Below, piece by piece: positions 1 to 40,316 of a stretch of 40,316 bases of DNA. Position 1 is the stretch's first letter. The number at the start of each line of letters is the position of its first letter. Both the position numbers and the translations under genes were made by a program. Under the pieces are notes generated by a model, which saw only the letters and a program-made list of their open reading frames with translations, made no database searches and was not told the origin of the DNA. The stretch comes from Desulfurivibrio sp. GTDB taxonomy: Bacteria; Desulfobacterota; Desulfobulbia; Desulfobulbales; SURF-16. The stretch is taken from contig QZKJ01000097.1 in assembly GCA_003605035.1 (NCBI GenBank), positions 1 to 40,316 of the forward strand, written 5' to 3'.

Positions 1-318
1 CTGGCGCTCCACCACATTCTGGGTGGCGATGCCGGCGTGGTCCGTGCCCGGCACCCAGAGGGTATTGTAGCCCATCATGCGCTTGTAGCGCACCAGCACG
101 TCCTGCATGGTATTGTTCAAGGCATGGCCGACATGGAGCACGCCGGTGACGTTGGGCGGAGGAATGACGATGGAAAAAGAGGGGCGGGAAGGATCCATGC
201 CGGCCCTGAATTTTTTCTGCTGCTGCCACTGTTCGTACCACCTGCGTTCCACATCCGCGAATTCATAAGCCTTGGCAAGCAACTCCGCCGTCTCTGTCTG
301 GTCTGCTGTATTTGTCAT
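1..318 (-). CDS. valS: Valine--tRNA ligase, N-terminal part (runs off the window)
   Basis: Cytoplasmic class I aminoacyl-tRNA synthetase that charges tRNA-Val. Only the first 106 codons are present and the gene continues past base 1. The reverse-strand translation begins [20 protein letters not shown]. At about residues 52-65 it carries the [14 protein letters not shown] block, which is the ValS form of the class I HIGH nucleotide-binding motif, followed by the conserved [12 protein letters not shown] segment. The ATG at 318 has a plausible AAAGAG ribosome site about 7 bases upstream. It lies downstream of dgt on the same strand, separated by a short repeat element, so shared transcription is uncertain. 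The family assignment is very secure because the ValS-specific sequence around the HIGH motif is intact. Confidence 0.96.
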
Positions 319-383
319 GCTGATACTCTTTTTTCTTAACCCCGTGGGCCGTCCGGCCGAGTCGATTTGATTGAAAGCCATCC

Positions 384-524
384 GAGTTTCTTGCAAAATG
401 ACATAAAATCACTTCGCCGTCATTCCCGCGAAAGCGGGAATCCAGGAAACACTATGGATCCCGGGTCACGCTGCGCTTGCCCGGAATGACGAAACGAGCA
501 TTGTCGTCATTTTGCAAGAGCCTC
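384..524. mobile_element. MITE-like element with CTCTTGCAAAATGAC ends
   Basis: This is a 141-bp non-coding element. Its left end GAGTTTCTTGCAAAATGAC (384-402) is the inverted copy, with two mismatches, of the right end (to 524). Inside is a perfect hairpin, ATTCCCGC / GCGGGAAT with a GAAA loop (422-441). A second inverted pair, CGTCATTCC and GGAATGACG, surrounds it. No transposase is encoded. The same ends occur at 20754-20930. I see no clear target duplication. It separates dgt from valS. Confidence 0.6.
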
Positions 525-553
525 ACCCTGCTGCGGGAAAAAACCTGACTACT

Positions 554-1624
554 TTACTGCACACTCCACCTTTTGGGAAAGAAAATATTTGTATAGAGAT
601 CCAGGGCGTAACGGTCCGTCATGCCGGCGATGAAATCGCATACCTTGCGCGGCCGTTCGGTTTCCTCGCCGTAGGCGGTGGAAACTTCCCAGATGCCGCC
701 GCTGGGCAGTTTCACATCCTCTTCCATGAAATAAAAGTAGAGATCGCGGATGATCTTCATCGCCTTGATGAATTCCCGGTGCACGCAGGGGGTCTGGTAG
801 ACGTTTTCAAAGAGGAAATTGCGCAGGTCGGAGGTGGCCTCAAGGATCTTCGGGCTCATCACCAGGCGCGACTCGCCGGCGTCAATGGTGTTCATGATCA
901 GATCATTGACCATGGCGCTGATCCTCAGGGAATTCGTTTCGCCGAGATCCGCCCGGATATGGCCGAGCATGTCCTTTTCCTCGATGAGTCCGGCCCGGAT
1001 GGCATCATCAAGATCATGATTGACATAGGCCAGGATATCGGCCACCCTGACCACCTGTCCCTCCAGGGTCTCCGGCAGTTCGGCAAGATCGTCGGGCAGG
1101 ATGTCCCTGCGGCCCTTGGAGTGCTTGAGGATGCCGTCCCGCACCTCATAGGTCAGATTCAGCCCTTTTCCCTTGTTTTCCAGCACATCAACCACCCGCA
1201 GGCTCTGTTCGTAATGCTTGAAGCCGCCGGGATGCAGCTCATTGAGCACCGCCTCGCCGGCATGGCCGAAAGGGGTGTGGCCGAGGTCATGGCCCAGGGC
1301 GATGGCCTCGATGAGATGGCCGTTGAGACGCAGGGCCACGCCGATGGTGCGGGCGATCTGGGCGACCTCCAGGGCATGGGTCAGCCTGGTGCGGTAATGG
1401 TCCCCGGTGGGCGCGAGAAAGACCTGGGTCTTGTGGGTCAGGCGCCTGAAGGTCTTGGAATGGATGATGCGGTCCCGGTCCCGCTGGAAGGCGACCCGGA
1501 TGGGACACTCGGCTTCCTCCCTTGCTCTTCCCCTGCTGTTTTTGGTATGGCAGGCAAAGGGGGAGAGGTTTCTGGCCTCCCGGTCCTCGATTTCATGGCG
1601 GAGACAGCGTATCGAATTATTCAT
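554..1624 (-). CDS. dgt: dGTPase-like deoxynucleoside triphosphate triphosphohydrolase
   Basis: HD-superfamily metal enzyme of the type 2 dGTPase group, predicted to split dNTPs into deoxynucleosides and tripolyphosphate in the cytoplasm. The 356-residue length is usual for this group. The N-terminal signature DRDRIIHSKTFRRLTHKTQV (about 49-68), the metal-binding LTHALEVAQIAR (His83) and ALGHDLGHTPFGHAGE (His112-Asp113) are all present. The start at 1624 matches the family N-terminus, but there is no clear Shine-Dalgarno sequence. The start lies only 7 bases after the T-tract of a strong terminator hairpin, so the gene needs its own promoter or read-through. The substrate (dGTP or other dNTPs) cannot be told from sequence. 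Confidence 0.93.
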   Translation of the reverse strand: MNNSIRCLRHEIEDREARNLSPFACHTKNSRGRAREEAECPIRVAFQRDRDRIIHSKTFRRLTHKTQVFLAPTGDHYRTRLTHALEVAQIARTIGVALRLNGHLIEAIALGHDLGHTPFGHAGEAVLNELHPGGFKHYEQSLRVVDVLENKGKGLNLTYEVRDGILKHSKGRRDILPDDLAELPETLEGQVVRVADILAYVNHDLDDAIRAGLIEEKDMLGHIRADLGETNSLRISAMVNDLIMNTIDAGESRLVMSPKILEATSDLRNFLFENVYQTPCVHREFIKAMKIIRDLYFYFMEEDVKLPSGGIWEVSTAYGEETERPRKVCDFIAGMTDRYALDLYTNIFFPKRWSVQ

Positions 1625-1631
1625 GGCATTA

Positions 1632-1671
1632 TCAAAAAACTACCCACAGAGGAGCAGCGTCCTCTGTGGGT
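1632..1671 (-). terminator. Intrinsic terminator of the carbonic anhydrase gene
   Basis: A perfect 12-bp stem, ACCCACAGAGGA / TCCTCTGTGGGT, with a 6-base loop (1642-1671). Read on the minus strand it is followed by AGTTTTTTG. It lies between the carbonic anhydrase stop and the dgt start, and fits a rho-independent terminator acting on minus-strand transcripts. Confidence 0.85.
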
Positions 1672-1712
1672 TTCTGTCAGATATAACAGCTATCTGTATG
1701 ATTTACCGTAAC

Positions 1713-2519
1713 TTATTGAACCCGGCTGCTCACATGGGTGACCACCGGTCCACGGGTGAGATCCTTCATAACCGGATGTTGCATGATCATGTTCGGAGAC
1801 TTTTCACCGTTGATGTTGGTGATGATCAGCGAGCCGCGTCCCTGACCGTAAATATCATTGAAATCATAGACGGCGCCGACCAGCACCAGATCGCCATGGG
1901 CAACTTTCTCTTCATACAGCTTCATGGAGTAATCAACCTGATAATCAACATTGCGCTCGACATTCTTGGCCCAGCGCTCCTTGAACTCGCCGCTCTGGTC
2001 ATCCATGGCGATAACCGGCCGCAGCGGATCAAGTTCCTTTTTAATGCTGGCGGTTTCCCCGGAATAATCGCCCATGGCCGCCTTCACCGCACCACAGCTC
2101 GAATGGCCGAGGATCATGAGCACCTTGGTCGGCAGATGGCGCACGCCATAATCAACCGAACCTGCTGCGTTGCTCACCTGATTGCCGATGTTCCTGATCA
2201 CGAAGATATTGTTATCCGGCACAAATCCGAAAAGGTGGGAGTGCACCCGGGAATCGGAGCAGGTGACCACCGTCAGCACAGGAGACTGGCTGTTCTGAAA
2301 GGGCTCATAATACTTGCTGTCATGGTTCATCTTGAATCTTTCGTTTCCCTCGATAACCTCCCGCATGGTTTCGCTGGCTGAGATTTCAGGCTGGGCTGCT
2401 GCAGCGCCGTGGCCGCCGCCGTGCTCCTCGCCGTGATCAGCGGCCATCGCCAGCGGTGCTGCGGCAAACAGGGCGGAAAAACTTAAGGCTAGAAAAGCGT
2501 TTTGCAATACTTTTTTCAT
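1713..2519 (-). CDS. Exported beta-class carbonic anhydrase
   Basis: Zinc enzyme interconverting CO2 and bicarbonate. The zinc-site residues of the beta class are visible: Cys87 and Asp89-x-Arg91 in CSDSR, then His139 and Cys142 in HSSC. The N-terminus is a signal peptide (KK, hydrophobic core, cleavage near AMA-ADH, about residue 27), so the enzyme should act in the periplasm. A histidine- and glycine-rich segment (HGEEHGGGHG, about 29-38) follows and may bind metal. The ATG at 2519 has a GGAGG site 6 bases upstream. The gene appears monocistronic, with a long leader and its own terminator. A role in supplying or trapping bicarbonate for an autotrophic or sulfur-oxidising/disproportionating metabolism is inference. 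Confidence 0.92.
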   Translation of the reverse strand: MKKVLQNAFLALSFSALFAAAPLAMAADHGEEHGGGHGAAAAQPEISASETMREVIEGNERFKMNHDSKYYEPFQNSQSPVLTVVTCSDSRVHSHLFGFVPDNNIFVIRNIGNQVSNAAGSVDYGVRHLPTKVLMILGHSSCGAVKAAMGDYSGETASIKKELDPLRPVIAMDDQSGEFKERWAKNVERNVDYQVDYSMKLYEEKVAHGDLVLVGAVYDFNDIYGQGRGSLIITNINGEKSPNMIMQHPVMKDLTRGPVVTHVSSRVQ

Positions 2520-2962
2520 GGCAATCCTCCAGTGAAATTCAGGTATTCGGGTTTTATCTCAGGCTGTTATGCTGTTTTTTCAATCTTCCCGCAACGCGGA
2601 AACCCCGGCGCCGGTCCAAAAGAACCGGGACCGTGGCGGCCGTGGCGTCAGGGCTTCCTGCGCGGTCTGGCTTTCAGGCAGCGGAGATTGCTCTGCCGTG
2701 CTCTGCCGCGGCCAGGATATGCCGGGGAAACCGCTACGACATTACTGGCAAATTTTATGCTGGTCAAGAAGTTGTCATCATTATATAGAACAAAATGAAT
2801 ACTTATTCAAAAAAAAACAGAACCTGATGTTTTTAGGGGCCGTTAAGAATAACCGTTACTTTTCTGACAATTTCGTTACGGCCCCTTATGCCGTTTACAG
2901 CATTGCACTGTTACAGTTATTTTTGAACAACGGCTTACCTGGAAAATGCCTTGAGTATTGCC
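2520..2962. other. 443-bp intergenic region upstream of the carbonic anhydrase
   Basis: No convincing gene is visible. The region has two halves. Bases 2580-2720 are GC-rich with small inverted repeats, for example CGGTCC / GGACCG at 2612-2633. Bases 2740-2900 are AT-rich and contain a perfect minus-strand TATAAT and an AGGGGCCGT / ACGGCCCCT inverted repeat (2835-2843 and 2878-2886). The latter may be part of the end of the ABC-F transcript but lacks a T-tract. If the TATAAT is used, the carbonic anhydrase mRNA would have a leader of about 250 bases. Confidence 0.5.
2780..2810 (-). promoter_or_regulatory. Candidate sigma-70 promoter for the carbonic anhydrase gene
   Basis: On the minus strand there is a perfect -10 box TATAAT (2785-2780) and a -35-like TTGAAT (2810-2805), with a long 19-base spacer. 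The -10 match is strong and the spacing is poor. Assignment is tentative. Confidence 0.35.
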
Positions 2963-4936
2963 TCAGGCCGCAAAGGAATTTTCAATCTGTTCAACCTTCT
3001 CCTGATTGACTTCCCATTGCTGGTAGAAGCGGGCCAGCCTGCGTTCAACCCCCGCATATTCCTTACTTTTTTCTGAAAAAAGCTCCTGGTCCTTATAGAG
3101 CTCAGGGTCGGCCAGCAGCTCCTCAAGCTCGGCTTTGCGGGATTCGAGACTGTCGATCTCCTTTTCCGCCTCTCTGATCTTGGCAAGAAAAGGTTTCAGC
3201 AGGCTGTTTTTCTCCTCCCTGATTCTGGCCTGTTCCTGCCTGGCCTTTTTCCCTTTTGCCGTTGCCGCCGCAAGAGACTGCTCGGCAGGGGAGGGGGAGG
3301 GCATTGCGACTGGCGCCGCATGTTGCCTTTCCCTGGCCGTCTTCTCCAGATAATAGGTCAGGTTGCCGTCAAAGAGGGTGGCCCCGCCGTTTTTGATCTC
3401 CAGCACCTTGTTGACGAAATGATCGAGGAAATAACGGTTGTGGCTGACAATGATGATGGTGCCGTCATACTGGGCCAGGGCCTCCTGCAGGATCTCCTGG
3501 GACATCATGTCCAGATGGTTGGTGGGCTCATCCATGATCAGCAGGTTGGCCGGGGTGGCGATCATCTTGGCCAGGGCCAGCCGGCTCTTTTCTCCGCCGG
3601 ACAGGACCTGCACCTTCTTGTCCACCTCATCTCCCTTGAAGAGAAAGGCCCCCAGCAGCGACCTGGTCTGGGTGACGGTTTTATCCGCCTCAACCTGGTT
3701 GATGGTCTCGAGCACCGTATACTGGGGAGCCAGTTCCTGGGCCTGGTGCTGGCCGAAGTAGGAGAGGGTAATGTTGTGGCCGAGACGGATGGCGCCGCTG
3801 CCGGCCGGGGTCAGTCCGGCCAGGATCTTCACCAGGGTGGATTTGCCGGCGCCGTTCACCCCGACAATGGCCATCTTGTCGCCCCGCTGCAGTTCAAAGC
3901 CCAGCTGGGCAAAAACCTCCTTGCTGCCGTAGCTCTTGCAGAGATCGCTGACGGCAATGGCCAGTCTGCCGCTGGCCGGGGCCGGGGGAAAGCGGAAGGA
4001 GATTTTCTGTTCCGTGTCCTCAAGCTCGATCACCTCCATCTTCTCGAGCTGCCGCATGCGGCTCTGGGCCTGCTTGGCTTTGGTCGATTTGGCCCGGAAC
4101 CGCTCGATGAAACGTTTGGTCTGGTCGATCCTGGCCTGCTGGTTGGCATAGGCGGCCCGCTGGATCTGCAGCCGCAGCTCTTTCTCCTTGACATAACAGG
4201 AATAATTTCCCTTGTACACGGTGAGATTGCCCAGGCTCAACTCCCAGGTACTGGTGGTCATGTTGTCGAGAAAGGCCCGGTCATGGGAGACAATGATCAG
4301 GGCGCCGGGATAGGAGGAGAGAAACTCCTCCAGCCAGGTCAGTGATTCAATGTCCAGATGGTTGGTCGGCTCGTCGAGAAAGAGAAAGGAGGGGGCGGCC
4401 AGCAGCTGCTTGGCCAGCATCAGGCGCATCAGCCAGCCGCCGCTGAACGACTGGCAGCTGCGGCCAAGGTCGCTTTCCTGAAATCCCAGGCCGGCCAGCA
4501 CCTTTTCAATGGTCGCCTTGATGCGGAAAACGTTGGAATGATCAAGTTCATGCTGCAGCTCGCCCTGCCGGTTGACCAGCTCCTGCATGACGGCCGGATC
4601 AGCCAGTGGGGCGGCCAGGGTGTGGTTGATGGCATCCAGCTCTTTTTGCTTGGCCAGCAGCGGCGCAAAGGCGCTTTCCGCTTCCTCGTAAAGGGTGCTG
4701 CCCGGATTGAGCCCGACAATTTCCTGGGGCAGATAGCCGCAGGTGACCTGGCGTGAGCGGGTGACCACCCCGGGATCCGTCTCGGCAATGCCGGCGAGGA
4801 TCTTGAGCAGGGTTGACTTGCCGGCGCCGTTGACCCCCACCAGGCCGATGCGGTCCCGCAGGTTGATGCGGCCGCTGATATTTTTAAATAAGTGTTTGGC
4901 TCCGTATTGAATGGAGAGGTTGTTAATGGTAATCAT
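2963..4936 (-). CDS. ABC-F family ATP-binding protein (translation factor type)
   Basis: Soluble protein with two ATP-binding cassettes and no membrane segment, as in the ribosome-associated ABC-F proteins. Cassette 1 has Walker A GVNGAGKS (34-41), signature FSGGW (164-168) and Walker B with LFLDEPTNHLD (186-196). Cassette 2 has Walker A GVNGAGKS (359-366), signature LSGGEKS and LIMDEPTNHLD. Between them is the basic linker RFRAKSTKAKQAQSR (about 280-294), which in the family contacts P-site tRNA. The last 90 residues are a charged coiled-coil extension, as in Uup and YheS subfamilies. I cannot choose the subfamily, so no symbol is given. The ATG at 4936 lacks a clear Shine-Dalgarno sequence. 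It is divergent from the DUF362 gene across a repeat-containing spacer. Confidence 0.92.
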   Translation of the reverse strand: MITINNLSIQYGAKHLFKNISGRINLRDRIGLVGVNGAGKSTLLKILAGIAETDPGVVTRSRQVTCGYLPQEIVGLNPGSTLYEEAESAFAPLLAKQKELDAINHTLAAPLADPAVMQELVNRQGELQHELDHSNVFRIKATIEKVLAGLGFQESDLGRSCQSFSGGWLMRLMLAKQLLAAPSFLFLDEPTNHLDIESLTWLEEFLSSYPGALIIVSHDRAFLDNMTTSTWELSLGNLTVYKGNYSCYVKEKELRLQIQRAAYANQQARIDQTKRFIERFRAKSTKAKQAQSRMRQLEKMEVIELEDTEQKISFRFPPAPASGRLAIAVSDLCKSYGSKEVFAQLGFELQRGDKMAIVGVNGAGKSTLVKILAGLTPAGSGAIRLGHNITLSYFGQHQAQELAPQYTVLETINQVEADKTVTQTRSLLGAFLFKGDEVDKKVQVLSGGEKSRLALAKMIATPANLLIMDEPTNHLDMMSQEILQEALAQYDGTIIIVSHNRYFLDHFVNKVLEIKNGGATLFDGNLTYYLEKTARERQHAAPVAMPSPSPAEQSLAAATAKGKKARQEQARIREEKNSLLKPFLAKIREAEKEIDSLESRKAELEELLADPELYKDQELFSEKSKEYAGVERRLARFYQQWEVNQEKVEQIENSFAA

Positions 4937-4968
4937 AGAATATCATCGCTGTACTGGGAAAACTTTTT

Positions 4969-5037
4969 AAGTGCCTACAACCTTTAATTTTAGGCACTCT
5001 AGGCACTTTAGCGTACTTTAAGTACTTGAGAAGGTTG
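4969..5037. repeat. Nested inverted-repeat element in a divergent promoter region
   Basis: AAGTGCCTA (4969-4977) is answered by TAGGCACT (4991-4998) and a second copy TAGGCACTTTA (5000-5010). The outer arms CAACCTT (4978-4984) and AAGGTTG (5031-5037) pair, and GTACTT-T-AAGTAC (5013-5025) forms an inner palindrome. The right arm provides the likely Shine-Dalgarno sequence of the DUF362 gene. It looks like a small dispersed repeat or a compound operator; the sequence does not decide between them. Confidence 0.5.
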
Positions 5038-5039
5038 CC

Positions 5040-5870
5040 ATGCACATAGCAGAAAAGCCCGGAAAAGGCACTGTTTTTTCAATTGATTATACGGACTGGC
5101 ACCAAAGCCTCAAAATGCTGCTGGAAAAAAGCGGCCTGGCAGACCGGCTCCAGGACCGGCAGCGGATCCTGATCAAGCCCAACCTGGTGGAGGCCATGAA
5201 ACCGCCGATCACCACCCCGGTCGCCCTGGTCGGCTCGCTGGTGGACCTGCTGCGGCAGATGGCCCCCCACTGTGCAATCATGATCGGCGAGGGCTGCGGT
5301 TCGGCCCAGTACGACACCTGGCATGTCTTCAAACAGCTTGGCTATGCCGCACTTGCGGCGGACAGGAAAATCGAACTGCTTGACCTCAATGAAGAGAGCT
5401 GTGTGGTCAGGGAAAATAACAAGTTCCCCAGGTTGCCGAAAATCTATCTGCCGGCCGTGCTCTTTGACTCTTTTCTCCTGTCGGTGCCGGTGCTCAAGGC
5501 CCACAGTCTGGCAGAGGTGACCCTGACCATGAAGAACATGATGGGCGCCGCACCGCCGACGCATTATCAGCAGGGCGGCCACTGGAAAAAGGCCTCTTTC
5601 CATGACGGCATTCATGCCGCCATCTTTGACCTGAACCGCTACCGCACCCCTGATTTCACCATTCTGGACGCCACGGTGGGCATGGCCGAGGCCCATCTCT
5701 GGGGGCCGGTCTGCCGGCCTGCCAGAAACAAGCTCGCCGCAGGCTTTGATCCGGTGGCCATCGACGCCTGGGGCGCGACCCTGCTTGGCCGCGACTGGCG
5801 CAAAATCGGCCATATCCGCCTGGCGGACGGGGTGCTGGGCAGCGGGGAATTCACGGAGGTACGCTGTTAG
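5040..5870 (+). CDS. DUF362 domain protein
   Basis: A 276-residue protein of the DUF362 family. Recognisable blocks are RILIKPNLVEA (about 42-52), IGEGCGS (about 82-88), the SVPVLKAHSLAEVTLTMKNM stretch (about 152-171) and the C-terminal GFDPVAIDAWGATLLG. The iron-sulfur ferredoxin extension found on many DUF362 proteins is absent. There is no signal peptide, so it is probably cytoplasmic. The function of the family is not firmly known. The start at 5040 follows an AGAAGG site. Its last 4 bases overlap the end of the convergent ppsR gene, leaving no room for a terminator. Confidence 0.85.
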   Translation: MHIAEKPGKGTVFSIDYTDWHQSLKMLLEKSGLADRLQDRQRILIKPNLVEAMKPPITTPVALVGSLVDLLRQMAPHCAIMIGEGCGSAQYDTWHVFKQLGYAALAADRKIELLDLNEESCVVRENNKFPRLPKIYLPAVLFDSFLLSVPVLKAHSLAEVTLTMKNMMGAAPPTHYQQGGHWKKASFHDGIHAAIFDLNRYRTPDFTILDATVGMAEAHLWGPVCRPARNKLAAGFDPVAIDAWGATLLGRDWRKIGHIRLADGVLGSGEFTEVRC

Positions 5871-6694
5871 GGACGCAGCATGACCTTCTTCTTCGGCAGC
5901 TCGATAACCTGGCAGATCTGGGTGGCGATTTCTTCGATGGATTTTCCGGATGATGAGACGCTGGGAATCCGGTTGCGGCGGTAAATCTCTTCCGCCTGCT
6001 GAATTTCCTCCCGGCAGGTGGATATTTTGGCATATTTGCTGGCCGGATAGCGTTTTTCCCGGACACTGCTCAAGAATTCCGGGGAAATGGTCAGACCGAC
6101 CAGCCGTTTGGTTACCGCCTTCAGTTCCGGCGGCAGCTTGTATTGATTCAGATATTCACTGGTCAGCGGGAAATTGGCTGCCTTGTAACCCATCTGGGTG
6201 GCCAGATAGACGCTGACCGGGGTTTTGCCGGCCCGGGAAACCCCGAGGATGATGATATCCGCCTCATTGTATTCGTGACTCTTGGTGCCGTCATCGTGCT
6301 CCAGGCAGTAATGAATGGCCTCGACCCTTCTGCCCATCTCCATGCCATCCATGTGGTGGGAAAAGCCAGGCACCCGCAGGGCACTGGTCTCCAGGGACCG
6401 TTCCAGATCATCCAGCAGGGAACCGAAGATATCGAAGAACTCCACCTCCGGGCTGTCGAAGACATTGCGGATATCAGGGTCCAGGATGGAGATGAAGACC
6501 AGAGGCCGTCTGCCGCCGGACCGCTTGAGGATGGCCCGCATGATTTCCCTGGCCTGGCTGACCGTCCGGACAAAGGGATAGCTTTCTTCAAGAAAGTTGA
6601 TTTCCGGAAACTGGCAGGTGAGGGCCTGTCCCAGGTTGGTCACCAGGATGCCGGTGCTGTCTGAGATATAATAAACGTCCTTTGAATTCCACAT
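5867..6694 (-). CDS. ppsR: PEP synthase regulatory protein (DUF299 kinase/pyrophosphorylase)
   Basis: Bifunctional ADP-dependent kinase and phosphate-dependent pyrophosphorylase that turns phosphoenolpyruvate synthase off and on by modifying a threonine next to the catalytic histidine. The 275-residue length, the N-terminal VYYISDSTGILVTNLG and the P-loop-like GVSRAGKTP (151-159) are typical of this DUF299 family. The C-terminal half includes ANFPLT and LVGLTISPEFLSSVREKR. Related proteins regulate pyruvate phosphate dikinase instead. I favour PEP synthase because ppsA, with a threonine two residues before its catalytic histidine, is encoded at 37805-40258. No dikinase is visible here. The two genes are not in one operon. 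Confidence 0.9.
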   Translation of the reverse strand: MWNSKDVYYISDSTGILVTNLGQALTCQFPEINFLEESYPFVRTVSQAREIMRAILKRSGGRRPLVFISILDPDIRNVFDSPEVEFFDIFGSLLDDLERSLETSALRVPGFSHHMDGMEMGRRVEAIHYCLEHDDGTKSHEYNEADIIILGVSRAGKTPVSVYLATQMGYKAANFPLTSEYLNQYKLPPELKAVTKRLVGLTISPEFLSSVREKRYPASKYAKISTCREEIQQAEEIYRRNRIPSVSSSGKSIEEIATQICQVIELPKKKVMLRP

Positions 6695-6794
6695 GCTGTA
6701 AACTATAAAAAATCAGAGGACAAAAGTCAAAAGGATCAGTTGGTGCTGGAGGGGATTTGTTTTTCCCGCCTTTTCCGGCAGGGGAGATGCTGCC

Positions 6795-6831
6795 GCACCG
6801 CCCCGGGCAGGCGGCACGGCCGGGGCGGTGC
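6795..6831. other. Strong GC-rich hairpin after the 300-residue unknown gene
   Basis: GCACCGCCCCGG (6795-6806) and CCGGGGCGGTGC (6820-6831) form a perfect 12-bp stem with a 13-base loop. It starts 20 bases after the stop codon of the minus-strand gene ending at 6852. No T-tract follows on either strand, so it is at best an atypical terminator or an mRNA 3' stabiliser. Confidence 0.5.
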
Positions 6832-6851
6832 GAACTGCGGAGGGATCTGGA

Positions 6852-7754
6852 TCAAACGGCGTACAGCCAGTTGGAGAATTCCTGCAGGAAATTGTCTTTC
6901 AGCATATTTTTCCGGCTGGAAAGGGCAGGATGCTCCATACCCTCTGTTTTACCGGCAATGGCTTCATGCACCAGGGATGGACCGAACGGCGCCAGGCGCG
7001 GATGTTTGGCCACGGTTTCCTGCACCCTGTTCATCATCCGGCGGGCTGCCGGAACATGCTCGTCCTGCCGGGGCAGGACGGCATCCGCGGCGGCCTGCGG
7101 CTCAGCATTTTTTGTCTCGAGAAATTCCTTGATCTGCTGCCACTGGGCCTGCAGCATCTCGGCGTATTTCATTTCCTCGGTGTGGGCCTCTTCAGCTATC
7201 TCCGGCAGTTCGGCAAAAATATCAGCCAGGGAGTCGCCAAGATCCGCAGAGGCGGGCACGGGATGATAATCGGTAATCTGCGACGAAGCGGACCAGCTGG
7301 CCTGGTAACTGAACGAGGCGGAGAGCTGGGAGATGGAACCCATATCCCCGATGTTCATGGCCTGGTCCATGGCTGCGGCCAGGTTGCCGCTGAAAAAATG
7401 TTCGGCAATGGAGGTCAGATCATTCATGAGATTCTGGATATCCGCCAGTTCCTCCTCGCTCAGATCGCCTTGCACGGAAAAGCTGAAGGCGTCAACACTC
7501 AAGGCTGAGGTGGTAAAATTCATGCCCTGCTGCAGGGGGCTGGCCCATTTTTCCGAGGCCAGGGCATAGGCCTGCTCCTGATAATTGGAGAGGGTCACCA
7601 CATCCCCTTCCGCCGTGGTGAAGGAGATGTCGGCCTGGCTGCGCTGGGACATGGCCTCGCTGTAGCTCTGGTAGTCCTTCTGCAGCCCGGGCGAGGAAAG
7701 CCGGGGAGCTTGGTGATAAGGCGCGGCATTGTTCTGCTGAATGGGACTTGTCAT
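6852..7754 (-). CDS. Unknown protein, likely sigma-28 (flagellar regulon) gene
   Basis: I do not recognise a named domain in this 300-residue protein. It is polar, with no signal peptide or membrane segment. An N-terminal strand-like segment ADISFTTAEGDVVTLSN (about 41-57) is followed by SVQGDLSEEELADIQNLMND (about 93-112) and an FFSGNLAAAMDQAMNIGD segment. A Ser/Ala-rich stretch and a helical, charged second half end in NFLQEFSNWLYAV. The style (TTAEGD..TLS, then GDLSEEELADI) resembles uncharacterised proteins I have seen in motile proteobacteria, but that is a weak recollection. The ATG at 7754 has a perfect GGAGG 6 bases upstream. A sigma-28-like promoter precedes it, immediately after glgP, which suggests a role in motility or surface behaviour. 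The gene is certainly real; the function is open. Confidence 0.8.
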   Translation of the reverse strand: MTSPIQQNNAAPYHQAPRLSSPGLQKDYQSYSEAMSQRSQADISFTTAEGDVVTLSNYQEQAYALASEKWASPLQQGMNFTTSALSVDAFSFSVQGDLSEEELADIQNLMNDLTSIAEHFFSGNLAAAMDQAMNIGDMGSISQLSASFSYQASWSASSQITDYHPVPASADLGDSLADIFAELPEIAEEAHTEEMKYAEMLQAQWQQIKEFLETKNAEPQAAADAVLPRQDEHVPAARRMMNRVQETVAKHPRLAPFGPSLVHEAIAGKTEGMEHPALSSRKNMLKDNFLQEFSNWLYAV

Positions 7755-7757
7755 GGC

Positions 7758-7836
7758 TTTCCTCCGATTTCAGACGATTGCTTGGCTGTCGGGATACTGA
7801 GACTTGTAAGAAGCGGATCGGCATTATCGGAGGAAA
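7758..7836 (-). promoter_or_regulatory. 11-bp inverted repeat able to sequester the Shine-Dalgarno sequence
   Basis: On the minus strand TTTCCTCCGAT (7836-7826) is the perfect complement of ATCGGAGGAAA (7768-7758), which contains the GGAGG ribosome site of the gene starting at 7754. The loop is 57 bases. The upstream arm lies inside the sigma-28 promoter spacer. It would therefore be present in glgP read-through RNA but absent from RNA started at that promoter. Confidence 0.55.
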
Positions 7837-7841
7837 CTTGA
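7815..7841 (-). promoter_or_regulatory. Sigma-28 (FliA) type promoter
   Basis: Minus strand: TCAAGTTT (7841-7834), an 11-base spacer, then GCCGATCC (7822-7815). The enterobacterial FliA consensus is TAAAGTTT-N11-GCCGATAA, so 7 of 8 and 6 of 8 positions match with exact spacing. Transcription would start near 7808, about 54 bases before the ATG at 7754. The -35 box lies 7 bases after the glgP stop codon. Confidence 0.7.
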
Positions 7842-7848
7842 CGTTTTT

Positions 7849-10014
7849 TTAGATGTCACTCTGATAAATTTTTTGCAGCTTCTGCAGCCGTTTGCTGACA
7901 GGATCCGGCAGATGCAGTTTGTAGCGATCCACATATTCCGCCGTCATGCGGTGGGTGTTGAAGATCGGACAGTTGAGCTGCAGATTATAGATGCATTTAT
8001 CAATATACTGAGCGCGCAGTTCCTTGTTGTAGAACGTTGCCAGGATACCGGGAAAGATTTCGTAAAAGGATGTCGAGTCCTGTTCATAGAGCAGTGAGGA
8101 GGGCGCTTCACTGAGGCAGGCGGTTTCAACATCCGCTTCGTAGCCGAATTTCCAGCCGGTCTTGCCCTCATGATAACCCTCCACCCACCAGCCGTCCATG
8201 GTGCTGATGTTGGGTACGCCATTCATGGCGGCCTTCATGCCGCTGGTGCCGCTGGCCTCAAGCGGTCTTTTCGGGCTGTTCAGCCAGGCATGAACGCCGG
8301 AGACCATCATTTTAGCAATATTCATGTCATAGCCGGGGATGAAAATCAGTTTTCCCAGACCGTTGGTTTTGATATACAGATCATCCTGTAGATCAAGCAC
8401 CAGTTTGATGATTGACTTGCCTGGCTCATCCGAGGGATGGGCCTTGCCCGCGTAAATAAAATTCACCGGAAAATTATTGCTGACAATGATCTCCGCCAGC
8501 CTGTCCATATCGTCAAAGATCAGGTCGGCGCGCTTGTAAGTGGAAAACCTCCTGGCAAAACCGATGGTAAAGACGTCGGGGGTAAGGACATGTTCGCCGT
8601 CGTCAAGATTGGAAAGATAGTTCGGCGGATCAATCCATGTTTCATGCATCTGTTTGCGGTGCAGGGAAAGCATGTTGTTGACATACTCGATTAATCTGCG
8701 GGTATCCTCCTTCCAGGCCCGCCGAAAACTCTCGCGGAAATCCTCGGAGCTGAAAAGTAGACCGGCATTGACAAAAACCGCCGGGTCTTCCCGCCAGTTG
8801 TTCAGTTCGGCGAAGCTGTCATAGAGCGCCGCCTTGGCATCGCTGATCCAGGTCAGATGGTGCACCCCGTTGGTGATGGCGGTTATCTTCTTGGCAAACT
8901 GCGGGAACTGCTTCTGGGTGACGGCCTTGTGCAGCCTGCTCACGCTGTTGGTGGCCCGGTTCACCCGCATGGCCAGTTTGGTGAAATTGAACTGATGGGG
9001 ATTTTCCTCATCCTGGGCCAGCAGGTGCAGAATCCTGCTGCAGAAGGCATAGCCGATGTGGCTGATGATATTCTTGTCAAAACGATCATGGCCCGCCTTG
9101 ACCGGGGTATGAATGGTGAAAACGATATTTTTTGCCACCGCATCGGCTGCCTGCATGATGTCCTGATCCGTGGCCTTGGCAGCGTAGTTCGGCCCGATTT
9201 TTTCGGCAAGCCATTCAGCCATCAGATTGAGGACCACCACCACCCCGTGCTGCTCATTGAGATGGATGGTTCTGCTGGTCAGGCCGAGGGTTTTTTTGAT
9301 GGTGACAATGGAGGCGCCCAGCAGCCGGCGCTGTACCGCCTTGGCCTGATCGGAGATGCTGTCATAGAGACTCTGGGAAACCTGCCTGATCCATTCAGGG
9401 GAGGAAGGGATGCTGTAGTCCAGCAGGATTTCCGGAATGAAAAAATCCAGATTTGTGCTTACCTCCATTTTCAGCCACAGTCTGGCACGAGCCAGCACCT
9501 CCCTGTCGCGGCCGTCATGAAAGGGAATTTCAATTTCCAAAGGCAGGTCAGGGAAATCCGGGTTTTTCATCAGATAGAGGGAAGGGGTGTTTTCCGGGGA
9601 CCAGTCGGTTGCCGTGGAAATCTGGCCGAGGCGGGAGTCGACCAGCTGGGAAAAATAACCCTTGCGGTAAAGCAGGGAGACGGCTATAGCCGGTATTTTC
9701 AGATCGGCGAAACTTTTCAGCGTATCGCCGGCCAGGATGCCGAGGCCGCCGCCGTAGTTGGGTATCTTTTCCGGACCATTGAGAAACAGTCTGGAAAAAT
9801 GGCGCAGCAGATTGGTGGAATTTTTGTCAATATCCGATTGCAGGAGCCGTGTCTTGATCGGGTGATACACGTCCCGGTCAGCGCCGATCTCCATGGAAAC
9901 ATAGATAACCGAATCTCCGGCGGGGCTGATCAGATTATCCCAGACTGCGTCGAGAGTTTTCTGGGTTACCCCGAAAAAAGTGCCCCAGCGGTTCGTTGCT
10001 ATATATTTGTTCAT
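7849..10014 (-). CDS. glgP: Alpha-glucan (glycogen) phosphorylase, GT35
   Basis: Pyridoxal-phosphate enzyme that releases glucose-1-phosphate from glycogen or maltodextrin ends. The 721 residues fit the shorter alpha-glucan phosphorylase branch rather than the 800-plus-residue GlgP/MalP branch. Visible motifs are NYGGGLGILAGD (86-97), RRFSTYKR (488-495) and the PLP-lysine block EASGTSGMKAAMNG with Lys594. The ATG at 10014 has no Shine-Dalgarno sequence; eight A residues directly precede it. A TTTACA-N17-TATTAT pair upstream would start RNA almost at the ATG, so a leaderless or short-leader message is possible. The branching enzyme glgB is 22 kb away, so glycogen genes are scattered. Confidence 0.94.
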   Translation of the reverse strand: MNKYIATNRWGTFFGVTQKTLDAVWDNLISPAGDSVIYVSMEIGADRDVYHPIKTRLLQSDIDKNSTNLLRHFSRLFLNGPEKIPNYGGGLGILAGDTLKSFADLKIPAIAVSLLYRKGYFSQLVDSRLGQISTATDWSPENTPSLYLMKNPDFPDLPLEIEIPFHDGRDREVLARARLWLKMEVSTNLDFFIPEILLDYSIPSSPEWIRQVSQSLYDSISDQAKAVQRRLLGASIVTIKKTLGLTSRTIHLNEQHGVVVVLNLMAEWLAEKIGPNYAAKATDQDIMQAADAVAKNIVFTIHTPVKAGHDRFDKNIISHIGYAFCSRILHLLAQDEENPHQFNFTKLAMRVNRATNSVSRLHKAVTQKQFPQFAKKITAITNGVHHLTWISDAKAALYDSFAELNNWREDPAVFVNAGLLFSSEDFRESFRRAWKEDTRRLIEYVNNMLSLHRKQMHETWIDPPNYLSNLDDGEHVLTPDVFTIGFARRFSTYKRADLIFDDMDRLAEIIVSNNFPVNFIYAGKAHPSDEPGKSIIKLVLDLQDDLYIKTNGLGKLIFIPGYDMNIAKMMVSGVHAWLNSPKRPLEASGTSGMKAAMNGVPNISTMDGWWVEGYHEGKTGWKFGYEADVETACLSEAPSSLLYEQDSTSFYEIFPGILATFYNKELRAQYIDKCIYNLQLNCPIFNTHRMTAEYVDRYKLHLPDPVSKRLQKLQKIYQSDI

Positions 10015-10346
10015 TTTTTTTTATAATAGAGGTATAATAGTAATTTGTAAAAAATACACTTAGGGTTTACATTAGATTGTATTTTTGACTCAATTGATAA
10101 ATTTTGCAACAAAATTGATCATGCGAGAACAATGGGGGCAATAAAAATAAAGAATAACTTTTTGGGAGACAGGAGGGACATTTCAGAAATCATTCGTGAT
10201 TTTACAATAAGATAAAAAAAAGTATTGAATTTTTAACCACTAGTCTTTAGCTTTGTTTAAGATCATGGGGGCTGTAAAAGCTTACCAGGGATGAAAGGTT
10301 TTTTGTGAGATGGGAGTTTTTATTTTGTCGAGAAAGGAGACAAAGG
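10015..10346. other. 332-bp AT-rich divergent promoter region between glgP and pal
   Basis: No gene is supported. The region is strongly AT-rich compared with its surroundings. It contains an inverted repeat AATTTTG-caa-CAAAATT (10100-10116), a plausible operator. A minus-strand TTTACA-N17-TATTAT lies next to the glgP start. On the plus strand TTGAAT near 10225 is the best but weak -35 candidate for pal. A 27-codon reading frame starting near 10132 lacks a ribosome site and is not called. Confidence 0.45.
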
Positions 10347-10907
10347 ATGAAAAGTAATTTATTTCGGATGTGTGCCGTGGCTTCTTTAATGGTTTCTGCT
10401 TCATTGCTTGCTGGTGGTTGCGCCAAGAAGGCGGTTCCCACCGAGGAAATGAAACCCGCCGCAGAAGTTCCTGCTGTGAAGAAAGCAGATGTCGGGGAGC
10501 GGATGGGGGGCATGGAATCTCTGGATTCAGATCCGTATTCAGCGAAAAATGCAAAAATCTCTGAGGGCAGAACCCACGGACCGATGCTTCCTGTTTATTT
10601 TGATTTTGACAAATCAGATATTCGTGATGACCAGAAAGCAAGACTTGAGGGTAACGGGGATTTCCTGGGCGCCCACACGAAGGTCGTGATTGCCATTGAG
10701 GGCAATTGTGACGAGCGCGGCACCAATGAGTACAACATGGCGCTGGGCGAAAGAAGGGCGCAGACCGCGAAAACATACCTGACGAATCTGGGCATTGCGG
10801 ATGACAGACTGTTTACCGTGAGCTACGGCGAGGAAAAACCTCTCCTCTACGGGCATGACGAATTATCCTGGGCACAGAACAGACGGGCTGATTTTGTAAT
10901 CCGGTAA
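10347..10907 (+). CDS. pal: Peptidoglycan-associated outer-membrane lipoprotein Pal
   Basis: Lipoprotein that tethers the outer membrane to peptidoglycan and works with the Tol system. I start at ATG 10347 rather than upstream because AAGGAG sits 7 bases before it and a normal lipoprotein signal follows, with LLAGGC and lipidated Cys25. The 186-residue protein has a Pro/Lys-rich linker and then the OmpA-like domain: VYFDFDKSDIRDDQ, IEGNCDERGTNEYNMALGERRA and the terminal NRRADFVI. These include the diaminopimelate-binding region. tolB and the other tol genes are not in the window. A terminator follows directly, separating it from skp. Confidence 0.93.
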   Translation: MKSNLFRMCAVASLMVSASLLAGGCAKKAVPTEEMKPAAEVPAVKKADVGERMGGMESLDSDPYSAKNAKISEGRTHGPMLPVYFDFDKSDIRDDQKARLEGNGDFLGAHTKVVIAIEGNCDERGTNEYNMALGERRAQTAKTYLTNLGIADDRLFTVSYGEEKPLLYGHDELSWAQNRRADFVIR

Positions 10908-10934
10908 TCATAGTTAATTAGGTAGATTTACGAA

Positions 10935-10968
10935 GCCGGAAAGACTTTCAGTCTTTACCGGCTTTTCT
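10935..10968 (+). terminator. Intrinsic terminator of pal
   Basis: GCCGGAAAGAC (10935-10945) pairs with GTCTTTACCGGC (10951-10962) through a 5-base loop with one bulge. TTTTCT follows. Spacing from the pal stop codon is 27 bases. Confidence 0.82.
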
Positions 10969-11019
10969 ATTAATACGTGCCTGAACGGCTGGCGAACCCT
11001 TCATGGACAAGGAGATATT

Positions 11020-11580
11020 ATGAAATTTACGCAATCAGTCAGAACTGCTTTGGTCATGAGCCTTTTCTGTCTTCTTATTTTCCCCGCGCAGGCGTTTTCC
11101 GCCGCCGGGGCAATCAAAGTGGCCACCATCAGTCTGCAGGAGGTGCTGACCCAATCCAAGATCGGTCAGAGCGCCCAGCAGCAACTGCAGGGCAAGGTGC
11201 AGGAATATCAGGATAAATTCGGCAAAGAGCAGCAGGACCTTGAGGCCCAGGGCGCTGAACTTGAAAAGAAGCGTTCGGTGTGGAGCAAGGACATCCTGGA
11301 AGGCAAGGAACGTGATTACCAGATGAAAATGAGGGAGTTCAAGCTCAAGACCGATGACGCCCAGTTTGAACTCAAACAGCTGGAAAAGAAGATCATGGAG
11401 CCGATCCTGAAGGATCTCCACGAGATCATCGCCGAATACGGTAAAAAAGAAAATTATACCCTGATCTTCGAAAACACCAAAAAAGGACTGCAGTCCCGCA
11501 CCGGTCTTCTCTATGCAGCCGATGAGATTGACATCACCGCTGACATCCTCAAGCTGCTTGACGCCCGTGGCAAAAAATAA
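11020..11580 (+). CDS. skp: Periplasmic chaperone Skp/OmpH
   Basis: Skp carries unfolded outer-membrane proteins across the periplasm. The 186-residue protein has a signal peptide (about 1-28, ending AQAFSAA). A short strand KVATISLQEVLTQSK follows, then a long charged, Gln/Lys/Glu-rich coiled region (about 55-140) that would form the tentacles. It returns to the body at YTLIFENTKKGLQSRTGLLYAADEIDIT, the standard C-terminal pattern of the OmpH family. AAGGAG lies 6 bases before the ATG. bamA and lpxD, its frequent neighbours, are absent here. It converges on the AmpG-like gene with only 15 bases between stop codons and no good terminator. Confidence 0.9.
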   Translation: MKFTQSVRTALVMSLFCLLIFPAQAFSAAGAIKVATISLQEVLTQSKIGQSAQQQLQGKVQEYQDKFGKEQQDLEAQGAELEKKRSVWSKDILEGKERDYQMKMREFKLKTDDAQFELKQLEKKIMEPILKDLHEIIAEYGKKENYTLIFENTKKGLQSRTGLLYAADEIDITADILKLLDARGKK

Positions 11581-11595
11581 TGCCGGGCCGGCTGG

Positions 11596-13065
11596 CTAAG
11601 CAGCATCTTCCACTTCCTGCCATGGCAGAAAAGAGATAAGGGCCATGGCCGGAAGTGAGAAGACAAAGCTGAGGCCGAAGAAAAGGGCATACCCGAACCA
11701 TTCCACCAGAAATCCGCTGAAAGACCCCGCATAAACCCCGGCCACGCTCATCAGACCGGTGCCGATGGCGTAATGCGCGGCCTTGAAGTCCCCCTTGCAT
11801 AAACCCATCAGAAAGGTCATCAGCACCGCGGTGCCCAGACCTCCGGCCAAATTGTCAAAAGCGACCACCCCGCAGGTCAGCAGGATGTTTGTCGCGGCAT
11901 CCGCCGCCACCCCGCCTATGATGCGCGTGCCGTAACCAAGCAGATGGAAGGCCAGCAGCATGTAAACCAGATTGGTCAGGTTCTGGGCCAGCAGAAAGGG
12001 CCAGATCACTTTCCGCAGACCTTTCCTGGCGATCAGCCACCCCCCGGCCATGGCCCCGACGATGGAGCAGGGCAGCCCCACCGCACCGCTGATCCAGCCG
12101 TAATGCTCCTTCAGCCCGGCATCAATAAAAAGGGGGCCCACCATGGAGGAGAGCATGAATTCACCCACCCGCAGGCAGATAATAAACAGGATGATCACGG
12201 TAATCCTGTCCCGGTCGATAAAGGACAGAAAGGATCTGGCAAAAATGGAATCCGGCCGCTTTCTGATGCCGGCCATGAGCCTGGTGCGCAGGGGCACAAG
12301 CAGCAGCAGAGAGAAGAGCAGCAGCAGGCCGACCAGGTTGGAAAACGGGAAAGCAGCCAGCTGCGGGCTGTTGCCGTAGCGGATGGTAAAGGCTGCGACA
12401 GTGAGGCTCACCAGCACCGTGACCAGCACGAAAGGCAGGGTGAAAATCCGGGCCACCAGCTGTCTGATTGATTCCCCGGCCTGTTCGCAGCGGGGCAGCA
12501 GGCTGAGATGAAAGACAAAGAGCAGGCCAAGGACCAGGCTGGCCAGGCCAAAGGCCCACAGCCAGCCAATGCGCGAGCCGATGGTGACAATCACCCCGCT
12601 GCCGAACATCATGGCGATGCGGTAGGCCATGACCCGGTAGCCGACATAGCGGGCCTGTTCCTCGATGGTCAAGGCCTCCAGGTAAAAGCCGTCAATGGCG
12701 GTATCGTGGCTGGCGGCCAGAATGGCGGCCAGAAAAAACAGCAGGGCAATCACCGGCAGGGCCCAGGACCAGCTGGTCAACAGGGTGATCAGGCCGAAAA
12801 AGCAGACCAGCAGCCCCTGGGTGATGAGCAGCCAGCTCCGTTTGGTGCCGAAGCAGTCCAGATAGGGCGCCCACAGAAATTTCACGATCCAGGGCAGCCC
12901 GTAAAGGGAGGTGAGGCCGGTGGCCTCCAGGCTCACGCCGCTGGCCCGGAAGAAAAAGGTGGACAGGCTCCTGATCAGGATGTACGGCAGGCCTTCGGCA
13001 AAATAGGTGGAAAAGGCCCAGAGCAGCGGGGGCGCGGATTTCCTGGCGGCCGGATCTTTAGTCAC
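11596..13065 (-). CDS. AmpG-like PAT-family MFS transporter
   Basis: Inner-membrane transporter of 489 residues with about 12 to 14 hydrophobic segments. The N-terminus [40 protein letters not shown] is the hallmark start of AmpG/PAT-family permeases, and [18 protein letters not shown] follows. AmpG proteins import GlcNAc-anhydro-muropeptides during cell-wall recycling; the PAT family also includes acetyl-CoA carriers. The substrate here is therefore inference. The start overlaps the dxs stop by 4 bases, so it is translationally coupled as the last gene of xseB-ispA-dxs. An export or import role linked to isoprenoid or wall precursors is possible but not shown. Confidence 0.83.
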
Positions 13066-14963
13066 TTGCCGACAAGTTCGAGGGCGCTGTTGATAATGGC
13101 AGGGGCATCTATTTTGTTGTTATGGCGCAGAATCTCCTGGCTGCCATGTTCAATGAAGCGGTCGGCAATGCCGAGAATGCGGACGGCAATGTTGGTGATT
13201 CCCCTTCTGGCCAGCAGCTCGAGCACCGCGCTGCCGAAGCCGCCTTTTTTCACGTTGTCTTCCACGGTGACGACCTTGCCGGTCCTCACCGCCCACTCGG
13301 TGATCAGATCACCGTCCAGCGGGTTGATGAAGCGGGGATTGATGACCGCCGCGCTGATGCCGATCTTCAGCAGACCCTCTGCCGCCTCCAGGGCTGGATA
13401 AACCCGGTTGCCCACCGGCAGCAGCAGCACATCGCCGCCTTCCCGCAGCAGCTCGCCCTTGCCAAAGGGCAGCTTCTGCAGATCAGCGCTCAGCGCCACC
13501 CCCTCGCCGTTGCCCCGGCTGTAGCGCACGGCAGTGGGGCAGGGCATGAAGATGGCGGTATAGAGCATATGGCGCAGCTCTTCCTCATCCTTGGGGGCCA
13601 TCAGCACCATGTTGGGAATATAGCGCAGAAAGGAGATATCAAACACCCCGTGATGGGTGGGGCCGTCATCGCCCACCACTCCGCCCCGGTCGATGGCAAA
13701 GGTGACCGGCAGATTGGGCAGGCAGACATCATGGATAACCTGATCCAGGGCACGCTGCATGAAGGTGGAATAGATGGCCACCACCGGCAGCATGCCCTCG
13801 GTGGCCAGACCGGCGGCAAAGGTCACGGCGTGCTGTTCGGCGATGCCCACATCAAAGAAGCGGTCCGGGAACTGTTCGGAAAATTTCATCAGGCCGGTGC
13901 CGGCCGGCATGGCCGCGGTAATGGCGGCGATGCGTGGGTCCTGTCCGGCGATCTCCACGATGGTATCGCCGAAAACCCTGGTGTAGGAAGGGGCCGTTGA
14001 CGGGCCGGGCAGGGAGGCGCCGGTGGCGATGTCAAAGGGCCCCACGCCGTGATAGGCGCCGGGATTTTTTTCCGCCGGGCCATAGCCCTTGCCCTTGGTG
14101 GTGATGACATGGATGAGCACCGGGCCGGAGGTGAAATCCCGCACGTTTCTGAAGGTCTTCACCAGGTTTTCCAGTTTATGGCCGGGAATGGGGCCGATGT
14201 ATTCAAACTTGAGGGCCTCAAACAGCATGCCGGGCGTGAAGAATCCCTTCAGGCTCTCCTCGCTCTTTTTCAGCACCTGCAGGATGTTTTCCCCGACATT
14301 GGCGAAATGCTTGAGAAACTGGCTCAGGTCCTGCTTGGCCCGCACCATGGCCCGGCCGGTCAGTTTCCGGCTGAGAAAGCTCGACAGGGCGCCGACGTTG
14401 GGGGAAATGGACATCTCGTTGTCATTGAGCACGACGATCAGGTCCTTATCCAGATGGCCGGCCTGGTTCAAGGCCTCGAAGGCCATGCCGCCGGTCATGG
14501 AACCGTCACCGATCACGGCGATGGTCTTATGGGTCCCCCCCTTGAGGCAATTGGCGATGCTGATGCCCAGGGCCGCGGAGATGGAGGTGCTGCTGTGGCC
14601 GGTGTCAAAGGCGTCATATATGCTCTCTTCCCGCTTCGGGAAACCGCTGATGCCCTGGTACTGGCGCAGGGTATGAAAGCGGTCCCGGCGGCCGGTGATA
14701 AGCTTGTGGGCATAGGACTGGTGACCCACATCCCAGATCAGCTTGTCTTCCGGGGTGTTGAATACGTAGTGCAGGGCCAGGGTCAGCTCCACCACGCCGA
14801 GACAGGGGGCAAGGTGACCGCCCACCCTGGCAACGGTTTCTATGATTTCCTGGCGAATCTCCCTGGCCAGCGGGGGAAGATCATCCTCCGCGAGCTTTCT
14901 GAGATCAGCCGGGGAGTCGATGGTCGGCAGGATTCTGGTTTCTTCCATGGTAATAGCTGTCAT
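13062..14963 (-). CDS. dxs: 1-deoxy-D-xylulose-5-phosphate synthase
   Basis: First enzyme of the MEP isoprenoid pathway; condenses pyruvate and glyceraldehyde-3-phosphate using thiamine diphosphate. The 633-residue length is standard. The TPP/Mg motif runs from IGDGSMTGG (151-159) to NDNEMS (180-185). [16 protein letters not shown], the [12 protein letters not shown] segment of the transketolase central domain and the C-terminal [16 protein letters not shown] are all present. It overlaps ispA upstream and the transporter downstream by 4 bases each, a fully coupled operon. The pathway is completed in the window by ispA and the ispH domain at 24349-26079. Confidence 0.97.
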
Positions 14964-15850
14964 CGCTTCCTGTAATAGATATACCTGGCCAGTTCTCGCA
15001 GCGGGTCTGCCTGGTCATCGAAATTTTTCAGGGAATCAACGGCCCCTTCCACCGCGGCCAGGGCCATCTCCCGGGTTTTCTCCACGCCGAAGAAAGAGGG
15101 ATAGGTGGCCTTGTCGAGTCTGGCGTCGGAACCAACCGCCTTGCCGAGCTGCTCAGCCGTGCCCTCCACATTAAGGAGATCGTCGACAATCTGGAAAGCC
15201 AGGCCGATCTGCCTGCCATAGGTGGTGAGCGCGGCAAACTGCTGGTCCGTGGCGTTGCCGATCACGGCGCCGGTCTGCACCGCCGCGGTGATCAGGGCGC
15301 CGGTCTTGCAGCTGTGCAGATACTGCAGGGTCTCGAAACTGATTTTGTGCCCCTCTGACTGCATGTCCAGGGACTGGCCGCCCACCATGCCCAGGGGGCC
15401 GATGGCCCTGGCGATGATGGCAATGATGCGCAGCTGGTCATCGCTTTTCAGGCCGCAGGTCAGGATAGGGGCGGACAGCAGCTCAAAGGCGTAGGTGAGC
15501 AGACTGTCGCCGGCCAGGATGGCCTCCGCCTCGCCGAACACCTTGTGATTGGTCGGCTTGCCCCGGCGCAGGTCGTCGTTATCCATGGCCGGCAGATCAT
15601 CATGGATGAGGGAGTAGGTATGGATGCACTCCAGGCTGCAGGCCAGCCCCAGATAGGGCGCGGGGTCAACCCCCAGGGCCTCGCTCACCGCCAGGCAGAG
15701 CACCGGCCGGATACGCTTGCCGCCGGCAAACAGGGAGTAACGCATGGCCTTGATATGGTGGGCGAGCAGACCCTCGGGTTGCAGCATGCAGGACGCCAGG
15801 CCCTCTTCCACCTGCAGCCGTTTTTTTTCCAGATATGCTTTCAGGTCCAC
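14960..15850 (-). CDS. ispA: Farnesyl diphosphate synthase type polyprenyl synthetase
   Basis: Trans-prenyltransferase that elongates DMAPP with IPP to geranyl/farnesyl diphosphate. The 296-residue protein carries GGKRIRPVL (43-51), the first Asp-rich motif [10 protein letters not shown] (84-93) and the second region [12 protein letters not shown] (219-230). The second motif reads DDLLN, with Asn227 where DDxxD enzymes have the last Asp. It starts with GTG directly after the xseB TGA and overlaps dxs by 4 bases. The two residues before the first motif (Leu-Ile-His) and the overall length favour a short-chain C15 enzyme, but product length is inference. Confidence 0.94.
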
Positions 15851-16099
15851 TCAGGCTTCCTCTTCCGGCCCTTCGTCTTCTTCCACCTGAAAGGGCACTG
15901 TGGTCGGCGAGCCGTTTTTATTGAGCAGCATATCGATCTGTTGTTGTGACTCGTCAAGCTTCTGGCTGCAGAACTGCACAAGCTTCATGCCTTCGTCAAA
16001 TTTCTTGAGCGAGATTTCCAGGGTGAGGTCGCCTTTTTCAAGCTCTCCGGCAAGCTCTTCAAGTCTTGTCAGGGCTGTTTCAAAATTTTTTTTGGCCAT
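15851..16099 (-). CDS. xseB: Exonuclease VII small subunit
   Basis: Small coiled-coil subunit of exonuclease VII, which degrades single-stranded DNA together with XseA. The 82 residues contain the family pattern NFETALTRLEELAGELEKGDLTLEISLKKFDEGMKL. The C-terminus is acidic. It heads the operon with ispA and dxs, a common bacterial order. The ATG at 16099 has no strong ribosome site. xseA is not next to it. Confidence 0.92.
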   Translation of the reverse strand: MAKKNFETALTRLEELAGELEKGDLTLEISLKKFDEGMKLVQFCSQKLDESQQQIDMLLNKNGSPTTVPFQVEEDEGPEEEA

Positions 16100-16127
16100 A
16101 CGATTCCGAAAGTGTTATTAACTGGAA

Positions 16128-16145
16128 AAATAAGAATACTTATTT
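16128..16145. promoter_or_regulatory. AT-rich palindrome between xseB and xerC
   Basis: AAATAAG (16128-16134) and CTTATTT (16139-16145) form a perfect inverted repeat with a 4-base centre. It lies in the 72-bp divergent spacer. It may be an operator for either gene; no factor can be named. Confidence 0.35.
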
Positions 16146-16171
16146 AACATCCTCTCGTCCATTACGCAAGA

Positions 16172-17116
16172 ATGACCGCCAGCTTTCCCAAAAAACCCTC
16201 GGTAAATAATGACTATCTGGCCCGCTTTGTCGAATGGCTCGATGTGGAAAAGGGGTATTCTCAGCATACTATGACGAATTATCAGCGGGATGTGGAGGAT
16301 TTTTTTGCCTTTGCCGAGGAACCTCCTGATCTGGCCAGCCTTGATCCGCTCTTTGTCCGTTCCTATGTGTATCATCTCAATACGCGCTGTAAAAGCTCCT
16401 CGGTGGCCCGCAAGCTTTCCGCCCTGCACACCTTTTTCCGCTTTCTGCGCAGGGAAAAAATCGTGGCCACTGACCCGTTTTCCCACGTCTCCATGCCCAA
16501 ACAGGGCAAATACATCCCGGTTTTTCTGACGGTGGACGAGGTCTTCTCCCTGCTTGAGGCCCCTGATGCACGGGACACCTTTGCCGTGCGCGACAGGGCG
16601 ATCCTGGAACTGCTCTATGCCACCGGCATGCGGGTGGCGGAGCTTGCCTCCCTGAACATCGACAGGGTTGATTTTCAGGCAGGAATGGTTAAGGTAAGCG
16701 GCAAAGGCAACAAGGAGCGGCTGGTCCCCATGGGTGATCCGGCCCTGGATATGCTCAACGCCTATCTGCCGCAGCGGCGGGAGCTCACCACGGCCCGGGT
16801 CAAACGGGGCCTGCGGCCGGAAAAGGACGCCCTGTTTTTAAACGCCAGGGGCGGGCGGATCACCACCCGCAGCATTGAACGGCTGGTCAGCTTTTATGCC
16901 GGGCGGGCCGGCATCATGGCCCAGGTCACCCCCCATGCCCTGCGGCACTCCTTTGCCACCCATCTGCTGGAGATGGGCGCTGATTTACGTTCGGTGCAGG
17001 AGCTGCTCGGCCATGCCAGCCTGTCAACCACCCAGAAATACACCCACCTGACCCTCGACCATCTGATGGAAGTGTACGATGCCGCCCATCCCAAGGCCAA
17101 ACGGAGCCTGGATTGA
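16172..17116 (+). CDS. xerC: Tyrosine recombinase XerC (chromosome dimer resolution)
   Basis: Site-specific recombinase resolving chromosome dimers at dif. The 314-residue protein has an N-terminal SAM-like core-binding domain (about 14-100) and a catalytic domain. The complete catalytic set is visible: Arg154 (TGMRVAEL), Lys178 (GKGNKER), His255-x-x-Arg258 (HALRH), His281 (LLGHASL) and the nucleophile Tyr290 (TTQKYTHL). The position directly before hslV-hslU is a classical xerC context and favours XerC over XerD or a phage integrase. No dif or attachment site was recognised nearby. The ribosome site is weak. Confidence 0.92.
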   Translation: MTASFPKKPSVNNDYLARFVEWLDVEKGYSQHTMTNYQRDVEDFFAFAEEPPDLASLDPLFVRSYVYHLNTRCKSSSVARKLSALHTFFRFLRREKIVATDPFSHVSMPKQGKYIPVFLTVDEVFSLLEAPDARDTFAVRDRAILELLYATGMRVAELASLNIDRVDFQAGMVKVSGKGNKERLVPMGDPALDMLNAYLPQRRELTTARVKRGLRPEKDALFLNARGGRITTRSIERLVSFYAGRAGIMAQVTPHALRHSFATHLLEMGADLRSVQELLGHASLSTTQKYTHLTLDHLMEVYDAAHPKAKRSLD

Positions 17117-17120
17117 TTTG

Positions 17121-17155
17121 GGATTGCGGATTGCGGATTGCAGAATGCGGATTTG
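17121..17155. repeat. Short tandem heptamer repeat (GGATTGC)n
   Basis: Three exact GGATTGC units (17121-17141) are followed by the variants AGAATGC and GGATTTG. It starts 5 bases after the xerC stop codon and adjoins another inverted repeat. Non-coding. Confidence 0.8.
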
Positions 17156-17164
17156 TTCGAAGCC

Positions 17165-17214
17165 GGGGACAGAATGATTTTTGCAAAACAGACTGCGAAA
17201 AAAATTCTGTCCCC
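17165..17214. repeat. REP/MITE-like inverted repeat GGGGACAGAAT
   Basis: GGGGACAGAAT (17165-17175) and ATTCTGTCCCC (17204-17214) are a perfect 11-bp inverted repeat around 28 bases. Similar GGGGACAGAAT ends accompany TnpA-REP-type transposases in many genomes (recollection, not a search). There is no transposase here. It sits between xerC and hslV. Confidence 0.6.
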
Positions 17215-17312
17215 TCAGGTGCAGAGCTGGCTGGAAAGAAAACATTATCTGTGTTCCGTGATGAAAAAGAGAGACTTTTTACGAATTCATTCAATAAGTG
17301 GGTAAGAATAAA

Positions 17313-17864
17313 ATGGAAAACAAAGACACGCTGCCGATAATCCGGTCAACCACCATCATCTGCGTCAGGCACAAGGGGGAGGTGGTGGTGGCCGGTGACG
17401 GCCAGGTAACCCTGGGAAATACCATCATGAAACACCAGGCGAAAAAGGTGCGGCGGCTCTATCAGAACAAGGTGATCACCGGCTTTGCCGGCGCCACGGC
17501 GGACGCCTTTACCCTGTTTGACAAGCTCGAGGGTAAGCTGGAGCAGTATAACGGCAATCTCACCCGGGCCGCCGTGGAACTGGCCAAGGACTGGCGCACC
17601 GATAAAATGCTCAGAAGGCTGGAAGCCATGCTCATTGCCGCTGACAAAAATCAATCCTTTATTTTATCCGGTTCCGGTGACGTGATCGAATCCGATGACG
17701 GCATTCTGGCCATCGGTTCAGGCGGCCCCTATGCCCAGGCCGCGGCCAAGGCCCTGATCAGCCACAGCGATCTGGGGGCCGAGGCAATCTGCCGGGCGGC
17801 CATGGAGATTGCCGGCCAGATCTGCATCTATACCAACACCAACCTTGTGGTGGAAAAAATATGA
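17313..17864 (+). CDS. hslV: ATP-dependent protease HslV, peptidase subunit
   Basis: Proteasome-like threonine peptidase that forms a double hexamer capped by HslU. The mature-enzyme start [23 protein letters not shown] and the [23 protein letters not shown] and [13 protein letters not shown] blocks match the family. I choose ATG 17313 over GTG 17298. With it the catalytic Thr is residue 13, not residue 2, and no usable start codon lies between. A 12-residue leader must therefore be removed for activity. The Shine-Dalgarno sequence is weak. The gene ends in a 4-base ATGA overlap with hslU. Confidence 0.94.
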
Positions 17865-19240
17865 CCCTGCCCCATGCCCTCACCCCAACGGAAATCGTCA
17901 CCAAACTTGATCAGTATATCATCGGCCAGGAAGACGCCAAACGCTTCGTGGCCGTGGCCCTGCGCAACCGCTGGCGCCGGCAGCAGGTCGAGCCGCCGCT
18001 GCGGGACGAAATCGCGCCGAAAAATATCATCATGATCGGGCCGACTGGCGTCGGCAAGACGGAAATCGCCAGAAGGCTCGCCCATCTGGCCCAGTCGCCC
18101 TTTCTGAAAATCGAGGCCTCGAAATTCACCGAAATCGGCTATGTGGGTCGCGACGTGGAATCCATGATCCGCGATCTCACCCAGCTTGCCGTCAATATGG
18201 TGAAAAAGGAGGAAACCGCCAAGGTCAAGGAGAAGGCCGCGGTGCTGGCCGAAGAGCGGCTGCTCGATCTGCTGGTGCCGCCCTCGCCGCCCCCCCCGCT
18301 CGGTAAAACCGTCTCCCTGCCCGGACCTGAGGCGGGCGAGGCCGCATCCGGCAAAAGCAGCACCCGGGAGAAGTTCCGCCAGATGCTGCGGGAAGGCAAA
18401 CTTGACGACAAACTGGTGGAGATGGTGGTTGATCAGCCCCAGAACATGCCGCTCGTGGAGATTTTTTCCAACAGCGGCATGGACGATATGGGTTCCGGCA
18501 TGAAGGACATGTTCTCCAAAATTTTTCCGCAGAAAAGGGAGCGCCGCAAGCTGAGTGTGGCCGAGGCCAGGGTGATCCTGGAAAGGGAGGAATCGGAAAA
18601 GCTCATCGAAATGGACAAGGTCATCAAGCTGGCCATCCAGCGCACCGAACAGTCAGGCATCATCTTCCTTGACGAGATCGACAAGATCGCCTCCCGCCAG
18701 GGGTCGGTCGGTTCGGCCGAGGTTTCCCGGGAAGGGGTGCAGCGGGACCTGCTGCCCATTGTCGAGGGGGCCACGGTTACCACCAAATTCGGCATGGTGA
18801 AAACCGATCATATCCTGTTCATCGCCAGCGGCGCCTTTCATCTCTGCAAACCCTCGGACCTGGTGCCTGAACTGCAGGGCCGTTTCCCCATCCGGGTGGA
18901 ACTCAATGCCCTGGGTGAGGAGGACTTTTACCGCATCCTCACTGAGCCGCAAAATGCCCTGATCAAGCAGTATATCGCCCTGATGGCCACGGAAAACATC
19001 GAGCTTTCCTTCCAGGAGGAGGCCATCCGCGAGATGGCCAGGATCGCCACCGAGGTCAACCTGAAAACGGAAAACATCGGGGCCAGACGCCTGCACACCA
19101 TCATGGAGCGACTGCTGGAGGAGGTCTCCTTCAACGCCCCGGAATTAGCGGGCCAGAAGTTTGACATCACCGCGGAATACGTGCGCAAACAGCTGCGCAG
19201 GATCTCCGACAGCGAGGACCTCAGCCGGTATATTTTGTGA
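17861..19240 (+). CDS. hslU: ATP-dependent protease HslU, AAA+ unfoldase subunit
   Basis: AAA+ hexameric unfoldase feeding substrates into HslV. The 459-residue protein has Walker A GPTGVGKT (60-67), the pore loop GYVG (93-96), an intermediate I-domain (about 110-240, with a proline-rich PPSPPPPLG stretch) and Walker B IIFLDEID (267-274). The sensor region and the C-terminal LSRYIL tail that docks into HslV are present. It is translationally coupled to hslV. All catalytic features are intact. Confidence 0.97.
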
Positions 19241-19272
19241 GAAGTGAAAAGTAAAAAGTGAGGAGGAGGTGA

Positions 19273-19401
19273 ATGGATCTTTTCGGCACCGTGATTGTCA
19301 CATCGAGTGATATCCGCTGGGATTTCCCGCAAACCAGGACCTTGGTTAACACCCTGGTTCGCCTTATAAAAAAAGAACGTTGTGGAGTGAGAGATGATTG
19401 A
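19273..19401 (+). CDS. Possible 42-residue small protein or leader peptide
   Basis: A short reading frame begins at ATG 19273 right after an excellent AGGAGGAGGTGA ribosome site and ends in TGA 19399-19401. It overlaps the start of the zinc-ribbon gene (ATG 19394). The product starts MDLFGTVIVTSSDIRWDFPQ and ends in a basic, then acidic tail. No homologue is recognised. The strong ribosome site plus stop/start overlap suggests translational coupling with the next gene, whose own ribosome site (GGAGTGAGAG) is weaker. It may be a real small protein, a coupling leader or chance. Confidence 0.35.
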   Translation: MDLFGTVIVTSSDIRWDFPQTRTLVNTLVRLIKKERCGVRDD

Positions 19402-19912
19402 CCCGGAATTAAAATACTGCCCGCGATGCAACGACGAGTATCGCGCGGAAATTGAGGTCTGCGCCGAGTGCGGGGTGGCCCTGTTGAACGGCGCGGATAT
19501 GCTGGCCGCGGTAAACCGCGCCAATGAGCGGAAAAATTCACGGGCCGGTGAAATCGGCCCGGGCGAGGATATCGTCGCCATTCACAAGGGGCAGCTCAAC
19601 GAGATCCGCGCCATGGAAAAGGAGCTGCAGGCGGAAAATATCGGTTATCTGATCACCGGTGAAGGAAGCTCCTGCAAGAAAGGCTGCTGCCCGACCACCT
19701 TTTATCTGCAGGTGCGCCGTCAGGATGCGCCGGATGCCTTTGCCGTGGTCCAGGCCCATATTGAACGGACAACCGCCCTGAACCATCACGACCTGTCAAC
19801 CTGTGACGCGGTTTTCAACCCCGAGGCCGGCCATGCCACCTGTCCGGCCTGCGGTTTTGAGTTCCAGACCAGCACCACCACCTGTCCTGACTGCGGCCTC
19901 TGTTTCGGTTGA
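19394..19912 (+). CDS. Double zinc-ribbon protein with DUF2007-like middle
   Basis: A 172-residue cytoplasmic protein with a zinc ribbon at each end. The N-terminal CPRC...CAEC uses Cys9, 12, 23 and 26; the C-terminal pair is CPAC...CPDC. The middle (about 60-130), VAIHKGQLNEIRAMEKELQAENIGYLIT, resembles DUF2007-type putative signal-transducing domains. It also holds a local Cys cluster CKKGCC. The family is uncharacterised; metal binding is the only safe prediction. It follows hslU by 153 bases and converges on the cooC-like gene. Confidence 0.8.
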   Translation: MIDPELKYCPRCNDEYRAEIEVCAECGVALLNGADMLAAVNRANERKNSRAGEIGPGEDIVAIHKGQLNEIRAMEKELQAENIGYLITGEGSSCKKGCCPTTFYLQVRRQDAPDAFAVVQAHIERTTALNHHDLSTCDAVFNPEAGHATCPACGFEFQTSTTTCPDCGLCFG

Positions 19913-19964
19913 CGGGGGGCTGCGGGAAACGGCTGGCCGCTGGCATTACGCGGCGATATAGAGT

Positions 19965-20732
19965 TTATTTCTGGGCGATGCGATCAACGAGAGCAGCCAG
20001 AAGCTGCAGGGCAACCCGGTCCATGGCCTCGTCGGCCTCGGTAATCGGTTGGTCTGCCCGTTCGGCCTTTCTGATCCGGCTGGAATCAGGGAAGCAGACC
20101 AGGGGTTTTTCGCCCAGGCCATCGGCCAGAAACAGCTCGTCGTCCTGGTCGGCAACCAGATTGCCGACAAAGAAGATGCGGGGAATGCGCGACTCCCTGG
20201 CGAGCTTCTGAATCTTGAGGCCGGTCCGCACGCTTGACCTGGTCGGGATGACCACGATGAGCAGGCCGTCCACCCCGGCAATGGTGCCCCGGCCCAGATG
20301 CTCCACCCCGGCCTCCATATCGAGCAGCACCGTCTGCCCCGGGTTAAGCAGCAATTTGGTCAGCAGCCGTTTGAGCACGGTATTTTCCGGGCAGGCGCAA
20401 CCGCCTTCAGCGGTCTGGATCGCCCCGAGCACCATCAATCTGATCCCGTCCTTTTCCAGCATGAATTGAGCGGGCAGGTCGTCAACCCTGGGGTTGATAT
20501 TGTAAAACGGCGAGCCCTCGACCTTGCCGGCCCGCTCGGCCAGCATTTTCTTCATATCGGCAATGGGGGTGATGTCGCTGATGTTCTCCACCCCCAGAGC
20601 CTGCGCCATGTGCGGGCTGGGATCGGCATCAATCACCAGCACCTGCCTGCCGCTCTGCTGCGTCTGCCTGGCAAGCAGTCCCATAATTGTCGTCTTGCCA
20701 ACACCGCCCTTGCCGCTGATTGCTATTTTCAT
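19965..20732 (-). CDS. cooC: CooC-type nickel-insertion ATPase (MinD/ParA fold)
   Basis: SIMIBI-class ATPase of the carbon monoxide dehydrogenase accessory family, which helps load nickel into the CODH C-cluster. The 255-residue protein has the deviant Walker A SGKGGVGKTT (6-15), VLVIDADPSP (31-40) and a Cys112-Ala-Cys114 pair in GCACPEN. CooC dimers bind metal through such a CxC pair. No CODH (cooS) or other coo gene is in the window, so the client is unknown; acetyl-CoA synthase/CODH elsewhere is likely. Walker A lysines and the CxC are intact. A MITE lies just upstream of the start. Confidence 0.85.
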   Translation of the reverse strand: MKIAISGKGGVGKTTIMGLLARQTQQSGRQVLVIDADPSPHMAQALGVENISDITPIADMKKMLAERAGKVEGSPFYNINPRVDDLPAQFMLEKDGIRLMVLGAIQTAEGGCACPENTVLKRLLTKLLLNPGQTVLLDMEAGVEHLGRGTIAGVDGLLIVVIPTRSSVRTGLKIQKLARESRIPRIFFVGNLVADQDDELFLADGLGEKPLVCFPDSSRIRKAERADQPITEADEAMDRVALQLLAALVDRIAQK

Positions 20733-20753
20733 TATAGTGATCCTTTTGTTAAG

Positions 20754-20930
20754 GAGCCTCTTGCAAAATAAACGTCGTAGCGAGATCGAGAGAAAAATAT
20801 TCTGTGCAAGGATGAGTGGTGAAATCGCCCGGAAGCGTAGCAGTGCTACGTTGAGGACGATTTCACCATGAAGACGCCGCTCAGGATATTTTTAGCCGAT
20901 CGGAGTAGATGTTCATTTTGCAAGAGGCTC
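20754..20930. mobile_element. MITE-like element with perfect 16-bp terminal inverted repeats
   Basis: The ends GAGCCTCTTGCAAAAT (20754-20769) and its exact complement (20915-20930) enclose 145 bases. Inside, GTGAAATCG (20819-20827) pairs with CGATTTCAC (20858-20866) around CGTAGCA-g-TGCTACG (20836-20850). The flanks of this core pair imperfectly, so the whole element can fold into one long hairpin. No protein is encoded. It shares its ends, but not its interior, with the element at 384-524. It separates the divergent cooC and namZ genes and must influence their promoters. Confidence 0.75.
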
Positions 20931-20965
20931 TAATGATATTAAAAATCAGGAAATTACTATAACCC

Positions 20966-22156
20966 ATGGAACTGTTGAAATCAAAGACAATGGTGCAGCC
21001 TGGCCTCGAGGCGCTCATCAATAGCCCGCCGGCATTCCTCAAAGGCAAACGGCTGGGCCTGCTCTGCAACCAGGCCTCCACGGACCGCCATTTCCGCCAC
21101 AGCCGGGATCTCATTTCCCAGGCCTTTCCCGGGCAGCTCAGCTGTCTGCTGACGCCCCAGCATGGTTTTTTCTGCGAAAAGCAGGACAACATGATCGAAT
21201 CAGACCATGGCCGCGACCCCCAGACCGGCCTGCCGGTCTTCAGTCTCTATGGCGAGACGAGAAGGCCCACCCCGGAGATGTTTGCGCTGCTTGATGTGCT
21301 GCTGGTTGATCTCATCGATGTGGGCACCAGGGTCTACACCTTCATGTCCACCCTGGCTTACTGCCTGGAAGAGGCGGCTGGAAGCGGCAAGAAGGTGGTG
21401 GTGCTTGACCGGCCCAATCCGGTGGACGGCGTCCACATCGAAGGCAATCTGGTGGATGAGGGACTACGTTCCTTTGTCGGCCTCTACCCGATTCCCATGC
21501 GGCATGGCCTGACCTTCGGTGAGCTGGGGCTGCTTTTCAATGACCATTTCGGCATCCATGCCGACTACCAGGTCATCCCCATGCAGGGCTGGCAGCGCCG
21601 GATGACCTTTGCCGAAACAGGCCTGCCCTGGCTTTTCCCTTCCCCCAACATGCCCACCCCCGCCACGGCGGCCGTCTACCCGGGGCAGGTCATCTGGGAG
21701 GGGACCAACATCTCCGAGGGCCGGGGGACCACCATGCCCTTTGAACTTTTCGGGGCGCCTTTCCTGCGCCACCGCGAACTGGTCGCAGCTCTCGACCCAT
21801 CCCTGCTGTGCGGCTGTTGTATGCGGCCCCTGATGTTTCAGCCAACCGCCAATAAATGGGCAGGCGACAACTGCCAAGGGTTTCAGCTGCATGTCACCGA
21901 TCATCAATCCTTCAGACCCTATCGCGTGGCCCTGGCCCTGCTGCAGGCCTTCATGAAGCTCTATCCAGGGGATTTTGCCTGCAAGCCTCCCCCCTATGAA
22001 TATGAGTTCGACAAGCTGCCCCTAGATCTCATCCTGGGCTCCCGGCAGGTGCGGGAGGCCCTGGCCGCCGGGGTGGCTGTTCCTGAGCTGGAACGGAGCT
22101 GGCAGGACGATTTGCAGCAATTTAATGATGCACGACAAAAATATTTCTTGTATTGA
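20966..22156 (+). CDS. namZ: DUF1343 / NamZ-type exo-beta-N-acetylmuramidase (GH171)
   Basis: Family of glycoside hydrolases that remove terminal MurNAc from peptidoglycan fragments. The 396-residue protein has the family start GLEALINSPPAFLKGKRLGLLCNQAS and LLTPQHGFFC. SLYGETRRPTPEMF, DVLLVDLIDVGTRVYTF, FPSPNMPTPATAAVYPGQ and the strongly conserved WEGTNISEGRGTTMPFELFGAPF follow. There is no signal peptide, unlike the secreted Bacillus enzyme, so it may act on imported muropeptides. That would fit with the AmpG-like transporter at 11596-13065. The start could also be ATG 20990. First gene of the long plus-strand run. Confidence 0.85.
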   Translation: MELLKSKTMVQPGLEALINSPPAFLKGKRLGLLCNQASTDRHFRHSRDLISQAFPGQLSCLLTPQHGFFCEKQDNMIESDHGRDPQTGLPVFSLYGETRRPTPEMFALLDVLLVDLIDVGTRVYTFMSTLAYCLEEAAGSGKKVVVLDRPNPVDGVHIEGNLVDEGLRSFVGLYPIPMRHGLTFGELGLLFNDHFGIHADYQVIPMQGWQRRMTFAETGLPWLFPSPNMPTPATAAVYPGQVIWEGTNISEGRGTTMPFELFGAPFLRHRELVAALDPSLLCGCCMRPLMFQPTANKWAGDNCQGFQLHVTDHQSFRPYRVALALLQAFMKLYPGDFACKPPPYEYEFDKLPLDLILGSRQVREALAAGVAVPELERSWQDDLQQFNDARQKYFLY

Positions 22157-22185
22157 ATAGATACAATTGCTTTCAGGAGAATATC

Positions 22186-23604
22186 ATGCCCAAAATTCAA
22201 CCGATCATTCTGGCCGGAGGTTCAGGCTCCAGACTGTGGCCCCTGTCCAGGGAGCTCTATCCGAAACAGCTGCTCAACCTGACCGAGGAGTGCTCCCTGC
22301 TGCAGAGCACCCTGAAACGGCTGGAGGATCTGCCTGACTGTCTGCCGCCGGTGGTGGTGGTGGGTGAGGCGCACCGGTTTCTCACCTTGAACCAGATCAG
22401 GGAACTTGGCCGGGAAGGCCAGGTTGATATCATCCTCGAACCGGTGGGGAGAAACACCGCGCCGGCCATCTGCGCCGCAGCCCTGTATTGCCGGGACCGG
22501 GCCGAGGAGGAGCTGGTCCTGCTGGTGCTGCCGGCTGACCATCTCATCCGCCGGCCCCAGGCCTTCAGCCAGGCAGTGGCCGGCGCCGTGGAGCTGGCCG
22601 TGCAGGGCAGGCTGGTCACCTTCGGCATCACTCCCAGCGCCCCGGAAACCGGCTATGGCTACATCGAAAAGGGAGAGGGCAACAGCGTGCTCTCCTTTGT
22701 GGAAAAACCGGACCTGCAGAAGGCGAAAGAGTATCTGGCCGCCGGCAACTACTTCTGGAACAGCGGCATGTTCGCCTTTGCGGCCGGCGCCTTTCTGGCG
22801 GAAATGGCAAAATTGTCCCCGGCCATCTACAGCCACATGGTGGATGCCGTTGATCATGGCACCAGGGACAGGGATTTTTTCAGGCTGGAGCGGGAGAGCA
22901 TGCAAAAATGCCCTGATGATTCCATTGATTATGCCATGATGGAAAAATCAGCGCTGGTCTCGGTGATTCCCGCCGACCTGGGCTGGAGCGATATCGGCTC
23001 CTGGCAGGCCTTCTGGGAGGTGGCGGACAAGGATGATCATGGCAATGTCCTCTCTGGCGATGTGATTGCCGAAGATCTCACCGACAGCTTTGTCCGCTCG
23101 GAAAACCGGCTGGTTGCCGCGGTGGGGCTGCAGAACATGCTGGTGGTTGAGACCGCCGACGCCGTGCTGGTGGCGCCGATCAACCGCTCCCAGGATGTCA
23201 AGAAAATCGTCACCCGGCTCAAAAGCGAGGGCAGGGAAGAGCATCTGCTGCATCGCACCGTGTACCGGCCCTGGGGGAGCTACACCATTCTCGAGGAACA
23301 GACGGCCTTCAAGATCAAGCGCATTACCGTCAATCCCGGGGTGAAACTCTCCCTGCAGATGCATCATCACCGCTCCGAACACTGGGTGGTGGTGAGAGGC
23401 ACGGCCAGGGTGACCTGCGGCGACAAGGTCTTTCTGGTGCTGGAAAACCAGTCAACCTACATCCCCTGCGGCGAGAAGCACCGGCTGGAAAACCCCGGCG
23501 TGATCGCCCTTGAACTGATCGAAGTGCAGAACGGCAGCTACCTCGGCGAGGATGACATCGTCCGCTTTGACGACGATTTCGGCCGGGAAGGCACCAACGG
23601 GTAA
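22186..23604 (+). CDS. manC: Mannose-1-phosphate guanylyltransferase / mannose-6-phosphate isomerase
   Basis: Bifunctional type II enzyme making GDP-mannose from mannose-1-phosphate and, through the C-terminal cupin domain, mannose-6-phosphate from fructose-6-phosphate. I choose ATG 22186 because AGGAG precedes it by 6 bases and the nucleotidyltransferase begins at once (IILAGGSGSRLWPLSRELYPKQ). FVEKPDLQKA and the NSGMF block follow. The last 130 residues hold the cupin: KRITVNPGVKLSLQMHHHRSEHWVVV and YIPCGEKHRLENPG. Length is 472 residues. GDP-mannose may feed the mannosyltransferase homologue encoded at 29308 as well as surface polysaccharide. Confidence 0.93.
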   Translation: MPKIQPIILAGGSGSRLWPLSRELYPKQLLNLTEECSLLQSTLKRLEDLPDCLPPVVVVGEAHRFLTLNQIRELGREGQVDIILEPVGRNTAPAICAAALYCRDRAEEELVLLVLPADHLIRRPQAFSQAVAGAVELAVQGRLVTFGITPSAPETGYGYIEKGEGNSVLSFVEKPDLQKAKEYLAAGNYFWNSGMFAFAAGAFLAEMAKLSPAIYSHMVDAVDHGTRDRDFFRLERESMQKCPDDSIDYAMMEKSALVSVIPADLGWSDIGSWQAFWEVADKDDHGNVLSGDVIAEDLTDSFVRSENRLVAAVGLQNMLVVETADAVLVAPINRSQDVKKIVTRLKSEGREEHLLHRTVYRPWGSYTILEEQTAFKIKRITVNPGVKLSLQMHHHRSEHWVVVRGTARVTCGDKVFLVLENQSTYIPCGEKHRLENPGVIALELIEVQNGSYLGEDDIVRFDDDFGREGTNG

Positions 23605-23613
23605 CAAGCCTGC

Positions 23614-24345
23614 ATGACCATGTCTTCCAAGCATAGCGGTTCAGCGTCATACTCCATCGACCAGTATCTGCGGTTTTTTTATGATATTGCCGTGCAGTGC
23701 CCCTATGATCTGCCCCACAAGGCGATTTACCGGCAGCAGCAGTTTGTCTCGCTGCCTGATGACCTGTTCGGCCAGTTTCTGGAGGCCGGCTTCCGGCGCA
23801 ACGGCAACACCATCTACACCATGGTCTGCCCCGACTGCCGGAAATGCCTCCCCATCAGAATCGACTCAGGGGAGTTTGCGCCTAACCGGAATCAGAAGAG
23901 GGTGCTGCGCCGCAACGAGGATCTGACCATTACCATGGGGCCGCTGCGGATCACCGAGGAAAAGCTCCTGCTGTGCGGCAGCTTTCTCAAAGAGCGTTTC
24001 CCGATCAAGGGCAACTCGCCGGTGGGATATTACGGCACCTTTTTCGCCAACTCCATCACCAACACGGTGGAGGTCGAGTACCGCTGCGCTGAAAAACTCC
24101 TCGGGGTGGCGGTGGTCGATATCGGCTGCGAGTGGGTGAATGCCGTCTACTTTTACTTTGATCCAGGGGAGACCCGCCGCAGCCTCGGAACGTTTAATAT
24201 CCTGCATCTCATCAATCTGTGCCGCAGGAACTCCATCCCCCATCTCTATCTTGGCTATCTCATCCGTGAGGTCCGGGCCATGCGCTATAAGGAAAACTTC
24301 AAACCTCATTATCTGCTGCAGGACGGGATGTGGGTTAAAGCATAG
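23614..24345 (+). CDS. bpt: Aspartate/glutamate leucyltransferase (N-end rule)
   Basis: Aminoacyl-tRNA-protein transferase that adds leucine to N-terminal Asp or Glu, marking proteins for ClpS/ClpAP degradation. The 243-residue protein shows the Bpt/ATE arrangement. The N-terminal part contains CPYDLPHKAIYRQQ, then GFRRNGNTIYTMVCPDCRKCLPIRI. RRNEDL, YYGTFFANS, FYFDPGETRRSLGTFNILHLI, YLGYLIREVRAMRYKENFKPHYLL follow in order. It lies 9 bases after manC and 3 bases before ispH-ubiA. A ribosome site is not obvious. The Leu specificity is inferred from the bacterial Bpt-type sequence. Confidence 0.9.
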   Translation: MTMSSKHSGSASYSIDQYLRFFYDIAVQCPYDLPHKAIYRQQQFVSLPDDLFGQFLEAGFRRNGNTIYTMVCPDCRKCLPIRIDSGEFAPNRNQKRVLRRNEDLTITMGPLRITEEKLLLCGSFLKERFPIKGNSPVGYYGTFFANSITNTVEVEYRCAEKLLGVAVVDIGCEWVNAVYFYFDPGETRRSLGTFNILHLINLCRRNSIPHLYLGYLIREVRAMRYKENFKPHYLLQDGMWVKA

Positions 24346-24348
24346 GCC

Positions 24349-26079
24349 ATGAAAGTCATTCTCGCCAAAAAGGCCGGCTTCTGCATGGGGGTGCGCCGGG
24401 CCGTTGAAACCACCCTGGAAACCGTGCATAAGGCTGATGGGAAAATCGTCACCTTCGGCCCGCTTATCCATAATCCCCAGGTGCTCAGTCTGCTGAAAGA
24501 GCAGGGAGTCGACATCCTCACCGACATCCCGGATAAACTGACCGGCACGGTGATCATCCGCGCCCATGGCGTGCCGCCTGTCCAGAAGCAGCGCCTGCTG
24601 GCCGCCGGGGCTGAGGTGAAGGACGCCACCTGCCCCAGGGTGATGAAGGTGCAGGCCATCATCAGGAAATACCGGGATCGGCAATACACCACCATCATCA
24701 TCGGCGACAAAAACCATGCCGAAGTCGTTGGTCTCATGGGGTATGCCGAACCTGACGTGCATGTGGTCAGCGATGAAAACGATCTCAAGGATCTCAGGAT
24801 CAACGGGCCCTATATCATCGTCAGCCAGACCACCCAGGATGAGATGGCCTTTAACCGGCTGAGCAGCAGAATCATGGAGAGTTTTCCGGACGGCAGGGTC
24901 TTCAATACCATCTGCGATTCCACCCACAAACGGCAGGAGGAGGTGAGAAATCTCTCTAAAAAGGTGCAGGCCATGGTGGTGGTGGGAGGACGGGGCAGCG
25001 CCAATACCCAGCGACTTGGCCAGATTGCCGAAGAAATGGGCTGCCGGGTCTTCATGGCCGAAACCCAGGAGGATCTCGATTTCGCGGCGATCTCTCGATT
25101 TGAGAGGGTCGGGGTTACTGCCGGCGCCTCAACCCCTACCTGGATGATCAACCGCATCGTGCGGGCCCTGGAGTCCTGCCACGGCAAGGGGGACAGTCTG
25201 TTCACCTTTTTCTTCTTCAGTTTTCTCCGTTCGGTGATGGCTTCCAATCTCTTTATCAGCCTGGCGGGCGGACTGCTTGCCCTGATCTGCAGAATCCTGC
25301 AGCATTCCCGGCCCGATGCCCGGGATTTTTTTGTCACCTTCGGCTATCTCTTTGCCATTCACAATCTGAACCGCTACACCGACTACAAGACCAAAAGACT
25401 CAATGACCCCAGGCAGGAGGCTTTCTGGCGCAGATACTCGATGCCGCTGCTCGTCCTGTCGGGCTTTGCCATGGTGCTGTCCATCTATTTCGCCCTGCAG
25501 GAGGGCGCCCTCCATTTCGTCCTGCTGCTCATCATCAGTCTGTTCGGCGTTCTCTACAGTCTGCCCATCCTGCCCAGGATCATTACCAATATCATCCGGG
25601 TACGGAAACTCAAAGAGATCCCGGGCTCGAAAACGTTTTTCGTGGCCCTGGCCTGGTCATTCGTGACGGTGCTGATTCCGGCTATCCATATCAACGCCCT
25701 GTCCCCGGAGAATCTGGCCGTCTTTCTGCTGATCAGTCTCTTTGTCTTTATCCGCACCGTGCTCTTTGATGTCTTTGATATTCAGGGGGACATGATTGCC
25801 GGCAAGGAAACGCTGCCGGTCTGCATCGGTGAAAAGAGATCGATCCGGCTGCTTTACTCCAGCATGGGCCTGCTGGCGATACTTCTTGTTGTGTTCACCG
25901 CCACCGGTCTGACCGAGCAAAGCGGCATCTGGATGCTGGTCCCTGTGCTGTCTCTGCTGCTGCTCACCCGTCTTTATGAAAAGAAAAAGCTGGTGCAGGG
26001 CATCCGCCTTGAGTTCTGGCTGGAAAGCCACTTTTATCTGATTGCAGCCTCCGTCTGGTTGGGATCATCCCTTTCGTAA
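24349..26079 (+). CDS. ispH: IspH (HMBPP reductase) fused to a UbiA-type prenyltransferase domain
   Basis: Residues 1-280 are a complete IspH, the [4Fe-4S] enzyme making IPP and DMAPP from HMBPP. Cluster cysteines are Cys12, Cys95 and Cys189; substrate residues His41, His73, His123, Glu125, Thr161/162, Ser217, Asn219 and Ser261 are in place. With no stop or frame change, residues 285-576 continue as a membrane domain of about 8 hydrophobic segments with UbiA motifs. The second Asp motif is exact: Asp474-x-x-Asp477-x-x-x-Asp481. The first reads N341RYTD345YKTK349, keeping Asn and the central Asp but with Lys where the last Asp usually lies. The polypeptide would thus join precursor synthesis to a prenyl-transfer or anchoring domain. 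Acceptor unknown. Confidence 0.93.
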   Translation: MKVILAKKAGFCMGVRRAVETTLETVHKADGKIVTFGPLIHNPQVLSLLKEQGVDILTDIPDKLTGTVIIRAHGVPPVQKQRLLAAGAEVKDATCPRVMKVQAIIRKYRDRQYTTIIIGDKNHAEVVGLMGYAEPDVHVVSDENDLKDLRINGPYIIVSQTTQDEMAFNRLSSRIMESFPDGRVFNTICDSTHKRQEEVRNLSKKVQAMVVVGGRGSANTQRLGQIAEEMGCRVFMAETQEDLDFAAISRFERVGVTAGASTPTWMINRIVRALESCHGKGDSLFTFFFFSFLRSVMASNLFISLAGGLLALICRILQHSRPDARDFFVTFGYLFAIHNLNRYTDYKTKRLNDPRQEAFWRRYSMPLLVLSGFAMVLSIYFALQEGALHFVLLLIISLFGVLYSLPILPRIITNIIRVRKLKEIPGSKTFFVALAWSFVTVLIPAIHINALSPENLAVFLLISLFVFIRTVLFDVFDIQGDMIAGKETLPVCIGEKRSIRLLYSSMGLLAILLVVFTATGLTEQSGIWMLVPVLSLLLLTRLYEKKKLVQGIRLEFWLESHFYLIAASVWLGSSLS

Positions 26080-26119
26080 ATGATCTGATTCAAAGAAAAA
26101 TAATGATCCGAGGTGCTAC

Positions 26120-27265
26120 ATGCTGGGCTGGTTTAAAAAGAAACTGAAAATCGGAAAACAAGAAGAGCCTGCTGTCGACGAGATCAGCAGAGAGGACGAG
26201 GCCCCTGTCGCCGCCGCGGCCGCTATCGAGACCACCGCCCGGAAATCCCCTGCGCCTCAAGCGGCTGAGGTGCGGGAAACGCCGAGGCCGGAACCACCGG
26301 TCCCCAAACCAAACAGTATTCTGCATGAGGATGTGGGGGTTCTCTTCGGCCGGCTCAAGGAGAGGCTCGCTAAAACCCGAAGCTCCTTCATCAGCAAGGT
26401 GGATGAACTCTTCCTGGGGAAAAAGGTCATTGATCCCGAGCTGCTTGATGATCTGGAAGAAATTCTCATCACCGCGGACCTTGGCGTGGGCACCACCCAG
26501 GAACTGATGGACAGCGCCCGGGAAAAGCTCAGGAGAAATGAACTCAGTGATCCTCTTGCCTTGAAAAAGGTGCTGAAGGAGAAAATCGCCGCATTCATCC
26601 ACAGCTCGGACGCCCCGGCCGAACTGGTGATGCCCGGGGAGGGACCCTTTGTCATCATGGTGGTCGGGGTCAACGGAGTGGGCAAGACCACCACCATCGG
26701 CAAGATGGCCCACAAATTCGTTAAATCCGGCCAGTCGGTCATGCTGGTGGCAGGGGACACCTTCCGGGCCGCGGCCGTGGAACAGCTGCAGATCTGGGGT
26801 GAACGGATCGGGGTGGATGTCATTGCCCAGCGGTCCGGGGCCGATCCCTCGGCGGTTGTCTATGATGCCCTGGAACATGCCGCTAAAAAGAAAACCGATG
26901 TGGTCATTGTGGATACGGCCGGCCGTCTGCATACCAAGGTCAACCTCATGGAAGAGCTGAAGAAAATCAAACGGGTCATGGGTAAGAAGATCCCCGGCGC
27001 CCCCCACGAGGTGATGCTGGTTATCGATGCCACCACCGGCCAGAACGGCATCTCCCAGGCCAGGCTGTTCAGCGAGGCGGTTGAGGTGACCGGCCTCACC
27101 CTGACCAAGCTGGACGGCACGGCCAAGGGCGGCATCGTGGTCAATATCTGCCGCGAGTTCAACATCCCCATCCGCTTCATCGGCATCGGCGAAAAGATGA
27201 GCGACCTGCGGGATTTTGATGCCGATGAATTTGTCGAAGCACTCTTTGCTGAGAATGGCGCATGA
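26120..27265 (+). CDS. ftsY: Signal recognition particle receptor FtsY
   Basis: SRP receptor GTPase that delivers nascent membrane proteins to the translocon. The 381-residue protein has a short basic membrane-targeting start ([11 protein letters not shown]) and an acidic/Ala-rich A domain (about 12-65). The N domain follows (about 70-165), then the G domain with GVNGVGKTT (183-191), [31 protein letters not shown] and the final [28 protein letters not shown] precedes the ATG. Its product may insert the membrane domain of the preceding fusion protein. The stop overlaps the next gene by 4 bases. Confidence 0.97.
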
Positions 27266-28098
27266 GATACGAGTACCATTACCATAACCAACCCGGCTGC
27301 GGCGGCTGTCTGCTGGTGGTCGCCCTGATCCTGCTGGCCCTCGGCGGCGCGCCGCTTTTGATCAACGTCATCGGCATCCTGCTGTCCACCGGTCTTTTTC
27401 TTTTCCTCGCGCTGTTTGTCGCCTTCTGGGCCTTCTCCTTCTACATCCGCCGCAAGGTGAGTGAATATGAGCAGGCCCAGACCGAGTCCCGCAAGAACTT
27501 TGTCTCCCTGCTGGCCCATATTCTGGTCAAAGTCGCTCAGTTTGACGGCAATATCACCCGGGCGGAACTGCAGACCATCAAAAACTTCTTCCGCACCCAT
27601 CTGCACTACAATCAGAACCAGATGTTCTGGGTCAATGAACTGATCAAGGACGCCACCCACAACCCGGATTCGCTGGAAACCCTGCTTGAGCAGTTCAAAA
27701 GCTCCTTTGCCTATGAGCCGCGGCTGATCCTGGTGGAGCTGGTCTATCAGGTCTTTTTCTCCAATGAGCGGGTCACTGAGCAGGAACTGGCGCAGGCCCG
27801 CAATATCGCCGCCTTTCTCGAGCTCTCCTCCTATGATTTCCAGACCATTCAGAGCCGCTATATCCACCGGCAACGGACCGCGGTCAATCTGGAGCAGCAG
27901 TATTACGAGGTATTAGGCCTGCAGCCCGGGGCAAGTTTTGAAGAAATCAAAAAGGCCTACCGCAAGCTGAGCATGACCTACCATCCGGACAAGGTTGGCC
28001 ATCTCGGCGAGGAATTCAAGGGGGTTGCCGAAGAGAAGATGAAAGAAATAAACGCGGCATATCAATATCTTAAAACGAAATTCAACAATCAACATTAA
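27262..28098 (+). CDS. Membrane-anchored TerB/J-domain protein (DjlA-like)
   Basis: A 278-residue co-chaperone-like protein. Two hydrophobic segments (about 16-36 and 37-60) anchor it to the inner membrane. A TerB-like domain (about 75-200) follows with the paired acidic turns FDGNITRAE and [10 protein letters not shown]-terminal J domain (about 213-275) holds the DnaK-stimulating HPD at 241-243. DjlA has the same order of anchor, TerB and J domain, but with one membrane segment, so this is an analogue or distant homologue. The start overlaps the ftsY stop (ATGA), so translation is coupled. An assistance role in membrane protein biogenesis with FtsY is inference. Confidence 0.85.
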
Positions 28099-28119
28099 CA
28101 CTTGAAGGACCGTGATTTT

Positions 28120-29307
28120 ATGGGCATATCGAAAAAAATGCATGAGTTTGCCACCGCCTCCTCCTGGATTCGCAAGATGTTTGAAGAGGGGGCGAAATTG
28201 AAAAAACAGTTCGGGGCGGAAAATGTTTTTGATTTCAGCCTGGGCAATCCCGATATCGCGCCGCCCCCCCAGTTTGATGCGGTATTGCGCAGGATCGCCG
28301 CCGATAACAGCGCCGGGGTGCACAGCTATATGCCCAACAGCGGTTACCCCTTTGTGCGTGAGGCGGTGGCCGGCCAGATCTCGCAAGAACAGGCCATGCC
28401 GGTGGGGGCTGACGATATTCTCATGACCTGCGGCGCAGCCGGGGCCTTGAATGTGGTCCTCAAGGCCATTCTTAATCCTGGCGAGGAGGTTATCATCCTG
28501 GCCCCCTTTTTTGTGGAATACAAGTTTTACATCGACAATCAGGGCGGCAAGAGCGTGGTGGCGCCGACCAGGGATGATTTCAGCCTGGATCTTGCCGCCA
28601 TCGAAGGGGCCATCACCGAGAGAACCAAGGCCATCATCATCAACAGCCCCAACAACCCCACCGGCCAGATCTATCCGGAACAGGACCTCAAGGCCCTGGG
28701 CTCGCTGCTTACCGCCTGCCAGCAGAAATTCGGCTCAACCATCTTTCTGCTCAGCGACGAACCATACCGCAAGATCATCTTTGACGGCCATCAGGTGCCC
28801 AGCATTTTCCAGAGCTACCCCAACAGCATCGTGGTCTCCAGCTACTCCAAGGACCTGTCCCTGCCGGGTGAGCGGATCGGCTATATTGCCGTCCAGCCGG
28901 ACATCACTGAAAAAAGCGCCCTGCTTGCCGCCATGACCCTGGCCAACCGGATTCTCGGTTTTGTCAACGCCCCGGCGCTGATGCAGCGGGTGGTGGCCGA
29001 GCTGCAGGGGGTGACGGTGGATACCTCCATTTACGCCCGCAGGCGGCAGACCTTCTGTGACATTCTCAGCGCGGCAGGCCTTTCTTTTACCCCGCCCAAG
29101 GGCGCTTTTTACATCTTCCCCAGAACCCCGATTGCCGATGACGTGCAGTTTGTCGCCCATCTGCAGAAATATAAGATTCTCGCCGTGCCGGGACGCGGCT
29201 TCGGCCTGCCGGGCCATATCCGTCTGGCTTTCTGTGTCGATGACCAGCTGATCGCCCGCTCCGCCACTGCCTTCAAACAGGCCATGGATACCCTGGGAGA
29301 GGCCTAG
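28120..29307 (+). CDS. PLP-dependent class I/II aminotransferase
   Basis: Fold-type I aminotransferase of 395 residues starting at ATG 28120 (AAGGA 10 bases upstream; TTG 28102 is less likely). The sequence shows FDFSLGNPD, the AGALNVVLKA glycine loop, INSPNNPTGQIY, LSDEPYRKI and the PLP-lysine block SSYSKDLSLPGERIGY. The C-terminus holds PPKGAFYIFP and the substrate-carboxylate Arg in HIRLAFC. The family includes aspartate and alanine/aromatic aminotransferases; the substrate cannot be fixed from sequence. It is the seventh gene of the plus-strand run and abuts the next gene without a gap. Confidence 0.88.
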   Translation: MGISKKMHEFATASSWIRKMFEEGAKLKKQFGAENVFDFSLGNPDIAPPPQFDAVLRRIAADNSAGVHSYMPNSGYPFVREAVAGQISQEQAMPVGADDILMTCGAAGALNVVLKAILNPGEEVIILAPFFVEYKFYIDNQGGKSVVAPTRDDFSLDLAAIEGAITERTKAIIINSPNNPTGQIYPEQDLKALGSLLTACQQKFGSTIFLLSDEPYRKIIFDGHQVPSIFQSYPNSIVVSSYSKDLSLPGERIGYIAVQPDITEKSALLAAMTLANRILGFVNAPALMQRVVAELQGVTVDTSIYARRRQTFCDILSAAGLSFTPPKGAFYIFPRTPIADDVQFVAHLQKYKILAVPGRGFGLPGHIRLAFCVDDQLIARSATAFKQAMDTLGEA

Positions 29308-30378
29308 TTGGTTCGCGAGAACATCCTTGTTCTTGAGCCTTACTTTGGCGGTTCGCACCAGAGCTTTCTGGACGGGCTGCAGAAACATCTGCCCTTCCGC
29401 TTTCACCTGCTCACCCTGCCGGCGAGAAAGTGGAAGTGGCGGATGCGTTTTGCCGCACCCTATTACGCCGGCATCCTGCCGCAGACCAGGGACTGCGATC
29501 TGCTCCTCTGCTCAAGCTTCGTGGATGTGGCGACCCTGCGCGGCATGGGACCGGCCTGGCTGCGGGAGGTGCCGATCTTCACCTATTTTCATGAAAATCA
29601 GTTTGCCTATCCGGTGCAGGTTGAGCACGAGCGCGATCTGCATTTTGCCGTGACCAATTTCACCACTGCCTGCTGCTCGGAGCGGATAGCCTTCAATTCC
29701 GTCTATAACATGGAATCCTTTCTCGCAGGCTGTGCGGCCCTGGAAAAGAAGATTCCTGATATGAAGCTCGGTTCGGCCGCGCAATTGCGGGAAAAATCCC
29801 TGGTGCTCCATCCCGGCCTGGATTTTTCCCGGCTTGACGCGCTGCCGGCCGCAGGCTTTGCAGACCCCGGCCCGCCGGTGATCATCTGGAATCACCGCTG
29901 GGAATACGACAAGAATCCGGAACTCTTTTTCCGCACCCTCTTTCAGCTTGCCGAGCAACAGGTGGATTACCGGCTGGCTATTCTCGGCCAGAGTTTTGCC
30001 CAGCATCCGGACATCTTTGCCGAGACCCGCGAAAGGCTCGGCCGCCGGCTGCTGCATGTCGGTTATGTGGCTGACCGGCAGGAGTATTATCAATGGCTGC
30101 GCCAGGGCAGTCTCATCGTCTCAACGGCAAACCATGAATTTTTCGGCATGGCGGTTATCGAGGCCGTGCGCGCCGGTTGCCGGCCGCTGTTGCCGAATCG
30201 GCTTTCCTATCCGGAACTTTTTCCAGACGAATATCTTTATAATGATGAGGATTTGTTGTATCGATTACAAGAGGGGCTACAGAAACCACGACTTGCTGCC
30301 ACCGCCGCCCGACAGCTGACCGAGCAGTTCTCCTGGCCTGCGCTGGCCGGCAGCTATTCTGACTGGTTGCACTCATGA
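29308..30378 (+). CDS. tRNA-queuosine alpha-mannosyltransferase-like glycosyltransferase
   Basis: A 356-residue GT4-like enzyme with the DUF3524 N-terminal domain. Diagnostic blocks are LEPYFGGSHQSFLDGL (8-23), TLPARKWKWRMR, FTYFHENQFAYPV, LHPGLDF, IIWNHRWEYDKNPE and EAVRAGCRPLLPNRLSYPELFP. The vertebrate member (QTMAN/GTDC1) transfers mannose from GDP-mannose to queuosine in tRNA-Asp; bacterial members are less studied. manC in the same run could supply GDP-mannose. The only available start is TTG 29308, directly after the aminotransferase TAG. The stop overlaps an ATGA at 30375 that probably was the original start of the DUF1178 gene. Confidence 0.88.
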   Translation: MVRENILVLEPYFGGSHQSFLDGLQKHLPFRFHLLTLPARKWKWRMRFAAPYYAGILPQTRDCDLLLCSSFVDVATLRGMGPAWLREVPIFTYFHENQFAYPVQVEHERDLHFAVTNFTTACCSERIAFNSVYNMESFLAGCAALEKKIPDMKLGSAAQLREKSLVLHPGLDFSRLDALPAAGFADPGPPVIIWNHRWEYDKNPELFFRTLFQLAEQQVDYRLAILGQSFAQHPDIFAETRERLGRRLLHVGYVADRQEYYQWLRQGSLIVSTANHEFFGMAVIEAVRAGCRPLLPNRLSYPELFPDEYLYNDEDLLYRLQEGLQKPRLAATAARQLTEQFSWPALAGSYSDWLHS

Positions 30379-30384
30379 TTGTTT

Positions 30385-30552
30385 GTAACTGTCCAGCAGC
30401 ACCGCATCTGCTTTGTCATCGGCCCAGCCGCATACCCCATGTAGAGCGGCCAGGCCTCTCTCGGTGTCTGCGCTTACCGGCGCATCTGCGGCACTGCTGT
30501 ACAGTTACAGCACCGGGGCGATCGAACGTTTTTCGTCCCAGGCTTGGTAATT
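30385..30552. mobile_element. 168-bp non-coding insertion flanked by a 10-bp direct repeat
   Basis: ATGATTGTTT occurs at 30375-30384 and again at 30553-30562, on either side of this stretch. The second copy is the start of DUF1178; the first overlaps the TGA of the upstream gene as ATGA. The simplest reading is an insertion with target duplication. Inside are three small hairpins: AGAG-GGCC-a-GGCC-CTC (30443-30460), TGCGC/GCGCA (30469-30484) and GCTGTA/TACAGC (30496-30511). GTAACTGT (30385-30392) is complementary to ACAGTTAC (30501-30508). No terminal inverted repeats at the exact ends and no protein are seen. A short open frame through it is not believed. Confidence 0.45.
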
Positions 30553-31002
30553 ATGATTGTTTTTGATATTGCCTGCGAATGCGGTTTTCTCTTTGAGGGC
30601 TGGTTCAAGAACCACCAGGAATTTGCCAGCCAGGAAAGTGAAGGACTGCTCAGCTGCCCCAGATGCGGGAGCAGACAGTGTCTGCGCCGGATACTGTCGC
30701 CGGTCGCCTTTCAGAAAAGGACTTCCGGAGAAACGGCTGCCGCCCGGGGGCTGGCTGAAACCGATCCTGCCCGGCTGGCCGAGGCCGTGGCGCAGACCAT
30801 GCGGAGCATCCAGGAGTTTGTCGAAAAAAACTTTGAGGATGTGGGCGGCGATTTTGCCCGGCAAACCCTGAAAATCCATTACGGGGTGGCAGAACCCAGA
30901 AATATCCGGGGAGTAGCCACTGCGGCGGAGGAAAAAATGCTTGATAAGGAAGGGGTCCGCTATCTGAAGATGCCGCTACCGGGGAAAAAAGAGGGGCATT
31001 AA
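30553..31002 (+). CDS. DUF1178 protein
   Basis: A 149-residue protein of the DUF1178 family, function unknown. The family start MIVFDIACECGFLFEGWFKN is complete. The Cys pairs C-x-C (about 8-10) and CPRC (about 35-38) may bind zinc. The alanine-rich middle ends in VGGDFARQTLKIHYG, followed by RNIRGVATAAEEKML, the conserved C-terminal pattern. I choose ATG 30553 since it matches the family; TTG 30544 is unlikely. No clear ribosome site precedes it, consistent with loss of coupling after the insertion upstream. Confidence 0.87.
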   Translation: MIVFDIACECGFLFEGWFKNHQEFASQESEGLLSCPRCGSRQCLRRILSPVAFQKRTSGETAAARGLAETDPARLAEAVAQTMRSIQEFVEKNFEDVGGDFARQTLKIHYGVAEPRNIRGVATAAEEKMLDKEGVRYLKMPLPGKKEGH

Positions 31003-31018
31003 CCGGGGTGAGGAAAAA

Positions 31019-32035
31019 ATGAGGCGGCTGTTCAGCTTTTTACAAAAAAGATGCCTGTTTGGGTTACTGGTCTGTCTGTCGCCCCTGCTGCTCGTCTCCT
31101 GCGTGACATTGACAGGCCCGGCGGCCGAAGCTCCTGCCAGGGCATACCTGCCGGCAGAAGGCGAGACCCTGCTGGACCGTTTTGCTCCGTTGTTCGTCCT
31201 GCAGACATCCGGGGAGAATCATAATCGTATCGGCAGACCTGCGGCCCGTTATGCCAGGCAGGAGAGCAAAGAAGAGGAAATCTTCATTGATCCGGCGGAG
31301 GCGGTGCTATTTGCCGAACAGCGCACCTTTTCCACGGCAGCGGGCAACTATACCAACCTTATTTACCGTATCCATTTTGAAAGTGTCCCCTTTAATCTCA
31401 TCCCGTTTCATGTGACGGCAGGGAAAAAAACCGGCCTGTTTGTCATCCTCACTTTAGACAGCAGCAATCAGCCGCTGCTGGTGACGACCGTCCATACCTG
31501 CGGCTGTTACTGCGTGATCACCCCCACCTCGTACCTGCCGCGCCGGGCCTATCCGGACGGCTGGCAGTTCCGGGAGGTAAATCTCTGGGGCGAGACCCTG
31601 CCGGCCATGCTTGATTACGCTGACGGCAGCGGGGAAAAAAGAAAACTGCTGGTCTTTCTGCGGGACGGCACCCATCGGGTAAGGCACCTGCAGATCATGG
31701 CAGCAGGAGAGATCGCCGGCAATTTTGCCCCTCTCCCCATCCGCCTGGATCCCATGGCGGCCTTGAAGGCAATCCCTCTGGAAGACGGCAGCGTCACCTC
31801 GTTTTTTGAGGAGAGCGGCTGGCGCAACGGTTTTGTGAAAGGCTCTTACAAGCCCTGGGAAATGTTGCTGATTAGCTGGTGGGCGCTTGATCTGAACGTC
31901 GGCTGCGACAAGGAGTATGGCGACTCGCTCACCTCGGCGACCACCTTTCACACCAGCCTCAAACCCTGGTGCCGGAGCGAGTCCGACATGCGGAATTTTG
32001 CCGGCTTTCTGGGTTTCTGGGGCTGGAAATTATAG
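31019..32035 (+). CDS. Unknown lipoprotein
   Basis: A 338-residue protein with a lipoprotein signal: basic start, hydrophobic core, LVSC with Cys28. It should sit in the inner or outer membrane facing the periplasm. I recognise no domain. It contains LIYRIHFESVPFNLIPFHVTAGKKTGLFVI (mainly strand-like), a His/Cys cluster HTCGCYC (about 158-164) and several Trp-rich segments near the end (SWWALDLNVGCDKEYG, GFWGWKL). GAGGAAAAAATG gives a good start. It closes the long plus-strand run and overlaps the convergent small gene by 6 bases. Confidence 0.8.
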   Translation: MRRLFSFLQKRCLFGLLVCLSPLLLVSCVTLTGPAAEAPARAYLPAEGETLLDRFAPLFVLQTSGENHNRIGRPAARYARQESKEEEIFIDPAEAVLFAEQRTFSTAAGNYTNLIYRIHFESVPFNLIPFHVTAGKKTGLFVILTLDSSNQPLLVTTVHTCGCYCVITPTSYLPRRAYPDGWQFREVNLWGETLPAMLDYADGSGEKRKLLVFLRDGTHRVRHLQIMAAGEIAGNFAPLPIRLDPMAALKAIPLEDGSVTSFFEESGWRNGFVKGSYKPWEMLLISWWALDLNVGCDKEYGDSLTSATTFHTSLKPWCRSESDMRNFAGFLGFWGWKL

Positions 32036-32230
32036 CTTCTTGTCCGCCCTGTCCGCTTTGGCGAAATGACAGTCCAGGAACTCGCATTCCAAAGGAGAGA
32101 GATCAAAACGTATCTGGGCCTCTCTGAAAACGTCCGTCCGTTTTTTTTCAGGATGTTCTTCCAGTATCTCGCTTACCCAGCTGAGCACCTTTTTCATTTT
32201 ATCGCCCGGCGGCTGCATTGAATGGGACAT
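32030..32230 (-). CDS. Unknown 66-residue protein downstream of glgB
   Basis: A small cytoplasmic protein with many charged residues: KKVLSWVSEILEEHPEKKRTD, then VFREAQIRFDLSPLECEFLDC. The helical content and lack of a signal suggest a small soluble protein. GAGGAG lies 8 bases before ATG 32230, and the gap after the glgB stop is only 11 bases, so the two genes are probably co-transcribed. No family is recognised. Coding is supported by the strong ribosome site and operon-like spacing. Confidence 0.7.
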   Translation of the reverse strand: MSHSMQPPGDKMKKVLSWVSEILEEHPEKKRTDVFREAQIRFDLSPLECEFLDCHFAKADRADKKL

Positions 32231-32241
32231 GGCCTGCTCCT

Positions 32242-34440
32242 CTATTTGCCCACCGGCTGGAAAATGATCCCGGCCAGCGGTGGCACGGTCACCTTGATAT
32301 GAAAACTCGCCTCGCCGAAAGGTTCGTTGACGGCAACCTTGACATCGGAATTGCTCACATTGCTGCCGCCGAACGAAGTGTCGTCGGAGCAGAAAAGTTC
32401 TTTATACTCAGTCAGTTCCGGGACGCCGACCCGGTAATTATAGTGGACCTCGGGCGTCATGTTGAGCAGACAGACAACATGGTCCGCAGGATCTTTGCCG
32501 AAGCGGGCGAAGACGATGATGGACTGGTCCACATCCTTGAAGTCCATCCACTTGAAGCCGGTATGGGAGAAATCCACTTCCCACAGGGCCGGGACAGATT
32601 TGTATAGCTCATTCAATTTTTGCACAAAATATTGCAACTGGTGATGGAGCGCTTCCTGCTCGGCCAGGTGCCAGTCCAGACTTACCTTGCAGTACCATTC
32701 CGAAATCTGGCCGAATTCCCCGCCCATGAAGAGCAGCTTTTTCCCGGGATGGGTCCACAGGAAAAAGAAGAGAAGCCGCAGGTTGGCGAATTGCTGCCAT
32801 CTGTCACCCGGCATTTTGGCGAGCAGTGAGCGCTTGCCGTGCACCACCTCATCGTGGGACAGGGGCAGGATGAAATTTTCCGAAAAGGCATAGAGCAGCG
32901 AAAAGGTGAGGTTGTTGTGGTGATATTTGCGGTACAGGGGATCGCGGCTGAAATAATCGAGCATGTCGTTCATCCAGCCCATATTCCATTTGTAGCCGAA
33001 GCCGAGGCCGCCCTTGTCCACCGGCTTGGAAACCCCGTAGAAGCTGGTGGATTCTTCGGCGACCATGGCGGCATCCGGGTAACGCTGATAGACAATCGTA
33101 TTGAGATGCTTGATAAACTCAATAGCTTCGAGATTTTCCTTGCCGCCGTAAGGATTGGGAACCCAGTTGCCGTCCTGTCTGGCGTAATCCAGGTAAAGCA
33201 TGGAGGCCACCGCATCAACCCGCATGCCGTCAATGTGAAATTTGTCAAACCAGTAGAGGGCGCTGGCAATGAGAAAATTACTGACCTCCCGGCGGGCATA
33301 GTTGAAAATCAGGGTGCGCCATTCCGGGTGGGACCCCTGCCGCGGGTCTTCATGCTCATAGAGTGCGGTTCCGTCAAAGCGGCCCAGACTGTGGCCATCG
33401 GTGGGAAAGTGAGACGGGACCCAGTCAAGGAGCACGCCGATATCATGCTGATGGCAGCAGTCGACAAAATACATGAAATCCTGCGGGGTGCCGAATCTGC
33501 TGGTAACGGAAAAATAGCCGGTGGTCTGATACCCCCACGATTCATCGAAAGGATGCTCCATGACCGGCATGAGTTCGATATGGGTAAATCCCATCTTCTT
33601 GACATAGGGGACCAGGCTGCCGGCCAGTTCCCGGAAGGTGAGAAATCTCTCGGGATTGGACGGGTCACGCTGCCAGGAGCCCATATGCACCTCATAAATT
33701 GAAACAGGGCTCTCATAGAGTTTGCTGCTGCGCCTTTTATCAAGCCAGGCCTGATCCTTCCATTCATAAGCATCAACATGCCAGACAATGGAGGCGCTTT
33801 TCGGCCGCACCTCGGCAAAAAACTGGAAGGGATCCGCTTTTTCCACAATGTCATTGGTGGGCGTGCGGATTTCATACTTGTAGATCTCACCCGGAGCAAT
33901 GCCGGGCAGAAAGAGCTCCCAGATGCCGGATGAACCAAGCACCCGCATCTGATGCACCCTGCCGTCCCAGTAGTTGAAGTTGCCGATGACGCTGACCCGG
34001 CGCGCGGCAGGGGCCCAGACGCGGAAGATGGTCCCCTCGATATCGTTGATTACGGCCGGGTGGGCGCCCATTTTGTCATAGAGATAATAGTGGGTGCCAT
34101 GGTTGAAAAGATGGCGGTCATATTCTGAAAGCTGCGGCAGAAACTGGTAGGGATCAATATGGGTGCGGATTTCGTTATTATAGTAGGTTACTTCATACGA
34201 ATATTTGAAAGGGACTACGTAGTCAGGAACAACGATTTCAAACAGCCCTTCTTCCCGCATCTTGTACATATCCCTCTTTTCCCCGTCCAGAACCAGGCGC
34301 ACCGATTCGGCAAGGGGAAGGAAAGCGCGGATGACCGCGGAGCTGGGGTCATGTTCCAGAACATGGACGCCAAGGACCAGAAAGGGATCATGGTGATCCG
34401 AGGCAATGACTTTATTGAGTTCCTGTGTTATATCGAGCAT
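32242..34440 (-). CDS. glgB: 1,4-alpha-glucan branching enzyme, GH13
   Basis: Makes alpha-1,6 branches in glycogen. The 732-residue length is that of full bacterial GlgB. It has the N1 domain (about 15-115), a CBM48 domain (about 125-225, GTIFRVWAPAARRVSVIGNFNYWDG), the GH13 barrel and a C-terminal beta domain. Catalytic residues are visible: the nucleophile Asp409 in GMRVDAVASMLY, the acid Glu462 in VAEESTSFYGV and LPLSHDEVVHGK with the third Asp. AAAGGAA lies 6 bases before the ATG. glgA and glgC are not present here. A 10-bp palindrome GTAGATCTAC (34466-34475) lies in its leader. Confidence 0.97.
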   Translation of the reverse strand: MLDITQELNKVIASDHHDPFLVLGVHVLEHDPSSAVIRAFLPLAESVRLVLDGEKRDMYKMREEGLFEIVVPDYVVPFKYSYEVTYYNNEIRTHIDPYQFLPQLSEYDRHLFNHGTHYYLYDKMGAHPAVINDIEGTIFRVWAPAARRVSVIGNFNYWDGRVHQMRVLGSSGIWELFLPGIAPGEIYKYEIRTPTNDIVEKADPFQFFAEVRPKSASIVWHVDAYEWKDQAWLDKRRSSKLYESPVSIYEVHMGSWQRDPSNPERFLTFRELAGSLVPYVKKMGFTHIELMPVMEHPFDESWGYQTTGYFSVTSRFGTPQDFMYFVDCCHQHDIGVLLDWVPSHFPTDGHSLGRFDGTALYEHEDPRQGSHPEWRTLIFNYARREVSNFLIASALYWFDKFHIDGMRVDAVASMLYLDYARQDGNWVPNPYGGKENLEAIEFIKHLNTIVYQRYPDAAMVAEESTSFYGVSKPVDKGGLGFGYKWNMGWMNDMLDYFSRDPLYRKYHHNNLTFSLLYAFSENFILPLSHDEVVHGKRSLLAKMPGDRWQQFANLRLLFFFLWTHPGKKLLFMGGEFGQISEWYCKVSLDWHLAEQEALHHQLQYFVQKLNELYKSVPALWEVDFSHTGFKWMDFKDVDQSIIVFARFGKDPADHVVCLLNMTPEVHYNYRVGVPELTEYKELFCSDDTSFGGSNVSNSDVKVAVNEPFGEASFHIKVTVPPLAGIIFQPVGK

Positions 34441-34597
34441 GGTATTCCTTTATTTGTCACGTTAGGTAGATCTACTGATCATTTGGGGAGCCGCAGCAGG
34501 CGGCTGGGACAATCTTAAGTATTACTCTTTTTTTGAGAAAAACTGTAGCATATTTCTTCTGACAAACTCTATTAATTTTTCTTTGGCAACATCCCTC

Positions 34598-34625
34598 TTG
34601 ACACACTTTTTTACTTTGATAAGCT
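34598..34625 (+). promoter_or_regulatory. Candidate sigma-70 promoter for yqgE
   Basis: A perfect -35 TTGACA (34598-34603), a 16-base spacer and a weak -10 TAAGCT (34620-34625) lie about 58 bases before the chosen yqgE start. The -10 agreement is poor, so it is tentative. Confidence 0.4.
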
Positions 34626-34682
34626 GCGGTGCATGATTTTCAAGTGATCCTTCCGCATGATCCTTCTGACCATGGTTTATTT

Positions 34683-35249
34683 ATGGAACTGACGATAACC
34701 AGCCTGACCGGATATTTTCTCATTGCCACACCCCAGATGCCTGATCCGCGTTTTGCCCGGAAGGTCATCTATATGTGCTCTCATGAAGCTGAAGAGGGGG
34801 CCATGGGGGTGGTGCTCAATCAACCGGTTGAGGATGTATCCCTGGCCGTGCTTTATGAAAGCATGAATATCCCTGTGCCGGATATTCTGCTCCCCTCCAT
34901 CTTCCTGGGCGGCCCGGTGGAAATAGAGGCAGTATTTATTCTCCATTCAAGTGATTATCAGGCGCGGCAGTATCTGGAGATCAACAAAGAGGTCCGCATG
35001 TCAAGAGATCCGCAGATTCTGCAGGATATCGCCGGGAACCGGGGACCGCAGGACTACCGTTTTTTCCTCGGCTATTCCGGCTGGGGACCCGGTCAGCTGG
35101 AATACGAACTGTCCCAGGACGGCTGGCTGACTCTGCCCGCCGACTATGAGGACATATTCTCCATTGCGCCGGAAAGAATGTGGGAAGAAATCACCTTGAA
35201 GCATGGAATAGATATCAGCCTTTTCGGGGAAGTGACCGGCAAGGCGTAG
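34683..35249 (+). CDS. yqgE: YqgE/AlgH family protein (DUF179)
   Basis: Conserved cytoplasmic protein of unknown biochemical function; members are named after AlgH, a reported regulator of alginate production. I start at ATG 34683, giving 188 residues beginning MELTITSLTGYFLIATPQM. This matches the family N-terminus and usual length; GTG 34629 would add an unrelated tail. Conserved blocks are DPRFARKVIYMCSHEAEEGAMGVVLNQP, IFLGGPVE, FFLGYSGWGPGQLEYEL and GWLTLPA. No Shine-Dalgarno sequence is seen before 34683. It heads yqgE-ykgJ-rlmH. Confidence 0.88.
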   Translation: MELTITSLTGYFLIATPQMPDPRFARKVIYMCSHEAEEGAMGVVLNQPVEDVSLAVLYESMNIPVPDILLPSIFLGGPVEIEAVFILHSSDYQARQYLEINKEVRMSRDPQILQDIAGNRGPQDYRFFLGYSGWGPGQLEYELSQDGWLTLPADYEDIFSIAPERMWEEITLKHGIDISLFGEVTGKA

Positions 35250-35281
35250 CTCGCATCAGCAATGGCATGAAAGGGAACAAT

Positions 35282-35671
35282 ATGGAAGAAGATATTTTTG
35301 AGTGTCAGCAATGCGGTTATTGTTGCCAGGGGGAGACCACCGTCTCCCTCACGGATGACGATCTGCAGAGGATGGTGGACTATATCGGCCTTCCCGAAAA
35401 AGAGGTGAAGGAGAAATATCTGCGGATCAGCGGCAAGGTCATCCAGATGAAAATCAAGGACAGCCATTGCATTTTCTTTGACAAGGGCTGCACGGTGCAT
35501 CCGGGCAAACCCTGGCGCTGCAGCCAGTGGCCGCTGCACCCGAGTATTTTGCAGGACCGCGGCAACTTTGAGGCCATCAGTGCCTCGTGCCCCGGCATCA
35601 AGGCAGGCATGGGCTATGAGCGGTTCTGCGAGATCCTCTCTGAGCTCATCAAAGCAAAAGAACGGAAATAA
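35282..35671 (+). CDS. YkgJ-like cysteine-cluster (zinc/iron chelating) protein
   Basis: A 129-residue protein with the N-terminal FECQQCGYCC cluster (Cys7, 10, 13, 14), followed by CIFFDKGCTVHPGKPWRCSQWP and a later SCPGI. This is the cysteine pattern of the YkgJ/Fe-S-zinc chelator family (PF03692). The likely start is ATG 35282, with AAAGGGA 6 to 12 bases upstream. The biological role of the family is unknown. The stop TAA shares a base with the rlmH ATG. Confidence 0.88.
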   Translation: MEEDIFECQQCGYCCQGETTVSLTDDDLQRMVDYIGLPEKEVKEKYLRISGKVIQMKIKDSHCIFFDKGCTVHPGKPWRCSQWPLHPSILQDRGNFEAISASCPGIKAGMGYERFCEILSELIKAKERK

Positions 35672-36135
35672 TGCGCCTGGAATTGCTCTTTCCCGGCAAG
35701 ACCAGAGAATCGTATCTGAAAAAGGGGATAGATGATTTCACCGTCCGCCTCAGCCATTATGTGAAGACCGATTTCAGGATCATCAAAGACCGGTCAGCAG
35801 GCAAGGATACGGCACGGGCCATGGAACTGGAAGGGGAAGAGCTGCTGGCAGGCTGCAGCAGGTCGGCCTATGTGGTGGTGCTTGATCCCGGCGGCCGGCA
35901 GCTCAGTTCGGAAGAGTTTGCCCGCGCCATTGACAGCTGGGAAGGGCAGGGGAGGCAGGTGGTATCGTTTATCCTCGGCGGCCCGGCAGGACTGGCACCA
36001 GGGGTCATTGCCAGAGCGGACCTGCTGCTGAGCCTTTCCAGGATGACCTTCACCCATGAGATGGCCCGACTGCTCCTGCTGGAACAGCTGTATCGGGCCT
36101 ACAGCATCAAAGCAGGTACAAAATATCACAAATAA
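35671..36135 (+). CDS. rlmH: 23S rRNA pseudouridine-1915 N3-methyltransferase
   Basis: SPOUT-fold homodimeric methyltransferase acting on helix 69 of the 70S ribosome. The 154 residues match family length. They include the N-terminal YLKKGIDDFTVRLSHYVKTD, VVVLDPGGRQLSSEEFA, the SAM-binding trefoil-knot sequence FILGGPAGLAP and the C-terminal LSRMTFTHEMARLLLLEQLYRAYSIKAGTKYHK, which is nearly invariant. It overlaps the stop of the YkgJ-like gene by one base and converges on the NifU-C gene with 5 bases between. Confidence 0.96.
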   Translation: MRLELLFPGKTRESYLKKGIDDFTVRLSHYVKTDFRIIKDRSAGKDTARAMELEGEELLAGCSRSAYVVVLDPGGRQLSSEEFARAIDSWEGQGRQVVSFILGGPAGLAPGVIARADLLLSLSRMTFTHEMARLLLLEQLYRAYSIKAGTKYHK

Positions 36136-36140
36136 GCCGA

Positions 36141-36362
36141 TCAGACCGCCTCAACGGCGGTTATCTCAGGCACTTCCGATTTGAGAAATTTCTCGATCCC
36201 TTCCTTCAAGGTAACCTGTGACATGGGGCAGCCCCGGCAGGCTCCGGTGAGTTGCACCTTGACCACCCCGTCATTCGTTACGTCAATGAGCACAACGTCG
36301 CCCCCATCCTTCTGCAGGGTGGGCCTGACCTTGTTCAATGCTTCCTGGACTTTTTCACGCAT
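36141..36362 (-). CDS. NifU C-terminal domain (Nfu) iron-sulfur protein
   Basis: A stand-alone 73-residue Nfu domain that can carry a [4Fe-4S] cluster between two subunits and pass it to target enzymes. The ligand pair is Cys42-x-x-Cys45 in GACRGCPMSQ, after the conserved KDGGDVVLIDV. AAGGAG is 10 bases before the ATG. Candidate clients with clusters in the window include the IspH domain, but this is speculation. It is monocistronic and convergent with rlmH. Confidence 0.93.
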   Translation of the reverse strand: MREKVQEALNKVRPTLQKDGGDVVLIDVTNDGVVKVQLTGACRGCPMSQVTLKEGIEKFLKSEVPEITAVEAV

Positions 36363-36453
36363 GGGAGAGGTCTCCTTTTCTCAATTTTCCCCATGAACAT
36401 AGCACAGAGACTGTTTGAAGACAAGCTTCTGTTCATTAATCCAAAAATGCTGC

Positions 36454-36483
36454 TGGCTATTTTAAAAAAAATAATTCTATAAT
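36454..36483 (+). promoter_or_regulatory. Candidate promoter for cheV
   Basis: A perfect -10 TATAAT (36478-36483) with a weak -35 TGGCTA (36454-36459) at 18 bases, about 105 bases before the cheV start. A TTGACA at 36501-36506 further down has no fitting -10. I found no sigma-28 motif here. Confidence 0.3.
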
Positions 36484-36587
36484 CAACTATTGCAATTTCC
36501 TTGACACTCCGCCTCACCTCTCATCCGGTGATGGCGGAATGGTTTACGAACTTCCCCCTATTAATTCACTGAAGCGGAGCAGTCTGC

Positions 36588-37553
36588 ATGGTCCAGCAAT
36601 CTAAGAGCAATATCCTGCTTGAAGTCGGCACCAATGAGCTTGAAGTTATTACCTTTTATCTTGAATGGCTTGACCCTGACACCGGCCTGCGCCACAAAAA
36701 CACTTACGGCATCAATGCCGCCAAGGTAAAAGAGCTGGTTGCCTATCCGGAGAATATTACCGAACTGGCCAACAGCGTTGCCTGCGTCAAGGGGGTTTTT
36801 CTCCTGCGCAACAACACCATACCTCTCATTGATCTCTGCAGCTGGTTTTCCTATCAGACCGAAGAAAAAAAAGAGGGCGACAGGAAATGGGTGGTCATTG
36901 TTGCCGATATTAACGGCAAGGCCTTCGGCTTTATCACCCATGGAGTGGACAAGGTCTATCGGATCTCCTGGTCGCAGATTACGCCGCCTCCTGCCCTGAT
37001 TGCCGCGGGGCAAAGCATTACCGGCATCTGTCAGGCGGATAATCTGCTCATCCAGATGGTCGATTTCGAAAGAATCGTCGGCACGGTTGATCCGAGCATG
37101 GTGGTGAAATCCAGCCGCAATGAGAAGGAAGCCTATGAGATCGGGCAGAAATATGATAAGTCGGTGCTGGTTGTCGATGATTCCAGGGTGGTGCTGATGC
37201 AGTTGACCAATACCCTGCAGCATGCCGGGTTCAAGGTGATCCCCAAGCCTGACGGTCAGGCGGCCTTTGAATTTCTCGAGGAGCTGCGCCGCAAAGGGGA
37301 GATCGACAGAAAGATACTGGCGATTATTTCCGATATTGAAATGCCCCGCATGGACGGCCATCATTTCTGTATGCGTGTCAAGCAGCAACCAGCCTACAAA
37401 AAAATCCCCCTCATCCTGTTTTCCTCGATGATAACCGACGCCTTGCGCCGCAAAGGGGAAGGGGTCGGAGCGGATGATCAGGTCACCAAACCGGAGCTGG
37501 ACAAACTGATCGACAGAATGCAGCACTGCATCGAAAAGCTGGCCGCATCATAA
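36588..37553 (+). CDS. cheV: Chemotaxis protein CheV (CheW-receiver fusion)
   Basis: Coupling protein linking chemoreceptors to CheA, with a receiver domain for adaptation. The 321-residue protein has a CheW domain (about 10-170, with VKGVFLLRNNTIPLIDL and GFITHGVDKVYRISW). The receiver domain (about 190-315) keeps the acidic pocket Asp197-Asp198, the phospho-acceptor Asp249 in SDIEMPRMDG and the Lys in VTKPEL. GCGGAGC lies 6 bases before the ATG. No other che genes are here, which is common for CheV. Its C-terminal receiver appears competent for phosphorylation. Confidence 0.93.
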   Translation: MVQQSKSNILLEVGTNELEVITFYLEWLDPDTGLRHKNTYGINAAKVKELVAYPENITELANSVACVKGVFLLRNNTIPLIDLCSWFSYQTEEKKEGDRKWVVIVADINGKAFGFITHGVDKVYRISWSQITPPPALIAAGQSITGICQADNLLIQMVDFERIVGTVDPSMVVKSSRNEKEAYEIGQKYDKSVLVVDDSRVVLMQLTNTLQHAGFKVIPKPDGQAAFEFLEELRRKGEIDRKILAIISDIEMPRMDGHHFCMRVKQQPAYKKIPLILFSSMITDALRRKGEGVGADDQVTKPELDKLIDRMQHCIEKLAAS

Positions 37554-37680
37554 CAGCATCTTGCCGCGAGCAGGATGCCGCGAATACCTGTCCTGGCGCC
37601 GGGTGGGGGTTTGCGCCGAATTCCGGCGGATCAACCGGTTAAGTTGCTCAAGCAATGTGTTAAATGACAGACATTCTTTG

Positions 37681-37709
37681 TTGACCATGCCCCTGAGATT
37701 CGCTATAAA
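37681..37709 (+). promoter_or_regulatory. Sigma-70 promoter of ppsA
   Basis: TTGACC (37681-37686), a 17-base spacer and TATAAA (37704-37709) form the best sigma-70-type promoter in the window. Transcription would start near 37716, leaving a leader of about 90 bases before the ppsA ATG. The 127 bases between cheV and the promoter hold small repeats only (TGCCGCGA twice; CGCCG-aattc-CGGCG at 37614-37628). Confidence 0.75.
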
Positions 37710-37760
37710 GATGTCTATATTCATATCTGTTTATAATCATAATAATTTTGTAACATTTGT

Positions 37761-37778
37761 GTACCAATGCGTACCAAT
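37761..37778 (+). repeat. GTACCAAT direct repeat in the ppsA leader
   Basis: GTACCAAT occurs at 37761-37768 and 37771-37778, a spacing of 10 bases or one helical turn. It is downstream of the promoter and upstream of the AAGGAG ribosome site. It could be a roadblock operator or an RNA-binding site. Confidence 0.55.
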
Positions 37779-37804
37779 AAATCAACTTCATAAGGAGTAA
37801 AAAG

Positions 37805-40258
37805 ATGGGGAAAACTCACGAAACAGCCTTTATTCTCTGGTTTGATGATATCGGCATCGAAGACGTGCCGATGGTCGGCGGCAAAAATGCATCCCTTGGC
37901 GAGATGTATCAGAAACTTACCTCAAAAGGGGTTGCTGTGCCGCACGGTTTCGCCATTACCGCCTATGCCTACCGCTATCTGCTGGAAAAGGCGGGCATTG
38001 AGGCTGCCATCAGAGACGTGCTGTCCGATCTGGATACCCATGACATGAAAAATTTGTCTGAACGCGGCGAAAAGGTAAGAAATATCATCAGGCATGCCGA
38101 ATTTCCGGATGATCTCCGCCAGGAGATTATCGCCGCCTATAAAAAAATGGAAACGGAGTACGGCCCCAATGTGGATGTGGCCGTCCGCTCTTCAGCTACC
38201 GCTGAGGACCTTCCTGACGCCTCTTTCGCCGGCCAGCAGGAAACCTATCTCAATATCCACGGCTATGACAACCTGATCGAAAACTGCCGCAAATGTTTTG
38301 CCAGTCTTTTCACCAACCGGGCCATTTCCTATCGCCACGACAAGGGCTTCGGCCAGTTTGACGTCTATCTCTCCATCACGGTCCAGAAAATGGTGCGCAG
38401 CGACTCGGCCTCTTCCGGGGTTATGTTTTCCATCGATACGGAAAGCGGCTTTCAGGATGCCGTTTTCATTACCGGCGCCCTCGGACTCGGGGAAAATGTG
38501 GTGCAGGGTGCGGTTAACCCGGACGAATTCTATGTCTTCAAGCCTACCCTGAAGCAGGGCAAACGGCCCATTGTCGGCAAGCGACTCGGCAGCAAAGAGA
38601 TGAAGATGATCTATGACAATGACCCGAGTACTGCGGAGCCCGTCAAGAACATTGATACCACCGCGACAGAACGCGGCACTTATGTTATCAACGATGACGA
38701 GGTTCTGCAGCTGGCCAGATGGGCCTGCATCATCGAGGATCATTATAACAAGGCCATGGATATCGAATGGGCCAAGGACGGGGACGGCAAAGAGGTCGGC
38801 ACCGGCAAGCTCTACATTGTCCAGGCCAGACCGGAAACCGTCCATTCCCAGACCTCAAAAAAGACCATGGAAACCTACATCCTGAAGGAGAAAGGAAAGG
38901 TGATCGTGGAAGGTCAGGCGGTGGGCACGAAAATCGGCCAGGGCATCGCCCATGTCATCAAGGACACGGCCCACATCGGCCAGTTCAAGAAGGGAGAGGT
39001 GCTGGTTACGGATATGACCGATCCTGACTGGGAACCGATCATGAAGATCGCCAGCGCCATTGTCACCAACCGCGGCGGCCGCACCTGCCATGCCGCCATC
39101 ATTTCCCGCGAACTCGGCATCCCCTGTGTCATCGGCACCGATAACGGTTCCGAGGTCATTAAAACCGGCACCGAGGTTACCGTATCCTGTGCGGAAGGGG
39201 AGAGCGGCTATATCTACCAGGGCCTGCTCAAATATGAGGTGGAGAAGCTCGATCTTGATTCCGTCCCGGCCACCCGCACCAAGATCATGATGAATGTCGG
39301 CATCCCGGAGAAGGCCTTTTCGGAAGGCCAGATCCCCAATGACGGGGTAGGGCTGGCCAGGGAGGAGTTCATCATCAACTCCCACATCGGCATCCATCCC
39401 ATGGCCCTCTACAATTTCGAAGATCTGCAGGCCAGGGCAGCCGGTGATCCGCAGATTGCCGAAGTGGTGAAGGAGATAGAAAAGAGAACCACCGCCTATC
39501 CGGGTGACAAGAAGCAATTCTTTATTGACAAACTTGCTGAAGGCGTGGCACGCATCGGCGCAGGTTTTTATCCGAAAGACGTCATCGTCCGCCTGTCCGA
39601 CTTCAAGAGCAATGAATATGCGAACCTGGTCGGCGGCAAATTCTATGAACCGGAAGAAAGCAATCCGATGATCGGCTGGCGCGGCGCCTCGCGCTACTAT
39701 GACCCCAAATACCGGGCTGCCTTTGAGCTGGAGTGCCAGGCCCTGCTCAAGGCCCGCAATGATATGGGGTTAACCAATATCAAGCTGATGGTGCCCTTCT
39801 GCCGTACCCCGGAAGAGGGCAAGAAGGTTATTCAGGTGATGAAGGAGAACGGCCTGGTGCAGGGAGAAAACGGCCTGGAGATCTACGTGATGTGCGAAAT
39901 CCCCAGCAACGTCATTTCCGCTGATGCCTTTGCCGACGTCTTTGACGGCTTTTCCATCGGGTCAAACGATCTGACCCAGCTGACCCTTGGACTTGACCGT
40001 GATTCGGACCTCATCGCCCATATCTTTGATGAACGTAACGATGCGGTCAAGACCATGGTCAAGATGGTGATTGACACCGCCAAGCGACGGGGCAGAAAAA
40101 TCGGCATCTGCGGCCAGGCCCCCAGTGATTTCCCCGAGTTTGCCACCTTCCTGGTTGAATGCGGCATTGACTCCATGAGCCTTATCCCTGATACGGCGAT
40201 CAAGACCCGACTGGCCGTGGCCAGAAAAGAGCAAGAGCTGGGTATCAACCCTAAATAG
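37805..40258 (+). CDS. ppsA: Phosphoenolpyruvate synthase
   Basis: Converts pyruvate, ATP and water to PEP, AMP and phosphate for gluconeogenesis. The 817 residues have an ATP-grasp domain (about 20-345: GGKNASLGEM, VAVRSSATAEDLPDASFAGQQET, IVQARPETV). The swivelling phosphohistidine domain carries GGRTCHAAIISRELG (catalytic His429, regulatory Thr427). The PEP/pyruvate barrel has IVRLSDFKSNEYANLVGG, NPMIGWRGASRYY, IGSNDLTQLTLGLDRDS and catalytic Cys769 in GICGQAPSD. These sequences and the length fit PpsA rather than pyruvate phosphate dikinase. Thr427 two residues before the His is the expected ppsR target. AAGGAG lies 6 bases before the ATG. The last 58 bases of the window after the stop hold nothing recognisable. 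Confidence 0.96.
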   Translation: MGKTHETAFILWFDDIGIEDVPMVGGKNASLGEMYQKLTSKGVAVPHGFAITAYAYRYLLEKAGIEAAIRDVLSDLDTHDMKNLSERGEKVRNIIRHAEFPDDLRQEIIAAYKKMETEYGPNVDVAVRSSATAEDLPDASFAGQQETYLNIHGYDNLIENCRKCFASLFTNRAISYRHDKGFGQFDVYLSITVQKMVRSDSASSGVMFSIDTESGFQDAVFITGALGLGENVVQGAVNPDEFYVFKPTLKQGKRPIVGKRLGSKEMKMIYDNDPSTAEPVKNIDTTATERGTYVINDDEVLQLARWACIIEDHYNKAMDIEWAKDGDGKEVGTGKLYIVQARPETVHSQTSKKTMETYILKEKGKVIVEGQAVGTKIGQGIAHVIKDTAHIGQFKKGEVLVTDMTDPDWEPIMKIASAIVTNRGGRTCHAAIISRELGIPCVIGTDNGSEVIKTGTEVTVSCAEGESGYIYQGLLKYEVEKLDLDSVPATRTKIMMNVGIPEKAFSEGQIPNDGVGLAREEFIINSHIGIHPMALYNFEDLQARAAGDPQIAEVVKEIEKRTTAYPGDKKQFFIDKLAEGVARIGAGFYPKDVIVRLSDFKSNEYANLVGGKFYEPEESNPMIGWRGASRYYDPKYRAAFELECQALLKARNDMGLTNIKLMVPFCRTPEEGKKVIQVMKENGLVQGENGLEIYVMCEIPSNVISADAFADVFDGFSIGSNDLTQLTLGLDRDSDLIAHIFDERNDAVKTMVKMVIDTAKRRGRKIGICGQAPSDFPEFATFLVECGIDSMSLIPDTAIKTRLAVARKEQELGINPK

Positions 40259-40316
40259 CAATAACAGACCTGACCACCCAGACCACCCAAAAAAGCGGCC
40301 CGCAGGCAAATGCCTA

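What the first reader, a model, noticed from the sequence alone, without database searches (positions are those of the whole stretch)
7755..7848. Sigma-28 promoter combined with an anti-Shine-Dalgarno repeat that exists only in read-through RNA
On the minus strand TCAAGTTT-N11-GCCGATCC follows the glgP stop codon by 7 bases. Inside its spacer lies TTTCCTCCGAT, a perfect 11-base complement of the ATCGGAGGAAA ribosome site of the downstream 300-residue gene. RNA reading through from glgP would carry both arms and could hide the ribosome site. RNA starting at the sigma-28 promoter (near 7808) would lack the upstream arm and be translated freely. This would silence the gene except when FliA is active. 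Promoter and repeat are seen directly; the logic is inference.
Basis: partly seen in the sequence, partly recalled or inferred. Interest (0 to 1): 0.78.

Follow-up and report, generated by a model that had tools for sequence, protein, structure and literature searches.

The report
Ribosome-site lock inside a flagellar promoter
A flagella-linked bacterial gene carries, inside its own promoter, a stretch that can pair with and hide its ribosome site only in RNA running in from the gene next door, and matched mutations in related species suggest that this pairing matters.

Summary
On the minus strand a sigma-28-type site (7841-7815) starts 7 nt after the glgP stop. Nucleotides 7836-7826, inside it, are a perfect 11-base complement of the ribosome site 7768-7758 of a 300-residue gene.

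The main new evidence is covariation. All nine sampled genomes of three related genera keep the complement while both arms change: paired position 16 shows A-T, T-A, G-C and C-G. Native arm/SD pairs beat swapped ones (15 loci, p at the 5e-5 floor; five loci of the genus, p 0.008). glgP lies upstream, co-oriented, in all nine. Flagellin leaders pair more weakly. A composite pattern hit only this gene in 257 genomes of the order.

Best explanation: an RNA lock. Read-through RNA from glgP hides the SD; RNA started by sigma-28 lacks the upstream arm and stays more open. Transcripts and translation are untested.

The logic is that of phage T4 gene e, here apparently on a chromosomal sigma-28 gene: a new variant of a known kind. 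The tight form is confined to one subclade; ten other glgP-linked orthologues lack it or are borderline, and raw pairing energy alone is not exceptional.

The parts
7849..10014 (-). upstream gene glgP (alpha-glucan phosphorylase family, 721 aa), presumed source of read-through RNA
   Evidence: TIGR02094 E 2.4e-126, PF00343; co-oriented upstream neighbour in all nine core genomes
7834..7841 (-). -35 box TCAAGTTT of the sigma-28-type promoter
   Evidence: sites like it in 45 of 60 orthologue loci
7826..7836 (-). anti-SD arm TTTCCTCCGAT, inside the promoter (end of -35 box plus spacer)
   Evidence: perfect 11-base complement of the SD arm; covariation; swap tests
7815..7822 (-). -10 box GCCGATCC
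7808..7808 (-). expected transcript start, about 7 nt after the -10 box (inferred, not mapped)
   Evidence: inference from known sigma-28 promoter geometry (recalled)
7758..7768 (-). Shine-Dalgarno arm ATCGGAGGAAA
6852..7754 (-). controlled gene, 300 aa, no Pfam or NCBIfam match at E 1e-3; orthologues in 19 of 22 genomes of the family and 59 of 257 of the order
5867..6694 (-). downstream neighbour ppsR (kinase/pyrophosphorylase); context, not part of the lock
   Evidence: PF03618 E 1.9e-73; sigma-70-like match at 6730-6702 before it

Best explanation
A promoter-identity lock acting on RNA. The upstream strand of a helix that covers the Shine-Dalgarno site is encoded within the sigma-28 promoter, between the end of the -35 box and the middle of the spacer. 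RNA that reads through from glgP carries both strands, folds them together, and should be translated poorly. RNA started by FliA begins downstream of the upstream strand, cannot form the helix, and should be translated better. The gene is thus made only when the flagellar sigma factor started the message, and leakage from the glucan-metabolism gene is blocked without a terminator. Shown by sequence: both arms, their position, the neighbouring genes, conservation in nine genomes, covariation. Predicted: SD hidden in one RNA and more open in the other. Inferred: the start site, glgP read-through, the translational effect, and the benefit.
For: Perfect 11-bp arm pair, SD best complemented by the promoter window. 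Nine of nine g1, g3 and g6 genomes beat all 300 spacer shuffles, z -3.7 to -7.4. Pair changes on both sides: position 16 A-T, T-A, G-C, C-G; 15 A-T, G-C, C-G; 9 C-G, T-A. Swap tests: 15 family loci native mean -17.5 against -12.2 kcal/mol, p 5e-5 (floor); 5 genus loci p 0.008; run-length version p 4e-5 for 8 loci with G-U. SD unpaired probability 0.03 (read-through) against 0.39 (sigma-28 RNA) over ten loci; scrambled arm 0.27. glgP co-oriented upstream in all nine, with -35 box 6-16 nt from its stop in six. FliA (257 bits, cut-off 190) and flagellin genes in the genome; the gene family tracks flagellin: 56 of 59 carriers against 113 of 198 non-carriers, read by eye from the lists. Flagellin leaders with a passing sigma-28 site (13 of 19 tried) pair at -4.8 to -13.3, mean -8.4. 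Composite pattern in 257 genomes: 5 hits, all this gene, reversed-pattern control 0.
Against: No RNA or protein data. Raw duplex energy and G-U-allowed run length are not unusual against 94 control genes. Watson-Crick-only swap test fails within the genus (p 0.14) and is weaker for 8 loci (p 0.0027). G019 (L003) has only 7 contiguous pairs. Of 21 loci with glgP upstream, 10 lack the tight form or are borderline, so glgP linkage alone does not demand it. In genus g5 strong pairing is matched by 50-56 of 300 shuffles of its pyrimidine-rich spacer. L004, L008 and L009 have 92, about 260 and about 190 nt with strong hairpins between glgP and the promoter, so read-through could be weaker there. The window's own sigma-28 RNA still has its SD mostly paired (0.23 open), and scrambling the arm gives 0.20.
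Confidence: 0.7

Rival explanations
1. The helix is a conditional switch rather than a one-way lock: the long read-through RNA is a working message whose SD is opened by a small RNA, a protein or translation of glgP, giving a second, FliA-independent mode of expression.
For: In six of nine core genomes the -35 box starts 6-16 nt after the glgP stop, so a terminating ribosome could reach the base of the helix. Conserved helices over ribosome sites are often regulated (recalled).
Against: The arm stays paired where glgP ends 92 to about 260 nt upstream (L004, L008, L009), beyond a ribosome's reach. No conserved loop or partner site was looked for systematically.
Confidence: 0.12
2. DNA-level inverted repeat: a regulator binds both arms, one inside the promoter, and represses it.
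For: The arms form a dyad and one overlaps a promoter.
Against: The arm sequence changes between species while complementarity stays, whereas a regulator would hold its motif; the leader between promoter and start codon varies from 43 to 116 nt in the core loci; the second arm always covers the SD.
Confidence: 0.06
3. By-product of composition: a T-rich promoter element next to a pyrimidine-rich spacer will complement any purine-rich SD.
For: Control genes reach similar energies and G-U runs; g5 loci are explained this way; f8 swap difference is small (-12.4 against -11.1).
Against: The specific bases beyond the GGAG core co-vary; swapped arms do worse; spacer shuffles fail in nine of nine core genomes.
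Confidence: 0.1
4. The helix serves glgP, for example as a 3' stabiliser or attenuator of the glgP message.
For: It lies just behind glgP.
Against: No U tract follows it and the terminator scan did not list it; the downstream strand always covers the SD of the next gene.
Confidence: 0.04

Closest known systems
Phage T4 gene e (lysozyme) and relatives soc, 49, I-TevI
   Same: Long early transcripts hide the ribosome site in a helix; late promoters whose region encodes the 5' strand give RNA that lacks it and is well translated (passages of PMC3014915).
   Different: Here a chromosomal gene with a FliA-type promoter, the arm lies between the two promoter boxes, the loop is about 60-130 nt, and the read-through comes from a metabolic gene. 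The covariation shown here is computational only.
Read-through protection of transposase genes (IS10, IS50)
   Same: Transcripts entering from outside fold so as to hide the transposase start (recalled; a search, did not return a paper that I could cite for it).
   Different: Those protect a mobile element; here a host gene is tied to one sigma factor.
Flagellar co-expressed determinants such as Campylobacter jejuni CiaI
   Same: Sigma-28-dependent non-flagellin genes; Feds are made and secreted with the flagellum (passages of PMC5223770). The window protein has a weak CiaI-model match, E 0.0012, 18.7 bits.
   Different: The match is far below the model cut-off (290 bits) and reached by 2 of 18 members; homology and secretion are unproven.

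Membership tests
T4 gene e-type read-through lock | SD can pair with an upstream strand present in the longer RNA | tested here: met
T4 gene e-type read-through lock | a later or specialised promoter overlaps the DNA of the upstream strand, so its RNA lacks that strand | tested here: met
   by sequence only: arm 7836-7826 lies within promoter 7841-7815; start not mapped
T4 gene e-type read-through lock | pairing conserved in relatives with compensating changes | tested here: met
   tight form in g1, g3, g6 only
T4 gene e-type read-through lock | longer RNA exists | not testable with these tools
   no terminator listed between glgP and the gene, no RNA data
T4 gene e-type read-through lock | longer RNA is poorly translated, shorter RNA well translated | not testable with these tools
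   only predicted SD openness
sigma-28 (FliA) regulon | consensus-like promoter at conserved place before the gene | tested here: met
   45 of 60 orthologue loci pass the score and distance filter; the score was not calibrated on random DNA
sigma-28 (FliA) regulon | FliA present and needed for expression | tested here: inconclusive
   FliA gene present; dependence not tested
CiaI (NF041456) | score over the model cut-off of 290 bits | tested here: not met
   18.7 bits, E 0.0012

The most novel reading that the evidence does not exclude
A bacterial promoter that doubles as the removable half of a translational lock: the free letters between the -35 and -10 boxes co-evolve with the ribosome site so that only messages started by the flagellar sigma factor can be translated. 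It would be a message-identity check on a chromosomal, non-phage, non-transposon gene, evolved in one subclade of a bacterial order where the gene sits directly behind a metabolic gene.
Probability: 0.4. Interest if true: 0.75.

Novelty: new variant of a known kind. Interest (0 to 1): 0.6.

Why it matters
Compact genomes put tightly timed genes right behind unrelated ones, and it is unclear how they avoid leaky expression where no terminator fits. If this works as proposed, the answer here is to build the block from the promoter's own spacer, with no extra DNA and no protein. It also shows that promoter spacers, usually treated as filler of fixed length, can carry an RNA function, which could be searched for in other sigma regulons.

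Tried and rejected
DNA operator, terminator or composition by-product: see rivals. Generality among sigma-28 genes: exact-site search in 22 family genomes gave 51 places. I made a rough table of those found in fetched loci but found no second gene with a clearly conserved lock. A 40-residue gene with a sigma-28-type site in 7 of 10 loci examined pairs at only -4.8 to -12.7. The phylum-wide composite pattern hit 2 of 395 genomes, the window's own and one unexamined place in G379, against 5 genomes with the reversed control, so it shows nothing beyond this gene. The composite pattern is narrow: it finds 5 of the 9 core genomes.

The f8 families: swap test significant but tiny in effect (18 loci, one of them from f14); not claimed. 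The remaining ten loci: no signal, p 0.73. Rows dropped: swap test used 15 of 20 family rows (L005 and L021 left out as near-duplicate or second copy; L014 and L016 too distant; L019 below score). Flagellin control used 19 of 30 fetched loci (L084-L113), 13 with a site scoring at least 19. The core-ten set leaves out L005.

Structure of the protein could not be predicted. Paper searches for a bacterial or sigma-28 case: listings only except the passages named; none of the listed titles describes one, but the library misses most subscription journals.

Full report
What is there. On the minus strand glgP (10014-7849) is followed after 7 nt by a sigma-28-type site (7841-7815), then by a 300-residue gene (7754-6852) and by ppsR (6694-5867). 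The 11 bases 7836-7826, inside the promoter, are the exact complement of the ribosome site 7768-7758. A fold of RNA spanning both pairs all eleven and adds four pairs that reach into the start codon (-26.2 kcal/mol, z -1.92, 8 of 200 shuffles as good). RNA from 7808 has only weak local structure (-9.1, z 0.52).

Relatives. Orthologues occur in 19 of 22 genomes of the family and 59 of 257 of the order. I extracted the leaders of 60 loci; 45 have a sigma-28-like site over my score limit within reach (one search lists them), 28 of 40 outside the family. The score was not calibrated on random DNA, but the site sits at a similar place and the next-best site usually scores much lower.

The lock. In the nine genomes of genera g1 (six), g3 (one) and g6 (two), no spacer shuffle in 300 paired as well as the real spacer, z -3.7 to -7.4. 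These genera form one clade in the protein tree (support 94/98, one row for the near-identical pair G020/G021). Arm and ribosome site both differ between species yet still match: in a table of ten loci, positions 7 and 9-15 pair in 10 of 10, positions 6 and 8 in 9, 16 in 8, 17 in 7; position 16 uses all four Watson-Crick pairs. The register in that table was chosen per sequence for the longest run, which favours pairing, so the register-free swap tests matter more. By energy, 15 family loci: native -17.5, swapped -12.2, p at the floor of 20,000 permutations; five loci of the genus: p 0.008. By run length with G-U: 8 loci of g1, g3, g6 p 4e-5, five of g1 p 0.008, the best of all 120 arrangements; with Watson-Crick pairs only these become 0.0027 and 0.14.

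Limits of the signal. In g5 (two genomes) pairing is strong but 50-56 of 300 shuffles equal it. Elsewhere two of 28 passing loci outside the family (L152, L154) beat all shuffles. Against 94 control genes the Watson-Crick run stands out (at least 9 in 8 of 11 target loci, 0 of 94 controls) but G-U runs of 11 or more occur in 8 of 94, and duplex energies of controls are often as low.

Context. glgP is the co-oriented upstream neighbour in all nine core genomes and in 21 loci overall; ten of these 21 lack the tight form or are borderline. The -35 box starts 6-16 nt after the glgP stop in six core genomes and 92 to about 260 nt after it in three. No terminator was listed between glgP and the gene in the window. 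The genome has FliA and flagellin-type genes. Carriers of the gene family have flagellin in 56 of 59 cases, non-carriers in 113 of 198 (counted by eye). Flagellin leaders: 13 of 19 tried have a passing sigma-28 site; pairing -4.8 to -13.3, and two (L085, L091) show 8-pair helices, weaker than any core locus under the same definition (-14.4 to -31.0). The composite pattern of promoter, CTCC in the spacer and GGAG downstream occurs at five places in 257 genomes, all before this gene, none for the reversed pattern.

Mechanism. Predicted unpaired probability of the SD over ten core loci: 0.03 in read-through RNA, 0.39 in sigma-28 RNA, 0.27 in read-through RNA with a scrambled arm; in 34 other loci 0.30, 0.40 and 0.33. 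For the window's gene the numbers are 0.01, 0.23 and 0.20, so the lock is tight but the open state is only partly open. The simplest account is a lock on read-through messages that a FliA-started message escapes because the promoter itself encodes the missing strand. Covariation favours RNA over DNA binding. Nothing here measures RNA or protein.

Comparison. The T4 lysozyme gene works this way: longer early RNA hides the start, lysozyme falls about 100-fold, and late promoters lying over the upstream strand give open RNA (passages of PMC3014915). The present case differs in being a chromosomal sigma-28 gene with the strand placed between the promoter boxes. IS10 and IS50 are recalled parallels. 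My paper searches listed no sigma-28 or chromosomal case, within an open-licence library. The protein has no family at E 1e-3; a weak match to the CiaI model is suggestive only because CiaI belongs with sigma-28-linked, flagellum-dependent secreted proteins (passages of PMC5223770).

Noticed in passing
L025/L188, G000:C26:8186-8387: The genome's only other exact sigma-28 site precedes a 40-residue gene found in 19 of 22 family genomes, up to three copies each; a similar site precedes 7 of 10 copies examined.
   Followed up: partly
L077 and L115 (G002, G004): A response-regulator-like gene has a sigma-28-type site whose spacer complements its SD (-17.1 and -13.8 kcal/mol), a possible second lock.
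   Followed up: partly
L074 and L075 (G020, G021): A 78-residue gene with a sigma-28-type site and GTTTTCCTC-like complement to its SD, stronger in one than the other.
   Followed up: no
L008, between glgP and the promoter: About 260 nt with a duplicated stretch of roughly 130 nt and strong hairpins; L004 has a long hairpin there too.
   Followed up: no
window 6852-7754: Residues 37-123 weakly match the CiaI model (E 0.0012), hinting at a flagellum-linked exported protein.
   Followed up: partly
window 6730-6702: Sigma-70-like match (10 of 12) before ppsR, which may therefore have its own promoter.
   Followed up: no
f8 loci such as L149-L157: Sigma-28-like sites with 12-nt spacing and a CCCGAAAA or CCCGACAA -10 box; the CTCCCG there complements the CGGGAG ribosome site in several.
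   Followed up: partly
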